This document shows, piece after piece, positions 1 through 64,000 of a DNA stretch of 64,000 nucleotides; the stretch's first letter is position 1, and every line of letters starts with the position of its first letter. Position numbers and translations under genes: made by a program. Location: assembly GCA_029975475.1 (NCBI GenBank), contig JARKPB010000003.1, forward strand, positions 1-64,000, given 5' to 3'. Origin of the DNA: Anaerolineaceae bacterium (GTDB taxonomy: Bacteria; Chloroflexota; Anaerolineae; Anaerolineales; Anaerolineaceae). The notes beneath the pieces are model-generated. The model saw only the letters and a program-made list of their open reading frames with translations, searched no databases and was not told where the DNA came from.

Positions 1-157
1 CGTTGTCAATCTGATCGTAGGCTTTGAATTCCGCTTTCCCTAAAAATCCACAGTATTTCGTGATCGCTGCGGTCAGCGTCGTCTTCCCATGGTCAATGTG
101 CCCCATGGTCCCTACGTTCAAATGCGGTTTCGATCGATCAAATTTTTGCTTGGCCAT
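1..157 (-). CDS. tuf: Elongation factor Tu, N-terminal fragment (cut by window edge)
   Basis: EF-Tu is the GTPase that delivers aminoacyl-tRNA to the ribosome. Only the first 52 codons are inside the window. They begin [20 protein letters not shown] and contain the G1 P-loop GHIDHGKTT. The ATG lies at 155-157 on the minus strand, with AAGGAG about 10 nt upstream, so the start is secure. It follows fusA after a 32-nt gap and is the last visible gene of the rpoB-rpsL-rpsG-fusA-tuf cluster. The gene continues beyond coordinate 1. Confidence 0.97.
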
Positions 158-189
158 AAATGAAAACGCTCCTTGATAAGGTCAAAAGG

Positions 190-2262
190 TCAACGGTTGA
201 GCACTTTGTTGGCCACAGATTCGGGGACGGGGGCATAGTGTTCAAACTCCATGGTGAACACGCCGCGTCCCTGGGTCTGCGAGCGCAACTCGGTTGCGTA
301 ACCAAACATCTCCGCCAGCGGAACCACCGCGCGGATTGCCTGGGCATTGCCCGGGCGGACATCAATTCCCAGGATGGTGCCGCGCCGAGCGTTCAACTGG
401 CCAAGCACATCACCCAGGTATTCTTCCGGCAGCACAACTTCAACTTTCATGATCGGTTCCAGCAGCACCGGAGCGCCTTTCTGGATACCTTCTTTGAAAG
501 CGAAGATGGCAGCCATCTTAAAGGCCATTTCGTTAGAGTCGACTTCATGATACGAGCCGTCCACCAGGGTTACCTTGACATCTGTGACCGGGTAACCTGC
601 CAGGACGCCGCCCTCTGTGGCTTCTTCGACGCCTTTTTGGATGGCGCCAAAGTATTCCTTCGGAATCACGCCGCCGACTATTTTATTTTCAAAGACAATT
701 CCCTGCCCGCGGTCCAGGGGTTCCAGATTGAAAACCACATGACCGTACTGACCGCGTCCGCCAGTCTGTTTGGCGTATTTGTAATCCACATTCATGATCG
801 GCCGGGTGATGGTCTCGCGGTAAGAAACGCGCGGGCGGCCAACATTCGCCTGAACGCGAAATTCCCTCACCATGCGGTCCACCAGCACGTCCAGATGAAG
901 TTCGCCCATTCCAGAAATCAGGGTTTGACCGGTATTTTCATCGGTGTGAACCCGGAAGGTGGGGTCTTCTTCCGAAAGCCGGCGAAGCGCTTCGGCCATC
1001 TTATCCTGATCAGCGGTGGTCTTCGGCTCAATCGCCACCTGAATCACCGGCTCAGGGAAACTGATACTTTCAAGCAATAGAGGATGCTGGGCTTCACACA
1101 GGGTATCACCGGTAAAACTATCCTTCAATCCCAGCACGGCGCCAATATCGCCAGCCAGCACTTCGGTGATGTCCTCACGGCGGTCCGCGTACATCCGCAA
1201 CAGGCGGCCGATGCGCTCCTTCTTGCCTTTTACCGAGTTCAAGACCATCGTGCCCTGGGTGATCTTGCCGGAATAGACGCGGAAGTAAGCCAGACGCCCG
1301 ACATAGGGGTCGCTGACGATCTTGAACACCAGCGCGCTCAGCGGCGCGTCATCATCAGGATGCTGCTGGATTTGCTGCCCGGTTTCCGGATCGGTGCCGG
1401 TGACCGGTGGGATATCCAGCGGCGAAGGCAGATAATCAATCACCGCATCCAGCACCGGCTGGACGCCTTTATTTCGCAGACTTGACCCGCAAAATACCAG
1501 GGTGGCTTTGTTTTCAATCACAGCCTTGCGCAGCCCGGCTTTGATTTCCTCGACCGTCAATTCCTCGCCTTCCAGGAATTTTACGGTGAGTTCATCATCC
1601 AGCTCGGCAGCCCGTTCCACCAGCTGGGCGCGCATTTCTTCTGCCTGGTCTTTTAACTCCGCGGGAATTTCGCCCACGCGCGGTTCTCGACCGAGTTCAT
1701 CTTCCCAGTAAATCGCCTGACGGGTGAGCAGATCGATCACCCCGCTAAAACTGGCCTCGCTGCCAATCGGCAGCTGCATGGCGATCGGATTCGCCCCTAG
1801 GCGTTCGCGAATGGACGCGATGGTGTTCTCGTAAGAAGCGCCCACCCGATCCATCTTGTTGGCAAAGCAGATACGCGGAACGCGGTAGCGGTCCGCCTGG
1901 CGCCAGACTGTCTCGCTTTGCGGCTCTACCCCCTGAACAGCGTCAAACACGACCACGCCGCCATCCAGGACGCGCAGCGAACGCTGGACTTCGGCGGTGA
2001 AATCGATGTGCCCGGGCGTATCAATAACATTGATCTGATAGCCCTTCCATTCAGCGGTGACAGCCGCGGAGACGATCGTAATCCCGCGCTCGCGCTCCTG
2101 GACCATCCAGTCTGTCACGGTTGTACCATCGTCCACCGAACCGATCCGATAGGTCTTGCCCGTGTAGAACAAGATTCGTTCCGTCGTGGTGGTTTTTCCG
2201 GCATCAATATGCGCGATGATGCCGATATTGCGGTACTTTTCCAGCGGATAAACGCGTGCCAT
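190..2262 (-). CDS. fusA: Elongation factor G
   Basis: EF-G is the translocation GTPase (and, with RRF, acts in ribosome recycling). The 690-residue length is typical of the family. The GTPase domain is complete: G1 AHIDAGKTT near residue 17, switch I RGIT, G3 DTPGH and G4 NKMD. Domains II-V follow; the domain IV region contains the GGRGQYGHV segment. The ATG at 2262 sits 34 nt downstream of rpsG in the ribosomal protein cluster and is co-directional with tuf. No unusual insertions were seen. Confidence 0.98.
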
Positions 2263-2296
2263 GGTGGTCCTTGGTTAAGAAGCGCGGGCTCCCGGC

Positions 2297-2764
2297 TTAC
2301 ATGCGGTAGTGAGAGAAAGCCCGGTTGGCTTCCGCCATCTTGTGGGTCTCTTCGCGTTTGCGAACCGCGTTGCCCTGATTATTGGCAGCGTCCAGAATTT
2401 CAGCCGCAAATTTTTCAGCGAAGGATTTTCCCGTGCGAGAACGGGCAGCATCCAACAGCCAGCGCATGGCAAGGGTCAGGCGGCGGGCCATTGGCACTTC
2501 CATCGGGACCTGATAGGTAGCGCCGCCAACCCGACGGGGGCGGACTTCCATCAAAGGACCGACGTTTTTCAACGCCTGCTCCAGGACCTCAACCGGCATG
2601 CGGCCGGTCTTTTCCTGGACAATATCGAGCGTGTCATACATCACTGATTCAGCCGTGCTGCGCTTGCCGTTGTGCAGCATCCGGTTGATCAGCATCGCCA
2701 CATTCATATTGTTGTATTTAATATCGGGTGCGAGTTCCCGCGGTTCTGGTTTCGTACGACGCAT
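2297..2764 (-). CDS. rpsG: 30S ribosomal protein S7
   Basis: S7 binds the 3' major domain of 16S rRNA and nucleates assembly of the 30S head. The 155-residue product matches the family length. It carries the typical MRR start, the VMLINRMLHNGKRSTAES-like helix region and the GGATYQVP motif that contacts rRNA. It lies between rpsL (29-nt gap) and fusA (34-nt gap), the conserved str-operon order. In other bacteria S7 represses its own operon; no binding site was identified here. Confidence 0.98.
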   Translation of the reverse strand: MRRTKPEPRELAPDIKYNNMNVAMLINRMLHNGKRSTAESVMYDTLDIVQEKTGRMPVEVLEQALKNVGPLMEVRPRRVGGATYQVPMEVPMARRLTLAMRWLLDAARSRTGKSFAEKFAAEILDAANNQGNAVRKREETHKMAEANRAFSHYRM

Positions 2765-2793
2765 GAATCACTCCATCAAAGAACAAGTAGAAA

Positions 2794-3213
2794 TTAAGCC
2801 TTGGGGCGCTTGGCACCGTATTTGGAACGGCCCTGAGCCCGCTTGGCAACACCGGTTGTATCCAGCGAGCCGCGCACGATGTGATAGCGCACACCGGGCA
2901 GGTCTTTGACACGGCCGCCGCGAACCAGCACCACCGAGTGCTCTTGCAGCTGATGGCCTTCGCCGGGAATGTAAGCGGTGACTTCGATCCCGTTGGTCAG
3001 ACGCACACGGGCAATCTTGCGCAGCGCCGAATTCGGCTTTTTGGGAGTCATGGTACGCACCACGGTGCAGACCCCGCGCTTCTGGGGAGAACCCGCCATC
3101 TGGCGCTTGCGGCGCTGGCGCAGCGAGTTCAACGTGTATTGCAAAGCAGGCGATTTGCTCTTTGCTTTCTTGGTCTCACGACCTTTCCGGATCAGTTGGT
3201 TGATTGTGGGCAC
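2794..3213 (-). CDS. rpsL: 30S ribosomal protein S12
   Basis: S12 sits at the decoding centre and controls accuracy. The 139-residue product has the conserved decoding loops [11 protein letters not shown] and [13 protein letters not shown]. The lysines whose mutation gives streptomycin resistance are wild type. Between KSPAL and QKRGVCT there is an extra basic segment of about 17 residues; Bacillus-type S12 has a similar insertion while E. coli does not. The loop reads [10 protein letters not shown], with Gln where Asn is common. First gene after the rpoB intergenic gap. Confidence 0.98.
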
Positions 3214-3278
3214 TTCTCCTTGCCTCCAAAAAAATATCCTGTGGCGAAATCTCGCCTGATGACCTTATCCAATAAGCA

Positions 3279-3303
3279 AGGCCATCCCTTGCAATGATGG
3301 CCT
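3279..3303. repeat. Perfect 8-bp inverted repeat in the rpoB-rpsL gap
   Basis: AGGCCATC and GATGGCCT flank a 9-nt loop within the 182-nt gap between the rpoB stop and the rpsL start. No T-run follows on either strand, so it is a poor intrinsic terminator. It could be an RNA stability or processing hairpin. Apart from this, the gap (3214-3395) holds nothing recognisable and is much too short for rpoC, which normally occupies this position. Confidence 0.5.
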
Positions 3304-3395
3304 CACCTGACGAACAGGGAGTGGATAGAAAACCACCACGAAAACAACGAAGGACGATTATATCACGCTGGTTATTTGCCCGTCAAGGACAGCTC

Positions 3396-6300
3396 TTACG
3401 ATAACAGGTCCTCCAGATTTTCGCCTAAACCGAGCAAACCCGTGGTCAGACGCGGCGGGCGCACCCGCTCTTCGTCTTTGCCAAAGCGAATGGTTTCTTT
3501 ACTGTCCAGCTTGGCTTCAACTGCCAGACCGAGGCTCTGCAGCTCTTTGACCAGCACGCGGAAGGAAGCGGGCAGGCTGGGTTCCTCAATCGGCTCGCCC
3601 TTCACAATCGCTTCATAGGTGCTGACGCGCCCCTGCACATCATCCGATTTGACCGTCAGCATTTCTTGCAGGGTGTAGGCCGCGCCGTACGCTTCCAACG
3701 CCCAGACTTCCATTTCACCGAAACGCTGGCCGCCGAATTGCGCCTTGCCGCCGAGAGGCTGCTGGGTAACCAGGCTGTAGGGGCCGGTGGAGCGGGCGTG
3801 GACTTTATCTTCCACCAGATGGTGAAGTTTCAGCATCGTCATCACGCCAACGGTAACCGGCTGGTGGTAGAGGTTCCCCGTCTTTCCATCCCGCAGCAGC
3901 AACTTACCCAGAATCGGCAGCGGGTTGCCGCTTTCCAGCATGTGCGCATCCGCAGCAGCCCGTATCTCAGCGCTGTTTTTCGCCTTAACTGTCTTGCCCT
4001 GGCTTTCCAGCCACAGGGTCAGGCAGACATCCACCGCTTTCTGGTCGCGTTCCGGGCTGGCGACAAAGACGCCATCCACCACCTCTTTTTCGATTTCGCC
4101 GAGGTCATATCCTTTTTCGCGCAGCCACTCGCGCAGGGCTGACCAGCGCGCGTAGTCGGATTCAGACGTCAGCTGGTAGACATCATAGCCCTGTGCGCCC
4201 AGCCACTGTTCCAGATACAACATGCGCACTTCGTCATCATCTTTGATGCTAAAGGGGTCGTACTCCTGCTCTTTCAGCCAGGCCCAGGCCTGTTCGCCCA
4301 GATCAGCCCAGGCGCGGTCCATCATCCAGGCGCGGGCCAGTTCTGCCTCAATTTCCGATTCCGTCGCGCCGTCAAACACCGGTGTGATTGAACGGAATCC
4401 CAGGCGGCGGGCCGCCCAGCCGAGGTGCACTTCCAGCACCTGACCGATATTCATACGCCCGGGAACGCCCAGCGGATTGAGGATAATATCCACCGGCGTG
4501 CCGTCTTCCAGGAAGGGCATATCTTCAACCGCGACCACGCGGGAGACAACACCTTTGTTGCCGTGGCGGCCGGCCATTTTATCGCCAGCGGTGATCTTAC
4601 GGCGCTGCGCCACTGAAACTCTGACCATCTTTTCAACCCCGGCGGAAAGGTCGGTGTTGTCTTCGCGGGTGAAGACCTTGACATCCACCACTTTTCCGCG
4701 CTCGCCGTGCGGCATGCGCAGCGACGTGTCCTTCACATCCCGAGATTTCTCCCCAAAAATGGCGCGCAGCAGGCGCTCTTCGGGGGTCAATTCTTTTTCG
4801 CCCTTGGGGGTGATTTTACCAACCAGAATATCATTCGGCCCAACCTCCGCGCCAATGCGAATGATGCCGTTCTCATCCAGATCCTTGATGGCATCCTCAC
4901 CCACATTGGGAATATCGCGGGTGATTTCTTCCTCGCCGAGGCGGGTATCGCGGGCTTCGACTTCGTATTTTTCAATATGCACCGAGGTGAAGCGGTCTTC
5001 CTGTACGAGGCGTTCGGAAATCAGGATGGCATCTTCAAAGTTTCCGCCCTCCCAGGAGAGGAAGGCGATAACCACATTTTGCCCTAATGCCAGGTTGCCT
5101 TCGACCGTGGAGGAAGAATCCGCCAGGACATCGCCTTTATGCACATGCTGACCCTTGACCACCGCCGGGCGCTGGTCAATGCAGGTGGACTGATTGGAGC
5201 GCTGGTATTTGCGCAGGTGATACGTGCGGTTGCCGGTGGCGGTGCGCACGGTGATCTGGCGCCCGGAGACGGAAATCACATCACCTTCTTCCTCAGCCAC
5301 CAGCACCTGGCCTGAATCTTTGGCGGCGAATTTTTCCATGCCGGTGGAAACCTGGGGAATATCCGGGGTAATCAACGGCACAGCCTGAGCCTGCATGTTC
5401 GAGCCCATCAACGCGCGGTTGGCGTCATCATGCTCCAGGAAGGGGATCAAGGATGCGCTGATGCCCACAACCTGATGCGGAGCCACATCCATGAAGTTAA
5501 CCGCGTCCGAGCTGGAGATGATGAAATCGGAATGGAAACGCGCCGAGATCTGTTCTACATCAAATTCATAATGCGCGTTCAGCGGCGTGTTCGCCTGAGC
5601 AATCACGAACTTATCTTCCGCGTCCGCGGAGAGGTACTCGACTTCATCGGAAACAAACGGCGCCACGAAGATGTTGGGTTTATCCAGTTTTGAAATCGCT
5701 TTGAACTGCGCTTCGGTGACGCGCTCGCCCGATTTCGCGATGAGCTCACCGCTCTTCGGATCCGTCACGTCTTCGCGCAGCAGCCTGCCTACCAGGCGCT
5801 TGTCTTTGGAGGAAAGGGATTTAATGACCCGCCGGTAAGGGGTTTCAATGAAGCCGTATTCATTCACTTTCGCGAAAGACGCCAGGCGGCCAATCAAACC
5901 AATATTCGGACCTTCCGGGGTTTCAATCGGGCAAATCCGGCCGTAGTGAGAGTGATGGACATCTCGCACGTCAAAGCCGGCTCGCTCACGGCGCAAACCG
6001 CCCGGGCCAAGGGCTGAAAGGGTGCGCTTGGAACGCAGTTCAGCCAACGGGTTGGTCTGATCCATGAACTGAGAGAGCTGGCTGGAACCAAAGAATTCGC
6101 GCAGCGAAGCCACCACCGGACGGATATTGATCAGCGTCTGGGGAGAAATCTGCTCCTGATCGCGGATGGACATGCGTTCTTTAATCACCCGTTCCATGCG
6201 GCGCAGGCCAATGCGCAGCTTGTTTTGTACCAGTTCGCCCACCGTTTTAACGCGGCGGTTTCCCAGATGATCAATATCGTCCTTGTCCTCTTTTTCGTTA

Positions 6301-7313
6301 TTAATCTGGATCATCCTGCGGATCAGATAGACAATATCCCAGCGGGTCACATTGCGGTGGGTAACCGGAATGCGGTCCATGAGATCCAGTTTTTGGTTGA
6401 GTTTATAGCGGCCCACACGCTCCAGGTCATAATGGCGCTGGTCAAAGAGTTGTTCCTCCAGGAATTGGCGGGCATTTTCGAGGGTGGGCGGGTCGCCAGG
6501 GCGCATGCGCTTGAAGAACTCCAGCAGCGCGGCTTCCGCGATGGTCAGGCCGCCGGAGAGATCCCAGGCTGGTTCCTGCCGCAGGGTGGAAGGGATAAAC
6601 ATGCGGTCCGGGTTGTTGTCCACATCCTGGAACAGAGAGATTAACTCCTCATCCGTGCCGGTTTTAAGCGGCGAATCCGGCCGACCGTCATCAATCGCCG
6701 CCAGCGCGCGAAGGAAAATTGTGATCGGAACCGTGCGTTTGCGGTTAAACTTGAGGATCAGATAATCATTTTTGCGCGTCTCAAATTCCATCCAGGCGCC
6801 GCGGTCCGGGATCAATTTGGCAGAAGCCAGGCGGTGCCCGGTGGCGCGGTCTACCGGGGCCTCAAAATACACGCCCGGGGAACGGATGAGCTGCGACACG
6901 ACCACGCGTTCGGTGCCGTTTATAATGAAGGTGCCCATCTCGGTCATTTCCGGGAAATCGCCCAGGAAGATATCCTGTTTGATCGGTTCGGGGATATCGG
7001 GACCGGCGAGCAGCACGCTGACCCAGAGCGGGCTGGCATAGGTCAAATCGCGTTCAACGCAATCTTCAATACTGTGTTTGGGTTCGCCAAACCAGTATTT
7101 CAAACCCCACTGCTGGCTTTCGGCCAGACGGCTGGGGAAATAAAGTTTCATGCCCTTACTGTAGGATTCAATAGGCGAGATTTCATCCAGCAGGTCAAAA
7201 AGCCCCTCTTTCTTTAACCGTTGAAAGGATTCAAGCTGAACTTCGATCAGATTCGGGAGGTTAAAAATCGTGGGGATGCGGGCATAAGACTTGGTTGGTA
7301 AAGCAGACGCCAT
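3396..7313 (-). CDS. rpoB: DNA-directed RNA polymerase subunit beta
   Basis: The beta subunit forms one side of the RNA polymerase cleft and the rifampicin pocket. The protein is 1305 residues, with the hallmarks [38 protein letters not shown] and [19 protein letters not shown]. Two oddities stand out. In the rifampicin region the residues equivalent to E. coli H526 and R529 are Ser (codon 6030-6032) and Thr (6021-6023). Between FDGA (about residue 978) and RDGKTGN (about 1140) there are roughly 160 residues, where B. subtilis has about 30; this insert contains four WL-x4-G/E-Y-D-like repeats. Start: ATG with AGGAG 7 nt upstream and a consensus promoter about 80 nt upstream. rpoC does not follow. 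Confidence 0.98.
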
Positions 7314-7394
7314 GGGTCATCTCCTGGAACAGGGTCGCAAAAGCAAAAGCTTAAATAAGTACAAGGCGCAATAGGCCATTTTACGCAAATTTTG

Positions 7395-7423
7395 ATTATA
7401 TCAAAGCATACCCGCAAGGTCAA
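7395..7423 (-). promoter_or_regulatory. Sigma-70 promoter of rpoB
   Basis: On the minus strand TTGACC (7418-7423), a 17-bp spacer and a perfect TATAAT (7395-7400). This predicts a leader of about 75 nt before the rpoB ATG at 7313. No rplJL genes lie upstream, so rpoB appears to start its own transcription unit. Confidence 0.85.
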
Positions 7424-7474
7424 GAATTTGAATGCCGCGATTCCAATTCCCCGCTTTTCTTCTAACCTGTTTTA

Positions 7475-7519
7475 TCAGGCTGTTGACCGCCGGGCAGACC
7501 CCAGCTGTCAACAGCCTGA
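7475..7519. repeat. Perfect 13-bp inverted repeat between the ABC importer and rpoB
   Basis: TCAGGCTGTTGAC (7475-7487) and its exact complement (7507-7519) flank a 19-nt loop. It lies downstream of the minus-strand ABC operon, whose last gene ends at 7553, and upstream of the rpoB promoter. The flank lacks a T-run on both strands, so factor-independent termination is doubtful. It could be a 3' stabilising hairpin or an operator. Confidence 0.55.
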
Positions 7520-7552
7520 ATTATACCGCACGATGCGGATAAACCTTTCTTC

Positions 7553-8299
7553 TCAGCGCGTCAGAATTTGGGAGAGAAACTGGCGGGTGCGGTCGTGCTG
7601 TGGACGGGCAAAGAACTGTCCGGGCGGTGCCTGCTCAAGAATCTGCCCCTGATCCATAAACACCACCACATCCGCCGCCGCCCGGGCGAAACCCATCTCG
7701 TGGGTCACCACGACCATGGTAATCCCCGTGCGCGCCAGAGACAGCATCACATCCAGCACTTCTTTGATCATTTCCGGGTCTAACGCGCTGGTCGGTTCAT
7801 CAAACAGCATCACATCGGGGTCCTGAGCCAGCGCCCGCGCGATGGCAACCCGCTGCTGCTGGCCGCCGGACAACTGGGCCGGGTAAGCGCCCGCCTTTTC
7901 CGCGATCCCCACCCGCTCCAGCTGGCGGAGGGCGGTTTGTTTCGCCTGCTCCCCGGGGACGCGCCGCACAATCCGCTGGGCAAGGGTGATGTTTTCCAGC
8001 ACGGTCAGATGCGGATAAAGATTGAACTGCTGAAAGACCATGCCGATGTTGGCGCGGACGGCGTTTAACCGGCGCGGCTCCGCTTCCACCCGCCGTCCAT
8101 CAATCCAGACCTGGCCGCTGTCCGGAACTTCAAGAAAATTGATACAGCGCAGCAGGGTTGATTTTCCGCTCCCGCTCGGGCCGATGATCACAAACACCTG
8201 ACCACGCCGGACAGTCAGACTGACCCCGTTAACGGCTTTCAGCGAACCAAAAGTCTTATGAACATCCAGCATGCGGATCATGGACTCATGCGTGTTCAT
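7553..8299 (-). CDS. Polar amino acid ABC transporter, ATP-binding protein (GlnQ/HisP type)
   Basis: ATPase subunit of an importer energising uptake of a polar amino acid. 248 residues with Walker [10 protein letters not shown] (about residue 40), Q-loop [10 protein letters not shown], signature LSGGQQQRV, Walker B VMLFDEP and switch His in [10 protein letters not shown]. These are features of the PAAT family. It overlaps the permease stop by 14 nt (ATG at 8299; an alternative in-frame ATG lies at 8281), implying translational coupling. Last gene of a substrate-binding protein, permease, ATPase operon. Confidence 0.95.
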
Positions 8300-9155
8300 G
8301 CCGGCGCATCCTTTGCTCGAATCTCTTCATTACAATAGAAAGGACAAGGGTAATCGTCAGGTACATCACGGCCAGGATTGTAAAGGCTTCTTCAAACTTA
8401 AAGGACCGCCCGGCGTATAAACGGGCTATCTGGGTGATGTCGCGAACTGCCAGGACCGATACCAGGGATGAATCTTTGATCATCGAAATGAAATCGTTGC
8501 CCAGCGCCGGCAGGATATTGCGCACCGCTTGAGGCAGGATCACAAAGCGCATCGCCTGGCGGTAGGTCATGCCTTGCGCCCGCGCGGCTTCCATCTGACC
8601 GCCGGGGACGGACTGGATCCCGGCCCGAAATACCTCCGCCAGAAACGCGCCGTAAGTGACCGCCAGCGCCAGGACCGCCCGAAAATTCATATCCACCTGG
8701 CTGATATCCAACCCTGCCAGCGGCGTCCCCGCGGCGGTCATTCCCCGCGAGACCAGCAGCTCGCCCAGAACGTTGATTCCGCCCACCGCGCCCGGAATCA
8801 TCACCAGAGCGATAAAAAAGATCAACACCAGCATCGGAATACCGCGGACGATCTCCACGTAAATTGTTGCCGCGTTGCGGTAAACCGGGTTTGCGGAAAT
8901 TAACCCCAGTCCGGCGATTAACCCCAAGACCAGCGCCAGCGCAAAGGCAGCCAGCGAGGTCGTCACAGTGACGCCCAGACCTGCCCGGATGATCACAAAC
9001 GCCTGGTTGAAATCTGGATCGGTGCTGATCAAAACCGCCACTGCGGCCGCCAGCAGCCCCACCGCCAGAATCCACCAGGGAAAATCGCTCAACCTGGTCC
9101 GCCTCCGGCGCTCAATGAACCGCGCCTGCATTTGTACACTCTCTTCAAGATTCAT
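8286..9155 (-). CDS. Polar amino acid ABC transporter permease (HisM/GlnP type)
   Basis: Inner-membrane permease of the same importer. 289 residues with an N-terminal cytoplasmic tail, a membrane segment near residues 28-45, then the HisM-type permease core. The EAA loop reads [20 protein letters not shown], which docks on the ATPase, and is followed by [12 protein letters not shown], typical of polar amino acid permeases. Only one permease gene is present, so the transporter is presumably a homodimer. It lies 92 nt downstream of the binding protein and overlaps the ATPase. Confidence 0.94.
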
Positions 9156-9196
9156 TTTTCCTTTCTCCTCTGGCTGGCAGCAACCTCTAATTTCCC

Positions 9197-9234
9197 GGCG
9201 CGGTGCAAGGCTGATGGCCGATCCCGGCCGCGCC
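9197..9234 (-). other. Possible intercistronic hairpin between binding protein and permease
   Basis: GGCGCGG and CCGCGCC (7 bp) flank a 24-nt loop in the gap between the binding protein and permease genes. No T-run follows. Hairpins here commonly protect the abundant binding-protein mRNA from decay; that role is inferred. Confidence 0.35.
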
Positions 9235-9247
9235 AGGGTTGAAACCG

Positions 9248-10081
9248 TCAGTTGATCTCATCGTACGTGAGCCTGAAATCCGGGCCAAAAAACTTTTGAT
9301 TGATCGCGCTCAACGTGCCGTCTTGCATCATCGCCCGCAGAGCTTGATTGACCGGCTCAACCAGATCGGAACCTCTCGGAAAGGCGAACCCCAGCTGGTC
9401 AGAGGCGATTGAGTCACCGATGAATTCAAGCTGGTCGGCATTTTCTCCCTTATACCCCAGGCCGACGACTTCATCCAGGATAACCGCGTCCACATCCCCG
9501 GAAAGCAAAGCCTGGACCGCAAAAGGCATTTGCTCAAAGCCCTTGATGCGGTTTTCGGGTAAGAAGCGCGCGGCGGTTTCGTAATTGGTGGTATTGATTT
9601 GCGTTCCCAGGGTCATGTTCTTTGCGGCTGTGAAGGATTCAAGGTTATTGAAGCGGTTCTCGCCTTTGCGCGCCAGCAGCCGCTGCTGTATTTGAATGTA
9701 TCCAATCGAAAAATCCACGATTTTTGCCCGCTCAGGGGTAATCGTGATGCCGTCTCCGGCGACATCGTACTGACCGGATGCCACGGACTGGATCATTGTA
9801 TCCCAGGATGCTTCCACAAAGACCGGCGTGCAATTCAGGCGGGCGCAAATCTCCCGAAACGCGTCGTAATCCCACCCGCCCGGTTCATTGGTCTCCAAAA
9901 GGATGTAATTAAAGGGTAAATAGGCGTTTTCAACCGCGATTCTCACCTCGCGGCATTCCAGATCCGCCACCATTTTATCCGGTACGCCCAGGCAGCCCGC
10001 CGGTTTACTGGAGGGGGCGCACCCCGCCAGCCCAGCGGCCAGAGCCAGAATAACCAAAATCACGAAAGCTGTTTGTTTCAT
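9248..10081 (-). CDS. Polar amino acid ABC transporter substrate-binding lipoprotein
   Basis: Extracytoplasmic receptor of the importer. A hydrophobic signal ends in the lipobox LAGC (Cys21 from the chosen start). The mature part has the family-3 binding-protein pattern: the motif after [48 protein letters not shown], and a second lobe with LGTQINTTN and [10 protein letters not shown]. Start set at ATG 10081 because GAGGAG lies 6 nt upstream; a start 21 nt earlier would put extra polar residues before the signal peptide. The exact amino acid ligand cannot be read. Confidence 0.93.
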
Positions 10082-10193
10082 CTCATCTCCTCTTTGGATC
10101 ACTTAAATTGAAATCAAATGGATTCACGGGAAAAATATTCGGTTTTTTTTTACAGTTTTCTGCTGGACCTCCTGAAAAGCGCGGACCATTCGG

Positions 10194-10232
10194 AAAACAA
10201 AACAGCCTCCCCTGCGAAGGAGGGGAGGCTGT
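10194..10232 (-). terminator. Intrinsic terminator of the attenuated cluster
   Basis: Perfect 12-bp stem ACAGCCTCCCCT / AGGGGAGGCTGT with a 7-nt loop, followed on the minus strand by TTTTGTTTT. It lies 27 nt after the metallophosphoesterase stop and so ends the minus-strand cluster. Confidence 0.88.
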
Positions 10233-10259
10233 GTTCGCCGAATTAATCCAGTACGGGGA

Positions 10260-11033
10260 TTACATCCTGTTAAACGCCGCCGCTCCTTCGCGAAGAAGGC
10301 TGTGCTTGGTCTGGCGCTTGGTAACAGGGATGGTAAACATTGGCGCGTTTATATCATGCTCATGCCGGTCTGTCAATACAGAAGATGAGTCAAGAATTGC
10401 GCCGTCTGTCTTCCAGCGCCGGCCCATCAACCTGGCGCCGGTCAACGCGACCAGCTCAATCCGCACCCGACCGCCGGAGTAAACGAAGGCGCAGCCCGCG
10501 GTTGGAACGACCTCTTTCCGCAGCCCCATACCTGCCGCCCCCGGGTTCACCAGATAGACGCCGTTGATCTCGTGACATTCGAGCTGATGAGAATGTCCAA
10601 ACAAAATAACATCCGCGCCGTTTCCAGCAGCCAGCGCTTTGGGGAGATAACGCCGCGGGTCATAACCGTTTAGAACATAACGGAATTTATCCACCCAGTA
10701 ATTCCAGAAGCCAAAATGGCCGTGGGTCAGCGCGAAACGCACGCCCGCTACCTGTTCAAACCGCACCAGCGGCAGACGGGGACGGATGCTTCCATCGCGG
10801 TTGCCCAGGCAGGCGGAAACCGGGGCGACCCCGGTCAGTTCATCCAGGACGCTCTGGGCAGAGATATCTCCCAGGTGGAAAATTCGCTTAACCCCCCGAT
10901 CGCGCAAATACGGCAGCAGCTGAGGATGCAGTTCATCCAGCCGGTCGGGGACGTGCGTATCCGACACCAGCCCGATGCGGGCCAGCGGCTGACCTTCGCC
11001 GGCTCCAATTTCACGGATTACTTGCCAGTTCAT
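10260..11033 (-). CDS. Metallophosphoesterase (YfcE/MJ0936-like)
   Basis: Calcineurin-like phosphoesterase, probably acting on small phosphodiesters. 257 residues with the full metal site: SDTHVPD (Asp25, His27), HLGD, GNRD, LTHGHFGFW and GHSH. The fold core ends near residue 200; the last 50 or so residues, rich in basic amino acids, are not typical of the family. The start ATG overlaps the upstream HAD stop as ATGA (11030-11033), so the two are coupled. Last gene before the terminator at 10194-10232. Substrate unknown. Confidence 0.87.
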   Translation of the reverse strand: MNWQVIREIGAGEGQPLARIGLVSDTHVPDRLDELHPQLLPYLRDRGVKRIFHLGDISAQSVLDELTGVAPVSACLGNRDGSIRPRLPLVRFEQVAGVRFALTHGHFGFWNYWVDKFRYVLNGYDPRRYLPKALAAGNGADVILFGHSHQLECHEINGVYLVNPGAAGMGLRKEVVPTAGCAFVYSGGRVRIELVALTGARLMGRRWKTDGAILDSSSVLTDRHEHDINAPMFTIPVTKRQTKHSLLREGAAAFNRM

Positions 11034-11650
11034 TCAGGGTGATTTAGCAGAGCGCGGACGTCGCGCAGCGCCTGTTCGGCGGTTACAAAACGCACGGTTC
11101 GGATGCCCATTTGATTGGCCGCCTGAACATTTTCAGCAAAATCATCCACAAACACCGCTTCAGACGGCGCGATTCCCAGCCGGTTGAGGGTCAATTCATA
11201 AATCGCCGGGTCGGGTTTTGCCAGCCCCACTTCAGCCGAGATGACCTGAACATCAAAAGCGTCCATGCTCGGGTAAATCTCAGTCAATACGCGGCGCAAT
11301 CCGCTCCACGCGTTGCTCAGCAGAGCAGTCCGATAGGCCGGGCGAAGCGAGCGCAAAAAGTCAATGATATCTTTATCCCAGCGGTCGCCAGCCCAAAATT
11401 CGCGCTTGAACTGCGCCAGGTCTGCTTCGGTCAGGCCCAGATTGTTACCGATATTCTGCCAGTGCTGGTCTTCGTTGATTTTGCCAACCAGTGCCAGCCT
11501 GGCGCTGGGAGAATCAAACACCTCGTAGTACAATCTCTCAACCGGCAGCCCCAGGCGGTCCACCAGGCGCAGCCGCGGCCCGGGGTCCTCGGTGCGCATG
11601 AATACCCCGCCCATGTCGAAGATGACGGCGCGAATCGAAGATATTGCCAT
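11030..11650 (-). CDS. HAD-superfamily hydrolase (subfamily IA, YihX-like)
   Basis: Probable small-molecule phosphatase. 206 residues with motif I FDMGGV (nucleophile Asp; the second Asp is Gly, as in the YihX-like group), motif II LLSNAWSG, motif III Lys in GLAKPDPAIY and motif IV FVDDFAENV. Start placed at ATG 11650 because AGGAGG lies 8 nt upstream; an upstream in-frame start would add 12 residues without a ribosome site. 4-nt overlap with the metallophosphoesterase. Confidence 0.88.
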   Translation of the reverse strand: MAISSIRAVIFDMGGVFMRTEDPGPRLRLVDRLGLPVERLYYEVFDSPSARLALVGKINEDQHWQNIGNNLGLTEADLAQFKREFWAGDRWDKDIIDFLRSLRPAYRTALLSNAWSGLRRVLTEIYPSMDAFDVQVISAEVGLAKPDPAIYELTLNRLGIAPSEAVFVDDFAENVQAANQMGIRTVRFVTAEQALRDVRALLNHPE

Positions 11651-11704
11651 TAACACTGCCTCCTGCCAATGGCCGAAGTATAACACGCCGGGGATGGCCC
11701 GGGA

Positions 11705-12979
11705 TTAATTTGTCACAGGTTCCGAGGCCTGCGCGCAGCCATCCCCGCCAGCCCGCTGAGCAGGAAGCTTAAATTTCAACCAGACCGGCAGAATAGTGAC
11801 CAGCGAGACCGCCGCGGTGATCAGAAACGGCGCGCGGGGATTGATCGACTCCCACAACCTTGCGCCAATAGCGGGCGCGGGAAGCGAAATGACCCCCAGC
11901 GAAGTGGAGAGCAAACCGAAGGCTGTGCCGCGGACTTTTTCCGGGACAACCTTGCTGGTCAGAGAATTGTATGCCGGGCTCATGATCCCGCCCCCAACGC
12001 CAAACAAAGCCCAGGCGAGGGCATATCCCCAGAAAGACGCGGCGTTCAGAAAAACCATCAGCGCCGCGAAATCCAGCAAGAAACCCAGCGCGATGGCGGC
12101 GCGTTCGCCCTTTTTATCCGCCAGCCAGCCGCCAGGAAGGGTGACAACCATGGAAGCGACGCCCATGATGCTGGAGAGCCAGCCAATCTGGGTAACCGTT
12201 AGGCGGCCGATGTCCTCCATATAAACCGGCAGCAGCGTGAAAGACATCGAAGCGGATAGATCCCGAACACCATCCGTGATCACCAGCCAGGTCAACACAC
12301 CACCGCCCAGTACCAGCGCGAAGATGGTGCCCAGATTCGAGCGCAGACTGGTAAGGCTTAATCCTTCACCTCGAGCCGGCTGACTGCGCGCCGCCAGGCG
12401 GGCCATAGCCACGCGGATAATGGTCGCCAGAGTGTACAGCAACCCGGCGCAAACCAGCATGAAGCGAAACCCGAAATGATCGACCAGCCAACCGCCGAGC
12501 GGCGGCCCAACAATCACCACCAGCGTGTAAATCGTGTCGGTGATCGCAAATACCCGCGCCCGATTTTCTTCCGCGGACTGCTCGGCGATAAAGGCGCCAA
12601 ACGAAGGACCGACCAGCGAACGCGTTACCGCGCCGAACCCTTCCCCGACCAGGACCCACTGCCAGGAAGGCGTCAGCAGCAGACCGATATATGAAAGCAC
12701 CCCGGCCAGGCTGCCCAGCGCAATGCTGCGCAGCCGGCCGAGCGTGTCCGAAATCCATCCACCCAGAATTTGCAGGGCAAGCGGAATGATTTGCGAGAGG
12801 GTGAAGAACAACCCGACATCCAGGACGGATGCGTTGAGCCCGCGTAAATATAACGGCAAAATGGGGCCGTACATCTGCCAGGCGATGTTGGCAAGCACGA
12901 TCGCCAGCATAAACCAGCGCAGCTTTGTGTTGAGCAGCGGCGCTTTTGGCTTTGCAGTCTCAAATCCTGGCAGGCTCAT
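11705..12979 (-). CDS. MFS transporter (DHA1-like, 12 TM)
   Basis: Major facilitator membrane protein, probably a proton-driven exporter. 424 residues with two six-helix halves. The loop 2-3 signature is GGWISDTLGRLRSIALG and its C-terminal counterpart GGWLADKKGERAAIALG. The central loop (about residues 195-215) is polar. It sits 14 nt downstream of the tandem GNAT gene in the cluster that begins with the attenuator-like leader. Drug export is plausible from subfamily and context but the substrate is not readable. Only a weak ribosome site precedes the ATG at 12979. Confidence 0.88.
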   Translation of the reverse strand: MSLPGFETAKPKAPLLNTKLRWFMLAIVLANIAWQMYGPILPLYLRGLNASVLDVGLFFTLSQIIPLALQILGGWISDTLGRLRSIALGSLAGVLSYIGLLLTPSWQWVLVGEGFGAVTRSLVGPSFGAFIAEQSAEENRARVFAITDTIYTLVVIVGPPLGGWLVDHFGFRFMLVCAGLLYTLATIIRVAMARLAARSQPARGEGLSLTSLRSNLGTIFALVLGGGVLTWLVITDGVRDLSASMSFTLLPVYMEDIGRLTVTQIGWLSSIMGVASMVVTLPGGWLADKKGERAAIALGFLLDFAALMVFLNAASFWGYALAWALFGVGGGIMSPAYNSLTSKVVPEKVRGTAFGLLSTSLGVISLPAPAIGARLWESINPRAPFLITAAVSLVTILPVWLKFKLPAQRAGGDGCAQASEPVTN

Positions 12980-12993
12980 ATCTTTTTTTTCGC

Positions 12994-14016
12994 TTAATTG
13001 GATTCAAGCGCGCGTGTGACGATATCCCTACCAGGACGCAGCACCTTCTCATACATGTTAAACGCAGTCATGACTTTCATCCCCGCGCGTTGATAAATCC
13101 GCACCGCCCCGGTTAGATTGCTGGAATCTACCCCCAGACCCGCGCGGGTTTTTCCAAACCGTTTCAAGGCGCGGAAGGATTCCTTAAGGAGCGCGCTGCC
13201 AATCCCCGCCCCGCGCTGTTCGCGCAGCACCCCCAGCGTGTTGATCCAGCCCATTGTCTCAGAGATCGACGACTTCGGAGTACACAGCGAACAGCCAATC
13301 ACTTCGCCGTCTTTTTCCGCGACCAGGAATAATTCCGGGTGATGTTCTTCATTTTTCACATAGTGCATTTGCATCTCATAGTACTGCTCAAACGGCCGGT
13401 CAACAAAGCCGTAGTGATCGCGAAAAGCGTTTTGAGCTGTTCGGAACAGGCGGCGGTATTCATCCTCGCGCGGTTCAATCCCGCGAATGGTCACCCCTGC
13501 CGGTAGCGGCGCGGCCGGGATTTCCCCTTCCAGATTAATTTCCATCAACCAGGAAGTGCGTTGATAAAGATACCCTTCCGATATTAACAGCTCGTTCGCC
13601 GCCTGATCATTCTGCAGCACATAAGGGACTGCGGCCACCTGAATATCAGGCTCCGCGCGTTTCAGCACCTCTCTGGCGCGTTTTTCAGTCCAGCGCAGGA
13701 GGTAACGACCGATCCCGCGGCCACACCAGGCTGGATCGACGCGGGCGAAGGTGTACATGCGCGCGAAAGGGGGAATGTTCGAGGGGATTTCAGCGTACGC
13801 GACGATTCTTCCCTCCGGGGATACCGCCACCAGGGCGTCTTCGCCGATGACAAACTCGCTGGATGTCCAGAACGCCATCCCATCCGTCAGATCATCCAGG
13901 TCCACCTGAACCAGCGCCTGTGAGACGCGGTTTAACAGCGCGATGGTTTCTTCCGCGTCCTCCAGGCGAAATGGGCGGACGGTAATCCCGGCGGGTAAAT
14001 TCATCTCTGCTTTCAT
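12994..14016 (-). CDS. Tandem GNAT-family N-acetyltransferase
   Basis: Two GNAT folds in one chain (340 residues), an arrangement also seen in mycothiol-synthase-like proteins. Each half has an acetyl-CoA pyrophosphate loop: CGRGIGRYLL in the N-terminal half and RGAGIGSALL in the C-terminal half, the latter followed by GLGVDSSNLTGAVRIYQRAG. Start set at ATG 14016, preceded by AAAGGAG; an upstream in-frame ATG at 14070 would overlap the preceding gene's stop. Acceptor substrate unknown. Confidence 0.85.
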   Translation of the reverse strand: MKAEMNLPAGITVRPFRLEDAEETIALLNRVSQALVQVDLDDLTDGMAFWTSSEFVIGEDALVAVSPEGRIVAYAEIPSNIPPFARMYTFARVDPAWCGRGIGRYLLRWTEKRAREVLKRAEPDIQVAAVPYVLQNDQAANELLISEGYLYQRTSWLMEINLEGEIPAAPLPAGVTIRGIEPREDEYRRLFRTAQNAFRDHYGFVDRPFEQYYEMQMHYVKNEEHHPELFLVAEKDGEVIGCSLCTPKSSISETMGWINTLGVLREQRGAGIGSALLKESFRALKRFGKTRAGLGVDSSNLTGAVRIYQRAGMKVMTAFNMYEKVLRPGRDIVTRALESN

Positions 14017-14069
14017 TATGACTCCTTTCATTTTTTTCCCAGACCTTTTAACCTGAAAAACCCCGGGCA

Positions 14070-14621
14070 TCAGACGCGCCGCGAGGTTTCCCAGTCCCGG
14101 CGCAGCAGGCCCATAAAAATCAGGTCCCAGCGCCGGCCGTTGCGGTTCATCCAGTCGGAGATGCGCCCCTCTTCGATGAACCCAACTTTTTCGTAACTTT
14201 TACGGCCGCGTTCGTTGTACTCAAAATAATTCAACGAAACCCGGCGCAAGTTCAATTCAAGGAATGCAAAACGAACCACCAGATTTAAAGCTTCGGTGCC
14301 GTAGCCTTTGCCCCAGTGATCCCGTTCGCCAATGCCAATGCCAACCCAGCAGTCACCGGCAGCCCAATCGATGCCTCCTAATCCGACCGTGCCAATCACT
14401 TGATCCGCCGCGCAGTCAAAAATGGCAAATTCATATTCGCCCTTTCTGTCTTTTTCCAGCCATTCCTGCACCTGCTTGACAGAATAGCGATTCGCCGGAC
14501 CGGGATTTAGCAGCACCTGATATTCGCTGTCCTGGTCCCACTGAACGAACAATTTCGCGTCGCGTTCGGGTTCTAAGGGCTGTAGCCGAACCTTTTCGCC
14601 TTCAAAAACAGTGGATCTCAT
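14070..14621 (-). CDS. GNAT acetyltransferase (RimJ/RimL type)
   Basis: 183-residue acetyltransferase of the RimL-like group, which includes ribosomal-protein N-acetylases and antibiotic-modifying enzymes. The acetyl-CoA loop is HWGKGYGTEAL, followed by NLRRVSLNYFEYNERGRKSY and the FIEEG strand. Start at ATG 14621 (GGGAGG 5 nt upstream), overlapping the preceding GNAT stop as ATGA (14618-14621). A longer start at 14648 lacks support. Confidence 0.87.
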   Translation of the reverse strand: MRSTVFEGEKVRLQPLEPERDAKLFVQWDQDSEYQVLLNPGPANRYSVKQVQEWLEKDRKGEYEFAIFDCAADQVIGTVGLGGIDWAAGDCWVGIGIGERDHWGKGYGTEALNLVVRFAFLELNLRRVSLNYFEYNERGRKSYEKVGFIEEGRISDWMNRNGRRWDLIFMGLLRRDWETSRRV

Positions 14622-15199
14622 TCTGCCTCCCGATGATTTGCCATCCACGCGCTTCGCTGAAGCGAGAAAACCAACTCGTCCCAGTATCTGCCGTGCTGGT
14701 AATGCGCTTCCCGCCGGCGTACCTCCAGCGAAAAGCCGAAGCGTTCCAGCAAAGTTCTGAGCGCCTGATTTGCCTCGCTCAAATCGACCGTCACCAGCTC
14801 AAGATTTAGCTCGCGAAAGATGAAATTCAGCGCCAGCTGTAAGATCTCATCCCCGCAGGTTTGAACGGCGGCGTCATCTGGCAGATAAAGGCGCAGCCGG
14901 CAAAGATTGTTATTCCAGGCCACCCAGGGGATGCGGATAAATCCAACCAGACTGCCGTCTTGCTTCGCGCGCACCGCAAATTGGAACTGACGCCCATTTT
15001 CATCCGCTTCTTTAGCCTGCTTTTCATAGAGTTTTTTCAATTCAAAGGCAGACATTGGGCGGGCGGGCTCATCCAAAAGCCAACGCACGTACAGCAGGTC
15101 CTGAGTCCATGCGCTTTCGACTGCCGCGTCCTGATCCAGATCATAGGCGGTCAGGGTAAAGCGGCCGTTATCAAAGAGTTGGGTTTCGATTGATTTCAT
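14618..15199 (-). CDS. GNAT-like acetyltransferase with degenerate acetyl-CoA loop
   Basis: 193 residues resembling the RimL-type GNAT fold: the C-terminal half NLELVTVDLSEANQALRTLL and ERFGF match the helix-strand that follows the cofactor loop. However, the usual Q/R-x-x-G-x-G/A loop is replaced by DAAVQTCGDEIL, so cofactor binding may be lost or altered. AAAGGA lies about 7 nt before the ATG at 15199. Second gene of the cluster, 42 nt after the resolvase-like gene, and coupled to the next GNAT. Confidence 0.72.
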   Translation of the reverse strand: MKSIETQLFDNGRFTLTAYDLDQDAAVESAWTQDLLYVRWLLDEPARPMSAFELKKLYEKQAKEADENGRQFQFAVRAKQDGSLVGFIRIPWVAWNNNLCRLRLYLPDDAAVQTCGDEILQLALNFIFRELNLELVTVDLSEANQALRTLLERFGFSLEVRRREAHYQHGRYWDELVFSLQRSAWMANHREAE

Positions 15200-15241
15200 C
15201 TTCCGATCCTTTTCCTCGCAAAATAACCTGCCAGTACCTGG

Positions 15242-15721
15242 TTACCAGATCACCATATTCTGAGCCAGATGAGATCGCGGAACGAACGTGGACAGCTCAA
15301 CAGGCTCCAGAGCGGATCGCTCTTCACTGTAACTGAGCATTTTCAAACCCGGAACCAGGTTAAACAGCTCGGCCCACTCCAATCGAAATTCAGGATCAGC
15401 CAGCTGCTCGGCCGGGGACATCACCAGCACCTTCTTGACCGCGCCGTGCAGGATATCTTCCCGCAATGCGCGGAAGGCCTGGCGGCCAGAGCAGCCAGCG
15501 GGGTCTACATCCACATACACACCTACCAGGTTGCGCATCCCCAACAATTCTTCCACAACCAACAAACCGGCGTACAGGTGGCGTTTGGCGGAAACCGAAT
15601 AACCTTCCGCGTCGTTCAGGCTTCCGCAGACATACAACCCGGTTGCGTCTTCTGAACCGCGCGCCAGCAGGTTGAAATAATCTACGCGGTAAGCGCCTGA
15701 TTTCATTAATGTATCGAGCAT
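15242..15721 (-). CDS. Small protein resembling a serine-recombinase catalytic domain
   Basis: 159-residue protein, not assigned with certainty. Residues 28-110 show the pattern of a resolvase N-terminal domain: LYVCGS near the nucleophile position, EGYSVSAK, VGVYVDVDPAGCSGRQAF (compare the YvDxgxSGxxxRpaf block) and KKVLVMSPAEQL. The arginine of the classical YxRVS motif is Cys, the DRLxR arginine is absent, and no DNA-binding domain follows, so recombinase activity is unlikely. It is the first full-size gene after the leader terminators. AAAGGAGG lies 5 nt before the ATG at 15721. Confidence 0.55.
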   Translation of the reverse strand: MLDTLMKSGAYRVDYFNLLARGSEDATGLYVCGSLNDAEGYSVSAKRHLYAGLLVVEELLGMRNLVGVYVDVDPAGCSGRQAFRALREDILHGAVKKVLVMSPAEQLADPEFRLEWAELFNLVPGLKMLSYSEERSALEPVELSTFVPRSHLAQNMVIW

Positions 15722-15795
15722 GGCTTCCTCCTTTCACACATCTCCGGACGGTTGCAGCGTTTGCCGCGCTGGTCTGTCTGGGCAATCCGCATCAT
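15706..15795 (-). CDS. Possible 29-codon ORF overlapping the start of the resolvase-like gene
   Basis: ATG at 15795 with GGAG 8 nt upstream; the predicted peptide is basic with three cysteines. It ends 16 nt inside the next gene in another frame, and its codons contain that gene's ribosome site. It could couple translation, but it may equally be a chance ORF. Confidence 0.25.
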   Translation of the reverse strand: MMRIAQTDQRGKRCNRPEMCERRKPCSIH

Positions 15796-15817
15796 GGCAC
15801 TCACTCCATCAAAATAA

Positions 15818-15854
15818 CAAAAAAAAGCCGCGTTCCTTTCCTGGACCGTGGCTG
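15818..15854 (-). terminator. Second leader terminator (T2)
   Basis: Minus-strand hairpin AGCCACG...CGCGGCT (one A-C mismatch; an inner TCC/GGA pair is also possible), followed by TTTTTTTTG. Its 5' arm lies in CAGCCACGG (15846-15854), identical to the 5' arm of the upstream terminator T1, so T1's 3' arm could pair with it instead. Confidence 0.7.
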
Positions 15855-15871
15855 ACGGAGATACCGGTAGT

Positions 15872-15911
15872 CAAAATAAAACAGCCACGGGGCTGGAGCG
15901 CGCCGTGGCTG
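15872..15911 (-). terminator. First leader terminator (T1)
   Basis: Perfect 9-bp stem CAGCCACGG / CCGTGGCTG with a 12-nt loop, followed on the minus strand by TTTTATTTT. It begins 17 nt after the stop codon of the leader ORF at 15929. This spacing would let a ribosome paused at the stop codon mask the 5' arm. Confidence 0.85.
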
Positions 15912-15928
15912 CTGTGATTTCAGCGAAC

Positions 15929-16027
15929 CTACCTGGAAACAGGCGCACTCCGAGAAGGAGATTCAACACTGCCACCGCTGACAGCGGTGCACAGGGTGCT
16001 GACGTTAGGGATTTTGTTGAAGTCCAT
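15929..16027 (-). CDS. Leader peptide (32 aa)
   Basis: Short ORF starting MDFNKIPNVSTLC and ending SAPVSR, with AAAGGAG about 9 nt before the ATG at 16027 and a promoter about 40 nt upstream. It is followed at 17 nt by terminator T1 and then T2. The peptide is rich in Ser and Val with one Cys and has no run of a single amino acid. Its position suggests a regulatory leader peptide whose translation controls termination. A small secreted or modified peptide is the alternative, but no partner enzyme or signal sequence is visible. Confidence 0.6.
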   Translation of the reverse strand: MDFNKIPNVSTLCTAVSGGSVESPSRSAPVSR

Positions 16028-16066
16028 CTCTGTGCGCTCCTTTCTTAGAATTTTCTTAACGCTGTC

Positions 16067-16096
16067 AGTTTACCATGCTCAAGACCGGCGTGTCAA
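16067..16096 (-). promoter_or_regulatory. Promoter of the leader/GNAT-MFS cluster
   Basis: Minus strand TTGACA (16091-16096), 18-bp spacer, TAAACT (16067-16072). Predicted start near 16060, giving a leader of about 340 nt before the first large gene (ATG at 15721). Confidence 0.75.
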
Positions 16097-16176
16097 TACG
16101 TCCAGGTCATATTTCTACCTGGCCAAGTGGATAGTCTTTTGAATCGGGTATTTCTTATATGCTTTGCCTGATTTTT

Positions 16177-16185
16177 TGCTACAAT
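16177..16185 (+). promoter_or_regulatory. Extended -10 promoter of sdhCDAB
   Basis: TGC-TACAAT forms an extended -10 about 31 nt before the sdhC ATG. No good -35 is seen at 17 bp. It is divergent from the promoter at 16067-16096. Confidence 0.55.
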
Positions 16186-16216
16186 CATCTTGTTCCATCC
16201 TTCCTGGAGGTCTGAA

Positions 16217-16636
16217 ATGGCCCATCTTAAAACCCCGCTTCAAGGGTATCTCGGTTACCGCGGCCGCGAGGGACAGACGGCTTTCTTGCTCCACCGCATC
16301 AGCGGAATTGGAACCGCGCTGTTCCTCACCATCCATATTCTCGACACGGCTCTGGTCTACTTTTACCCAGGGCTGTACGAGGAGGCCATCGGTATCTACC
16401 GCACAACTTTGTTCGGCATCGCCGAACTCTTCCTAGTCTTCCTGGTGATTTACCACGGAATAAACGGGCTGCGCATCGCCGGTTTTGATCTGTTTGTGCC
16501 CCAGCGCTGGAACATTCCTACCGCCCGCGGCTCTTTCCGCCTCACCCTGATCCTGACCCTGCTGCTCTGGCTTCCAGCCGCCGCGGTCATGCTCTACAAC
16601 CTGCTCCATCATAATTTCGGTCTGTTCGGAGGATAA
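16217..16636 (+). CDS. sdhC: Succinate dehydrogenase cytochrome b subunit
   Basis: Membrane anchor of complex II. 139 residues with three hydrophobic helices and histidines H26, H40 and H80. The IYHGINGLRI segment is the family signature, and one or more of these His should ligate heme b. ATG 16217 has TGGAGG 6 nt upstream; an upstream in-frame ATG at 16190 lacks a ribosome site. First gene of sdhCDAB, 3 nt before sdhD. Confidence 0.93.
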   Translation: MAHLKTPLQGYLGYRGREGQTAFLLHRISGIGTALFLTIHILDTALVYFYPGLYEEAIGIYRTTLFGIAELFLVFLVIYHGINGLRIAGFDLFVPQRWNIPTARGSFRLTLILTLLLWLPAAAVMLYNLLHHNFGLFGG

Positions 16637-16639
16637 ATC

Positions 16640-17026
16640 ATGCAGCTACCGGACGCTATTAAGGAAAAGCCAGGCCGAAATTATGAAACCATCGCCTGGA
16701 AGTGGATGCGGTATTCAGCGCTGCTCTTGATTCCACTTGTCTGGGGCCATGTGCTGCTTCAGGATATTCTGGTCGGCGTGCATCGGATCGACTTAAACTA
16801 TGTTGCCCTGCGCTGGGCAAGCCTGGGATGGCGCATTTACGACGTGCTGCTGCTCGGTTTTGCCTTTGCGCACGGAGTCAACGGGCTGCGGCAGGTCGCC
16901 CTGGATTACATCCACAATCCGCGGGCGCGCCGCGGCGTTGAATGGGGTCTGCTCATTTTCTGGCTGCTGATCACCGGAATTGGCGCGGCAGCCATCATCG
17001 GCGGGGTTTCCGCCCTGCCGGAATAA
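16640..17026 (+). CDS. sdhD: Succinate dehydrogenase hydrophobic membrane anchor
   Basis: Second membrane anchor of complex II. 128 residues, three membrane segments, with H37 and H78; FAHGVNGLRQVALDY mirrors the HGINGLR signature of SdhC. The N-terminal 20 residues are cytoplasmic and charged. It follows sdhC by 3 nt and precedes sdhA by 9 nt, so the four subunits should be co-translated. Confidence 0.92.
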   Translation: MQLPDAIKEKPGRNYETIAWKWMRYSALLLIPLVWGHVLLQDILVGVHRIDLNYVALRWASLGWRIYDVLLLGFAFAHGVNGLRQVALDYIHNPRARRGVEWGLLIFWLLITGIGAAAIIGGVSALPE

Positions 17027-17035
17027 GAGGCGCGC

Positions 17036-18832
17036 ATGGATACCCTGCATACCTATGACGTCCTGGTGATCGGCGGCGGCGGCGCCGGCTTGATGGCCGC
17101 CCTGCATGCCGCGCCGCGCGCCAGGACAGCCGTGATCAGCAAACTCTATCCGCTCCGTTCCCACACCGGCGCAGCCCAGGGCGGTATCGGCGCCGCCCTG
17201 GGTAATGTTGAAGAGGACCGCTGGGAATGGCACGCGTACGATACGGTAAAAGGCAGCGATTATCTCGGTGACCAGGACGCGATCGACTTCATGTGTAAAG
17301 AGGCGGTTCAGTCCGTTTATGACCTGGAACATTTCGGTCTACCTTTCTCGCGCACACCGGACGGGCGAATTGCCCAGCGTCCATTCGGCGGCCACACCAA
17401 TAACGAGACCGGCAAACCGGTGCGGCGGTCCTGTTACGCTGCCGACCGCACCGGGCACATGATCCTGCAGACTCTCTACCAGCAGTGTATTAAAAATGAG
17501 ATCACTTTTTACGACGAATTTCAGGTGGTGGATCTTTTGCTGGTGGACGGACGCGCTGCCGGGGTGGTTGCCGTTGAACTGGCCAGCGGCGAGCTGCACA
17601 CGTTTCGCGCCAGAGCGGTGATCTTTGCCACCGGCGGACACGGACGCATGTGGGAAATCACATCCAACGCGTATTCCTTCACCGGAGACGGTCCGGCTGT
17701 GCTGCTGCGGCGCGGGCTGCCGGTCGAAGATATGGAGTTCTTTCAATTCCACCCCACCGGTATTTACAAACTGGGGATCCTTATTACAGAAGCTGTGCGC
17801 GGCGAAGGCGGCATCCTCCTCAACAGCAAGGGGGAACGCTTCATGGAAAAGTACGCCCCAAAAATAAAAGACCTGGCGTCACGGGATGTGGTCAGCCGCG
17901 CCATTTACCTGGAGACCCGCGCCGGAAATGATATTAACGGCCAGCGGTACATGCTGCTGGACGTGCGCCCGGAAACAGTCAACCGCTACGCCGCGCTGGA
18001 CGGCCGTACCCGCCCGGACGGAAGCCCTTACGTGGTGAGCGCGGAAGAAATTCTCAGCAAAATCCCCGATATCGCCGATTTCTGCCGAACCTACCTGGGC
18101 GTGGACCCGGTCAAACAGCCCATTCCGATTCAGCCGACCGCCCATTACGCCATGGGCGGCATCCCGACCAGCATCCGCGGCGAAGTGCTGGCAGACGAGA
18201 CCGGCCGGGTCGTTCCCGGGTTATACGCGGCCGGAGAATGCGCCTGCGTCAGCGTTCACGGTGCAAACCGGCTCGGCACCAATTCACTGGTAGACCTGAT
18301 CGTCTTTGGCAAGCACGCCGGCCTGAACGCTGCCGATTTTGCCGCAAGCGCGGACCTGCCGCCGCTGCCAGAAAACCCGCAGGCTTTTGCCGGACATCAG
18401 CTGGCCGCGCTGCGCGGCGGCAGCGGCAAAGAACGCGCGGCCCAAATTGGCCGCGAAATGCGCGCGCTGATGTTTGATGAAGTCGGCGTCTTTCGCACAG
18501 AGCAGGGGCTGGAGAAGGCAGTGGAAACCCTGCAGGACCTGCGCCGCCGGTTCACAGACATCCGCGTTGGCGACGCCGGCAAAGCCTATAACACCGCCCT
18601 GTTAAACGCCTGGGAGCTGGGCAATTTACTTGACCTGGCGCTGGTGACTGCCAGGGCCGCCCTCGCGCGCCGCGAAAGCCGCGGGGCTCATGCGCGCGAT
18701 GATTACCCCGCGCGCGACGACCAGAACTGGTTGAAACATTCGCTGGCCTGGCTGGATGAAGCCGGCCAGGTGCACCTGAAGTACAAACCGGTTACCATCA
18801 CCCACTACACACCCAAAGAGCGCACTTACTAG
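17036..18832 (+). CDS. sdhA: Succinate dehydrogenase flavoprotein subunit
   Basis: Catalytic subunit oxidising succinate to fumarate. 598 residues. FAD-binding [13 protein letters not shown] is near residue 13. [10 protein letters not shown] contains His43, expected to carry covalent FAD. Substrate and FAD-site residues lie in [15 protein letters not shown] and [13 protein letters not shown]. The C-terminus (HYTPKERTY) is typical of quinone-linked SdhA. Oxidative rather than fumarate-reducing use is inferred from the operon form and cannot be proven from sequence. Confidence 0.97.
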
Positions 18833-18842
18833 CGAGGCTGGC

Positions 18843-19547
18843 ATGCGTCTTACCTTAAAAATCTTCCGCTATGACCCGAATACATCCGCGGGGCCGCATT
18901 ATGACCGCTTCCAGGTTGAGGCTGACCCCAATGACCGCGTCCTGGATCTGCTTGAAGCGGTCCGCGGCGATCAGGATGACACGCTCTCCTTTCGCCGCTC
19001 CTGCGCTCACGGCGTTTGCGGGTCGGATGCCATGCGCATTAACGGGCTCAACGCCCTGGCGTGTAAAGTGCTGGTGAAAGACTTAAACAGCGATACCATT
19101 CAGATTGAACCGCTGCTCGGTCTGCGCGTGGAAAAAGATTTGATCGTGGATATGGAACCATTTTTCGCGCATTACCGGTCCATCCTGCCGTATTTGATCA
19201 ACGATGAACCTTTACCCGAAGACGGCAAAGAAAGGCTGCAGAGCGAAGCGGAACGGGAACGATTTGACGACACGACCAAATGTATCCTCTGCGCGGCCTG
19301 CACGACCTCCTGCCCCTCCTTCTGGGCCGACGGCCAAACTATTGGCCCGGCGGCGATCGTCAACGCCCATCGGTTTATCTTTGACAGCCGCGACCGCGGC
19401 AGGTTGAAACGATTAAAGATCCTTGCCGGCCAGGCCGGGGTCTGGCGCTGCCGAACCGCTTTCAATTGTACCGAAGCCTGCCCGCGGGATATCCACATCA
19501 CCCGGGCGATCGCCGAGGTGAAGCAGGAAATCTTAAAACACAGCTGA
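18843..19547 (+). CDS. sdhB: Succinate dehydrogenase iron-sulfur subunit
   Basis: Electron-transfer subunit of complex II, 234 residues. The [2Fe-2S] site has C54, C59, D62 (Asp as third ligand position, as in E. coli) and C74. The second cluster uses CILCAACTTSCP (C147, C150, C153, C157) and the third CRTAFNCTEACP (C203, C209, C213). It ends 1 nt before the convergent lipoprotein gene and is the last gene of the operon; no terminator was recognised in the junction. Confidence 0.97.
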   Translation: MRLTLKIFRYDPNTSAGPHYDRFQVEADPNDRVLDLLEAVRGDQDDTLSFRRSCAHGVCGSDAMRINGLNALACKVLVKDLNSDTIQIEPLLGLRVEKDLIVDMEPFFAHYRSILPYLINDEPLPEDGKERLQSEAERERFDDTTKCILCAACTTSCPSFWADGQTIGPAAIVNAHRFIFDSRDRGRLKRLKILAGQAGVWRCRTAFNCTEACPRDIHITRAIAEVKQEILKHS

Positions 19548-19548
19548 T

Positions 19549-19962
19549 TCAGGGGGCTTCTTCCAGCAGGGTCACAGTCAACAGACTGACCACCTTACCG
19601 TCCAACCCGCCGGTTGGACCGCACAGGACCTGGTATTCACCGGGTGCCAGCGGGATATTCACCGCGGTGCGGATGGTTGTCGCGGCTGGAATCTCAATTG
19701 TGGTATAGGCTCCGTCAAGATCGGAAGGGTCAAAAGGTTCCTTGATGACCTTACCCAGCAATACCCAGGTATAGCTGCGGTCAGAAGGGTTTTCAAAATC
19801 CAGGTGGATTGGATCGCCGGAGCGGACTGACCACCGGTACAGCCGGCTGTCGCAATCCCCGGCGGTCATCGACAGGGTATCGACGTAAGTCCGTTCAGGT
19901 GCGCAGGCGCTAAGAAATACCAGCAAAAGCACAATGACAGTGATGGTTTGACGCAGCCGCAT
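19549..19962 (-). CDS. Lipoprotein with degenerate cupredoxin-like domain
   Basis: 137 residues. Signal peptide with lipobox LSAC (Cys20). The mature domain has a beta pattern reminiscent of cupredoxins: TWVLLGK, IPAATTIRTAVNIPLAPGEY and YQVLCGPTGGLDGKVVSLL, the last resembling the copper-loop strand. The His and Met copper ligands are missing, so metal binding is unlikely. It is 8 nt downstream of the lytic transglycosylase and probably in the same operon. Function unknown. Confidence 0.65.
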   Translation of the reverse strand: MRLRQTITVIVLLLVFLSACAPERTYVDTLSMTAGDCDSRLYRWSVRSGDPIHLDFENPSDRSYTWVLLGKVIKEPFDPSDLDGAYTTIEIPAATTIRTAVNIPLAPGEYQVLCGPTGGLDGKVVSLLTVTLLEEAP

Positions 19963-19970
19963 AGGTTTAT

Positions 19971-20570
19971 TTAATCATATTTATTCAGAATTCGCAGAAT
20001 AATATCCGCGTATCGGTAATCCACATCCATGGGGCCGTACGCCTTCAGCGCTTCGCGCAGGTCGCCGTGGCGTTTGATTAATCCAGACAGCATGCGCGCG
20101 CCGTAAGCGATATTAAATTCGGGATCGAGCAATTCCTGAATGGTCGGGCGGCTGGCAAAACAGGGGCCATTTTTGCAGATAAAACCAGCCGCGGCGCCGT
20201 CCCGCGGCATGATCTGCATCAACCCAACCGCGCCGCTGGAAGATATGGCTTCCGGGTTTCCGCCGGATTCCTGCAGCATCACCGCCGCGATTAAACGCGG
20301 ATCCAGACTGTTTTCACGCGCGTATTTTTCAATCAGACCGCACCAGCGGCGCACAGCATCCGGATAACTGGGCGGCAGGGAACATTCGCCGGTTCTGGCG
20401 AACTGGTCTTTTGAGGAGGATGGCTCGCCAGCCGGTTGCGATTGCCCCGGCGCTCCCTGACCGTTGGAAGCGATTGCCACCAGGTTCGGGGGAGAAATCA
20501 ACCGCGCAATAAGGAAGACTGCCAGTGAGCCGGCCAGAATTCCCGGAAAGACAGCGTTTTTTACGTTCAT
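19971..20570 (-). CDS. Lytic transglycosylase (SLT domain)
   Basis: Peptidoglycan-cleaving enzyme, 199 residues, anchored by an N-terminal membrane segment (about residues 9-25). A Ser/Gln-rich linker follows. The SLT domain has the catalytic Glu in AVMLQESGGNP, then GAVGLMQIMP and the NIAYGARML helix. ATG 20570 is preceded by GAGG and a good promoter (20588-20615). Probably acts at the cell wall or envelope together with the downstream lipoprotein. Confidence 0.92.
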   Translation of the reverse strand: MNVKNAVFPGILAGSLAVFLIARLISPPNLVAIASNGQGAPGQSQPAGEPSSSKDQFARTGECSLPPSYPDAVRRWCGLIEKYARENSLDPRLIAAVMLQESGGNPEAISSSGAVGLMQIMPRDGAAAGFICKNGPCFASRPTIQELLDPEFNIAYGARMLSGLIKRHGDLREALKAYGPMDVDYRYADIILRILNKYD

Positions 20571-20587
20571 GGTTGCCTCAGGACCCT

Positions 20588-20615
20588 ATTATAGAATATT
20601 TGTTCTATTTTTCAA
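20588..20615 (-). promoter_or_regulatory. Promoter of the lytic transglycosylase operon
   Basis: Minus strand TTGAAA (20610-20615), 16-bp spacer, TATAAT (20588-20593), about 18 nt before the ATG. Confidence 0.75.
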
Positions 20616-20655
20616 GAGGCAATCCCGGCCATCACCTGAAACGCGCAGTTTTCGA

Positions 20656-20661
20656 TATAAT
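20656..20661 (+). promoter_or_regulatory. -10 element of rsmG, probably leaderless
   Basis: TATAAT lies 9 nt before the rsmG ATG, so transcription should start at or next to the start codon. The -35 is weak. Confidence 0.55.
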
Positions 20662-20670
20662 TGCGCCAGT

Positions 20671-21381
20671 ATGGAAAACTTCGGGCGGGATGTAAAACGC
20701 TATCTCGGGCTGACCCTCAACGCCAGACAGCTGGCCGCGTTTGCGCAGTACGAACGCGAGCTGATGGCCTGGAACGCGCGCTTTAACCTCACCGGCATTC
20801 GCGATTCAGACGGCATTCGCACCAAACATTTTCTTGACTCCCTCACCCTGCTGCCGTTTATTCCAGCAGACCGCCCGCAGCGGCTGGTGGATATTGGCAC
20901 CGGCGCGGGTTTTCCGGGCCTGCCGCTGCGGATCCTGCTGCCCAACCTCAGTGTCACCCTGGTCGAATCGGTGGGGAAAAAAGTCGAGTTTTGCCGGCAT
21001 GTGGTCAACACCCTGGGGTTAAGCCAGGTCAACGCGATTAAATTACGTGCTGAAGAGATGGGGCAGGATCCAAGCCATCGAGAAACCTACGACGTGGCGG
21101 TCGCCCGCGCGGTGGCTTATTTACCGGTGCTGGTCGAGTACCTTTTACCGCTGGTGAAGGTGGGCGGGTTGGTACTGGCGCAAAAAGGAGAGAGCGGGCC
21201 GGCGGAAGCGCACCTGAGCGAAAAAGGCATCCGCCTGCTTGGCGGTGAAATCAGCCAGCTGCATAAGGTCGAGCTTCCGGGGGTGGTTGAAGAGCGGTAT
21301 ATCATTGTGATTAAAAAAGTGGCCGTGACCCCGCCGCAGTATCCCCGCCGGGTTGGCATTCCTTCTCAAAAACCCCTCTAG
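20671..21381 (+). CDS. rsmG: 16S rRNA (guanine-N7)-methyltransferase G
   Basis: Methylates N7 of 16S rRNA G527 (E. coli numbering); loss gives low-level streptomycin resistance in other bacteria. 236 residues with SAM motif LVDIGTGAGFPGLPL, VESVGKKVEFC and AVARAVAYLPVLVEYLLPLV. Start at ATG 20671 by family N-terminus (short helix, then AFAQYERELMAWNARFNLTG). No ribosome site precedes it and a TATAAT lies 9 nt upstream, suggesting a leaderless mRNA. Confidence 0.95.
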   Translation: MENFGRDVKRYLGLTLNARQLAAFAQYERELMAWNARFNLTGIRDSDGIRTKHFLDSLTLLPFIPADRPQRLVDIGTGAGFPGLPLRILLPNLSVTLVESVGKKVEFCRHVVNTLGLSQVNAIKLRAEEMGQDPSHRETYDVAVARAVAYLPVLVEYLLPLVKVGGLVLAQKGESGPAEAHLSEKGIRLLGGEISQLHKVELPGVVEERYIIVIKKVAVTPPQYPRRVGIPSQKPL

Positions 21382-21385
21382 AACC

Positions 21386-22141
21386 TTAAGTCCTCGCGCC
21401 GACTGGCCGATTCAGGTAGATGCGAACCGCGTTAAACACAAATTCAGCCAGCCGCGGGTTCATCCGATCAAAATTCGCCTTAAACCGCGGCTCCTGACTG
21501 TACATCTCAGCCAGCATGAGGAGCTGGTCTTCTGACGGAATCCAGAAATAGGCCATGTGGTCGCGCCAGCGCTGAACGCAGGCCTGCGCCTCAGCCGAAT
21601 CGGGGCCAAGCGGAATTGCGGCAATGAAATCGCGGTAGACCGCGCTGCCCTCCTCCAAAATCCGCTCTCTTTCCACCGCGGAATAACTTTTCCATTTCAG
21701 GCTGGATTGCTTCACCGTTTCCGGATCGTACAACCGCGCGGCTTCTTCTTCCAGAGCAGCCTGTTCCTCATCGCTAAACCCATGAAACAATTCTGATTCA
21801 CTCATGATCCTCTGTCCTTTCAGATGCAAAATCGTCGCGTCCACGGTCTGGATCAACCGCTGGTAGTGGCGGACCCGGTTTTCCAGCATTTTTCGGTGAT
21901 CTTCCAGGGCGGTAAGCGGATCAAACACACCTGGCTGCAGCAGGGTCTTGATGCGCGAGAGCGGCATCCCCATCTCGCGGTACAGCAGGATCTGCTGTAA
22001 GCGCAGCAGGGCATCCTCCCCGTAATAGCGGTAGCCGTTTTCACCCACCCGCGAAGGTTTGAGCAGCCCGATCTGGTCGTAGAAGCGCAGGGTGCGCGGG
22101 GTCAGCCCCGAATATCTGGCCAGCTGTTTAACCGTGAGCAT
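21386..22141 (-). CDS. MerR-family regulator with TipAS-like C-terminal domain
   Basis: Transcription activator that probably senses a small molecule. 251 residues. The N-terminal MerR helix-turn-helix is LTVKQLARYSGLTPRTLRFYD, with a winged region GLLKPSRVGENGYRYY. A dimerisation helix covers about residues 75-120. The last 130 residues match the TipAS pattern, with FSDEEQAALEEEAARLY near its start; TipAS domains bind thiopeptides or other multidrug ligands. The promoter has a 19-bp spacer with a palindrome, so autoregulation is expected. Convergent with rsmG, 4 nt apart. Confidence 0.88.
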   Translation of the reverse strand: MLTVKQLARYSGLTPRTLRFYDQIGLLKPSRVGENGYRYYGEDALLRLQQILLYREMGMPLSRIKTLLQPGVFDPLTALEDHRKMLENRVRHYQRLIQTVDATILHLKGQRIMSESELFHGFSDEEQAALEEEAARLYDPETVKQSSLKWKSYSAVERERILEEGSAVYRDFIAAIPLGPDSAEAQACVQRWRDHMAYFWIPSEDQLLMLAEMYSQEPRFKANFDRMNPRLAEFVFNAVRIYLNRPVGART

Positions 22142-22147
22142 AAGGAC

Positions 22148-22178
22148 AGTATAAACTTTGACGATGCGTCAATGTCAA
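22148..22178 (-). promoter_or_regulatory. MerR-type promoter/operator with 19-bp spacer, leaderless
   Basis: Minus strand TTGACA (22173-22178), 19-bp spacer, TATACT (22148-22153), then 6 nt to the ATG at 22141. A perfect palindrome TTGACG-n3-CGTCAA (22158-22172) sits inside the spacer. The 19-bp spacing plus dyad is the classical MerR-activated layout. Confidence 0.85.
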
Positions 22179-22198
22179 GGGGGAATTCTCTTCCAACA

Positions 22199-23263
22199 TT
22201 AATACAGTTCCGCCAGCGCTGAAAACAACTTTCCCGGTTCCAGCCCTGCCAGGCCAGCCAGATCGCTTTCCAACCTTACCAGGTAATCCTGGATGGCTTC
22301 AATTTTAGCCGCGGGAATGGCGTAACGAAGCGCCAGCGCGGATAGACGCGCGTCAAACCGCATTAACTGGCCGCCTTCGACCAGCTTATCCGCGAAGTAA
22401 ACCAGTTTTTCTTCAAGGCTGGATGGAGGATAGCCTTCCAGCGGGCCAAACAGCATGTGATTGCGCGCGCAGCCGGCCAGGCGGTTGAGGGACTGCTCGG
22501 CGAGTAGTTCCGCGCCAAGCAGGTGATGGGCATGTCCGCGGGTCTCGCCCGCGCGGCCGATGTCATGCAGCAGCCCGCCCCGCTGCGCCAGAACAACATC
22601 CACATTCGTTCCGGCCGCGGCTAACAGGTGCGCCAGGCCGCAGGCTGCCGAGGCCACCGCCGAAACATGTGCCAGCAATGCGGCGCTCGCGCCCTGCTCA
22701 ACATACCACCCCAGGCAAAGGTCCAGGGGCGGGATCTCCGCCAGGGCGTTTACCGCGCGCGGCAAATCCTCAAGCCGGACCACTTCCTGGCTGTAGATCG
22801 GCAGCAGACCGGGGACTGCTGCCCGCAGGGGGTTAAACCAGATGCCCCGACAGCCGGCCAGAGCCGGACCGACCGCGTCGTTGATCAGATCGTCGCCGAC
22901 AAAGACAAGCTCGTCCGCCTGGATACCCATTTCCGCGCAAACGTGCCGGTAAAACGCCGCGTCCGGTTTGCGGGCCAGGGTCTGGCGGCGGGTAAAAACC
23001 GCCTCAAAATAACCGCCGAGGTCTACCCGCTCGAGCGCGCTGCGCACCGCGGCAGCATCCGATTCGACCGCATTCGTGGCGATGACCAGGCGGTATTCGC
23101 TCGCCAGGGCAGCCAGCGCCGCAGCCGCCCCTTCCACGGGCAGGACTTCCGGCCAGTCTGTCATCCTTCCGGTATACGGCAGTTCCTGCATCACGGTGCC
23201 GCCCCAGTCAAAGGCGATCACCTTAGGGGCGGCAGGACGATAAGAAGGGAATAAGGATTTCAT
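22199..23263 (-). CDS. HAD hydrolase fused to an HD domain
   Basis: 354 residues with two phosphohydrolase-type domains. Residues 1-185 are HAD-like: motif I AFDWGGTV (nucleophile Asp, second Asp replaced by Gly), motif II VIATNA, Lys in ARKPDAAFY and motif IV FVGDDLINDAVG. Residues 190-354 carry an HD domain: H in LLAHVSAVA, HDIGRAGETRGHAHHLLGAE and later NHMLFGPLEG. Tandem fusion of the two activities is uncommon; the substrate is unknown. It sits between the MerR gene and the divergent AOR operon. Confidence 0.82.
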   Translation of the reverse strand: MKSLFPSYRPAAPKVIAFDWGGTVMQELPYTGRMTDWPEVLPVEGAAAALAALASEYRLVIATNAVESDAAAVRSALERVDLGGYFEAVFTRRQTLARKPDAAFYRHVCAEMGIQADELVFVGDDLINDAVGPALAGCRGIWFNPLRAAVPGLLPIYSQEVVRLEDLPRAVNALAEIPPLDLCLGWYVEQGASAALLAHVSAVASAACGLAHLLAAAGTNVDVVLAQRGGLLHDIGRAGETRGHAHHLLGAELLAEQSLNRLAGCARNHMLFGPLEGYPPSSLEEKLVYFADKLVEGGQLMRFDARLSALALRYAIPAAKIEAIQDYLVRLESDLAGLAGLEPGKLFSALAELY

Positions 23264-23293
23264 TACGCTCTCACAATTTACGCATCTTTCCGG

Positions 23294-23321
23294 TTGCGCA
23301 GCATAACAAGGTCTCTATAAT
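23294..23321 (+). promoter_or_regulatory. Promoter of the AOR-MoaD operon
   Basis: TTGCGC (23294-23299), 16-bp spacer, TATAAT (23316-23321), about 47 nt before the ATG. Confidence 0.65.
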
Positions 23322-23368
23322 TGATACTATCCAACCTTTTTCACCTGAACGACAAAAAAGGAGAGAGT

Positions 23369-25264
23369 ATGGCGCGCTGTTATAACGGCAAAATTGCTCA
23401 TATTGACCTGACCCGGGGGATCATCGCCATTGAAGAACCGCCGGAACAATTCTACCGCGACTATGGCGGCGGCAGCGCCATGGGATTGTACTACATCCTG
23501 AAAAAAATGCCTCCCCGGGCAGACGCTCTGGGCCCGGAAAACGTGCTGACCTTTTTTACCGGTGTTCCCACCGGCCTGGCCGTATCCGGCCAGTCGCGGC
23601 TGGCGGTGAACGCGAAATCACCGCTCAGCGGCGCAATTGGAGACAGCCAGAGCGGAGGGTTTGCACCTGCGGCGCTTAAAAGCAGCGGCTTTGACGGCCT
23701 GGTGATCACTGGCAAAGCGCAGACCCCGGTATATCTTTATCTGCACGACGGGTTGGCTGAAATCCGGAATGCCAGCAGCCTGTGGGGGTTGACAACGGAA
23801 GCATGTGAAGCCAGGCTGCGCACTGAACTGGGAGACGACAAGATCGAAGTCGTGCAGATTGGTCCGGCTGGAGAGGCGCAATCCCTGATTGCCAATATCA
23901 TCAACATGCGCAGCCGCGCCAACGGCCGGACCGGAATGGGCGCGGTCATGGGTTCAAAAAACCTTAAAGCGGTTGTGTTGAAGGGCGGGGTGAAAATCGA
24001 AGCCGCAGATCCCAAAGGGATTGCCGCGCTGGCGAAACTGGGCGTAAAAAACCTGGAGGAAAACGCGGATGTTAAGGACTTGCAGGTCAACGGCACCGCG
24101 GGCGTGGTCGCCTTTCAGAACCTGTATGGATCCCTGCCGACCCGAAATTACAATGAAGGCCAGTTTGAAGATTTTGAAAGTATCGCAGGCGATCGGCTGA
24201 CCGACACCCTGCTCAAAGACCGCGAGACCTGTTTTGCCTGCGTGGTGCGCTGCAAGCGCGTGGTTGAAGCTGAATTCATGCAGCGCGCCATCTCGCCGGA
24301 ATTTGGCGGTCCGGAATATGAAACCATCGCCACGATGGGCTCATACTGCGGGGTGAACGACCTGAAAGCCGTCGCGCTGGCCAGCGCGCTGTGCAACCAG
24401 TACGGCCTGGACACAATCGCCGCCGGCGCGACCATCGCCTTCGCGATGGAATGCTTTGAAAACGGGCTGCTCAACCGCGAGCAGACCGGCGGGCTGGATT
24501 TGCACTTCGGAAATACTGAAGCTCTGGTCACCCTGGTGGAACAAATGGCCCGGCGCGAAGGTTTTGGCGCCGTCTTTGCGGATGGCAGCGCTCGCGCCGC
24601 GCAGCGCATCGGGGCAAAGGCCGCAGAATTCTTGATCACGGTAAAAAATACCGAAGCGCCGGCCCACATGCCGCAGGCAAAACGCACCCTCGGCCTGATT
24701 TACGCGGTAAATCCCTTTGGCGCTGACCACCAGTCTTCCGAACACGACCCGATGTATGAAGAAGGCGCAGCCGATCTGTATCTTTCACGCCTCGCGCTGC
24801 TCGGGTTAAAAGATGTGCAGCCCGCCTACGCTCTCACGGACGAAAAAGTGCGCTACGCCTACCTGACCGAGTTGTTTTATTCCGCGCTGGACTCGTACTG
24901 CCTGTGTCAGTTCGTCTGGGGACCCAGCTGGGAACTTTACGGGCCGGCCGAGCTGGCGGAACTGCTGCGCACGGCCGCTGGCTGGGAGGTCAGCGTGGAC
25001 GAGATTCTGAAGGTAGGCGCGCGCCGCCTGATCATGATGCGCGCGTTCAATGCGCGCGAAGGCTTCACCCGCGCGGATGACGTCTTACCGGCGAAATTTG
25101 CCAGACCGCTTGCCGGGACAGGCCCAACCGCAGGCAGCTTTGTGGACCCGGCAGTTCTGGAGCACTGCAAAGACGTTTACTACAGCCTGGCCGGTCTTGA
25201 TCCAATAAGCGCTGCCCCCACCCGGCAGCGCCTGGCGGAGCTTGGTCTGGAATGGATCGCCTGA
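23369..25264 (+). CDS. Aldehyde ferredoxin oxidoreductase family protein
   Basis: Tungsto- or molybdo-bispterin oxidoreductase, expected to oxidise aldehydes to acids with ferredoxin in the cytoplasm. 631 residues. The N-terminal domain has GGGSAMGLYYILK and SGQSRLAVNAKSPLSGAIGDSQSGG (cofactor pocket). The [4Fe-4S] ligands are C-x2-C-x3-C (CFACVVRC, about residue 290) plus a Cys in SYCLCQF (about 510). GPEYETIATMGSYCGV is also typical. ATG 23369 follows AAAGGAG. The MoaD-like gene overlaps its 3' end. The actual aldehyde cannot be predicted. Confidence 0.92.
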   Translation: MARCYNGKIAHIDLTRGIIAIEEPPEQFYRDYGGGSAMGLYYILKKMPPRADALGPENVLTFFTGVPTGLAVSGQSRLAVNAKSPLSGAIGDSQSGGFAPAALKSSGFDGLVITGKAQTPVYLYLHDGLAEIRNASSLWGLTTEACEARLRTELGDDKIEVVQIGPAGEAQSLIANIINMRSRANGRTGMGAVMGSKNLKAVVLKGGVKIEAADPKGIAALAKLGVKNLEENADVKDLQVNGTAGVVAFQNLYGSLPTRNYNEGQFEDFESIAGDRLTDTLLKDRETCFACVVRCKRVVEAEFMQRAISPEFGGPEYETIATMGSYCGVNDLKAVALASALCNQYGLDTIAAGATIAFAMECFENGLLNREQTGGLDLHFGNTEALVTLVEQMARREGFGAVFADGSARAAQRIGAKAAEFLITVKNTEAPAHMPQAKRTLGLIYAVNPFGADHQSSEHDPMYEEGAADLYLSRLALLGLKDVQPAYALTDEKVRYAYLTELFYSALDSYCLCQFVWGPSWELYGPAELAELLRTAAGWEVSVDEILKVGARRLIMMRAFNAREGFTRADDVLPAKFARPLAGTGPTAGSFVDPAVLEHCKDVYYSLAGLDPISAAPTRQRLAELGLEWIA

Positions 25265-25500
25265 TCCGCATCAACGTCATCCTGCATTCGTACCTGCGGG
25301 AGAAATTTCCGCCAGAAGCCGGCGGACGCGGCCAGGTGCAGCTCCCGCAGGGCAGCCGCCTGGAAGATCTGGCGGCCGCCCTCGACCTGCCCAAAGCGGT
25401 CCACGCCGCTGTCAACGGCCAGATCGTTCGCAACCGTCAGACCGAACTGCAAGACGGGGATGAAGTGCGGTTTTTCCACGCCGGTTCAGGCGGAAGATAA
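25252..25500 (+). CDS. MoaD/ThiS-family sulfur carrier protein
   Basis: 82-residue beta-grasp protein. MoaD-like partners supply sulfur for pterin cofactor synthesis and often travel with AOR genes. The fold ends ELQDGDEVRFFHAG and the C-terminus is SGGR, one residue beyond the double glycine normally used for activation, so trimming or a different role is possible. Its ATG lies inside the AOR end (13-nt overlap), indicating coupling. Followed by a hairpin terminator. Confidence 0.85.
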   Translation: MDRLIRINVILHSYLREKFPPEAGGRGQVQLPQGSRLEDLAAALDLPKAVHAAVNGQIVRNRQTELQDGDEVRFFHAGSGGR

Positions 25501-25504
25501 TCAA

Positions 25505-25533
25505 CCGGGGAGGGTGCAAATCTCCCTCCCCGG
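25505..25533. terminator. Hairpin between AOR-MoaD and MFS genes
   Basis: Perfect 10-bp stem CCGGGGAGGG / CCCTCCCCGG with a 9-nt loop between convergent genes. The downstream T content is low on both strands (AAAGTTTGTTG on plus), so strength is uncertain. Confidence 0.6.
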
Positions 25534-25552
25534 AAAGTTTGTTGGACGCTGT

Positions 25553-26743
25553 CTACGCCGCGCCGGCTTTAGCGCCTTTGCGAAAGATCACCGGCAGCAG
25601 CAGGAAAGCCAGCAGGTTCAATCCAGCCAGTATTAAGAAGGTAAACCGGTAGCCAATCGTATCCACCAGGCCGCCGGCCAGGCCCAAACCGACCGCCGTG
25701 CCGATATTGGCCACCGCCATCAGGATGGCAAACATCGAAGCGGCGATGCGCGGATCGGTGGCGTTCATCGAAATGGCGAAATAGACGGTTTCATAATAAC
25801 CGTAAGCCAGGCCAAAAAGGACTGCGAAGACATAAGCCGCGCCCACTCCGTTGATGGCAGCCAGAGCCGCGATGGCTCCCAGCGAAAGCAGGCTGGCCAG
25901 GATCACGGAGTTGCGCTGCCCGATGCGGTCGGTCAGCCAGCCCCCGCTTAGACCGCCAGCGACAACTCCCAGACCCCACAGGGTGGTCACAAATCCCGCG
26001 GTTTGCAGGTTGATGTTGTATTCCAGCTTCAAGAAGGGATTCAGGATCTCATTGGCGCCGTTGGTAATCAGCGAATACAACGCCCCGAGCAAACCCAGCG
26101 TGATCAGAGATGGTTTGGTAAAAGCTTTGAACGCGCCCCAATTAAACTTGCGTTCCGCAGGGCGGGCCGGTTCCTTAACCAGAAAAACAAACGGCATGGC
26201 CACCAGCGTCAGCCCGGCCAGCGCGACAAAAACGGAAACCCAACCCACCGAGTGCGCCAGGGTGCCGATGATGCTGGCCGTGATAATCACCCCCAGCGCC
26301 CGCCCGCCAACCATAATTCCCTGGATGCGCCCTTCTTCGACCGTCGGGGTGGTATCCAGCGCGAGGCCGTCCGTGCAGGTATCATACAATGCCTGGCCGG
26401 TCATCAAGATAAACGCCAGCCCGGCGAATAAACCGAAGCTCTTTCCGGGGTCAATCAGCGGCACCAGCAGCAGGCACAGCACCTGCACGCTCAACCCGAT
26501 GACGATATACGGCCGGCGGTGACCAAGGCCCAGAAAATTGACGCTGTCGCTCAACATACCCAGAAAAATCTTCAGGACAAACGGGATCATGGCGATCGTG
26601 CCGATCAAGCCAATTGTGCTCATCTCCAGCTGAAAGCCCTGCAAATAGAGAGGGTTAAGCGCGCTGAAATAGCTGACGATAGCCCCCTGCGCAAAGTAGA
26701 TCAGGGCGAACATGGCGTAGCGAATCCATTTTTGCTGGCTCAT
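25553..26743 (-). CDS. MFS transporter
   Basis: 396-residue, 12-helix membrane transporter. The loop GMLSDSVNFLGLGHRRPYIVIG and the conserved acidic position in YDTCTDGLALDTTP resemble the PucC/folate-biopterin/AmpG-like branch of MFS. The C-terminal half has GGWLTDRIGQRNSVILA. Start set at ATG 26743 with GGAGG 4 nt upstream; a TTG just before it is too close to the ribosome site. A TATACT lies at 26775-26780 on the minus strand. Substrate unknown. Confidence 0.85.
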   Translation of the reverse strand: MSQQKWIRYAMFALIYFAQGAIVSYFSALNPLYLQGFQLEMSTIGLIGTIAMIPFVLKIFLGMLSDSVNFLGLGHRRPYIVIGLSVQVLCLLLVPLIDPGKSFGLFAGLAFILMTGQALYDTCTDGLALDTTPTVEEGRIQGIMVGGRALGVIITASIIGTLAHSVGWVSVFVALAGLTLVAMPFVFLVKEPARPAERKFNWGAFKAFTKPSLITLGLLGALYSLITNGANEILNPFLKLEYNINLQTAGFVTTLWGLGVVAGGLSGGWLTDRIGQRNSVILASLLSLGAIAALAAINGVGAAYVFAVLFGLAYGYYETVYFAISMNATDPRIAASMFAILMAVANIGTAVGLGLAGGLVDTIGYRFTFLILAGLNLLAFLLLPVIFRKGAKAGAA

Positions 26744-26826
26744 CAAACCTCCATCTGAATTTTGGGTTGCTCATAGTATAGCAATTTTCGTAAAATGCAA
26801 TCTCGCTCGCGCGTCTTGAGCCTGTC

Positions 26827-26855
26827 TTGCCAGATTCCTGACTTTACAGTATAGT
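26827..26855 (+). promoter_or_regulatory. Promoter of the Agl23-NHL gene
   Basis: TTGCCA (26827-26832), 17-bp spacer, TATAGT (26850-26855), about 33 nt before the ATG at 26889. Confidence 0.65.
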
Positions 26856-26888
26856 CAAAAAATCCATTTTTCTTCGAGTTAGGCATCT

Positions 26889-29800
26889 ATGAGCCACACC
26901 CTACCCCAAAAAGACCCAACCGCCTGGCTGGACCGCCCGATCCTAAAAGAATTCCCGCGTTTCACCGTAGAAGTGCTGCTGGCCAGTCTGATCATCCTGA
27001 TCACGATCATCAGCCGCTTTGCCATACTCGGCGAGCGGGTGATGAGCCATGATGAGGTGAACCACGTGGTGCCGTCCTACAGCCTGTATCAAGGCAAAGG
27101 CTACGCGCATGACCCGGTAACCCACGGCCCGATGCAGTTTCATCTGGTAGCGCTTTCTTATTTTTTGTTTGGCGACAGCGATACCAGCTCGCGCGTGCCA
27201 GCCGCGCTCTTCAGCGTAGCCACTGTCATCGTGGTGCTGATCGGTTTCCGCTCCTATCTGGGCCGCACCGGCGCTTTGATTGGCGGATTCCTCTTTATGA
27301 TTTCCCCTTACATGCTCTTTTACGGCCGCTATACCCGCAACGAAGCCTTTGTCGCTCTGTTTGGGGTGCTCACGCTGTTGTTCGCGCTGCGCTACCTTGA
27401 GAACGGGCAGAAAAAATATCTGTACGGGCTGGCTGCGGTCACCGCCCTGCAGTTTGCCACCAAAGAAACCGCTTTCATTTACACGGCGCAATTTTTACTT
27501 TTCTTCGCCGTGGTCTTTTTACAGGATGTGGTCACGCTGCCGTGGCGCCGCAAGTCTCTGAAAACGCCGTTCCTGCTGACGACCTTTGGCGCCCTGGTGC
27601 TGATTCTGGCGGCGGTCGCCATCGGCGCGCAGATCGCGCGCGCCGCGAAAACGGTCGAATCGCTGTCGGCTGCCGCGCCGAATGCGGAAGCGCTGGCGGG
27701 CGCCGCCCAGGCTGCCCCGCCCATCGCTCTGGAAGTCGCCATCGTTCTGGCCGCTCTGGTGCTGGGCGGGCTGGCGGTGTTTTGCCTGCTTTCCGGCCTG
27801 GGCTGGAAGCAGGTGCGCGAGGTGCGCTCCTTTGACTTGTTGATCCTGGTTGGTTCGCTGATCCTGCCGCAGCTGACCGCCTTCCCCATCAAGATGACCG
27901 GCGCCAACCCGATTGATTACACCAATCCCGATACCATCACCCGCACAGCCGTTTTCCTGACCGCCCTGGCAGCGCTCTCCGTGCTGATTGGCCTGGTCTG
28001 GCGTCCGCGCACCTGGCTGATCAGCGCCGGGATTTTTTACGCCATCTTTATCGTCCTGTACACAACAATGTTCACCAATGGGCGCGGCTTCTTTACCGGG
28101 ATCATCGGGTCGCTGGGTTACTGGCTGGAACAGCAGGGAGTCAACCGCGGCTCTCAGCCCTGGTACTATTACGCTTTCCTGCAGGTGCCAATGTATGAGT
28201 ACCTGGGCGCGCTCGGCACGCTGGTAGCCTTTTATTACGGCATGAAACACTGGCTTTTCAGCCACCTGCCCGGCCGTTCCCCTTTCTTACAGTCGCTTCC
28301 CACTGAAAAAGATGAGAGCAGTGATGACGTCCTTTTGGACGCGGCTCTTGAGCTTCCTCCATCTGCCGCGCCTACGACCCGCGGCCCGCGCCTGCCGATT
28401 CTGGCGTTGTTGATTTTCTGGTCCATCACCAGCCTGGTTGCCTACACCCTCGCCGGCGAAAAAATGCCCTGGTTGACCGTTCATATTGCCCTGCCGCTGC
28501 TCCTTTCAGCCGGCTGGGGGCTGGGGTTCCTAGCCGATCAATTCAGTTATTCCTTCCAGCCTGAACCGCGCGCCTGGATCTCCCTGGCCGTTTTCCCGGT
28601 TTTTCTGTTATCCCTCTTCGGCCTGCTGGCTGCCCTGCTCGGTCCTACCCCGCCGCTGGCTGGCAAGACCCTGGAAGAACTGGAAGCCACCAGCCGATTC
28701 CTCCTAAGCCTGATCACCGCGCTGGTTTCAGGCGGAGTCATTCTTTACCTGCTGCGCGGTGAAGCCCAGACGATTTTCTGGCGCGCGCTGGGGCTGGCAT
28801 TCTTCGGGATATTAGCCGTGCAGACCGCCCGGGTGGCTTACACCGCATCTTTCATTAACTACGACAACGCCAAAGAATTTTTGGTATACGCTCATGCCGC
28901 GCGCGGACCGAAGGACGTGCTGGAACAGGTGGATGAAATTTCGCGGCGGTTGACCGGCGCGAACGGGATCCAGGTCGCCTACGACAACGACAATCTGTAC
29001 CCTTACTGGTGGTACTTCCGCAATTTCCCCAATCACATCTACTACGGTGACAAGCCGAGCCGGGAACTGCGCAATTACCCGCTGATCATCGTCGGTCAGG
29101 ATAATTTCAGCAAACTGGAGCCGATCGTCAAGGACGATTACTGGATGTTCGAGACCACCCGTTTATGGTGGCCTACCCAGATTTATTATGATATCACCCG
29201 CGAACGGATCATCAACGCCCTGCGCGACCCGCAGATGCGCGCTGCCCTCTTCGATATCTGGTTAAACCGCGACTATACCAGGTACATGCAGGTCGCCGGG
29301 GTGAACAACCTGACGCTGCAAAACTGGAACCCTTCCGCGAAGATGCGCTTTTATGTGAAGAAAGATGTCATCGCCCAGATCTGGAACTACGGTGCCGCCC
29401 CCGCGCTGGCCGCGCCAGCTCCAGATCCGTATGAAGGCAAGATCACCCCCAGCCAACCTGACTTCTACTTTGGAATGCCCGGTACGCAGGCGGGTGATCT
29501 AAACAAACCCCGCGGGATCGCCGCCGCCCCGGACGGCAGCATCTATGTGGCTAACACGGACAATCACCGCATTGAGCATTACAACGCCAGCGGTGAACTG
29601 CTTCAATCCTGGGGCGGTTTTGGGGACGCGGCTGCCGGCGCGCCCGGGGGACTATTCAACCAGCCCTGGGGCGTGGCTGTCGCCCCAGACGGCTCCGTTT
29701 ATGTCGCGGACACCTGGAATCACCGCATTCAAAAATTCACTGTCGATGGGAAATTCCTGACGATGTGGGGTATCTCGGGTCAGGGCGAGACTCTGGACTC

Positions 29801-30338
29801 TTTCTACGGGCCGCGGGATGTCGCGGTGGACCGCCAGGGGAGAGTTTATGTGACCGACACCGGCAACAAACGCGTGGTGGTCTTTGATATGACAGGCAAA
29901 CCCATCTCGACCTTTGGCGGCTGGGGAGCCGAACTCGGTCAGATGGATGAACCCGTCGGTATTGCGGTGGATCAGGACGGCAAAGTTTACGTGGCCGATA
30001 CCTGGAATCAGCGCATTCAGGTCTTTGAATCGGGCGATGATGCCAAAACGTTCTACCCCGTGCTCTCCTGGGAGATCAACGGCTGGGTAAGCCAGTCGCT
30101 GGATAACAAACCGTACATCGCGGTGGATAAGCGCGGCAACCTGTTCATCGTTGATCCAGAAGGGTACCGGGTCTTACAGTATTCCACCAGCGGCGCGTTC
30201 ATCCGCGGCTGGGGAGATTACAGCCCCGACCCGGATGGGTTTGGCCTTCCAGCCGGTGTAACCGTTGGACCGCAGGGCGAAGTCTGGGTCACCGATGCCG
30301 GCAATAACCGTATCCTGCGTTTTCCTGCCGCCCAGTAA
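26889..30338 (+). CDS. Agl23/TIGR03663-type membrane glycosyltransferase-like protein fused to an NHL propeller
   Basis: 1149 residues. Residues 25-660 hold about a dozen membrane helices in GT-C style, with the acidic loop motif SHDEVNH (D55, E56) after the first helix and THGPMQFHL, FYGRYTRNEAF and FATKETAF, matching the Agl23 group associated with polyprenyl-sugar/flippase genes. Residues about 660-845 form a soluble segment. Residues about 860-1149 are NHL beta-propeller repeats with recurring PRGIAAAPDGSIYVANT, GVAVAPDGSVYVADTWNHRI and VAVDRQGRVYVTDTGNKR units. Probably acts at the cell surface. No glycan cluster flanks it. Start by position of promoter and first helix. Confidence 0.83.
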   Translation: MSHTLPQKDPTAWLDRPILKEFPRFTVEVLLASLIILITIISRFAILGERVMSHDEVNHVVPSYSLYQGKGYAHDPVTHGPMQFHLVALSYFLFGDSDTSSRVPAALFSVATVIVVLIGFRSYLGRTGALIGGFLFMISPYMLFYGRYTRNEAFVALFGVLTLLFALRYLENGQKKYLYGLAAVTALQFATKETAFIYTAQFLLFFAVVFLQDVVTLPWRRKSLKTPFLLTTFGALVLILAAVAIGAQIARAAKTVESLSAAAPNAEALAGAAQAAPPIALEVAIVLAALVLGGLAVFCLLSGLGWKQVREVRSFDLLILVGSLILPQLTAFPIKMTGANPIDYTNPDTITRTAVFLTALAALSVLIGLVWRPRTWLISAGIFYAIFIVLYTTMFTNGRGFFTGIIGSLGYWLEQQGVNRGSQPWYYYAFLQVPMYEYLGALGTLVAFYYGMKHWLFSHLPGRSPFLQSLPTEKDESSDDVLLDAALELPPSAAPTTRGPRLPILALLIFWSITSLVAYTLAGEKMPWLTVHIALPLLLSAGWGLGFLADQFSYSFQPEPRAWISLAVFPVFLLSLFGLLAALLGPTPPLAGKTLEELEATSRFLLSLITALVSGGVILYLLRGEAQTIFWRALGLAFFGILAVQTARVAYTASFINYDNAKEFLVYAHAARGPKDVLEQVDEISRRLTGANGIQVAYDNDNLYPYWWYFRNFPNHIYYGDKPSRELRNYPLIIVGQDNFSKLEPIVKDDYWMFETTRLWWPTQIYYDITRERIINALRDPQMRAALFDIWLNRDYTRYMQVAGVNNLTLQNWNPSAKMRFYVKKDVIAQIWNYGAAPALAAPAPDPYEGKITPSQPDFYFGMPGTQAGDLNKPRGIAAAPDGSIYVANTDNHRIEHYNASGELLQSWGGFGDAAAGAPGGLFNQPWGVAVAPDGSVYVADTWNHRIQKFTVDGKFLTMWGISGQGETLDSFYGPRDVAVDRQGRVYVTDTGNKRVVVFDMTGKPISTFGGWGAELGQMDEPVGIAVDQDGKVYVADTWNQRIQVFESGDDAKTFYPVLSWEINGWVSQSLDNKPYIAVDKRGNLFIVDPEGYRVLQYSTSGAFIRGWGDYSPDPDGFGLPAGVTVGPQGEVWVTDAGNNRILRFPAAQ

Positions 30339-30360
30339 CCAACCGCCGACCAGAATCAGT

Positions 30361-30397
30361 ATCCGCCTGGCAGATTCTGCCAGGCGGATGATTTTTA
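30361..30397 (+). terminator. Intrinsic terminator of the Agl23-NHL gene
   Basis: Perfect 13-bp stem ATCCGCCTGGCAG / CTGCCAGGCGGAT with a 3-nt loop, followed by GATTTTTAC. Confidence 0.9.
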
Positions 30398-30406
30398 CTA
30401 CCTCGT

Positions 30407-30793
30407 TTATCGGCTGCGTTTTTCTTTCAGATCTTCCTTAAAAACTCCGCTTAAGACCACGCTGATCACGCTGACGATCAGCGCCCCCAGGAAGGCGTAT
30501 AGAAAACCATCCACCTGATAGCCAATTCCGAACCAGCTGCCCATTTCACCGGCCAGCCAGAACATCAGCGTGTTGATCAGCAGGGTGAACAACCCCAGGG
30601 TCAGGATGATGAGCGGACAGGTCAGTAATTTCAATACCGGCCGAATCAAGGCATTCACCAGCCCGATAATCAACCCAAGGCCAACGAAAGCGACCCAGCT
30701 GTCGTTTTGCACCTGGATATGAGGGTTGAGGATGACGACAGCGGCGTAAACCGCGACGGCATTAATCCCCAGACGGATTAGAAATTTCTTCAT
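30407..30793 (-). CDS. Phage-holin-4/YvlD-like membrane protein
   Basis: 128 residues with four predicted membrane helices. The pattern LGLIIGLVNALIRPVLKLLTCPLIILTLGLFTLLINTLMFWL is split here across helices two and three, and the motif NALIRPVLKLLTCP is characteristic of the Phage_holin_4_2 family (YvlD in Bacillus). Despite the name these are chromosomal envelope proteins of unclear role. AAGGAG lies upstream of the ATG at 30793. Confidence 0.85.
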   Translation of the reverse strand: MKKFLIRLGINAVAVYAAVVILNPHIQVQNDSWVAFVGLGLIIGLVNALIRPVLKLLTCPLIILTLGLFTLLINTLMFWLAGEMGSWFGIGYQVDGFLYAFLGALIVSVISVVLSGVFKEDLKEKRSR

Positions 30794-30820
30794 CGGTCAC
30801 TCCTTCTTCTTGCTATCATT

Positions 30821-31777
30821 CTATCCTAAATCCGGTATTTCCATCCAGATCAGGGTATTCTGCAATTGAAAGCCCAGCGTGCCTAGGGCAGTCCCGTCCA
30901 CCCAGACCGGCAGGTTCACCGTTAATGGACGGCCGCTGCGCAGGTCCTGAACGGCGAAGGGCAGCACCCCGGTCAACAGCGGCACCAGGTTCACCTCAGC
31001 CGCGGCCGGCCAGAGAATATCGGCTGAAAGGCGCGAAGGCTCCCAGATTAACGCGCCGATCATCCCTGCCCCACCGCGCAAAGCCCAGTGGCGCACACTC
31101 TGCCCGTTCATCCAGCGCTGCAGGTCTGGCCACCAGCCCGGCCGAAGCGGTTCAGCGGAAAAAGGCAGATTCCAGGCGATGAGCGGCGGATACAGCGCTT
31201 CCAGCCAGGCGCGCACCTGCGGCCAGTCCCGCGCGCCGAGGCTGGTTACCTCACCCTCCGAGAGAGCTCCGGCTTTCACATATTTCGGGTTTAATTCCCA
31301 GGTTGCCCGCCGGGTGCGCTCAACAAAGCCCAGTGAATGATACAGCTGCACGGCCGGCTGATTTTCCTCGCGCACCTGCAGCCAGGCAGCCCGGTTGCCG
31401 CGGTCGCGGATCACTTCCAGCGCGCGCGCCGTCAGGGCTCTGCCAATCCCGCGCTGGCGGTAATCGGGGTGCACGGCGACATTGGCGATCAGCGTGACCG
31501 GCTTCCCATCTTTAACAAAAGGGATGAGGGTTACGTTGCCGATGATTTTTCCATTCTCTTCCCAAACCAGACCGGAAAAATGGACCCTGGGCGGATTGGC
31601 AAGCAGAACTGCCGGATAGGCCATTTCTTGTGCCAGCCGCCTCATCTGGCGAATATACGCCACCCCGTCTGCGTCCATCTGATCGCGAAAACAAAGCTCG
31701 ATCAAATCAGCAACCGCCGATAAATCGCGGTGCATATCCAGCAGGCGTAATTTGGGCGAGTAGACCATGTGATCCAT
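30821..31777 (-). CDS. GNAT acetyltransferase with a second, divergent domain
   Basis: 318 residues. The N-terminal GNAT fold (residues about 10-170) has the acetyl-CoA loop VHPDYRQRGIGRALTARAL and the C-terminal strand YHSLGFVERTRRATWEL. The C-terminal half (about 180-318) resembles a GNAT-like domain without a clear cofactor loop. Start set at ATG 31777: a TAGAAT (31785-31790) lies 7 nt upstream, suggesting a leaderless transcript; ATG 31768 is possible. Divergent from nagA. Substrate unknown. Confidence 0.8.
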   Translation of the reverse strand: MDHMVYSPKLRLLDMHRDLSAVADLIELCFRDQMDADGVAYIRQMRRLAQEMAYPAVLLANPPRVHFSGLVWEENGKIIGNVTLIPFVKDGKPVTLIANVAVHPDYRQRGIGRALTARALEVIRDRGNRAAWLQVREENQPAVQLYHSLGFVERTRRATWELNPKYVKAGALSEGEVTSLGARDWPQVRAWLEALYPPLIAWNLPFSAEPLRPGWWPDLQRWMNGQSVRHWALRGGAGMIGALIWEPSRLSADILWPAAAEVNLVPLLTGVLPFAVQDLRSGRPLTVNLPVWVDGTALGTLGFQLQNTLIWMEIPDLG

Positions 31778-31784
31778 AGGCTTT

Positions 31785-31790
31785 ATTCTA
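31785..31790 (-). promoter_or_regulatory. -10 element of the GNAT gene, probably leaderless
   Basis: TAGAAT on the minus strand, 7 nt before the ATG at 31777. No -35 match at 17 bp. Confidence 0.4.
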
Positions 31791-31807
31791 CACCGCCTCG
31801 CGGCGCG

Positions 31808-31836
31808 TTGACATGCTTTCACTGCCCGTCTACAAT
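31808..31836 (+). promoter_or_regulatory. Promoter of nagA, leaderless
   Basis: TTGACA (31808-31813), 17-bp spacer, TACAAT (31831-31836), then only 6 nt to the ATG at 31843. The predicted mRNA starts at or next to the start codon. Confidence 0.85.
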
Positions 31837-31842
31837 CAAGAC

Positions 31843-33045
31843 ATGCCAAAACCATTAAGCACACCGCCCTCCTATCTGATCATCAACGCAAAGTTGAGCG
31901 GCGGCCGCACTGGCTGGCTGCTGGTCAACGGTCAAAAGATCTCCTCCTTTTCGCATGAACCCCCGGGAGATTGTTTGATCGAAGCCGTCGGGGGTGTGAT
32001 TGACGCGGGCGGAGCGAATCTGCTGCCCGGTCTGATTGACATCCACACGCACGGCGGCGGAGGCAGAGAGGTCATGGATGCTGACCCGGCTGCGCTTGCC
32101 GAGCTCTCCGCATTTTACGCCAGTCACGGCGTTTGCGCATTTCTGGCAACCACCTGGGCCGCCAGCCCGAAAGCGATTTCTTCCGCCCTGGAGGCAATCC
32201 AGACAGCCGCAGCCCGGCCGCTCCCGGGAGCGCGCCTGCTGGGGGTTCACCTGGAAGGTCCCTATCTAAACCCGGCGCGCAGCGGCGCCCAAAATCCGGA
32301 TAAAATCACCCGCGCTGACCCGGCCAGCGCGGAGGCCTGGCTGGCCAGCGGGCTGGTGCGTCTGATTACCCTGGCGCCAGAATTTCCCAAAAATCTGGAC
32401 CTGACCCGGCGCTGCGCCCGGCTTGGCATTCGCGTCTCCGCCGGGCACACAGATGCCAGTTACGAGCAGATCCTCGCCGCGCAAAAAGCCGGCCTGACTC
32501 AGATCACCCATACCTTCAACGCCATGTCGCCCTTTAACCACCGCGCGCCTGGCGCAGCCGGCGCGGCGTTAGAGCTGCCGGGGCTGTATTGCGAAGTAAT
32601 CGCCGATCTGGTGCATGTCCACCCCGCCGCGCTGCGGCTGCTTTACCGCCTGCGCGGTCCGGATGAGTTGATCCTGATCAGCGATTCGATTCGCGCCGCC
32701 GGGCTGGCGGATGGACGTTATCCAATCGGGCCGGATGACCCGCGCCTGCTGGTGGTTCAGGACGGCGCGGCTCGCCTGGAGGACGGCACGCTGGCCGGCA
32801 GCATCCTGACCCTGGAAAAAGCCCTGTTCAATCTAAAAACCGCTACCGGCCGCCCGCTGAGCGAACTCTGGCCAACCGCCAGCCGAACCCCAGCCCGGGC
32901 GCTCGGTTTGCAAAAAACCGGCGACCTTCAGCCGGGCTACCGCGCGGATTTAACCATCCTGGATGACTCCATCGCCGTTTTGTTTACAGCGGTGGGCGGG
33001 AAAGCGGTCTTTGCCGCTGAGGACCTGGTTCTGCGGGGATTCTGA
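31843..33045 (+). CDS. nagA: N-acetylglucosamine-6-phosphate deacetylase
   Basis: Deacetylates GlcNAc-6-P to glucosamine-6-P in amino-sugar and cell-wall recycling. 400 residues of amidohydrolase type: DIHTHGGGG (metal His pair), HLEGPYLNPARSGAQ (metal Glu), SAGHTDAS, THTFNAMSPFNHR and catalytic Asp in LISDSIRAAG. Start at ATG 31843, six nt after a consensus promoter, with no ribosome site; an in-frame ATG at 31813 falls inside the -35/-10 region. No nagB neighbour is seen. Confidence 0.94.
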   Translation: MPKPLSTPPSYLIINAKLSGGRTGWLLVNGQKISSFSHEPPGDCLIEAVGGVIDAGGANLLPGLIDIHTHGGGGREVMDADPAALAELSAFYASHGVCAFLATTWAASPKAISSALEAIQTAAARPLPGARLLGVHLEGPYLNPARSGAQNPDKITRADPASAEAWLASGLVRLITLAPEFPKNLDLTRRCARLGIRVSAGHTDASYEQILAAQKAGLTQITHTFNAMSPFNHRAPGAAGAALELPGLYCEVIADLVHVHPAALRLLYRLRGPDELILISDSIRAAGLADGRYPIGPDDPRLLVVQDGAARLEDGTLAGSILTLEKALFNLKTATGRPLSELWPTASRTPARALGLQKTGDLQPGYRADLTILDDSIAVLFTAVGGKAVFAAEDLVLRGF

Positions 33046-33090
33046 CAGGAATCTTACACAAAGCGAGTATAGTCAATCTTTGCTGGATGA

Positions 33091-33096
33091 TATAAT
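33091..33096 (+). promoter_or_regulatory. -10 element of clpC
   Basis: TATAAT about 35 nt before the clpC ATG; no convincing -35. No CIRCE or CtsR operator was recognised nearby. Confidence 0.4.
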
Positions 33097-33131
33097 CCGC
33101 TTAATGCGGAATAGACGGAAGGACGGTTCCT

Positions 33132-35615
33132 ATGATGCGATTTGATCGTTTCACCGAAAGGGCTCAGGAGGCCGCGCAGCGCGCAGCGGAGATTATCCAG
33201 CGCTACGGTCACAACCAGATTGACACCGAGCATATCCTGCTGGCGTTGATCGAGCAGCCCCAGGGTGTGGTTACCCAGATATTAGACTTCATGAAGATTG
33301 ACAGCAACGCTCTGTCTGAACGGCTGGATTATATTTTGCGCACCAGCCCGAAAGCCAGTATTTTTGGCGGCGGCGCCGGGCAGATTTTCATCACCCCGCG
33401 CGTCAAACGGATCATTGACCTGGCGAATGAAGAAGCCAGCCGGTTAAAAGACGAATATATTTCCACCGAGCATCTCTTCCTTGCGGTCTTGAGCGAACGA
33501 AATACCCCGGCCGCCAGACTGCTGGAAGGGGCCGGGATTACCCGCGACCGCGTTTACGACGCCATCCAGCAGCTGCGCGGCGGCCAGCGCGTTACCGACC
33601 CGCAGGCCGAGACCCGCTACCGAACGCTGGAAAAATACTCGCGCGACCTGACCACCCAGGCGCGGGAAGGCAAGCTCGACCCGGTCATCGGGCGCGACAA
33701 AGAAATTTTACGGGTCATGCAAATCCTTTCGCGCCGCACCAAGAACAACCCGGTGCTGATCGGCGAAGCCGGGGTTGGCAAAACCGCCATCGTGGAAGGC
33801 CTGGCGCAGAAGATCGCCAGGAACGACGTTCCAGAAATTTTAATTGGCAAGAAAGTGGTTTCGCTGGATTTAAGCGCGATGATCGCCGGTTCGCGCTTCC
33901 GCGGCGAATTTGAAGAACGCCTGAAAGCCGCGATTGAAGAGGTTCAACGGGCAGAAGGCGAGATAATCCTGTTTATTGACGAACTGCATACCGTGGTCGG
34001 CGCTGGCGCTGCCCAAGGCGCGCTGGACGCATCGAATATGCTGAAACCAGCCCTGGCGCGCGGTGAACTGCAGTGCATCGGCGCTACAACGCTGGATGAA
34101 TACCACAAATACATTGAAAAAGATTCAGCCCTTGAGCGCCGCTTTGCCCCGGTTTTTGTTGAAGAACCTTCTGAAGAAGATACGATTCAGATGCTGCGCG
34201 GATTGCGCGACCGCTATGAGGCGCATCATAAAGTCCATTTCGCCGATGAAGCTCTGGTGCAGGCGGTGCGCCTCTCCCAGCGCTACGTGACAGACCGGCA
34301 CCTGCCGGATAAGGCGATCGATTTGATGGACGAAGCCGCGGCCAAATTGCGCGTGGCGCTCTACTCGCTGCCAGCCGAGCTGAAAGAAATGAAAACTGAG
34401 ATCGACAAACTGCGCGCTGAAGAAGAACAGGCTGGCATCGAGCGCGATTACGAGCGCGCCGCGCGTAAAAAAGCCGAGCGGCTGCGCCTTGAGCAAACTT
34501 TTAACGAAGCCCGGGACAAATGGGAAGAAGAGCATAAACTGGACGAAGTGGTGGATGTGGACGACATCGCCCAGGTGGTCGCCCAGTGGACCGGTATCCC
34601 GGTGAGCAATATGATGGAAACAGAAGCCGAACGGCTGCTGCACATGGAAGACCGCCTGCACGAACGCATCATCGGGCAGGACCAGGCGATTAAAGCCATC
34701 GCGGATGCCATCCGCCGCGCCCGCTCCGGTCTGAAAGACCCCCGCCGCCCGATCGGATCCTTTATCTTCATCGGCCCTTCCGGCGTTGGCAAAACCGAGC
34801 TTGCCAAAGCCCTGGCCGAGTTCATGTTTGGCGACGAGGAAGCCATGGTGCGCATGGATATGAGCGAATACCGGGAACAGCACACCGCTTCGCGCCTGTT
34901 CGGCGCCCCGCCCGGATATGTCGGTTATGAAGAGGGCGGACAGTTGACCGAAGCAGTGCGCCGGCGCCCTTACCGGGTGATCCTCTTCGATGAGATTGAG
35001 AAGGCGCATCCCGAAGTCTGGAACTCCCTCCTGCAGATTCTGGATGACGGCCGGTTGACGGACGGCCAGGGGCGGGTGGTGGACTTCCGCAACACCGTGT
35101 TGATCATGACCTCCAACCTGGGCACGGAGTTTGTGCGCTCTTCCGGTTCCCTGGGTTTCCTGAAAACCGGCAGCAGCGATGAGGAACGCCAGTCGCACGA
35201 GAAAATCGAGAAAGCCTTGAAGAGCACCTTCCGGCCCGAATTTCTCAACCGCATTGACGAGATCATCATGTTCTCCGCTCTAACCCTTGACCAGGTAAAA
35301 GAAATCGTTGACCTGCAGATGAAAGAGGTGCGCCAGCGTCTTGAGGAACACGGCTTAAAGGTTGAATTGAGCCGCGAAGCCCGCGACTGGCTGGCTGAAA
35401 TTGGGTATGACACCTCATTTGGCGCCCGGCCGCTCAAGCGCGCGCTGCAGAAATACGTTGAAAGCCCGCTTTCAGTCAGCCTGCTTTCTGGAGAGTTCCA
35501 TGAAGGCGACACCGTTCTGGCGGATCTGGACGAAGCCAGGCAATCCATTGTCTTCCGAAAAGTCGAGAAAGCCCATCAAAAAGCGAAAGCCAGCGCGGAA
35601 ACACCACCCGCTTAA
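33132..35615 (+). CDS. clpC: ATP-dependent Clp protease ATPase subunit ClpC
   Basis: AAA+ unfoldase feeding ClpP. 827 residues. The two N-terminal Clp repeats (about 5-75 and 80-150) are complete. AAA-1 has GEAGVGKTA (about residue 212) and AAA-2 GPSGVGKTE (about 550). The short middle domain with a UVR-like helix pair (about 420-470) marks ClpC rather than Clp[16 protein letters not shown] is in AAA-2. A ClpP-docking tripeptide is likely in SGSLGF. ATG 33132 has GAAGGA upstream. clpP is not in the window. Confidence 0.95.
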
Positions 35616-35628
35616 CCCTGAATTGTTC

Positions 35629-35659
35629 AGTCAGCCGCCGAATGGCGGCTGACTCTTTT
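35629..35659 (+). terminator. Intrinsic terminator of clpC
   Basis: Perfect 11-bp stem AGTCAGCCGCC / GGCGGCTGACT, loop GAAT, followed by CTTTTAAGG. Confidence 0.85.
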
Positions 35660-35719
35660 AAGGGGAACCAAACCAGGGCGCGCAGCGTCCTTTTCAAAAC
35701 AATGAAAGATGAGGGCCCA

Positions 35720-36238
35720 ATGAAACACCTGCTGACAATGCTCTTCCTGATCAATCTATGCCTGACAGCCTGCGCGCCGCCCATGGAGCCAAAACCGTCC
35801 GATCCGCAGCCTCCGGTCGGCGAGATTCCCACTCGCCCGGGGCCCGATACGCCGGATTGCGCGGGCGCGGATTGTCCCCAACCGGGAGAAACGCCAGCTT
35901 CGACATACAGCCCGCGCGAAGGCGATGACGCTCTGACTCGCGGGCAGGTTTACGACCTTCAGGCAGCCATCACGATGCTGGAGTCGTTTCCGCCCCAGGT
36001 GATGCTGCGCCTGACCGGCAGCCTGCCTACCCCCTGCCATCAGCTGCGCGTTCGTGCGGCTGATCCAGATGATAAAAGAAGAATTTATGTCGAGGTGTAT
36101 TCGCTGGTGGACGCGAACACGATTTGCGTTCAAGCCCTGGCGCCATTTGAAGCCGCGGTTCCTCTGGGCAGCCCTCCCGGCGGAAAATATGAGGTCATTG
36201 TAAACGGTTCAGTTATTGGCGAATTCATCATGCCCTGA
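35720..36238 (+). CDS. Secreted lipoprotein of unknown function
   Basis: 172 residues. Signal peptide with lipobox LTAC (Cys18), then a Pro-rich linker (about 20-60) with C-x4-C spaced cysteines, and a compact C-terminal beta domain. The domain begins after GQVYDLQAAITMLESFPPQV and has LRLTGSLPTPCHQLRV and GKYEVIVNG. The domain pattern is one seen repeatedly in Chloroflexota lipoproteins, but no function can be stated. Start by lipoprotein signal; an in-frame ATG at 35702 would extend it by six polar residues. Confidence 0.7.
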   Translation: MKHLLTMLFLINLCLTACAPPMEPKPSDPQPPVGEIPTRPGPDTPDCAGADCPQPGETPASTYSPREGDDALTRGQVYDLQAAITMLESFPPQVMLRLTGSLPTPCHQLRVRAADPDDKRRIYVEVYSLVDANTICVQALAPFEAAVPLGSPPGGKYEVIVNGSVIGEFIMP

Positions 36239-36258
36239 TGGACCGCGGCGTGAAAAAG

Positions 36259-36295
36259 ACGGGCGGCGAATGGGTATCGCTGCCCGTTTGGATTT
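36259..36295 (+). terminator. Weak hairpin after the lipoprotein gene
   Basis: ACGGGC / GCCCGT with an inner CGA/TCG pair across a 2-nt mismatch, followed by TTTGGATTTCC on the plus strand. Confidence 0.4.
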
Positions 36296-36309
36296 CCTGA
36301 AACCCGTGA

Positions 36310-37794
36310 TTAACGCGGAGACATATTGAAATAGTTATAAATCACCCGCGAGATCTGCGCCATGAGCTTGTTCGCCGGGTCCCAGATCAGCTGGGTGGGG
36401 TGATACATGAAAACGCTGAGGATATACTTGCCGCCCGGGGTAAACACAATCGCCACATCTCCGATGGTGTGAATCAGACCGTCCGCCGGCTCGATCGACC
36501 AGCCGTGCTTGTGGGCAATCTGGGTCCCGTCTGGAATACCGGCTTCAATCAGAACGCCGATGCGGTTTTTGGTCAGATAACTGATCATCGTGGCGCATTC
36601 AGCCTGGCTGATTTGATTCGGAAAGACAACCGCGAAGGTGCCGCCGCCGTTCTGAGCGCATTGATAAATATCCTTCATCAACATTCCCATTTCCACCGGC
36701 GTCGTCTGGTTGTAAGTATCCGGATTGGTTTTCACATCCTGACGCTTGTTGCCGGGGGTTTCATAGCGGTTCAAAAGCGGTGAGCCGGGGGCAAAATATC
36801 CGGCCATAAAGGTGCTGTCCAGGCCGAGCGCGCGCATATCCTGCGTCAGATATAACGGGCCCAGGTTGACATCCAGCGCCACTTTCATCAAGCGGTCTGA
36901 AGGGTCATTTTCAGAGCGCTCAATCATCAATTCCATCATCTGGGTGATCGTCGCCGGGGTCGGTTCGCTGTATTTGCGAAACACCGAAACCATGATCGGG
37001 ATCTTAATCGTGCTGGCCGCGCTAAAACTGATATTGGGCGGGTAAACCTGTTTATTGCTGTAAGCAAAACTCAATTCCTGGCCTGAATCCAGATCCTGCA
37101 GATATACTTCGGTCAGACCGTCAAATCCGGCTGCGTCGATCACCTGCTGGATCAGAATCTGGAGGTTCTGCAAAGATGGTTTCCCCGGTTTTACAGTGTT
37201 CACGGTCAGATTAACCACGCGGTTTTTTGGCGAGCGCAGGGCGTCTTCCACCAGGGTGACGGCGCGGTCAACATCCAGCACACTTCCCGGTTTGCCGGGG
37301 CTAAAACTGACCCCGCCCGCAATGGGCACCGGCGCTTCCGGAGGAATATCATACCGGGCTGAAATCTCGTTGGTTAAGTATTCGCGGATGCGGTCTTGAT
37401 TGGTGCTGGCGCGGAGGGGGATCTCCCGGCCGGGCGGCAGGCGGTTCCACAGGTAATCCCAGAATCCCTGCCAGAAAGGCTGCTGTACGCGCGCCTGATC
37501 GGCAGCCGTGACCATGGCTTCAATGTCCAGTTGAAAACCGAGCGAGGACGGCTTGATTTGAATAACGGCATCCCCGTAATGCACCTCCACGGGGACGGAA
37601 TAAGCCAGCATCAGCCGTTCAGCAGCGCGGTTCTGATCCAGGCCGCCGACAGGCACACCGGCGATCATCGTCCCGGGGGGAAAATTGCTGCGCATCCGGC
37701 TGTACGCGACCAGCTGCATTACCAGTAATACAAACGCGCCCACCACCAGGGTGATTGACACCCAGCGCAAGATGGACATGCTGCTTCTTTTCAC
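36310..37794 (-). CDS. Class A beta-lactamase-like serine hydrolase with PG-binding N-domain
   Basis: 494 residues. An N-terminal membrane anchor (about 12-32) is followed by a VanW/PG_binding_4-like domain (about 40-215; GVPVGGLDQNRAAERL). A penicillin-recognising domain follows: STIK (Ser261, Lys264), SEN in ERSENDPSD in place of SDN, and KHG in AHKHGW in place of KTG. Membrane-anchored enzymes of this form may act on peptidoglycan; beta-lactamase activity is possible but unproven. GTG start at 37794 with AAGGAG 6 nt upstream. Confidence 0.85.
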   Translation of the reverse strand: MKRSSMSILRWVSITLVVGAFVLLVMQLVAYSRMRSNFPPGTMIAGVPVGGLDQNRAAERLMLAYSVPVEVHYGDAVIQIKPSSLGFQLDIEAMVTAADQARVQQPFWQGFWDYLWNRLPPGREIPLRASTNQDRIREYLTNEISARYDIPPEAPVPIAGGVSFSPGKPGSVLDVDRAVTLVEDALRSPKNRVVNLTVNTVKPGKPSLQNLQILIQQVIDAAGFDGLTEVYLQDLDSGQELSFAYSNKQVYPPNISFSAASTIKIPIMVSVFRKYSEPTPATITQMMELMIERSENDPSDRLMKVALDVNLGPLYLTQDMRALGLDSTFMAGYFAPGSPLLNRYETPGNKRQDVKTNPDTYNQTTPVEMGMLMKDIYQCAQNGGGTFAVVFPNQISQAECATMISYLTKNRIGVLIEAGIPDGTQIAHKHGWSIEPADGLIHTIGDVAIVFTPGGKYILSVFMYHPTQLIWDPANKLMAQISRVIYNYFNMSPR

Positions 37795-37828
37795 AATGAT
37801 CTCCTTACAGATAAACCGACAGAAGTTG

Positions 37829-37857
37829 ATTCTACCATGCCGTCAAGGGGGCTTCAA
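37829..37857 (-). promoter_or_regulatory. Promoter of the beta-lactamase-like gene
   Basis: Minus strand TTGAAG (37852-37857), 17-bp spacer, TAGAAT (37829-37834), about 35 nt before the GTG start. Confidence 0.65.
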
Positions 37858-37883
37858 GACGGAGTCGAGCGCGCTAAATGCGA

Positions 37884-37889
37884 TATACT
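37884..37889 (+). promoter_or_regulatory. -10 element of the cNMP/bPH2 gene, leaderless
   Basis: TATACT 6 nt before the ATG at 37896; no clear -35. An in-frame ATG at 37878 lies before this element. Confidence 0.45.
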
Positions 37890-37895
37890 AATATC

Positions 37896-39551
37896 ATGCC
37901 GCCTTTAAGTGAAGAGCACATCATTTTTTTGAAAAGCAGCCACCTGTTTTACCATATTGCTGAAGAAGATTATGACAGACTCCGCGAAGCGGTTAAACTG
38001 GTTCAATTTAATCCGGGGGACGTGATTTTTCAGTCCGGCGCAGAGGCTCGCTACTTTTACCTGATTTACGCCGGAGAGGTCGAAGTCAGCGTGACCGTGG
38101 ATGAAGGGGCCGAAACACTGGCGGTGCTTCATTCCGGCGAGTATTTTGGTCAGGATGCCCTGCGGCTGGGAATGAATTACCGCAGCAACGCAAAAGCCTT
38201 GCGGGCGACATCTGCCTTTCGCATCCAGGCGGACGCGTTTGAAAAACTGGCTCTGGCCGTCCCTGAACTGGTTCCGCCGGTAAGGTTGATCTGGGAAACC
38301 TATGAACTGCTGCTGCGCAACCGACTGGACTGGCTTAATGAAGACGAGGTTGTCCATTATTTCGGCCGCAAGCACCGCTTTTTTCTGCTCACCCGTCTGC
38401 TTCTGCCTCTGATCATCTTTGTGCTGGCTGAAATTCCCTTGATTCTGGTGGCTGCCTTTGTGACCCCGACCCCGTTAATGGCCCTGCTGGCGCTCCTGGT
38501 AGGCGTCTTTCTGGTCGGGTTGATGCTCTGGAATCTGGTGGACTGGTCTAATGATTATTACATTATCACCAGCGAGCGGGTGATTTATCTGGAACGGGTG
38601 GTTCTTTTATACGACAGCCGCCAGGAATCCCCCCTCCAGGCGATCCTGTCGGTCACCAGCGATTCCAGCCAGCTTGGCCGCATCATTGGGTACGGCAATG
38701 TGACCATCAGCACCTACACCGGTGATATTGTCCTGCGGCGCCTGCCAGACCCGCAGGAAGTGGTCATCCTGCTTAATGAAAAGCGCGCTCTGGCGAATGA
38801 ACGCAGCCGTCAGACGGAACGCCAGACGATTGAAAAAGATATCCTCCAGCGGCTGGGGTACATCCAGTCCAGTCTTGAAAGCGGGCAGCCTGCGCCAGCC
38901 CAGGTCCATTCCGGCGCGGTGAATCACCTGCTGGCGAACCTTTTCCGCATGCGCTTTGAACAGGGCGGCGTGATCACCTACCGCACCCACTGGTTTATCC
39001 TCTTGAAGCGCACCTTCCTGCCGGGATTCTTGATGACACTGGTGTTGGCAGGGCTGATTCTGCGGCTGACCAACACAATCCAGATTCTGGATCCTGCAAG
39101 GTTGGTCGGTCTGGCCGCGATTTTGGAAGTCATCCTGGCCGGCTGGTGGATCTACCGGTATGCCGACTGGAACAACGACCGTTATATCATCACCCGCGAT
39201 ACGCTGATCGATCTTTACAGAAAACCGCTCGGACGGGAAGAACGCAAAACCGCCCCGATTAAAAATATACAAACCATCGAATATGAACGCCGCAACCTGA
39301 TCGGTCTGATCTTCAACTTTGGCACAGTCTCGATCCTGGTTGGCGATACCCGCCTGACGTTTGATGATGTCTATAATCCTTCCGAGGTGCAAAAAACCAT
39401 TTTTGAACGCTTTATGATTATTAAAAAGCAAGAACAGGAAAAAGCCGATTCAAAAGACCGCCAGCGCATTGCGGACTGGCTCGAAATTTACGATCATATC
39501 CGGCAAACTCGCCCTGACTTCAGCGCAGGAAAACCGGACGATTCGCGGTAA
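37896..39551 (+). CDS. cNMP-binding domain fused to tandem bacterial PH (bPH2) membrane modules
   Basis: 551 residues. Residues about 5-130 form a Crp-like cyclic-nucleotide pocket (GEVEVSVTVDEGAETLAVL, GEYFGQDAL, then SNAKAL; the phosphate-binding Arg is not evident, so the ligand is uncertain). Two copies of a module follow: two membrane helices plus a bPH2 domain. They start near 165 (LVDWSNDYYIITSERVIYLER) and 365 (YADWNNDRYIITRDTLIDLYR). A long polar helix lies between them. Probably a membrane-associated signalling or scaffold protein; exact role unknown. Start at ATG 37896 follows a -10 box by 6 nt. Confidence 0.8.
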   Translation: MPPLSEEHIIFLKSSHLFYHIAEEDYDRLREAVKLVQFNPGDVIFQSGAEARYFYLIYAGEVEVSVTVDEGAETLAVLHSGEYFGQDALRLGMNYRSNAKALRATSAFRIQADAFEKLALAVPELVPPVRLIWETYELLLRNRLDWLNEDEVVHYFGRKHRFFLLTRLLLPLIIFVLAEIPLILVAAFVTPTPLMALLALLVGVFLVGLMLWNLVDWSNDYYIITSERVIYLERVVLLYDSRQESPLQAILSVTSDSSQLGRIIGYGNVTISTYTGDIVLRRLPDPQEVVILLNEKRALANERSRQTERQTIEKDILQRLGYIQSSLESGQPAPAQVHSGAVNHLLANLFRMRFEQGGVITYRTHWFILLKRTFLPGFLMTLVLAGLILRLTNTIQILDPARLVGLAAILEVILAGWWIYRYADWNNDRYIITRDTLIDLYRKPLGREERKTAPIKNIQTIEYERRNLIGLIFNFGTVSILVGDTRLTFDDVYNPSEVQKTIFERFMIIKKQEQEKADSKDRQRIADWLEIYDHIRQTRPDFSAGKPDDSR

Positions 39552-39578
39552 AATTAGGTCCGTTTACAGGAAAGCGCT

Positions 39579-40103
39579 ATGAGTATTCGAAAAATTGTTA
39601 CCCTCCCCGATCCCGTCCTGCGGCGCAAAGCCCGCAAGGTTACCGCCTTTGATCAAGAGCTGCACACGCTGATTGATGACATGATCGAAACCATGCGCGC
39701 CGCGCCGGGGGTGGGCCTGGCCGCGCCGCAGGTGGCTGATTCGCGCCGGGTGGTGGTGGTGGAATACGCTGAAGAAGATGAAGACGCGGATGAAAACCGC
39801 CAGCCCCCCAAGAAACTGTATGTTTTCGTTAATCCGGAAATTACTGAAGCCTCAGAAGAACAGGAAACAGGGATTGAAGGCTGTCTGTCCATCCCTGACC
39901 TGGTTGGTGAAGTCAGCCGGCACAGCCGGGTGACCATCAAAGGCTTTAACCGCCACGGGAAACCGATCCGCCTCAAAGCGTCAGGCTGGCTGGCGCGCAT
40001 CTTCCAGCATGAAATTGACCACCTGGACGGGATTGTCTATCCTGACCGCGCCACGCGGGTCTGGAAGCCGACCGCAGAGGAAGCAGAAACCATCCGCGAT
40101 TGA
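39579..40103 (+). CDS. def: Peptide deformylase
   Basis: Removes the formyl group from nascent proteins. 174 residues with the three motifs GVGLAAPQV (about residue 45), EGCLSIP (metal Cys) and QHEIDHLDG (metal His pair and catalytic Glu). An acidic stretch, YAEEDEDADE, enlarges the region between motifs 1 and 2. ATG 39579 has AGGAAAG upstream. It precedes recF by 6 nt and may be co-transcribed. Confidence 0.96.
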   Translation: MSIRKIVTLPDPVLRRKARKVTAFDQELHTLIDDMIETMRAAPGVGLAAPQVADSRRVVVVEYAEEDEDADENRQPPKKLYVFVNPEITEASEEQETGIEGCLSIPDLVGEVSRHSRVTIKGFNRHGKPIRLKASGWLARIFQHEIDHLDGIVYPDRATRVWKPTAEEAETIRD

Positions 40104-40109
40104 CCCCGC

Positions 40110-41315
40110 ATGTACCTGACCCACCTCTCCCTGACCAATTTTCGCGCCTTTACCCGCCTGGATCTGGAAATTCCCCGGCGGATTTTATTGCTGGTCGGTG
40201 AAAATGCTCAGGGAAAAACCAGCCTACTCGAAGCGGTCTACTACCTGGCTACTTTTGGATCATTTCACACCACCAACGACCGCCAGTTGGTCAGCTTCCT
40301 TGCCCTGCCCGAACCTCTGGTGGTCGCGCGCCTGGTCGCAGAATACAATCGGAGCAGCAGCGCCCATAAATTGGAAGTGCGCCTGATATTAGACCAGCAA
40401 AACCTGTTAACCAACGGGCGGATGCGCAAAGAGATTCTGGTGGACGGAGTAAAGCGCAGCGTGCACGCCGCGGTGGGGCAGTTTAACGCGGTCATATTTT
40501 TGCCGCAAATGATGAGCATTATCGAAGACGGTCCGGATGAGCGCAGGCGTTACCTGAATTTCACCCTGACCCAGGCTGTGCCGGGATACTCGAAAGCCCT
40601 CAGTAATTACGTCAGCGTGCTCGCGCAGCGGAACGCGCTGTTAAAGCAGCTGTCTGAACGCGGCGGTGATACCGGGCAGCTCGCTTACTGGGATACGGCG
40701 CTGGCGCAAAACGGCGCCGCCATGATCCACGCGCGCATTCAAGCCCTGGCAGCGCTGGAAAAATGGGCTGCCCGTTTTCATCAGCGTCTAACCCGCGGAA
40801 ACGAAATTCTGCGCCTGGTTTACCAGCCCTCTTACGATCCCATCGCCGAGCGCGACGGGCAAATCGCCCTGCCGCTGGATGCGCACCCGGACCGCGGCGG
40901 GTTTTCACGAGAAGAGATTGAAGCGGGATTTTTACGCCGGCTGGAACGTACTCGCCGGCAGGAAATTCAACGCGGCCTGACTGGCTGCGGACCGCACCGG
41001 GATGAAATTCGTTTTCTGGTTAACGGGGTCGATCTGGGCGATTACGGGTCGCGCGGCCAGGCTCGGACGGCGCTGCTGGCGCTCAAACTGGCAGAGGTCG
41101 CCTGGCTCAAAGAAGTCAGCGGAGAATGGCCGGTTATGCTGCTGGACGAGATCCTCGCCGAGCTGGATGCCAGCCGCCGGCAGGACTTGTTGAGCGCTGT
41201 ACAGGAATGCGACCAGGCCTTGCTAACCACGACCGACCGCCAGCTGTTTGCGCAAGAATTTCTTTCTCAGGTCACCACCTGGCAGGTTCAATCGGGCGCG
41301 GTTCAGGAAGTTTGA
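40110..41315 (+). CDS. recF: DNA replication and repair protein RecF
   Basis: SMC-like ATPase that with RecO/RecR loads RecA at gaps. 401 residues with Walker A GENAQGKTS (about residue 30), the signature YGSRGQARTALLALKLAE and Walker B VMLLDEILAELDASR. The N-terminus MYLTHLSLTNFRAFTRLDLE is typical. Here it is not beside dnaN/gyrB but downstream of def. Its last codons overlap the gmd -35 element. Confidence 0.96.
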   Translation: MYLTHLSLTNFRAFTRLDLEIPRRILLLVGENAQGKTSLLEAVYYLATFGSFHTTNDRQLVSFLALPEPLVVARLVAEYNRSSSAHKLEVRLILDQQNLLTNGRMRKEILVDGVKRSVHAAVGQFNAVIFLPQMMSIIEDGPDERRRYLNFTLTQAVPGYSKALSNYVSVLAQRNALLKQLSERGGDTGQLAYWDTALAQNGAAMIHARIQALAALEKWAARFHQRLTRGNEILRLVYQPSYDPIAERDGQIALPLDAHPDRGGFSREEIEAGFLRRLERTRRQEIQRGLTGCGPHRDEIRFLVNGVDLGDYGSRGQARTALLALKLAEVAWLKEVSGEWPVMLLDEILAELDASRRQDLLSAVQECDQALLTTTDRQLFAQEFLSQVTTWQVQSGAVQEV

Positions 41316-41340
41316 CAGCCCGCCGGACACTGGTTATACT
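41312..41340 (+). promoter_or_regulatory. Promoter of gmd
   Basis: TTGACA (41312-41317, overlapping the recF stop), 17-bp spacer, TATACT (41335-41340), about 50 nt before the gmd start. Confidence 0.85.
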
Positions 41341-41390
41341 TACGCTGCCAGGCAGAAACGGATGGCGAACCCGATGATTGGAGGATTTGG

Positions 41391-42461
41391 TTGAAAAAAG
41401 CATTAATCACCGGCATTACCGGTCAGGATGGTTCATACCTGGCTGAGTTCTTGCTCGCGAAGGGATATGAAGTCCACGGCATTATTCGCCGGGCCAGCAC
41501 ATTCAATACTGGCCGCATTGATCATATCTACAATGATCCCCATAACAACGGGGACGGCGTCCGGTTGAAGCTGCATTACGGCGATGTCTCTACTGGAGAC
41601 AGCCTTCTGGACATCATTTACAACGTCAGACCGGATGAGATCTACAATCTGGCTGCCCAGAGCCACGTGCGCGTCAGCTTCGACATGCCAGAATACACCG
41701 GCGATGTTACCGGGCTGGGGACTGTGCGCATTCTGGAAGCCCTGCGAAAAAGCGGCACGAAAGCCCATTTTTATCAGGCTTCGTCCTCTGAAATGTTTGG
41801 CTCGACCCCGCCGCCTCAAAATGAGAACGCACTGTTTGCCCCGCGCAGCCCATACGCGGCCGCGAAACTGTATTCCTACTGGATCACCCGCAACTACCGC
41901 GAAGGCTACCAGATGCACGCCAGCAATGGGATCCTTTTCAACCATGAATCCCCGCGCCGCGGCGAGACCTTTGTGACCCGCAAAATCACCCGCGCGCTGG
42001 CCAGCATCGTCGCCGGAAAACAAAAAGAGCTCTTCCTTGGCAACCTGGATTCGCGCCGCGACTGGGGATACGCCCCGGATTACGTCGAAGCCATGTGGAT
42101 CATGCTGCAGCAGGACCAGGCGGATGATTACGTGATCGGAACCGGCGAAGCGCACTCCCCGCGCGAGTTCCTGGATGAAGCCTTTGGTTACCTGAACATG
42201 GACTGGAAAGAATACGTGAAGATTGATCCGCGCTACTACCGGCCTACCGAAGTGGATTTTCTTCAGGCGGATTTCTCCAAAGCGCGCAGCGCCTTGAAGT
42301 GGGAGCCGCGGGTTACCTTCCGGGAACTGGTGCGCATCATGGTGGATGCCGACCTGGAGCTGCAGGGCCAGCCGTCTCCGGGCGAGGGAAAACGGGTTCT
42401 GGCCGAGAAGTTCGGCGGATGGCACCGCTGGGAATCCCAGGTGGTGGCCATGCAGCGCTAA
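41391..42461 (+). CDS. gmd: GDP-mannose 4,6-dehydratase
   Basis: Converts GDP-mannose to GDP-4-keto-6-deoxymannose, the first step towards GDP-fucose or GDP-rhamnose for surface glycans. 356 residues. NAD(P) motif [11 protein letters not shown], catalytic YxxxK in [10 protein letters not shown], and [19 protein letters not shown] are diagnostic. The start codon is TTG at 41391, with TTGGAGG 7 nt upstream. No fcl or glycosyltransferase neighbour is visible. Confidence 0.95.
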
Positions 42462-42470
42462 AAGCACAGG

Positions 42471-42496
42471 CCCGCGGGAGATCCGCGGGTTTTTTT
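42471..42496 (+). terminator. Intrinsic terminator of gmd
   Basis: CCCGCGG / CCGCGGG stem (7 bp), loop GAGAT, followed by seven T. Confidence 0.9.
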
Positions 42497-42515
42497 ATCT
42501 ACAGCCATTAAGGGG

Positions 42516-42544
42516 TTGACGATTTAACCAAGCGATGTTAAAAT
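42516..42544 (+). promoter_or_regulatory. Promoter of the tRNA-Gly/tRNA-Cys unit
   Basis: TTGACG (42516-42521), 17-bp spacer, TAAAAT (42539-42544), 24 nt before tRNA-Gly. Confidence 0.75.
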
Positions 42545-42568
42545 CGTGCCTGTCATTCAAACATGACT

Positions 42569-42641
42569 GCGGGCGTGGTTCAGTTGGTAGAATGTCTCCT
42601 TGCCAAGGAGAAGGTCGTGGGTTCGAGTCCCATCGCCCGCT
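42569..42641 (+). tRNA. trnG: tRNA-Gly(GCC)
   Basis: Complete cloverleaf: acceptor GCGGGCG/CGCCCGC, D-loop with GTTGGTAG, anticodon stem TCTCC/GGAGA with anticodon GCC at 42602-42604, and T-arm GTGGGTTCGAGTCCCAT. The 3' CCA is not encoded (CAA follows). Confidence 0.98.
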
Positions 42642-42656
42642 CAACAATTTCTTCCT

Positions 42657-42730
42657 GGCGACGTGGCCAAGTGGCAAGGCAAGGGTCTGCAAAACCCTGA
42701 TCACGGGTTCAAATCCCGTCGTCGCCTCCA
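42657..42730 (+). tRNA. trnC: tRNA-Cys(GCA)
   Basis: Acceptor GGCGACG/CGTCGCC, anticodon stem AGGGT/ACCCT with anticodon GCA at 42689-42691, and T-arm ACGGGTTCAAATCCCGT. Unlike the neighbouring tRNA-Gly the terminal CCA is encoded (42728-42730). The 3' end lies inside the first of three 92-bp tandem repeats. Confidence 0.98.
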
Positions 42731-42995
42731 AAAAAGAGCTTCCTGAGCGAGGCTCGTTTTGTTTTAACAGGATCACGGCTTTCCCCGCAGGGGGGACTGC
42801 GCAATTCCCGCCGCCGCCTCCAAAAAAGAGCTGCCTGAGCGAGGCTCGTTTTGTTTTAACAGGATCACGGCTTTCCCCGCAGGGGGGACTGCGCAATTCC
42901 CGCCGTCGCCTCCAAAAAAGAGCTTCCTGAGCGAGGCTCGTTTTGTTTTAACAGGATCACGGGTTTCCCCGCAGGGGGACTGCGCAATTCCCGCC
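42721..42995 (+). repeat. Three 91-92-bp tandem repeats seeded on the tRNA-Cys 3' end
   Basis: Units start at 42721, 42813 and 42905 and are almost identical. Differences include GTCG/GCCG at the start, CTTCC/CTGCC, and a 1-nt shorter G run plus CACGGG in unit 3. Each unit begins with the last acceptor bases plus TCCA, as in tRNA-Cys. It then carries GAGC...GCTC followed by TTTTGTTTT (terminator-like), then ATCACGG and a CCCC-GCA-GGGG hairpin, and ends AATTCCCGCC, resembling a tRNA T-arm 3' side. After unit 3 the sequence GCCCGCTCAA resembles the 3' end of tRNA-Gly. No protein is encoded. Confidence 0.85.
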
Positions 42996-43013
42996 GCTGC
43001 CCGCTCAAAAAAA

Positions 43014-43622
43014 TCAATCGATCTTGATTTTCGGATCCGTTTTTTCTTTGGGTGGAAAACCCGCGTCAAAGGCTTCCACTTCGGCTGGATCCATGTGGAA
43101 GACTTCCGCCTCAAAGAAACTGCCGCTTACCCCCGCCAGTGCGCCTTCGCGCAGCTCCAGAGCCATTAAGGGATCGATGAATTTTCCATCCGGGGTGGTG
43201 ATGTTAAACATCCTGGCCGGTTGAAAACCAAAGCGCCGGTAATAACCCGGATGCCCGTAAATGATCACCGCGCCAAAACCCATCCGCGCCGCCTCAGCGA
43301 GCGAATGACGGATCAACGCCGCGCCGATCCCCCTGCCCTGCCATTCCGGAAGCACACTGAGCGGCCCAAAGCTGATCACCTGACCAGACACCCGTCCCGC
43401 CTGCCTGACTTCGGCCCGACTGTAGAGGATATTTCCGACAACCGCTCCATCCGCGACAGCCACAAAATCCAGCTCTGGAATAAACTGCGGACAGGTGCGC
43501 AGCCGGTGAACCAGATAGTGCTCGCTGCAGCCCGGAGCGAATAAATTCCAGAAAGCCTCCCGGGTGATTTCTTCGACGCGGCGGTAATCACCGGGTTGTT
43601 CCAACCTTATAACGGGATCCAT
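43014..43622 (-). CDS. GNAT N-acetyltransferase (YhbS-like)
   Basis: 202 residues. N-terminal IRLEQPGDYRRVEEITREAF, then SFGPLSVLPEWQGRGIGAALI with the acetyl-CoA loop QGRGIG, and VIIYGHPGYYRRFGFQPA, all typical of YhbS-like proteins. The C-terminal tail after GALAGVSGSF, ending in charged residues, is usual for this group. ATG 43622 is 18 nt downstream of rnhA on the minus strand. Substrate unknown. Confidence 0.88.
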   Translation of the reverse strand: MDPVIRLEQPGDYRRVEEITREAFWNLFAPGCSEHYLVHRLRTCPQFIPELDFVAVADGAVVGNILYSRAEVRQAGRVSGQVISFGPLSVLPEWQGRGIGAALIRHSLAEAARMGFGAVIIYGHPGYYRRFGFQPARMFNITTPDGKFIDPLMALELREGALAGVSGSFFEAEVFHMDPAEVEAFDAGFPPKEKTDPKIKID

Positions 43623-43640
43623 AGGTCCATCCCTTTTTAC

Positions 43641-44084
43641 TTAGTTTGAGGCTGCTTTGCGGCGAGCTTCGCGCACCAGTTTATCCACCCGCTCATTCAG
43701 GGGGTTGCCCGAATGCGCTTTCACCCAGCGCCACTCGACGCGCACCTGGCGTATGATCTGCGCCAGTTCCTGCCATAAATCCACATTGGCCAGCTTCCCG
43801 CCCTGCCGGCGCCAACCGCGCGCCTGCCATTCTGGCAGCCATTCGGTAATTCCCTGCTGTAAATAGCGCGAATCGGTATGCAGCAGCACCCTGGAGCCAG
43901 CCGGAACCTGGCGCAGCGCCTGGATCGCCGCGGTCAATTCCATGCGGTTATTGGTACTGTACCCTTCCGCGCCGCTCAACGACAGCTCCCGGTCATCCAG
44001 GCAGATCAGGGCAGCCCAGCCACCCGGCCCCGGATTGGGATCGCAGCCGCCGTCCGTGAAGATAATCACCTGTTTCTGGCTCAT
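43641..44084 (-). CDS. rnhA: Ribonuclease HI
   Basis: Degrades RNA in RNA-DNA hybrids. 147 residues with the catalytic acids D11 (FTDGGCDPNPG), E49 (NNRMELTAAI), D71 (TDSRYLQQG) and D134 (NERVDKLVREA), plus His124 in WVKAHSGNP. Standard bacterial type I length. It overlaps the upstream solute-binding lipoprotein by 4 nt (44081-44084). Confidence 0.96.
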   Translation of the reverse strand: MSQKQVIIFTDGGCDPNPGPGGWAALICLDDRELSLSGAEGYSTNNRMELTAAIQALRQVPAGSRVLLHTDSRYLQQGITEWLPEWQARGWRRQGGKLANVDLWQELAQIIRQVRVEWRWVKAHSGNPLNERVDKLVREARRKAASN

Positions 44085-45490
44085 GGTCCGTGCCTGGTTA
44101 CATCCGCGATGGTCAGATCCAGCTCGCGCAAAATCAACTGTACCCGGTCAGCCGGAGGCATCGGCGTGGCTGTCGAAGGCAGGGGCTGGAAAAGGCTCCA
44201 CATGGCATCCTGAAGGATCAAACGAACTTCACGCCAGAAGGGTGATGCCGGCGTGCTCAGCGCGCCATCCGCCAGCCTGACAGCGCTCGTCCATTGCGGA
44301 TTCTCGCCCGCGAATTTTCCCATTTCATTCAACGCCTGTTTTCCAGGCGGCAGGGAACCATCCGCGGCCGCCAGACGGGCTTGAATCCCCGGCTGGCTCA
44401 TCCAGCGGATAAATAACCAGGCGGCCATCTGCTGTTCAGGATCAGCCTTGAGGATGGCGTACGCGTCCCCATCAGCCAGGACTTTGCCGCTCTCCCCACC
44501 GGGATAGGGCAGCGCGGTCCATTCATCTGTAAATGCCAATGCTTTGTTGACCTGGGTTTGAGATAAAAGATCAAGCAGCGTCCCCGAATACATCAGCGTT
44601 TGTCGCGCGGCAAAATAATCATAAGGGGTCAGCGCGCGACCGTTCCAGGCGCAGCCCTGGTTGAACAACATGCCGAGATTCAGAAAGGCTTTCTGTACAG
44701 CCTCAGTATTAAATTCAAAAGCGCTGCCGTTAAATACCGCGCCAGTCCCCAGCGACTCCAGCCAGGTCAGGGCTGCCTCCGGGCTGGTATTCACCAACCA
44801 ACCCCCCACACCGTCTGTGGAGGCTTGAGCAGCCGCACAAACCTGCTGGCGGAATTCGCTGAAACTGGTTGGGGCGCTGGCGAAACCCAGTTCGCGCGCC
44901 CAGCTCTGGTTATAGACCAGGATTTGCAAATTGCCCGCCGCGGGAAGGCCAAAGCGAAAATCACCCGCCTGGGTCTCCTCCATCAAAGCCGGGAAGAAAT
45001 CCGCGCGCATGCTCAGCGGCAAACCAATTTTTTCCATCTGGATGTAGCCGTTCAGGTCAACCAGATTTTGACTGGCTGTCTGCCAGGCGCGCAGGTCGTC
45101 GCTGCGCGTGGCAACCAGCGCCGGTCCCGGGACGTCCGGGCTGAGCTGCAGCAGTTTCTGATATGCCAGGCGGTGAGAACCCGGCGCGTCAACAATGACA
45201 AAGATGCCCCATTCGTTGGTCTGATTGAATTGATCCACCAGAGCGGCTGTCTCGCTGGCGCGTTTGCCGGACCAACCGTGTAAAAAGGTGATCTGCGTCC
45301 CACGCAGGGCGGCCGGGTCCACCTGCAGATGTGCTGGAGGAGTGGCGGTCGGAGCGGCCTGGAATGTGGCGGTCGGGCGGCGCGTCGCGGTCGCCTGAGG
45401 CAGGGTTCCAGCGGGGTTCTGGCCGCAGGCAGCCAGCAAAATCGCCGGCAAAATGATCAGGGTCAAAAAACGGATGATGCTGCGTCTCAT
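44081..45490 (-). CDS. Extracellular solute-binding lipoprotein (family 1 like), orphan
   Basis: 469 residues. Signal with lipobox LAAC (Cys22), a Thr/Pro/Ala-rich linker (about 25-50), then a family-1 solute-binding domain. It starts TQITFLHGWSG and contains ALVDQFNQTNEWGIFV, NLQILVYNQSWARELGF and the late helix QMAAWLFIRWMSQP. No permease or ATPase is adjacent; instead it is coupled to rnhA. Start at ATG 45490; the upstream TTG has no better ribosome site. Sugar binding is suggested by family, not shown. Confidence 0.85.
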   Translation of the reverse strand: MRRSIIRFLTLIILPAILLAACGQNPAGTLPQATATRRPTATFQAAPTATPPAHLQVDPAALRGTQITFLHGWSGKRASETAALVDQFNQTNEWGIFVIVDAPGSHRLAYQKLLQLSPDVPGPALVATRSDDLRAWQTASQNLVDLNGYIQMEKIGLPLSMRADFFPALMEETQAGDFRFGLPAAGNLQILVYNQSWARELGFASAPTSFSEFRQQVCAAAQASTDGVGGWLVNTSPEAALTWLESLGTGAVFNGSAFEFNTEAVQKAFLNLGMLFNQGCAWNGRALTPYDYFAARQTLMYSGTLLDLLSQTQVNKALAFTDEWTALPYPGGESGKVLADGDAYAILKADPEQQMAAWLFIRWMSQPGIQARLAAADGSLPPGKQALNEMGKFAGENPQWTSAVRLADGALSTPASPFWREVRLILQDAMWSLFQPLPSTATPMPPADRVQLILRELDLTIADVTRHGP

Positions 45491-45507
45491 ACACAATATT
45501 CCACTAA

Positions 45508-46140
45508 TTAATCAAAGTCAGCGGGAAATCCAGGATCTTGCGCCAGCGCGAATATGCGCGTGAGGTCGGTCGCGTTTACTTTTCCAAGTTTCAGAATGGA
45601 AATTTCATCCCGGGTAAAAAAGCGCACCGCGCAAGTTTCAACGCTGGGGCTTGCCTCACCGCCGCAAAGCTCACAGAGGAAAAACAGCTTGTAGATTTGA
45701 AAAGGATGCGGCGGATACTCGTGCCGGTCGCGGTCGTAAACAGCCAGCAAACGGGTCGGCCGAACCAGATAACCCGACTCTTCCCGCGCTTCCCGCGCCA
45801 CCGCGCTGGAAGGAGATTCGCCAACATCCACCCAGCCGCCCGGCAGGGTCCATTGACCGTCGGCGGTTTCTTGAACCATCAACAGCTGCTGATCCTTCAA
45901 CACAACGGCGCGCACGTCCAATTTCGGGGTGGCATACCCGCACTGCGCCTCAAAAACATCCTGAATCTTTTGAGGAGTCGTAGAAAACAACGCGGCGGTC
46001 ATCTCCGCTGCTACCGCCCGCACTTTCTGGTAGCGCTCGACCTCAAAAGGGTTGGTCTGATACGCCAATCCAGACTGGGCCAGCGCCGCCAGCTCGCGCG
46101 CCCATTTCAGCCACTGATTGTTTTCCACTTCGAGGACCAT
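45508..46140 (-). CDS. NUDIX hydrolase with Nudix_N domain
   Basis: 210 residues from the chosen start. The N-terminal Nudix_N-type helix region has the pattern ...LAQSGLAYQTNPFEVERYQ, followed by the NUDIX box G-x5-E-x7-REAREESG (from GGWVDVGESPSSAVAREARE). Family members hydrolyse ADP-ribose or similar nucleotides. ATG 46140 is preferred: TACACT lies 7 nt upstream and no ribosome site is present. An ATG at 46173 would add 11 residues. Confidence 0.86.
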   Translation of the reverse strand: MVLEVENNQWLKWARELAALAQSGLAYQTNPFEVERYQKVRAVAAEMTAALFSTTPQKIQDVFEAQCGYATPKLDVRAVVLKDQQLLMVQETADGQWTLPGGWVDVGESPSSAVAREAREESGYLVRPTRLLAVYDRDRHEYPPHPFQIYKLFFLCELCGGEASPSVETCAVRFFTRDEISILKLGKVNATDLTRIFALAQDPGFPADFD

Positions 46141-46147
46141 GGGCTTA

Positions 46148-46153
46148 AGTGTA
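46148..46153 (-). promoter_or_regulatory. -10 element of the NUDIX gene, possibly leaderless
   Basis: TACACT on the minus strand, 7 nt before the ATG at 46140. No clear -35. Confidence 0.4.
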
Positions 46154-46196
46154 CCCGATGATGCGGTTTTCATCCACCAGCCTGGTCAACTGGCGA

Positions 46197-46225
46197 TTGA
46201 CACCCGGAATTGAAATCGGTATAAT
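46197..46225 (+). promoter_or_regulatory. Consensus promoter of the valS T-box operon
   Basis: TTGACA (46197-46202), 17-bp spacer, TATAAT (46220-46225): perfect consensus hexamers. Predicted start near 46232. Confidence 0.92.
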
Positions 46226-46231
46226 CATTCC

Positions 46232-46505
46232 AATTCAAAAGACCAGCGTCAAAAGTAGTAAGCTGCGGCACAGCGCACAGAGAAGGAAGTCATTGCTGAG
46301 AGCTTCCCCGCCAGGGCCAGGGCTGAAGTCGTTTGACAACGCTGCCGAAGAACGCTTTTTCAGTCAGTAGAACGGCACGGGTTAGCCCGTTACAGCGAAA
46401 CCTGAATGATGGTTCAGGGTAGAGTGCGCCGAGAAACGGCGAACTGAGGTGGTACCGCGGAAGTCCACTTTCGTCCTCATGCTAATGAGGACGAATCGTT
46501 TTTAA
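46232..46505 (+). ncRNA. T-box riboswitch, specifier GUC (Val)
   Basis: Senses uncharged tRNA. Base of stem I: CAGCG (46244-46248) pairs with CGCTG (46340-46344) and TCAAA with TTTGA. The specifier loop shows AGTA on the 5' side and GAA followed by GTC (46328-46330) on the 3' side, i.e. a valine codon matching valS downstream. A stem III-like AACGG/CCGTT hairpin follows. The T-box core AGGTGGTACCGCGG is at 46447-46460. The terminator hairpin lies at 46470-46503. Uncharged tRNA-Val should favour the antiterminator and transcription of the hydrolase and valS. Confidence 0.95.
46470..46503 (+). terminator. T-box terminator
   Basis: Perfect 11-bp stem TTCGTCCTCAT / ATGAGGACGAA, loop GCTA, followed by TCGTTTTT. 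Confidence 0.9.
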
Positions 46506-46515
46506 GGAGACATTT

Positions 46516-47463
46516 ATGACTGCCCCAAAATCAGACCTGACCTATGCGCAGCTGAGACTGGCCGCGCTCAGTCTGTATGAACAAGGCCACTTTCGCGAAA
46601 GCCTGGCGCTGATTGACCAACATCAGGAACGCTTTCCCGAGCAGCTGCTCAATTTGACCTACTGGCGGATTTGTCTGCTCGCCCGCCTGGATGAACAAAC
46701 CGCGGCCCTTTCCACCCTGCGCGAAGCCCTCTCGCGCGGTTTCTGGTGGTCCGAAAAAATGATGCTCGAAGACCCCGACCTGGCTTCTCTGCTTCCGCTG
46801 CCCGACTTTCAGAAACTCATGCTGGTCTGCCGCGAACGCCAGGAAGAAGCGCAGAAAACCGCGCGCCCGCGGCGTTTTATCCTCGTCCCGGAACAGTTAA
46901 GCACCACCGCGCCGCTTCCGCTGCTCCTCTGCCTCCACGGCCGCGCCAGCAGCACGACCACTTCAGTTGAATACTGGCAGCATGCCACACGCAGCGGTTG
47001 GCTGGTGGCGATGCTGGGTTCGTCTCAGGTCATTGGTTACGAAACCTACTGTTGGGATGATCCCCAGCAGGCGGAAGCGGAAATCACACAGCAGTACGCT
47101 GAAATTTGCGAGCTCATGCCGGTGGATGCCAGCCGGGTGGTTTTGGCCGGTTTTTCCCAGGGCGGCGGGCTGGCGGCCCGGGCGGCCGCCAATCAGCACA
47201 TCCCGGCTGCCGGTTTTCTGGCGGTAGCGCCGGCGCTGCTGGACTTTGAAGTCTTTGAAAAAGACCTGGCCGACCGTAAGACCCTGCGCGGTTTAATTAT
47301 GGCCGGCGAACTGGATGTCCGCTGGGCAGCGGCAGCGCAGCGCATCCACCAGTCCATGCAAACCGCGGGGCTGGCTTCAGAACTCTATCTTTACCCCGAC
47401 CTCGGCCATGATTTTCCGCCCGACTTTCATGAAAAATTGAGCCGTTTCTTGAATTCTTTCTAA
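46516..47463 (+). CDS. Alpha/beta hydrolase (carboxylesterase/phospholipase type) with TPR-like N-terminus
   Basis: 315 residues. An all-helical N-terminal part (about 8-110; ALSLYEQGHFRESLALID) resembles a TPR pair. The hydrolase domain has the nucleophile elbow GFSQGG (Ser214), AGELD near the acid position and His in DLGHDFP. It resembles esterase YpfH/predicted phospholipase proteins. It is the first gene after the valine T-box and lies 30 nt before valS, so it should be induced on valine starvation; its role there is unknown. AAGGAG lies 6 nt before ATG 46516. Confidence 0.82.
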   Translation: MTAPKSDLTYAQLRLAALSLYEQGHFRESLALIDQHQERFPEQLLNLTYWRICLLARLDEQTAALSTLREALSRGFWWSEKMMLEDPDLASLLPLPDFQKLMLVCRERQEEAQKTARPRRFILVPEQLSTTAPLPLLLCLHGRASSTTTSVEYWQHATRSGWLVAMLGSSQVIGYETYCWDDPQQAEAEITQQYAEICELMPVDASRVVLAGFSQGGGLAARAAANQHIPAAGFLAVAPALLDFEVFEKDLADRKTLRGLIMAGELDVRWAAAAQRIHQSMQTAGLASELYLYPDLGHDFPPDFHEKLSRFLNSF

Positions 47464-47493
47464 CTCGCCATCTTTTCAACCCGGAGAAACCCA

Positions 47494-50187
47494 ATGAGCC
47501 CGTATGAGATCCCCAAAACGTATGACTTCAAAGAGACAGAAGAGCGGATTTACCGCTGGTGGGAAGAAAGCGGATTCTTCCATCCCGCCAACGAACCCGG
47601 CAGCCCGGGATTTGATCCGCATAAAAAACCTTTTGTGATTTCGATTCCGCCGCCCAATGTAACCGGCGAGCTGCATCTCGGCCATACCCTCTTCGTTTCG
47701 ATGGAAGACCTGATGATCCGCTACCACCGCATGAAAGGTGTGCCGACGCTGTGGGTTCCCGGAACCGACCACGCCGGCATTGCCACACAGCTGCAGGTGG
47801 AAAAAATGCTGGCGGCCGAGGGGAAACGCCGGGATGAACTGGGACGCGAAGAATTTTTACGCCGCACCTGGGAATGGAAGAAAAAATACGGCGGCATTAT
47901 TACCCGCCAGATCCGCCGCCTGGGCGCATCCTGTGATTGGCGCCGCGAACGCTTCACGCTGGATGACGGCCTTTCCCGGGCTGTGCGTGAAGCTTTTGTA
48001 AGGCTGTATGAAAAAGGATACATCTACCGCGGCCCGCGCCTGATCAACTGGTCGCCAAATTTGCGCACGGCGGTCAGCGACCTTGAAGTGGAATATTCGG
48101 AAGAAATGGGCACGCTTTATTACTTCCGGTATATGCTGGCAGATGGATCCGGTGATTATATTCCAGTTGCCACTACACGCCCGGAGACCATCCTCGGCGA
48201 TACCGCGGTGGCTGTTCATCCCGAAGATGAGCGCTACCAGCGCTTTATCGGCAAGCAGGTGGTTGTCCCGATGCTTGAACGCCGCATCCCGGTGATCGCG
48301 GATACCTATGTAGACCGCACATTCGGCACCGGCGCGCTGAAGATCACACCGGCGCATGATCCCAACGATTACCTCATCGGCCAGCGGTTCAACCTGGAGA
48401 TGATCAGCGTGCTGGATGAAAGCGCGCGCATCAATGAGAACGGGGGTCCTTACGCAGGCCTGGACCGCTTTGATTGCCGCAAGCGCCTCTGGAATGATAT
48501 GAAATCTGTCGGGCTGGTGATCAAAGAAGAACCGTATAAAATGAGCGTTCCGCGCTCTCAGCGCGGGGGCGAAGTGGTCGAACCGATGATCTCTACCCAG
48601 TGGTTCGTGAAGATTGCCCCGCTGGCTGAGAAAGCCATTCAGGCTGTGCGCAGCGGTCAGATTAAAATCGTCCCGGAGCGCTTTGCCAAAGTGTATTACA
48701 ACTGGATGGAAAACATCCAGGATTGGTGTATCAGCCGGCAGCTCTGGTGGGGGCACCGCATCCCGGTCTGGTATTGCGATGACTGCGGGGCGATGACGGT
48801 CGCCCGCGAAGATCCAAGCCAGTGCAGCGCCTGCGCATCGACCCATATCCGTCAGGATGAAGATGTCCTCGACACCTGGTTTTCCTCCGGCCTGTGGCCG
48901 TTCTCGACCCTCGGCTGGCCGGAGAAAACGCCCGACCTGGAGTATTTTTATCCCACTTCGGTTCTGGAAACTGGCTACGACATTCTCTTTTTCTGGGTGG
49001 CGCGGATGATCATGTTTGGAATGGAATTTACCGGCCAGCCGCCGTTTCACACCGTCTATTTGCACGGCCTGGTGCGTGATGAACACGGGCAAAAAATGGC
49101 CAAATCCAAGGGCAACGTCATCGATCCGCTAGGGGTGATGAACGACCTGGGTACAGACGCGCTGCGTTTCGCGATGCTGGTCGGTTCCACGCCTGGCAAT
49201 GACACCAATTTGAGCCTTAAGAAGGTCGAAGCGAACCGCAATTTCGCCAATAAATTGTGGAATGCTGGACGGTATGTGATCGGCGCGCTGTCCTCGGCAC
49301 CGGCCGAGCCGCTGGAAAAACCGGAATGGACTCTGGCCGATTCCTGGATCTGGGCCCGTCTGCAGGCACTGGTCCGCGACGTTGACCGCCTCTTCGCCAG
49401 CCACCAATATGGAGAAGCCGGGCGGCAAATTTACGACTTCTTCTGGGGCGAATTTGCTGACTGGTACATTGAAATTGCCAAGATCCAGCTCGCGGCTGGC
49501 GGCGACCGGGCTCACTACACCGCTTACACCCTGACGCGCGTGCTGGACACCTGCCTGCGCCTGCTGCACCCCTACACACCTTTCGTGACCGAAGAACTGT
49601 GGGGGCATCTCAAAAAAGCCTGCCAGCAGACCTCACCCCGGTATGCGCCGAAAACAGGCTGGGAAGAAGCCCTGATTATCGCCCGCTGGCCTGAAGCCAG
49701 CCAACCGGAAGGCTGGGAAGAAGACAAAGTCGCCGCTTTCAATTTAATCCAGGAAAGCATCCGGGCGATCCGCAATTTACGCGCTGAAAAGAAGGTGGCT
49801 CCCAATCAACGTCTTGCCGCCGTGATCGCGGCGGGTGACAAGCTCCCGCTCTTTCAGCAGCAGGCTGCCAACTTGGCCGCCCTGGCGAATCTTGACCCGG
49901 CCCGGCTGGAAGTGACCGCCAGCCTGAAAGAAAGGCCGGCAGGACAAACCGCTCTGGTGATCTCCGGTGTGGAAATCTTTGTCGAGTTATCCAGCGTCGT
50001 TGACAGCGCTGCTGAAAAAGAAAGACTGCAAAAAGAACTGGCTGAAGTAGAGAGTCAAATCAACCGCCTGCGCGCCTTGCTGTCCGGCAGCTTTGCGGAA
50101 AAAGCGCCGGCCGCAGTGGTGGAAAAGGAACGCCAAAAACTGACCGCTTTTGAAGAAACCGCGGCGAAATTGAAAAGCCAGCTTTAA
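47494..50187 (+). CDS. valS: Valyl-tRNA synthetase
   Basis: Charges tRNA-Val. 897 residues. Class I motifs: HIGH as HLGH in PPNVTGELHLGHTL and KMSKS as KMAKS in GQKMAKSKGNVIDP. An editing domain lies between about residues 180 and 350. A zinc-ribbon-like segment CDDC...CSAC is present (about residues 428-450). The C-terminal coiled-coil arm (about 830-897; KERLQKELAEVESQINRLRA) is typical of bacterial ValS. Controlled by the T-box at 46232-46505 via the upstream hydrolase gene. Confidence 0.97.
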   Translation: MSPYEIPKTYDFKETEERIYRWWEESGFFHPANEPGSPGFDPHKKPFVISIPPPNVTGELHLGHTLFVSMEDLMIRYHRMKGVPTLWVPGTDHAGIATQLQVEKMLAAEGKRRDELGREEFLRRTWEWKKKYGGIITRQIRRLGASCDWRRERFTLDDGLSRAVREAFVRLYEKGYIYRGPRLINWSPNLRTAVSDLEVEYSEEMGTLYYFRYMLADGSGDYIPVATTRPETILGDTAVAVHPEDERYQRFIGKQVVVPMLERRIPVIADTYVDRTFGTGALKITPAHDPNDYLIGQRFNLEMISVLDESARINENGGPYAGLDRFDCRKRLWNDMKSVGLVIKEEPYKMSVPRSQRGGEVVEPMISTQWFVKIAPLAEKAIQAVRSGQIKIVPERFAKVYYNWMENIQDWCISRQLWWGHRIPVWYCDDCGAMTVAREDPSQCSACASTHIRQDEDVLDTWFSSGLWPFSTLGWPEKTPDLEYFYPTSVLETGYDILFFWVARMIMFGMEFTGQPPFHTVYLHGLVRDEHGQKMAKSKGNVIDPLGVMNDLGTDALRFAMLVGSTPGNDTNLSLKKVEANRNFANKLWNAGRYVIGALSSAPAEPLEKPEWTLADSWIWARLQALVRDVDRLFASHQYGEAGRQIYDFFWGEFADWYIEIAKIQLAAGGDRAHYTAYTLTRVLDTCLRLLHPYTPFVTEELWGHLKKACQQTSPRYAPKTGWEEALIIARWPEASQPEGWEEDKVAAFNLIQESIRAIRNLRAEKKVAPNQRLAAVIAAGDKLPLFQQQAANLAALANLDPARLEVTASLKERPAGQTALVISGVEIFVELSSVVDSAAEKERLQKELAEVESQINRLRALLSGSFAEKAPAAVVEKERQKLTAFEETAAKLKSQL

Positions 50188-50193
50188 GAACAG

Positions 50194-50228
50194 ACATCCG
50201 GCGGTTTTCCCGCCGGATGTTTTCTTCC
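50194..50228 (+). terminator. Intrinsic terminator of valS
   Basis: Perfect 11-bp stem ACATCCGGCGG / CCGCCGGATGT, 5-nt loop, followed by TTTCTTCC. Confidence 0.9.
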
Positions 50229-50230
50229 CT

Positions 50231-50926
50231 TTAAAAGCCCCTGTGCCAGATGCCCGTGCATTCCGGGAGAATAACCTGTTCTTTGCCGATAATCAACTTT
50301 TTCAACATTTCCTTACCAAAGAACGGTTCAACCAGATTGACCGCGGTTTTTTCGTCCTTAAATAAATAATCTGTGCGCACCCAGGTTACCCCGAAGCCCA
50401 GAGCATACAGATACTGGTAATACAGATCCAGTTCCGGGACAAAGACGGGTTCAGTAGAACCAGTGCCGAAAGTTTCCATCAGGATCACGATCCCGCTGCG
50501 CTTCAGCACCCGGCGCATGCCGTTGAAAGCGACATCCAGGTTGCGGCGCCAGTTTTTCGGGTCCCAGGAATACAGGTAACACAGGCTCCACCCGGAGAGG
50601 ATCAGGTCAAAAGAACGCGTACGGAACGGCAGTCGGCGGTGATCCGCCAGGACCCAGTCAATATTGTAATAGCCTAAAGAACCCATCTCCTTGCGCGCGT
50701 ACCGCAGCATCGCGGGAGAGATATCGGTCGCCGCCAGGTTTCGCGCCAGCGGGGCGGCAATCTGGGTAACCCGCCCGGTCCCCGCGCCCATATCCAGAAT
50801 GTCTTTGTTAAACAGGGGAACAATTTCCTGCAGCGCTCTGGGTAGATTTTTTTGATAGTCTTCAGCCATCACCAGCAAGTGGTAATTGACGGGCTGTCTG
50901 GTATAAATTTCTTTATGATCCGGCAT
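50231..50926 (-). CDS. Class I SAM-dependent methyltransferase
   Basis: 231 residues. SAM motif I ILDMGAGTGRVTQ, motif II ATDISPAML, then VLADHRRLPFRTRSFDLILSG (motif III region) and the post-motif helix GMRRVLKRSGIVILMETFG. Typical UbiE/MenG-like small-molecule methyltransferase; substrate unknown. The ATG at 50926 overlaps the GT2 stop by 14 nt, so the pair is co-translated. Confidence 0.87.
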   Translation of the reverse strand: MPDHKEIYTRQPVNYHLLVMAEDYQKNLPRALQEIVPLFNKDILDMGAGTGRVTQIAAPLARNLAATDISPAMLRYARKEMGSLGYYNIDWVLADHRRLPFRTRSFDLILSGWSLCYLYSWDPKNWRRNLDVAFNGMRRVLKRSGIVILMETFGTGSTEPVFVPELDLYYQYLYALGFGVTWVRTDYLFKDEKTAVNLVEPFFGKEMLKKLIIGKEQVILPECTGIWHRGF

Positions 50927-51608
50927 GCTGCCCCCTTTTCAAGAAACGCATCCGCCGATAGGTCTTCAGAACCATTTGCAGAAAATTCTTCACATGTTGA
51001 AATGGGCGGATATGCGAGCCCTGGTCAGCGTAAATCGTGCGAATGTTTACACCTCTAATGGCCATTTCGTCCAGCGCTGCCTGAACCACCATCTCCACCT
51101 CAAATTCAAATCCATCTTCAGCGCTGTCGATCATCTTTCGCATCAACCGCGCCGAGATGAGGCGGTAGCCCGACTGGTTATCGCGGATTTCCTGCCCGAT
51201 CGCCCAGGAGAACAAAATCTTGCCCAGGGTGTTCGCCAGGCGGCGCGAAAAGGGCATCTGCCGGAAGTTGCGTTCGCCGATAATTAAATCTGCCGGCCGG
51301 GCCTGATATTCCGCCAGAATCAGCGGAATTTCACGGGGATCATGCTGACCGTCCGCGTCCAGCGTGACAACTGCTTCCGCATCTTTCTCCAGCAGGCGCC
51401 GGAAGCCCGCCCGCAGAGCGGCTCCTTTTCCCTGGTTGGGGCGCTGGCGGATTACCTCCGCGCCGGCGGCCTCGGCGATATCCGCCGTACCGTCCGCCGA
51501 CCCGTCATCCACCACCAGCACGGGCAGATAACCCATCGCAGCCTTGACCACGGCTTCGATATGGCCTGCTTCGTTATATGCCGGAATTAACGCGATGATT
51601 TTCGCCAC
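50913..51608 (-). CDS. Family 2 glycosyltransferase (DPM1-like)
   Basis: 231 residues. GT-A motifs: ALIPAYNEAGHI, VLVVDDGSADGT, the DxD-type TLDADGQHDP, and the NQSGYRLISARLM acceptor region. No membrane segment, so a soluble polyprenyl-phosphate-mannose-synthase-like enzyme. GTG start at 51608; a TATAAT lies at 51635-51640 on the minus strand. Its product is translationally coupled to the methyltransferase. Confidence 0.88.
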   Translation of the reverse strand: MAKIIALIPAYNEAGHIEAVVKAAMGYLPVLVVDDGSADGTADIAEAAGAEVIRQRPNQGKGAALRAGFRRLLEKDAEAVVTLDADGQHDPREIPLILAEYQARPADLIIGERNFRQMPFSRRLANTLGKILFSWAIGQEIRDNQSGYRLISARLMRKMIDSAEDGFEFEVEMVVQAALDEMAIRGVNIRTIYADQGSHIRPFQHVKNFLQMVLKTYRRMRFLKRGQHAGS

Positions 51609-51699
51609 AGACGCTCGCTCTGGGAATTTACACGATTATACAACATTCGCGCTCCGGGGTCTTTTATATGTAAAATTAAGTTATGCGGAGGTGATCACC

Positions 51700-53037
51700 A
51701 TGACCGTAAAACGCGTCCTGCAGGGGATATTTTGGATCAGCATCTATTTGTTACTGACGCTGGCCCCGCTTATCTTATTGATGGTAACCGAGCGCCCGCC
51801 CGGAAGAGAGTTATGGCGCGATTTATCCGTCGCGCTGGGTTTTTGCGGTTTGTCCATGATGGGGCTGCAGTTCATTCTGACCGCCCGGTATAAATTCATT
51901 AAAGCACCGTACGGCGCGGATATTGTTTATCATTTTCACCGCCAGATCTCCATCGCCACTTTTGTCCTGATCCTGGCCCATCCGATCATGCTGTTTGTTT
52001 TCTCGCCAAATCTGCTGGGATTGTTGAACATCTTTGATCCAGATACGCCCTGGCGCGCTCGCGCCGGGGTAACCGGGCTGCTCGCCCTGATCGTTCTGGT
52101 GCTGATCTCGCTGTTCAGAAAACGCTGGAAGATCGAATATACCCGCTGGCGGATCTGGCACGGCCTGTTGGCGACCGCGGCGGTAGCGCTGGGAATGGTG
52201 CACATCCTGCTGGTCGGTTACTATGTCAATACCCCTCTCAAAGCCGTTTTCTGGATCGCATATACCGCGTTCTGGATCGGCACACTGCTGTACGTGCGCC
52301 TGATCAAACCGCTGATCCTGCTGCGGAATCCATACAGGGTAATAGAAGTCATCCAGGAACGCGGCAGCAGCGTGACCCTGGTCCTGGAACCCACCAAAGG
52401 CAGCGTGTTTCGTTTCCAGCCCGGCCAGTTTGCCTGGCTGACCATCTGGGACAGCCCTTTCGCAGACAGCGAACATCCATTTTCGATTTCTTCCAGCGCC
52501 GAAGACCGCCAGCAGATCCGTTTCACGATTCGCGAACTCGGCGACTTCACCAGCAAAGTCAAAAATATTCAAATCGGCGAAAAAGTCTATGTGGATGGTC
52601 CTTACGGTTCATTCAGCGTTGACCGCCATCCATCTGCTCAAGCGTTTGTCTTTATCGCCGGCGGGGTCGGCATCACCCCGATCATGAGCAGCCTGCGCAC
52701 CCTCGCCGACCGCGGCGACCGCCGCCCCCTGCTGCTGCTCTATGCCAACAAGACCTGGGATTCGATCATCTTTCGCGAGGAATTAGAAAATCTGAAAGCT
52801 CGATTGAATCTGAAAATCGTGCATGTCCTGGAAAATCCGCCCGAAAAGTGGGATGGAGAACAAGGGTTCATCACTGAGGAAATCTTAAAGAAATACCTGC
52901 CCGCCGATCTTCAACCCAACCATACCGAGGTCTTCCTGTGCGGCCCGGTGCTGATGATGAACGCCCTGGAAAAAGCACTGGAGAAAATTGGCCTGCCGGC
53001 CGGTGATTTACATTCCGAGCGGTTTGATCTGGTCTAA
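51700..53037 (+). CDS. Ferric-reductase-like flavocytochrome (NOX/FRE family)
   Basis: 445 residues. An N-terminal six-helix Ferric_reduct domain carries two His pairs spaced 13 apart (H80/H94 and H154/H168), matching bis-heme ligation. It is followed by FAD- and NAD(P)-binding domains: HPFSISSS for FAD, GGVGITP and CGP for nucleotide. It should move electrons from NAD(P)H across the membrane, to Fe(III) or oxygen. ATG 51700 has GCGGAGG 8 nt upstream. Followed closely by a 33-aa membrane peptide and PsiE. Confidence 0.9.
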   Translation: MTVKRVLQGIFWISIYLLLTLAPLILLMVTERPPGRELWRDLSVALGFCGLSMMGLQFILTARYKFIKAPYGADIVYHFHRQISIATFVLILAHPIMLFVFSPNLLGLLNIFDPDTPWRARAGVTGLLALIVLVLISLFRKRWKIEYTRWRIWHGLLATAAVALGMVHILLVGYYVNTPLKAVFWIAYTAFWIGTLLYVRLIKPLILLRNPYRVIEVIQERGSSVTLVLEPTKGSVFRFQPGQFAWLTIWDSPFADSEHPFSISSSAEDRQQIRFTIRELGDFTSKVKNIQIGEKVYVDGPYGSFSVDRHPSAQAFVFIAGGVGITPIMSSLRTLADRGDRRPLLLLYANKTWDSIIFREELENLKARLNLKIVHVLENPPEKWDGEQGFITEEILKKYLPADLQPNHTEVFLCGPVLMMNALEKALEKIGLPAGDLHSERFDLV

Positions 53038-53052
53038 TCCGGGAGGATATCG

Positions 53053-53154
53053 ATGCGCCAAAAAATTTCTCTCTGGCTGGTGGTGATCATCACCCTGCTG
53101 GTCATCCTGGTATCCATTTTGTTCGCTCTCTTACAACAGGGAGGAGTTCCTTGA
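53053..53154 (+). CDS. 33-residue single-span membrane peptide
   Basis: ATG 53053 with GGGAGG 6 nt upstream. One hydrophobic helix (about residues 6-27) after a short basic N-terminus. Its TGA overlaps the TTG start of psiE by 4 nt. Probably a small membrane protein acting with the reductase or PsiE; too short to identify. Confidence 0.6.
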   Translation: MRQKISLWLVVIITLLVILVSILFALLQQGGVP

Positions 53155-53612
53155 GTGTGATCGCGAAGTTCCTCAAAGGGTTTGAAAAGGCCGTCATCAT
53201 CGCCTTGATCACCATGATGGTAATCGTGGTGCTGATCTCTACCATTGAACTGGGACGTTTAATTATCAGCAGTATCCTGGCTTCAGAATATTACCTGCTG
53301 GAAATCAACAACCTGCTGGAAATCTTTGGCTTTTTTCTGCTGATCCTGATCGGTGTGGAGCTGCTAGAAACGATCAAAGCCTACCTCTCCGAGCAGGTCG
53401 TTCATGTTGAGGTCGTCCTGGAAGTTGCCCTGATTGCGGTCGCGCGCAAAGTGGTAATCCTGGATATCAAAGAGTTTTCTGCTGACACGCTGTTCTCTGT
53501 GGCAGCCCTGGTGATCGCTCTGGCTGTGGCTTACTATCTGGAGAAACGCGGACGCCTGGAATTTTACCGCCGTAAAAAAGCGGGGAGCGAACCACCCCCC
53601 GGGGCGGAATGA
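53151..53612 (+). CDS. PsiE-like membrane protein
   Basis: 153 residues with four membrane segments. The pattern of a helix pair, YYLLEINNLLEIFGFFLLILIG, then ELLETIKAYLSE, and a helix ALIAVARKVVILDIKEF, matches phosphate-starvation-inducible PsiE proteins. TTG start at 53151 with GGGAGG 6 nt upstream, overlapping the 33-aa peptide. The 3' end overlaps the convergent gene at 53564 by 49 nt. Role unknown. Confidence 0.78.
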   Translation: MSVIAKFLKGFEKAVIIALITMMVIVVLISTIELGRLIISSILASEYYLLEINNLLEIFGFFLLILIGVELLETIKAYLSEQVVHVEVVLEVALIAVARKVVILDIKEFSADTLFSVAALVIALAVAYYLEKRGRLEFYRRKKAGSEPPPGAE

Positions 53613-54010
53613 GGATCGGACAAGACCGTTTTCACGATCCCAGGGATTTGATCATAACTGCGGTAATAACCGTAATAGCGGGAGATGCCTATCAGGGTCG
53701 GAGATAATTCACAGCCGACCCTTGCCAGGGCGATCACCGGTATACCCCGCGCGCAGGCATACCCGGCTTCAATCCCCAGACCGGTTCCTTTGCGGCTCTG
53801 CTCCACCAGCAGGCCGTCCGCGGAATCAATCAGGCGAAATGCGGCTGCCATCAAAGCCTGAGGAGAAAAGCGAACCGCACCCCATTGTTCCAGATCTCGA
53901 ACAACCAGCGAAACGGCTATTCCACCCGCGGCGAGCGCATCCACCAGCGCTTCCACCTGCGGGCGGTTGGTCATATCTTCATCATATTTGATGGATAAAA
54001 ATATCCGCAC
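53564..54010 (-). CDS. Nucleoside 2-deoxyribosyltransferase-fold protein
   Basis: 148 residues. The order FLSIKYDED, LVDALAAGGIAVSLVVRD, then a polar segment, SADGLLVEQSRKGTGLGIEAGYACARGIPVIALAR matches the NDT/DNPH1 fold, with Glu in GIEAGYA in the catalytic-Glu position. Activity on nucleosides or nucleotides is inferred only. GTG start at 54010, overlapping the Pcs-like stop by 1 nt; coding overlap of 49 nt with psiE on the other strand. Confidence 0.62.
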   Translation of the reverse strand: MRIFLSIKYDEDMTNRPQVEALVDALAAGGIAVSLVVRDLEQWGAVRFSPQALMAAAFRLIDSADGLLVEQSRKGTGLGIEAGYACARGIPVIALARVGCELSPTLIGISRYYGYYRSYDQIPGIVKTVLSDPHSAPGGGSLPAFLRR

Positions 54011-54717
54011 TACATCTCGCCAGGCTTGCGCAGGGTCAGATAGATGGACATGCCGGTGTAATAAATCGGAAAGAGCAGCGAGAGGTACACCAGCAGCATA
54101 TTCGGAGATTCGAGCTGAATACCAATCATGACCAGCGCCACCGCGAAAGCCAGGGTCAGCAGCACCGACAGGCGGCGATAAGGGCGGGTGCTGAACGACA
54201 TGTATTTAATGGGAACCCACATGTTTGCCGCCAGAAAAACCAGAATGAACAGGTTGACCAGCGGAGCGGGATCGAAGATGTAGAGATAAAACACCGCCAG
54301 ATTCCAAAAATTGGGAAACCCGGTAAAGTAACCGTCATCCGTTTTGGCTGCGCCCCGGCAGAAGCCGTAAGCCGCTACCAGCAGCACCAGCGCCAGGACT
54401 GGCAGCCCCCAGGGCAGGGGAACCCGACCGCTGACAGCCATATAGAACAACGGAATAAACGCGTAGGTTAGAAAATCGGTGATGTCGTCCAGTTTGCGCC
54501 CGTCAAAATCGGGAGTCCACTTCTTAACATTCCAGGCTCGCGCCAGGGTGCCGTCGGTCGCATCAATGAACATCGCCAGACCGATCATGGCGAACATATT
54601 CTTCGCATCGCCGTTCATCAAAAAATAAAAGGCCGCGGCAGCCGTCGGTAAGCCCAGGGCAGTATAAAAATGCACCATCCAGGCGCGCAGAACAAAGAAG
54701 CGGTTATCCCTTATCAA
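54010..54717 (-). CDS. CDP-alcohol phosphatidyltransferase, phosphatidylcholine-synthase-like
   Basis: 235 residues, eight or so membrane helices. The catalytic motif is D-x2-DG-x2-AR...G-x3-D-x3-D, here DATDGTLAR...DGRKLDDITD. The stretch between AR and G is 12 residues rather than 8, as in Pcs enzymes, and FPNFWNLAVFYLY matches their FPxYWN region. It therefore may make phosphatidylcholine from CDP-diacylglycerol and choline, but other head groups are possible. TTG start at 54717 with GGAGG 5 nt upstream. Confidence 0.75.
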   Translation of the reverse strand: MIRDNRFFVLRAWMVHFYTALGLPTAAAAFYFLMNGDAKNMFAMIGLAMFIDATDGTLARAWNVKKWTPDFDGRKLDDITDFLTYAFIPLFYMAVSGRVPLPWGLPVLALVLLVAAYGFCRGAAKTDDGYFTGFPNFWNLAVFYLYIFDPAPLVNLFILVFLAANMWVPIKYMSFSTRPYRRLSVLLTLAFAVALVMIGIQLESPNMLLVYLSLLFPIYYTGMSIYLTLRKPGEM

Positions 54718-54879
54718 ATGGGCCTCCTCAGCGAGCCGCCGCGCCGAACCAGGGCGGTTTTGGCTCGCGAATGATGATTCAATCCCGTACGGGTATGGAA
54801 TTGATTATACCTGATGACGCCGATATATGACCGCGGTCACCCTGGTGAAATGAATATCTTCAGGTATACTGGAGAGGTT

Positions 54880-55437
54880 ATGGAAAGCGCACCAAAAAAT
54901 CAAAGCGGAAAAATACCCCTGCTATTTTCCGTGCTGGTGATGATCGTGCTGATCGCTGTCTTCAACCACGAAATGGAAACGGTCAAAAGCATCATTTTGC
55001 AGGCAGGTCTATGGGGACTGGTGATCAGCATACTGGTATATGCGCTGCTGGGATTAACCCTGGTGCCTTCAGAGCCTTTGACCATCATGATTGGCGGGAT
55101 GTTTGGACCGCTGATCGCCACCCTGATCGCCTGGATTGGGAATACCCTGGCCGGGGTAGTCGAATATTACCTGGGTAAAAACATTCGCAGCGCGGCCAGT
55201 TTTGAAGAACAGCGCAAAAACCTCCCCCTGGGGCTGGGAAAACTGCCCGTTGACTCCCCGCTGTTTTTGCTGGGCGCGCGCGCGTTACCCGGTTTTGGCC
55301 CCAAGTTTGTCAGCGTCGTCGCCGGTCTTTACAACGTTCCCATGCTTCGTTACCTGTGGACTACCGCGGCCGTTACCTTAATTGGAGCGGTCATCTTTGC
55401 CTTTGGCGGCTTTGGCATCGCTCAGGTGGTTAAGTAA
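54880..55437 (+). CDS. VTT-domain (DedA/TVP38-like) membrane protein
   Basis: 185 residues with five or six membrane helices. The TVP38-type core: LVPSEPLTIMIGGMFGP, GNTLAGVVEYYLGKNI and LGARALPGFGPKFVSVVAGL. These proteins move lipids across membranes in some bacteria. ATG 54880 is chosen over 54814: TATACT (54865-54870) and GGAGAGG precede it, so the mRNA is nearly leaderless. Next to the Pcs-like gene, divergent. Confidence 0.84.
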   Translation: MESAPKNQSGKIPLLFSVLVMIVLIAVFNHEMETVKSIILQAGLWGLVISILVYALLGLTLVPSEPLTIMIGGMFGPLIATLIAWIGNTLAGVVEYYLGKNIRSAASFEEQRKNLPLGLGKLPVDSPLFLLGARALPGFGPKFVSVVAGLYNVPMLRYLWTTAAVTLIGAVIFAFGGFGIAQVVK

Positions 55438-55462
55438 GAAAAACCGGCCTGTTCCAGGCCGG
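55438..55462 (-). terminator. Terminator of the PAS gene
   Basis: Perfect 8-bp stem CCGGCCTG / CAGGCCGG with a 3-nt loop, followed on the minus strand by TTTTTCTT. Confidence 0.78.
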
Positions 55463-55478
55463 CCAACCCGCGCTGCTT

Positions 55479-55817
55479 TCACCCGCGGATAAAATGCGGT
55501 AGTTCGGTCGGAATTTCCAGCGACAACTCCACAAAACCGGCATACTCACCCTCACGATACCAGGGGGTCTGGTAAATCAATTTTTTAATACCCTTTTTCT
55601 CGATCGTGTAAACATTTCGTTCCTGACGTTCCATCAGCGCTTTAAGCTTTGAGCGCGCCGGTTCCGGGTGACAGTCGAACAAATTGCTGCCAATCAGGGC
55701 CACACCGCCGTCTTCTTTAAACACCTCCGCGGAGCGCTCATTCATCTCGAGGATGATTCCCTGCGGATCGCACACCGTGATCGCGCCGGGAAATTCTTTA
55801 ATCCACTCGTGCATCAT
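55479..55817 (-). CDS. Stand-alone PAS-domain protein
   Basis: 112 residues: HEWIKEFPGAITVCDPQGIILEMN opens a PAS fold, with KLIYQTPWYREGEYAGFVELSLEIP as its closing strands. No output domain is attached, so it probably senses a ligand or redox state and acts through a partner. Start at ATG 55817 (GGAGG 6 nt upstream). 16 nt downstream of the membrane-anchored gene at 55834 and co-directional; terminator follows. Confidence 0.8.
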   Translation of the reverse strand: MMHEWIKEFPGAITVCDPQGIILEMNERSAEVFKEDGGVALIGSNLFDCHPEPARSKLKALMERQERNVYTIEKKGIKKLIYQTPWYREGEYAGFVELSLEIPTELPHFIRG

Positions 55818-55833
55818 TTTTTTCCTCCATCTA

Positions 55834-56352
55834 TCAGGGCTGCGGTGAATTGCACCAGGGAGAGCCGACCTCCCCGCCAAAATTACTTTCCACGATTTTC
55901 CAGTGCGCCCAGGGCAGGGCGGAATTCCGGGTATCCAGCAGCACTTCGGCGATATGTTGTTCCTGGCTGTCCGCGCAGCCAACGATCATTGAAGCGCGAA
56001 TCTTTTCACGGCCATCTTCAGCCCGTAACGGCTGACTGATATTCACCTGCAGGATCTGGAAAGAAGCGCCGATCACCTTCTGCAGGCACATTTCATTACA
56101 CCCGCGGTTAATCTCATAAAAGGCATTGTGCGACCAGCAATTGACAATCGTTATCGGATCAACCCGGTTGACGGCGTCCACATACGCGCGCAGGACGGCT
56201 TCCGGCGCTCTTTCAAAACTGTTGGTGCATGAGTCGTGGAAGACCGACAGCACCCCTGTGATCAGGCAGGCGGCGGTTAAAATCAACCCGCCAACCAGAA
56301 AGATCAGGCGCAGCCTGCGGCTCCACTTTTTTTGATAGGTTGTATCTGACAT
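55834..56352 (-). CDS. Membrane-anchored Cys-rich protein, unknown function
   Basis: 172 residues. An uncleaved or anchoring helix at about 15-37 follows a basic N-terminus. The extracytoplasmic part begins AYVDAVNRVDPITIVNCWS, suggesting an NTF2-like fold, and holds six cysteines (in HDSC, NCWS, GCNEMC, GCADS, WCNS). Start at ATG 56352 with AGGA upstream; TATAAT at 56395-56400 (minus) supports this. Unrecognised; in operon with the PAS gene. Confidence 0.6.
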   Translation of the reverse strand: MSDTTYQKKWSRRLRLIFLVGGLILTAACLITGVLSVFHDSCTNSFERAPEAVLRAYVDAVNRVDPITIVNCWSHNAFYEINRGCNEMCLQKVIGASFQILQVNISQPLRAEDGREKIRASMIVGCADSQEQHIAEVLLDTRNSALPWAHWKIVESNFGGEVGSPWCNSPQP

Positions 56353-56494
56353 TCTTAATCCTGGACGGGAATCCCAAGGGGGTCTGGCAAGGAAATTATA
56401 CCAACATCCCCTGATCACAACCTGGCCAGAAGATCAGTTTCAGGCGTGGGGTATAATCTGGTTGATAAACGAATTCTTTTAAATTGGAGGAGTC

Positions 56495-57400
56495 ATGCTC
56501 AAAGTCGGCTATATCGGGCTGGGATTGATGGGAAAACCCATGGCTCTCAATTTGCTCAAAGCCGGATTTCCCTTAATGGTTCACAACCGCAGCCGCGCAG
56601 CGGTTGAAGCCTTGTGCGCCAGCGGCGCCCAGGCCGGCCATTCGCCCAGCGAAGTGGCTCGCTGGGCTGATGTGGTCATTACCAACCTGCCCGACTCGCC
56701 GGACGTAGAAGCGGTCGTACTCGGAGAGAACGGCGTATTGAGCAGAGGACACCCTGGCTTAATCTTTATTGACCATTCCACGATTAAACCAGCTTCCGCG
56801 CGCAAAATCGCCGCTCATCTGACAGCGGCTGGTATCGCCGCGCTGGATGCGCCGGTGAGCGGCGGGCAAATCGGCGCAATCAACGGCACACTGACAATTA
56901 TGGTGGGGGGCGAACCAGAAGCGCTGGAGCGCGTCCGCCCGGTGCTGGAAGCCGAGGGCAAAACGATCACCTGGATTGGCCCCTCCGGCGCCGGGCAGAT
57001 TGCCAAAGCGGCCAATCAAATCATGGTGGCTGCTCAGATGGTCGCAATGGGCGAGCTGCTGCTGCTGGCGCAGAAAGCCGGCGCTGACCCCGTCAGGGTG
57101 GTGGAAGCCATCCGCGGAGGCGCGGCGCAGTGCTGGACTCTGGATGTCAAGCCGCAGCGCCTGTTTCAGGGGGTCCGCACACCCGGCTTTAAAGCCCGCA
57201 TGCAGGCAAAAGATTTGAACATCATTCTTGAAACCGCCCGCGAATACGGGATGCCGTTACCGGCGACCGCCGTCAACGCGCAGCTTTTCCAGGCCATGCT
57301 GGAAAACGGTCTGGGCGAGCTGGATAACTCGGCTGTCATCGCGGTGTTGGAAAACCTGGCCGGCATCCACCTGGTCGAACCTGATAGAACCGAAAATTAA
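56495..57400 (+). CDS. Beta-hydroxyacid dehydrogenase (GarR/MmsB type)
   Basis: NAD(P)-linked dehydrogenase of 2-hydroxy-3-oxopropionate or 3-hydroxyisobutyrate type. 301 residues with GYIGLGLMGKPMALNLLKAG, substrate motif DAPVSGGQIGAINGTLTIM and catalytic Lys in KAANQ. ATG 56495 has TTGGAGG upstream and TATAAT at 56452-56457. The 3' end overlaps the convergent YcaQ-like gene by 4 nt. The precise substrate is unresolved. Confidence 0.92.
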   Translation: MLKVGYIGLGLMGKPMALNLLKAGFPLMVHNRSRAAVEALCASGAQAGHSPSEVARWADVVITNLPDSPDVEAVVLGENGVLSRGHPGLIFIDHSTIKPASARKIAAHLTAAGIAALDAPVSGGQIGAINGTLTIMVGGEPEALERVRPVLEAEGKTITWIGPSGAGQIAKAANQIMVAAQMVAMGELLLLAQKAGADPVRVVEAIRGGAAQCWTLDVKPQRLFQGVRTPGFKARMQAKDLNIILETAREYGMPLPATAVNAQLFQAMLENGLGELDNSAVIAVLENLAGIHLVEPDRTEN

Positions 57401-58596
57401 TCCCCGAGCGCAGCCCGCAAAGAATCCGGGATCAGACCGCTGACCTGGATGCGGTCAAGCCCCTGCCAGGCGGAAAAATCGCGCAGGCAGTTTGCCAGGT
57501 CCTGCGCGTTGGTTTGGTCCAGACAGCGGGGTTCTTCCAGATGCAGGGAGCGCACTTCCAGCGTTTTTTGCTTGCGGTGGGCTTTGGCTCCCAGCCGCCC
57601 AATCAACGCGCCGTTCTGCAGCACCGGCAGGGTGTAATACCCGTACGTGCGCTTTTCGGCCGGAAGATAGACCTCGATGCGGTAGTCGAAGCCAAACACA
57701 ATGCTGGCGCGCTGGCGGTCCCAGATTAAGGGGTCAAACGGTGAAAGCAGGGTGGTATAGCGAATTACGGGCGGGCTGGCTTCGAGCGCTTGAGCCCGCG
57801 GCAAAAGTGCGGGCAGCAGATAGGCTGGTTCCGCCCAGCCTTCCACCTCGGCCTGGATCAATTCGCCGCGTTCCAGCGCGGCGGCGAGATCTTCGCGAAT
57901 ACCGCGCTTGCTCAAACGGTAATAATCCGACGCCCAGCGCGCCTGGCATAAACCAAGATGTCCAAACGTGCGCAGCAGCAAGGTCTGCCGGACCGCGGCG
58001 CTGTCAGGCGCCTGGCTGTCCTGCCAATCGGGTAAGACCCGCTCGCGCAGGTCGTAAACGCGTTGAAAGTTCTCCCGCCGCGCGGTCATTAATTCGCCCG
58101 CGGTGTGAAGATATTCCAGGGCAAGTTTCTCGTCTTTCCAGCTCCACCAGCCGCCGCCTTTTCGGCCAGGGCTTTCAAAATCCGCTGAACGCAGACCGCC
58201 TTCCCGGCGGATTCTATCCAGGACCTGGCTGGCCAGCCCGCTGTGTTCCCGCAGCCACTGGCTGCCGTCCATCCAGCCGCGCAGGCCATCCAGCATGATG
58301 CGGCGGTAGAGCGGATAATCGTCAACTGGCAGCAGACAGGCAGCGTGCGACCAGTATTCAAACAACTTCCCTTCAGCCAGCAATTCATCCAGCCAGGCGG
58401 GAACGTAACAGCCCAGACGGCTCCACAGAACAATGTACTGGCTGCGGGCGACCACGTGAATGGTGTCCAGCTGCAGCGCGCCGATGCGTTGAACGGTTTT
58501 GAGCACATCCGCTTTCTGAGCGGGAACCTCAGGCGGAAAGAGCAGACCCTGCTGTTCCAGCAAGAGCAGCCGGGCTGTGCGGGCAGAAAAGTGCAT
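57397..58596 (-). CDS. Winged-helix DNA glycosylase, YcaQ/AlkX type
   Basis: 399 residues of the HTH_42 family, which repairs alkylated or cross-linked DNA. Tandem winged helices occupy the N-terminal half. The catalytic-type Q-x-D motif is in GALQLDTIHV (about residue 39). WSHAACLLP and RYTTLLSPFDPLIWDR are family blocks. Start at ATG 58596 with TATAAT (58625-58630) upstream; a longer frame extending to 59085 lies inside the neighbouring lipoprotein gene and is rejected. Confidence 0.83.
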   Translation of the reverse strand: MHFSARTARLLLLEQQGLLFPPEVPAQKADVLKTVQRIGALQLDTIHVVARSQYIVLWSRLGCYVPAWLDELLAEGKLFEYWSHAACLLPVDDYPLYRRIMLDGLRGWMDGSQWLREHSGLASQVLDRIRREGGLRSADFESPGRKGGGWWSWKDEKLALEYLHTAGELMTARRENFQRVYDLRERVLPDWQDSQAPDSAAVRQTLLLRTFGHLGLCQARWASDYYRLSKRGIREDLAAALERGELIQAEVEGWAEPAYLLPALLPRAQALEASPPVIRYTTLLSPFDPLIWDRQRASIVFGFDYRIEVYLPAEKRTYGYYTLPVLQNGALIGRLGAKAHRKQKTLEVRSLHLEEPRCLDQTNAQDLANCLRDFSAWQGLDRIQVSGLIPDSLRAALGD

Positions 58597-58633
58597 CCAG
58601 TACCTCGGAGATTGAATTAGAACAATTATACTA

Positions 58634-59401
58634 CTAATCCGATGGCGGAGGAGCAGTTCGCTGGCGCAAATCGGAATATCCCAGGTCTTCCATCCAGCGG
58701 CAAAGGATCGGGCCGCCGTAGCGGTCCGGGCTTGGCTGACCGCCAGCCGGAAAAGGCAGCCCCGAAAAACCGCGAAAGTAACCCGCCGGGCCGTCCAGCT
58801 GGGCGCGCGCCTGGGGAGATAAATCGCGATCGCCGATCGCAATCGCGTGGATATGAATCGGAGAGCCGTCATAGAGCTCGTCCGGTTCGCGCAGCCAGGC
58901 CGCGAATCCGCTGGTACGCAGGGCCAGCAGCAAAGGGGGGATTTCATCCCACAAAACAGTATAGGTGTTCTTGCGGTACACCGACAGGTCCACCGCTCCA
59001 CCGCCCAGATGCGTGCCGAAGGAGGCCGGGCCGTTATCATGGAAACTACCCTGGGTAATGGACCAGCCGGTAATCTCCAGCTCACCGCCGTATAAATCAG
59101 CGGCGCGCTTCAACATCCAGAAGGTGCGCGCATTGAGTAAATGCCCGTTAATTTGGATCAGGGTGTAATCAGGCGGGGGCTCCATGCAGCCCTGGGGTTC
59201 AGAAGGGGGTTCGGGTGACGGTTCAGGTGTGGCAGCCGCTTCTGGCCGCGAGGCGGGTGTCAGAGCGGGAGACGCGGTAACAATAGGTGGGCTGGAAGTG
59301 AACCGCGCCGGTTCGGCCGGCGCCGCTGGAGCGGGCTGGCAGGCGCACAGCCAGAAAGCGAATAACCAAAAAACGGATTTTCTGAAGCGCGAAGCGAGCA
59401 T
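58634..59401 (-). CDS. Lipoprotein with M15/DD-peptidase-like zinc site
   Basis: 255 residues. Signal with lipobox LCAC (Cys21), a Pro/Ala/Thr-rich linker (about 25-70), then a domain containing FGTHLGGGAVDLS (H-x6-D) and PIHIHAIAIG (His), spaced like M15/VanY peptidases, although the usual ExWH is absent. It could trim peptidoglycan stems or be a binding protein. Start at ATG 59401, 7 nt after TACAAT, so the mRNA looks leaderless. Confidence 0.65.
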   Translation of the reverse strand: MLASRFRKSVFWLFAFWLCACQPAPAAPAEPARFTSSPPIVTASPALTPASRPEAAATPEPSPEPPSEPQGCMEPPPDYTLIQINGHLLNARTFWMLKRAADLYGGELEITGWSITQGSFHDNGPASFGTHLGGGAVDLSVYRKNTYTVLWDEIPPLLLALRTSGFAAWLREPDELYDGSPIHIHAIAIGDRDLSPQARAQLDGPAGYFRGFSGLPFPAGGQPSPDRYGGPILCRWMEDLGYSDLRQRTAPPPSD

Positions 59402-59408
59402 ATTGAAA

Positions 59409-59414
59409 ATTGTA
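59409..59414 (-). promoter_or_regulatory. -10 element of the M15-like lipoprotein gene, leaderless
   Basis: TACAAT on the minus strand 7 nt before the ATG. A TTGAAA lies 20 bp upstream. Confidence 0.4.
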
Positions 59415-59476
59415 ACACACCCGGCGTGGATATTTTTCAATCAATTTACAACCATTTATCAATTATATTTATATTA

Positions 59477-59505
59477 TTGACATACTGATACTCTATTAAT
59501 ATAAT
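59477..59505 (+). promoter_or_regulatory. Consensus promoter of the riboswitch/sortase unit
   Basis: TTGACA (59477-59482), 17-bp spacer, TATAAT (59500-59505): both hexamers perfect. About 210 nt of leader precede the coding start. Confidence 0.92.
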
Positions 59506-59540
59506 CGAATTAACCTTTACTCAAGGACCGATCTTTAACA

Positions 59541-59647
59541 AGTTTCGTTCGATAAAGGCAAACCCGGTGAAAACCGGGGACGCAAAGCTATGGGTCTACC
59601 GCTGGTGTAAGAATTCAGCCACGACTGCCAGGCCGCCGAAAACGAGC
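59541..59647 (+). ncRNA. c-di-GMP-I (GEMM-I) riboswitch aptamer
   Basis: GGCAAACC (59557-59564), hairpin CCCGGT-GAAA-ACCGGG with a GNRA loop, GGGACGCAAAGC and a 3' GCCAGGC segment fit GEMM-I. P1 can form between TCGTT (about 59544) and AACGA (about 59641). The base equivalent to G20 is G, which favours c-di-GMP over cGAMP. The P1 3' strand AAACGAG can alternatively pair with CTCGTTT (59655-59661), a likely switch. A terminator follows. Confidence 0.88.
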
Positions 59648-59664
59648 CTCCCCCCTCGTTTCAT

Positions 59665-59697
59665 GCGGCCCGGAATCCTTCCGGGCGCAAGTTTTTC
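59665..59697 (+). terminator. Riboswitch-controlled terminator
   Basis: GCCCGGAA / TTCCGGGC stem, 3-nt loop, extended by GC pairs, then GCAAGTTTTTC. Lies 27 nt before the sortase ATG. Confidence 0.85.
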
Positions 59698-59723
59698 TTA
59701 CATTGGCGGGGCCAAAGGAAGTT

Positions 59724-60416
59724 ATGATGGCCTCGCAATCCTCCAAAAAATTCTATCTTTTCCTGATCGCCTTACTGGCGTTCAGTTTGGCGTTCCTCTT
59801 CCCGGTTTCCGCCGGAGCAGCCGTCCCGGTGACCGGGATGGTCTCGGCGGTTCCCCCCGCTCCGCGGATCATGGATCAAAGCGCGGCGTCAGCTTCCGCG
59901 GATCTGCTGACCTTAAAGGATTTTATTGAAGCGGTCCAGACGGGCGAGAGCAGCCGGGTGGTTGGCGTTTATGTCAGCCATGTTATGGCCCTGCGTGTGG
60001 TCCAGCAGCCAGCCGGCAACCCGGGTTACGTCTCGGCAACCGAAGGTGTGGCCACCCAGTTCAGTCTGGCAGCCCGTTACGATGTGATCGGCCTGCTGGC
60101 GCATAATTTTGCTGCGGGCAGCGCGTTTTTCCGCATCCAGAGCGGAGACATCATCACCCTGGTATACGGCGACGGGCAGACAGCCGATTATCAGGTCAGC
60201 GAAATTCACGCCTATCAGGCGCTCAGCCCCAACAGCCCCAGCAGCGCCTTCAAAGATCTGGACAGCGGTCAGACCCTCAGCGCTCAGGATGTATTCAACC
60301 AGGTGTACACCCACGGCCCTCACCTGACCCTGCAAACCTGCATCCAGAAAGGCGAGGTAGATTCCTGGGGCCGCCTCTTTATCATTGCCCAGCCTGTATC
60401 CTCCGCAGGCGGATAA
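59724..60416 (+). CDS. Secreted sortase-like protein under c-di-GMP control
   Basis: 230 residues. A signal peptide (about 1-31) is followed by a linker and a sortase-like domain with His127 (LLAHNFA), Cys206 (LTLQTCI) and Arg217 (WGRLFI), the catalytic triad order of sortases. There is no C-terminal membrane anchor. If active it would cleave or transfer surface proteins at the wall; substrate and sorting motif are unknown. AAAGGAA lies just upstream of the ATG at 59724 (ATG 59727 also possible). Confidence 0.78.
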   Translation: MMASQSSKKFYLFLIALLAFSLAFLFPVSAGAAVPVTGMVSAVPPAPRIMDQSAASASADLLTLKDFIEAVQTGESSRVVGVYVSHVMALRVVQQPAGNPGYVSATEGVATQFSLAARYDVIGLLAHNFAAGSAFFRIQSGDIITLVYGDGQTADYQVSEIHAYQALSPNSPSSAFKDLDSGQTLSAQDVFNQVYTHGPHLTLQTCIQKGEVDSWGRLFIIAQPVSSAGG

Positions 60417-60457
60417 TCGGCCCAATTTTTCTCTCCCAAGTCTCACCCCTATCAGTG

Positions 60458-60489
60458 CGAAAAGGATGGCCAGGCCGCCATCCTTTTCG
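60458..60489. terminator. Bidirectional terminator between sortase and response regulator genes
   Basis: Perfect 13-bp stem CGAAAAGGATGGC / GCCATCCTTTTCG, 6-nt loop. T-rich on both sides, serving both convergent genes. Confidence 0.85.
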
Positions 60490-60517
60490 TTATCCTATCC
60501 AAAAAAAGGTTGAACGG

Positions 60518-61288
60518 CTAACGCCGCAGTTTACGCTCCTGCCCGCCCGCCAGGCGGTAGCCAAAACTTCCCCAGGTTAGAATAATTTGGGGGTTAGCGG
60601 GATCCTGCTCCAGCTGCTTGCGCAGGATAAAAATGAGATATTTGATCCGCTTCTGGAATTCCACATCCTTTGACCCCCATAATTCAAGCGCGATTTCCTC
60701 ATTACTGACCATCTCCGGCGCATAACGGGCCAGAATCGCCAGCAGGGAAAAAACTTTGCGCGGCAGGTAGAGCGTTTCTCCGCGGAGGCGCACCTCGCGC
60801 GACTCAAGATTGAGGAACAAATCATGCTCCGGAAATGCGATAGAGCGGTTGTTGCGGTTTGGGCCGCCGCGCTCAAGCGCTTTTTCAACGCGGGTGACCA
60901 GCTCGGCAGGATGGTAGGGTTTGGTCAGGTAATCTTCTGCACCTATGCGCAGCCCGCGCACAACCTGATCTTTATCAGAGATGGCAGAGACAATGATGAC
61001 CGGCGCGCCGGTTATTTTGCGCAGCTGTTCAAACGTCTCCCAGCCATCCATTTCCGGCATCATCAAATCCAGAAGGATCAGGTCAGGCTGCAGCTCGCTG
61101 GCTTTGCGCAGCGCTTCCGGACCGCTGACCGCGCCAATCACATCCAGACCGGCATTAATCAGGATCATCTTGAGCAGTTTTACGCTTTCCGGTTCGTCGT
61201 CTACGATCATCACCCTGCGGCGCGGCCGTTCCGGCCCCAGTTGATCCAGATCAAATCCCCGGTTTAAGATGGCTTGCTGGTTCTCCAT
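60518..61288 (-). CDS. OmpR/PhoB-type response regulator
   Basis: 256 residues. The receiver (about 25-140) has DDE acids in MIVDDEPES, phospho-Asp in LILLDLMMPEMDGWE, Thr/Ser in IIVSA and Lys in YLTKPY. The winged helix occupies about 150-245 (REVRLRGETLYLPRKVFSLL and GYRL). The N-terminal 24 residues are an extension. Its kinase partner is not adjacent. ATG 61288, with a promoter at 61374-61401 and a leader of about 80 nt. Confidence 0.92.
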   Translation of the reverse strand: MENQQAILNRGFDLDQLGPERPRRRVMIVDDEPESVKLLKMILINAGLDVIGAVSGPEALRKASELQPDLILLDLMMPEMDGWETFEQLRKITGAPVIIVSAISDKDQVVRGLRIGAEDYLTKPYHPAELVTRVEKALERGGPNRNNRSIAFPEHDLFLNLESREVRLRGETLYLPRKVFSLLAILARYAPEMVSNEEIALELWGSKDVEFQKRIKYLIFILRKQLEQDPANPQIILTWGSFGYRLAGGQERKLRR

Positions 61289-61373
61289 ATTGCCCCCTAT
61301 TTCTCAGGTGGTAAAAATAGATAAAATTGCACTCCAACAATACCTGTTCCTCATCTTTTCTCAACCAATTTCA

Positions 61374-61401
61374 ATCATACAGTTATAAAATGGTTTGTCA
61401 A
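61374..61401 (-). promoter_or_regulatory. Promoter of the response regulator
   Basis: Minus strand TTGACA (61396-61401), 16-bp spacer, TATGAT (61374-61379). Confidence 0.65.
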
Positions 61402-61725
61402 TCCGCCTGGCGCGTCTGCAACAAAGTTGAAACAATTTCCCCGGTCTGCCATCTTTTTTCTTCAGAATGAGCGCGGCTTGCGCACCCCCACGGCGTTAGC
61501 TGCACCCCGCAAACCGCGCGCTGGCAGCGGCTTTCCTCCGACAGCGGGAAATAATCTGACTTTTCCAAAACCGTTCTTGTTTTCTCGCCCCGCGCGGATT
61601 TTTCCCCCGGAATTTTCAGGTTGAAACGTGCATTTGGGCAACAATTTAACCACCCGTGTGATAATTATAGTAACTCGCGTTAACCTGACAACCGCCAAAT
61701 AATCGAACATTTGGAGAATCCCGCC
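61402..61725. other. Intergenic region, no gene seen
   Basis: 324 nt upstream of the threonine-synthase-like gene. No RNA gene and no convincing ORF (a 65-codon plus frame at 61427 has no ribosome site and low-complexity codons). A TATAGT-like element near 61665-61675 might belong to the downstream gene. Base composition changes from GC-rich (about 61470-61600) to AT-rich (about 61620-61700). Confidence 0.5.
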
Positions 61726-62826
61726 ATGTTCCACCTGACCTGTTCAACCTGCGCAAAAGAATTCCCCGCTGATACGACAGCCTGGCGCTGCCAATGCGGC
61801 GGGCTGCTGGACCTGACTTTTGAGCCGGGCTTTTGGCCGGACGCGGTTAGCGATCGCGCGCCGGATTTATGGCGGTACCGCGAGGCCCTCCCAGTTCTGG
61901 ATGAAACCGCCATCGTCAGTTTTGGCGAGGGTTACACTCCCCTGCTGCCGGTGTCGTTCGGCCGCAGGTCCGCCTGGATCAAACAGGATCACCTTTTTCA
62001 AACCGGTTCATATAAAGACCGCGGCGCGGCGCTCTTGATCAGCCATGCGCGCGCGCTGGGCATAAAGAAAGTGGTCGAAGATTCTTCCGGCAACGCTGGT
62101 TGTGCGGTGGCGGCCTACTGCGCCAGAGCGGGAATCGCCTGCGACATCTATGTGCCCGAATCCACTTCCCCGGCGAAACTGGAACAAATCGCCGCCTACG
62201 GCGCGGGGTTAATCCGCATCCCGGGCAGCCGCGAAGACACCGCCCGGGCGGTGATGGCTGCCGCGGAAAATACTTTTTACGCCAGCCATACCTGGAATCC
62301 TTTCTTTTTTCACGGCACGAAAACCTGGGCTTATGAAGTCTGCGAGCAGCTGGGGTGGAAAGCGCCCGACAGTGTGGTGCTGCCAGCCGGTAATGGAACC
62401 CTGCTGCTCGGCGCGGCCATCGGGTTCAAAGAACTCACCGCGGCAAAGATCATCTCCCGCCCGCCAGCCATTATCGCGGTTCAGGCCGAAGCCTGCCAGC
62501 CGCTTACCCGGGCTTTTGAAACTGGCAGCCAGCAGCCGGTAAAAATTGAAAAACGGGATACCCGCGCCGAGGGCATCGCCATCGCCGAACCAGCCCGAGG
62601 CTGGCAAATTCTGGCCGCGGTGCGCGCCAGCGGCGGTGGGTTCATAAGCGTGACCGAGTCCGAGATCCGCACGGCGCAGCAGCGCATGGCATCTCAGGGA
62701 TATTTCATCGAACCGACCGCCGCGGCCGTCATCGCTGGGTTAGCCCGCTATCTTTCCACTGCACCAGACAAGGAAATCGTGGTCAGCACCTTCAGCGGAC
62801 ACGGTCTTAAAGCGGCCGGACATTAA
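61726..62826 (+). CDS. PLP-dependent threonine-synthase-like enzyme
   Basis: 366 residues of fold-type II. An N-terminal zinc ribbon has CSTC and CQCGG. PLP Lys is in TGSYKDRGA; NAG motif in SSGNAGCAVAAYCARAG; Gly-loop VVLPAGNGTLLLG. It matches short threonine synthase-like proteins, but threonine synthesis is not certain; no other aspartate-pathway genes are near. ATG 61726 has GGAG upstream; an earlier TTG overlaps the ribosome site. Confidence 0.85.
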   Translation: MFHLTCSTCAKEFPADTTAWRCQCGGLLDLTFEPGFWPDAVSDRAPDLWRYREALPVLDETAIVSFGEGYTPLLPVSFGRRSAWIKQDHLFQTGSYKDRGAALLISHARALGIKKVVEDSSGNAGCAVAAYCARAGIACDIYVPESTSPAKLEQIAAYGAGLIRIPGSREDTARAVMAAAENTFYASHTWNPFFFHGTKTWAYEVCEQLGWKAPDSVVLPAGNGTLLLGAAIGFKELTAAKIISRPPAIIAVQAEACQPLTRAFETGSQQPVKIEKRDTRAEGIAIAEPARGWQILAAVRASGGGFISVTESEIRTAQQRMASQGYFIEPTAAAVIAGLARYLSTAPDKEIVVSTFSGHGLKAAGH

Positions 62827-62849
62827 GCGCAAGCGCCTGACACCACTCC

Positions 62850-63050
62850 TGTTTTGAAAAAAACCGCCCTCCCAGGTGGTCAAAGTAGTCAAAGGCGGCA
62901 GATGAACCCTTTCCCCGGGTTTTCATCTGGCGGGTAACGAGAACCCTGAGCCCGCGCGCATCTGCAATACGGAACGGCGCGCCGAAACGCCGGGGGATTG
63001 ATCGTAAATCCTCTCAAACCAGGCGGCTGGGCAGCCGCCTGGATCTGTCT
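62850..63050 (-). other. Highly structured non-coding segment
   Basis: On the minus strand: CCAGGCGGCT/AGCCGCCTGG (10 bp, 63022-63045), then a CGGG...CCCG hairpin, CAGATGAA...TTCATCTG (8 bp) and a CCGCC...GGCGG closing pair, followed by TTTTTTT near 62860. It could be a small RNA or the long 3' end of the gene at 63061. It matches no RNA family I can name. Confidence 0.35.
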
Positions 63051-63060
63051 GGGGAGTAAG

Positions 63061-63255
63061 TCACCCGTCCTGGCGGTAAGCCTTCAGTTGTTCCGCACCG
63101 GGCAGGCTGCCGATCAATTTTGCCGGGTCATGGATCAGCAGCGGCAGATGCTGCGCACAGATATACAGGGGCTTGCCCTGATAGAGCAGCGTTACCAGGG
63201 GAACCGCCTCCTCACTGACCTGGCAATGGATGCAAACGGGTTCGGATTCAAGCAT
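63061..63255 (-). CDS. Small zinc-finger-like protein (64 aa)
   Basis: Residues include C-x2-C (VCIHCQ) and CAQH (C-x2-H) about 20 residues later, a likely Cys3-His zinc site, then LPLLIHDPAKLIG. ATG 63255 has GAGG just upstream. 48 nt downstream of the HD-GYP gene, co-directional. Role unknown; such small proteins recur in Chloroflexota. Confidence 0.7.
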   Translation of the reverse strand: MLESEPVCIHCQVSEEAVPLVTLLYQGKPLYICAQHLPLLIHDPAKLIGSLPGAEQLKAYRQDG

Positions 63256-63303
63256 GCTCCACCTCAAAAATATAGTGGAGTAATTTTACCATTTTTAATA
63301 CAG

Positions 63304-64000
63304 TTATTTTCCTTTATTGGTCAGCCTGGACCATTCCGGGTCATCCAGCAGCGCCAGAAATACGCGCACCACATCCGGGTCAAACAATCGGCCGGCTTCC
63401 TGGATAATAAATTCGCGAACCGCCTGTTGAGGCCAGGCTGGACGGTAAGGCCGTTCTGAGTTTAACGCGTCCCAGACATCCACCACGGCAAAAATCCGCC
63501 CGGCCAGCGGGATTTCCCTGCCCTTTAAACCGCGCGGGTAACCGGTGCCGTTCCAGCGTTCATGATGGGTATAAGGAATATCCAGCGCCGGCGCCAGGAA
63601 TTTGATCGGGGCAAGCAGGTCGTAGGCGTACAACGGGTGCTGGCGCATGATCAACCATTCTTCAGCAGTCAGCGGGCCGGGTTTTAATAATATGCTGTCC
63701 GGGATACCCATCTTGCCAATATCGTGAAGGATCGCCCCCCGGCGCACATGCACCAGCTGTTCATCGCTGATGCCCATGGCGCGCGCCAGGCGCATGGTCA
63801 TCTCGACGACGCGCATACTGTGGCCGGCGGTTTCTTTTTCGCGAATTTCCAGGGCATGAGACCACCCCTCCAGGGTGGCATCATAGGCGCTGGCCAGTTC
63901 TTCGGCAGCCTGGCGGGCGAGATTCTCCGCCCGGATTCGTTCGGTAATATCCCAGACAATTCCCCCGATCAGTTCATTACCATCGCTGGATGGAATAGGA
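63304..64000 (-). CDS. PAS/HD-GYP c-di-GMP phosphodiesterase, C-terminal part (truncated by window edge)
   Basis: The visible 232 codons begin inside a PAS/PAC segment (GGIVWDITERIRAEN, near 63930) followed by a linker helix. The HD-GYP domain has ETAGHS, HDIGKMGIPD, MRQHPLY, HHERWNGTGYP and DVWDALNSERPYR, with all metal and GYP residues present, so it should hydrolyse c-di-GMP. The N-terminus lies beyond 64000. The adjacent c-di-GMP riboswitch/sortase unit (59.5-60.4 kb) makes a functional link plausible. Confidence 0.9.
   Translation of the reverse strand, partial: PIPSSDGNELIGGIVWDITERIRAENLARQAAEELASAYDATLEGWSHALEIREKETAGHSMRVVEMTMRLARAMGISDEQLVHVRRGAILHDIGKMGIPDSILLKPGPLTAEEWLIMRQHPLYAYDLLAPIKFLAPALDIPYTHHERWNGTGYPRGLKGREIPLAGRIFAVVDVWDALNSERPYRPAWPQQAVREFIIQEAGRLFDPDVVRVFLALLDDPEWSRLTNKGK

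Follow-up and report, generated by a model that had tools for sequence, protein, structure and literature searches.

How a short leader open reading frame (ORF) followed by an intrinsic terminator might decide whether the genes beyond it are transcribed is the question raised by a minus-strand locus in the window, that is, in the whole stretch of 64,000 nucleotides analysed here (contig JARKPB010000003.1 of an Anaerolineaceae bacterium, phylum Chloroflexota). An earlier note on this DNA had interpreted the locus as ribosome-controlled antitermination, in which a ribosome stalled at the end of the ORF masks the 5' arm of a first terminator (T1) and a second terminator (T2) shares that arm. In the reading preferred here, to which we assign a probability of about 0.7, the leader is a ribosome-controlled transcription attenuator composed of four mutually exclusive regions, with read-through when a ribosome is held near the leader start. 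To our knowledge, drug-responsive attenuators have been described gene by gene and mostly in Bacillota.

The leader and its operon

The minus-strand sequence reproduces the arrangement from which the earlier note started, namely a 32-codon ORF under its own promoter, with T1 lying 17 nt past the stop codon and T2 next. The elements of the leader, together with the regions (1 to 4) on which the argument below depends, are listed here; the frame-0 leaders named in the list are those relatives in which the motif is read in frame 0.

16067..16096 (-): sigma-70-type promoter TTGACA-18-TAAACT with an extended -10 TG, 10/12 consensus
16044-16037 (-): Shine-Dalgarno sequence (SD) AGAAAGGAG, overlapping region 1
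16037-16032 (-): region 1, GCGCAC, complementary to region 2; 1:2 covaries in frame-0 leaders
15929..16027 (-): predicted leader ORF of 32 codons plus TAG (MDFNKIPNVSTLCTAVSGGSVESPSRSAPVSR), from ATG 16027 to TAG 15929
15940..15958 (-): conserved 19-nt motif CCTTCTCGGAGTGCGCCTG, read in two frames at different loci
15951-15942 (-): region 2, GGAGTGCGCC, within the 19-nt motif
15882..15911 (-): predicted terminator T1, CAGCCACGG / CCGTGGCTG, a perfect 9 bp with a loop of 12; the stem covaries in relatives
15895..15904 (-): region 3, GGCGCGCTCC, the last 2 nt of the T1 5' arm plus the loop; proposed antiterminator partner of region 2
15890-15882 (-): region 4, the T1 3' arm
from 15881 (-): T-run TTTTATTTT after T1
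15818..15854 (-): predicted terminator T2, weaker and mismatched, with the 5' arm CAGCCACGG as in T1, then T8

A putative leader ORF with start signals is therefore found ahead of a predicted intrinsic terminator. The 5' arms of T1 and T2 are the same 9 nt, as had been claimed, and the T1 3' arm pairs equally well with the T2 5' arm and with its own (-16.8 kcal/mol in both cases). These arms are not a common terminator of the genome, since the exact pattern GCCACGG-N(3-25)-CCGTGGC recurs at only one other site in its 3.15 Mb (C3:306409), which is apparently intragenic as read from the DNA. A 7-bp hairpin, CACCGCTGTCAGCGGTG, is also present within the leader ORF at 15989-15973 (-). Against Rfam 15, no family reached its gathering score with the leader, and assignment to a known Rfam family was rejected on these grounds. 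The presence of two terminators, coupled with weak matches to small RNA families (the best being isrD, at 21.6 bits against a cut-off of 37), could be explained by tandem constitutive terminators or a small RNA gene, in either case without translational control. This explanation is very improbable given that the leader ORF, the placement of its stop codon, the pairings and the cargo are all conserved and that no Rfam family reaches its cut-off.

The genes behind the leader are as follows.

15242..15721 (-): 159-aa protein, first gene behind the leader, predicted serine-recombinase-like fold
14618..15199 (-): GNAT acetyltransferase, PF13302
14070..14648 (-): GNAT acetyltransferase, PF13302
12994..14070 (-): 358-aa GNAT-domain protein, PF00583 in the C-terminal half
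11705..12979 (-): MFS transporter, PF07690
10260..11686 (-): HAD hydrolase plus metallophosphoesterase

Pfam domains agree with the GNATs and the MFS gene that had previously been assigned to this operon, which probably ends at a 12-bp terminator-like site at 10232-10202. The 159-aa protein has no match in Pfam or NCBIfam. Its AlphaFold2 model (pLDDT 88) resembles serine-recombinase catalytic domains, the best Foldseek match being 3bvp (probability 1.00, E 5.6e-3, TM about 0.5), with nothing found by Foldseek at E 0.001 or better. By eye, what we take to be the usual position of the catalytic serine in serine recombinases is not conserved across the alignment of the family. On the other side of the leader promoter adjoins a divergent operon, 16217-19547 (+), which encodes two Sdh_cyt subunits by Pfam, followed by subunits that by eye resemble the flavoprotein and iron-sulphur subunits of succinate dehydrogenase/fumarate reductase. 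Elsewhere in the window, a c-di-GMP-I-GGC riboswitch was detected at 59548-59641 (+), with 73.1 bits against a cut-off of 59.

Relatives of the leader and their distribution

A DNA search with the leader gave matches in 18 of 61 genomes, its own included, mostly over the ORF end and T1. The 159-aa protein, a query blind to the motif, returned 21 matches in 20 of 101 genomes, again including its own, and the motif with a hairpin after it was present at all 20 of these loci that have upstream DNA, in 19 with at most three mismatches and in L023 with four. The remaining match, L040, is cut by a contig end and, judged by its sequence, seems to be the gene also seen at L034; a reading of translations indicates that L040 apparently has the same HAD/metallophosphoesterase gene pair as the window. 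Loss of the ORF from relatives had been named beforehand as evidence against a leader of this kind, and these loci instead retain the leader ORF and terminator ahead of resistance-type genes.

Pattern searches extended this picture. With one mismatch allowed, a 17-nt pattern of the ORF end was found in 46 of 147 genomes of the family (14 for a reversed control pattern), and a 19-nt pattern in 52 of 396 genomes of the class (control 8). Of these 52 genomes, 23 belong to the order of the window and 29 to other orders of the class, where some matches are due to chance (L149, L150, L152) and some are leaders (L148, L151, L154). The exact 21-nt form occurs in 55 stretches among 84,980 species genomes, all titled as Chloroflexota by name; named strains with a motif match are Longilinea arvoryzae, Bellilinea caldifistulae and Thermanaerothrix daxensis. 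A covariance model of the motif and T1, built mostly from relatives of the window leader and run with the stricter filters of Infernal so that E-values are rough, matched 92 of the 147 genomes searched in the family, and 31 of its 40 genera, at E up to 0.01. Across the phylum it matched 35 of 400 genomes (E up to 0.001). The order of the window accounts for 31 of these, other orders of the class for three and the rest of the phylum for one; among the three, L207 yielded no T1 and its match may consequently be false. As judged by these searches, the element is chiefly one of the class Anaerolineae, with its highest density in the order of the window. In Longilinea arvoryzae NZ_DF967972 (L089, L091) the motif occurs twice, ahead of an ABC-F gene and ahead of a GNAT gene (L009, L091).

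From Chloroflexota genomes, mainly of the class Anaerolineae, 89 distinct leaders of the same design (motif plus T1) were gathered. They were drawn from 106 motif-like sites, from which L128, L150 and L152 were dropped for lacking T1; L149, second sites with three mismatches in L086 and L116, and duplicates were also removed before counting. Most loci were found through the motif and its conservation thus partly reflects how the loci were chosen. The motif is conserved beyond what pairing with its two partners would seem to require, with CCTT and TCG lying partly outside the pairs.

A number of features are near-constant in this collection. T1 starts 44-62 nt past the start of the motif in 86 of the 89 leaders, and its stem covaries, with 96.2% of cells paired and 6/9 pairs changed on both sides in the 65/89 leaders that were aligned. 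Of 84 related leaders, 80 have a promoter-like pair no more than 110 nt ahead of the leader ORF, compared with 1.4% of shuffles. The distance from leader start to motif is 42-78 nt (median 66, n=85), and the ORF spans 20-35 codons in the 83 leaders that received their frame by rule. In 80 of these 83 the stop codon lies 1-14 nt past the motif, the exceptions being L137 and L138 (23-26 nt) and L153, where it precedes the motif end. The gap between stop codon and T1 is 15-35 nt in 82 of the 83 (17 nt in the window), with L153 as the exception; in L068, which is cut by a contig end and which the rule put in another frame, it is 12. L153 is an outlier ABC-F locus with the motif CGTAGTGCGCC, two hairpins with GGCGCAC and an ambiguous frame.

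These distances bear directly on the proposal that a ribosome which has reached the ORF end masks the 5' arm of T1. The proposal is not supported, as a gap of 15-35 nt exceeds the reach of the 3' edge of a terminating ribosome, and such a ribosome would favour T1. The arm shared by T1 and T2 does not provide a constant switch either, T2 being present at 54 of 88 loci and sharing at least 6 identical arm nt with T1 in 33 of these 54; on these counts, arm sharing was rejected as the main switch. The constant switch is instead a pairing between the ORF-end motif and the T1 loop, which the earlier description did not contain.

Reading frames and cargo

The motif is in frame 0 in 69 of the 89 leaders, mostly encoding P-x-R-S-A-P, and in another frame (frame 2) in 18, mostly encoding [FL]-S-E-C-A-C, with two ambiguous cases. 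Assignment by rule (SD of 4 or more) gave 67 frame-0 and 16 frame-2 leaders; by hand, L068 and L077 were placed in frame 0 and L009, L100 and L111 in frame 2, whilst L153 and L151 were left unassigned. A peptide conserved in one frame, as expected of an arrest-peptide leader, was not found, and translation of the motif in two frames at different loci argues that the RNA, rather than an arrest peptide, is the shared part.

Peptide-specific arrest (PxRSAP) at the ORF end, which on the earlier proposal would switch the terminator, is improbable in the light of these frames. It could account for P-x-R-S-A-P being common to most frame-0 leaders and for the arginine often being retained with a different Arg codon (CGN; in L034, AGG). 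The ORF bodies of related frame-0 leaders, with a pooled pN/pS of 0.61 over 15 non-independent pairs, also fit this proposal and are compatible with leader translation under loose constraint. However, the same nucleotides are read in the other frame in the leaders noted above, including 11 of 12 ABC-F leaders, and a ribosome arrested at the ORF end would occupy region 2 but leave T1 exposed, a state expected to promote termination. The arrest-peptide model was rejected because the motif is read in two frames.

Cargo was taken as the first recognisable gene within 2.6 kb, identified by tblastn in place of labels from ORF calling, which were wrong at some loci.

ABC-F: 11 frame-2, 1 ambiguous
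ABC exporter: 25 frame-0
159-aa family: 18 frame-0
DrrA-like ATPase: 12 frame-0, 4 frame-2
GNAT: 11 frame-0, 1 frame-2, 1 ambiguous
MFS: 1 frame-0
None recognised: 4

L014 is DrrA-like by tblastn, but the 159-aa gene comes first by protein search (L036). The cargo of L078 is a pair of ABC half-exporters, and the ABC-F protein of L100 scores 470.6 bits against an NCBIfam cut-off of 380 for ribosomal-protection-like ABC-F. By predicted function, the genes behind the leaders are resistance-type. In several ABC-F leaders (L100, L108, L111, L009), a -10-like element is seen by eye near the leader ATG together with little SD, and the leader ORF may in these cases be translated from a nearly leaderless mRNA.

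Pairings supported by covariation

The duplex between the motif and the T1 loop (2:3) has a mean energy of -18.0 kcal/mol in the 89 unique leaders, compared with -9.9 for shuffled loops. Swapping loops among leaders gave a worse mean in 20,000 of 20,000 permutations, relatedness being ignored, and the outcome was the same for 105 leaders (16 more loci, with L202 and repeats of earlier loci omitted) and for the 28 motif variants alone. Compensating changes include GGAGTTTGCC/GGCAAACTCC in L203, GGATTGC/GCAATCC in L206 (motif placed by eye), CGCAGTG/CACTGCG in L205 and, with G-U pairs, GTAATGC/GTGTTAC in L023. Complementarity and covariation thus identify 2:3 as a candidate antiterminator exclusive with T1.

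Region 1 is also complementary to the motif. For this pairing (1:2) the 68 frame-0 leaders gave a mean of -13.9 kcal/mol, against -7.6 for shuffled sequences and -7.7 for the ORF body. In the covariation permutations, which covered 85 leaders (L068, L111, L151 and L153 being left out), none of 20,000 was as good for 1:2 in the frame-0 group (relatedness ignored). Between the related L014 and L037, a C/T change in the motif is matched by G/A in region 1. In the frame-2 group (n=17), 2:3 is strong (-18.65 versus -10.6 kcal/mol) and covariation is not significant for either pairing, with 6,243/20,000 permutations as good for 2:3 and 1,627/20,000 for 1:2. The ABC-F leaders have a weak region 1 (mean -7.9, n=11, including one whose start is mis-set). 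A putative role of 1:2 as an anti-antiterminator that a stalled ribosome would break is accordingly supported in frame-0 leaders, including that of the window, and weak in the ABC-F frame-2 leaders; in the unmasked fold ending at region 3, described below, 1:3 takes its place.

The scarcity of region 1 in ABC-F leaders would suit a more general sensor of slow or absent leader translation, in which the start site has no special part and 2:3 forms as long as the motif is not reached by a ribosome. We regard such a sensor as rather unlikely, since 1:2 is strong and covarying in the frame-0 leaders and would turn the ribosome-free state off.

Proposed mechanism

In the start-sensing attenuator that we favour, region 1 is the SD and start, region 2 the motif at the ORF end, region 3 the end of the T1 5' arm with the loop, and region 4 the T1 3' arm. 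With no ribosome on the leader, 1:2 would form and T1 (3:4) would terminate transcription. During free translation, a ribosome at the stop codon would cover region 2 whilst remaining clear of T1, which would again terminate. If a ribosome were instead detained at the start, or no further than roughly the fifth codon, it would cover region 1 and leave region 2 free; 2:3 would then form ahead of the synthesis of the T1 3' arm and T1 would fail. The freed T1 3' arm could pair with the identical T2 5' arm, weakening T2 too, and the operon would be read. A ribosome held near the leader start is therefore a more likely signal than the stall at the ORF end envisaged previously.

The dimensions of the ribosome are consistent with this scheme. 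Its 5' part extends about 15 nt behind the P site, such that in a terminating ribosome this part would cover most of region 2 (15951-15942). In the other direction, the 30S toeprint lies 16 nt past the A of the start codon, according to the part of the vmlR study consulted (PMC9226507), and a ribosome terminating at 15931-15929 would by this measure reach about 15918, leaving T1 (15911) free. A ribosome at the start would cover region 1 (16037-16032), with region 2 some 75 nt away and hence free. What the sequences show are the parts, their complementarity and covariation, the spacing, the two frames and the cargo; translation of the leader ORF, the order of events and induction are inferred, and the natural inducers would be translation inhibitors that hold ribosomes early in the ORF. 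The best fit would be drugs that halt ribosomes at initiation or immediately afterwards.

Calculated energies for the window leader are -15.9 (1:2), -23.0 (2:3) and -16.2 kcal/mol (1:3) for the duplexes, and -23.4 (T1) and -12.3 kcal/mol (T2) for the hairpins. The minimum-energy fold of the unmasked RNA ending at T1 contains 1:2 and T1, whereas that ending at region 3 contains 1:3 rather than 1:2. The latter fold and the stability of the 1:3 duplex would suit an arrangement in which, with the leader free, region 1 (the SD GGAG and its neighbours) serves as the antiterminator by pairing with region 3. Across the 68 frame-0 leaders, however, 1:3 shows no covariation (13,624 of 20,000 permutations as good); it was rejected as a conserved element despite its appearance in that fold, and such an arrangement is highly unlikely.

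Removal of the first 50 nt, which mimics a ribosome at the start and hence the inducing state of the start-sensing attenuator, yields 2:3 with 10 pairs when the RNA ends at region 3, but T1 beats 2:3 once this RNA is extended to T1 or T2. The unmasked RNA through T2 folds into 2:3 together with the T1 3' arm paired to the T2 5' arm. The folds allow the start-sensor model and do not prove it or the order of events. Given these mixed folds, the model needs kinetic control, with 2:3 forming before the T1 3' arm exists; in vmlR, the antiterminator can form first because it is upstream (PMC9226507, in the part consulted).

Comparison with known systems

The E. coli trp attenuator employs exclusive 1:2, 2:3 and 3:4 pairings, and the similar 1-2-3-4 geometry seen here might suggest an amino-acid-starvation attenuator of the trp or his type. 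In the present leader, in contrast, region 1 coincides with the site of ribosome entry, region 2 lies where the ORF ends, a run of regulatory codons is absent, the leader peptides share no single-residue run by eye, and the cargo is not biosynthetic; a starvation attenuator is scarcely credible on this evidence. The msrD and erm leaders contain drug-responsive ORFs that are described as relying on drug-dependent stalling with the leader peptide, whereas here the leader peptide is not the shared part.

Closer likenesses are found in Bacillus subtilis. In the portions of its published account consulted, the vmlR leader similarly combines an anti-antiterminator, an antiterminator and a terminator with a small uORF ahead of an ABC-F resistance gene; a ribosome stalled at the start of the uORF keeps the anti-antiterminator from forming, and the inducers retapamulin and lincomycin are expected to stall ribosomes at initiation (PMC9226507). 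The vmlR uORF, as given in the same portions, has three codons (MIN) and lies inside SL-1 (PMC9226507), whereas the ORFs described here have 20-35 codons and region 2 at their end, so that, unlike in vmlR, a ribosome can mask region 2 as well. Several kinds of cargo, two reading frames and another phylum further distinguish the present leaders from vmlR. The bmrB leader of bmrCD also resembles them, having a leader ORF, a terminator, an anti-terminator and a predicted anti-anti-terminator, and its ORF must be translated for regulation, as far as the consulted part of that study describes it (PMC4191407). By the same source, bmrCD encodes paired ABC half-exporters, as at L078, and the bmrB terminator lies inside the ORF (162 bp), whereas T1 here lies 15-35 nt past the stop codon (PMC4191407); the part consulted describes no pairing of the start region for bmrB.

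On the favoured model the leader works like those of vmlR and bmrBCD, yet is a separate module without an Rfam family. Among the matches listed, no published account of it was found by title or abstract in a search that left the subscription literature mostly outside.

Significance

Whether a single Anaerolineae attenuator core senses ribosomes trapped at the leader start, as distinct from free or absent translation, and has been reused before several kinds of resistance-type genes (ABC-F, ABC exporters, DrrA-like ATPases, GNATs and MFS), with its motif read in two frames, so as to form a drug-responsive regulon across the order and beyond, is to our minds an evenly balanced proposition. One RNA core can be traced across numerous genomes and covaries strongly enough for its pairing scheme to be fixed, and it renders testable the question of whether a pairing at the start site can tell trapped ribosomes from absent ones. 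The position of the leader marks genes that the cell seemingly treats as belonging to ribosome protection or drug efflux, including the uncharacterised 159-aa family, and the leader provides a search model for such genes in Chloroflexota.
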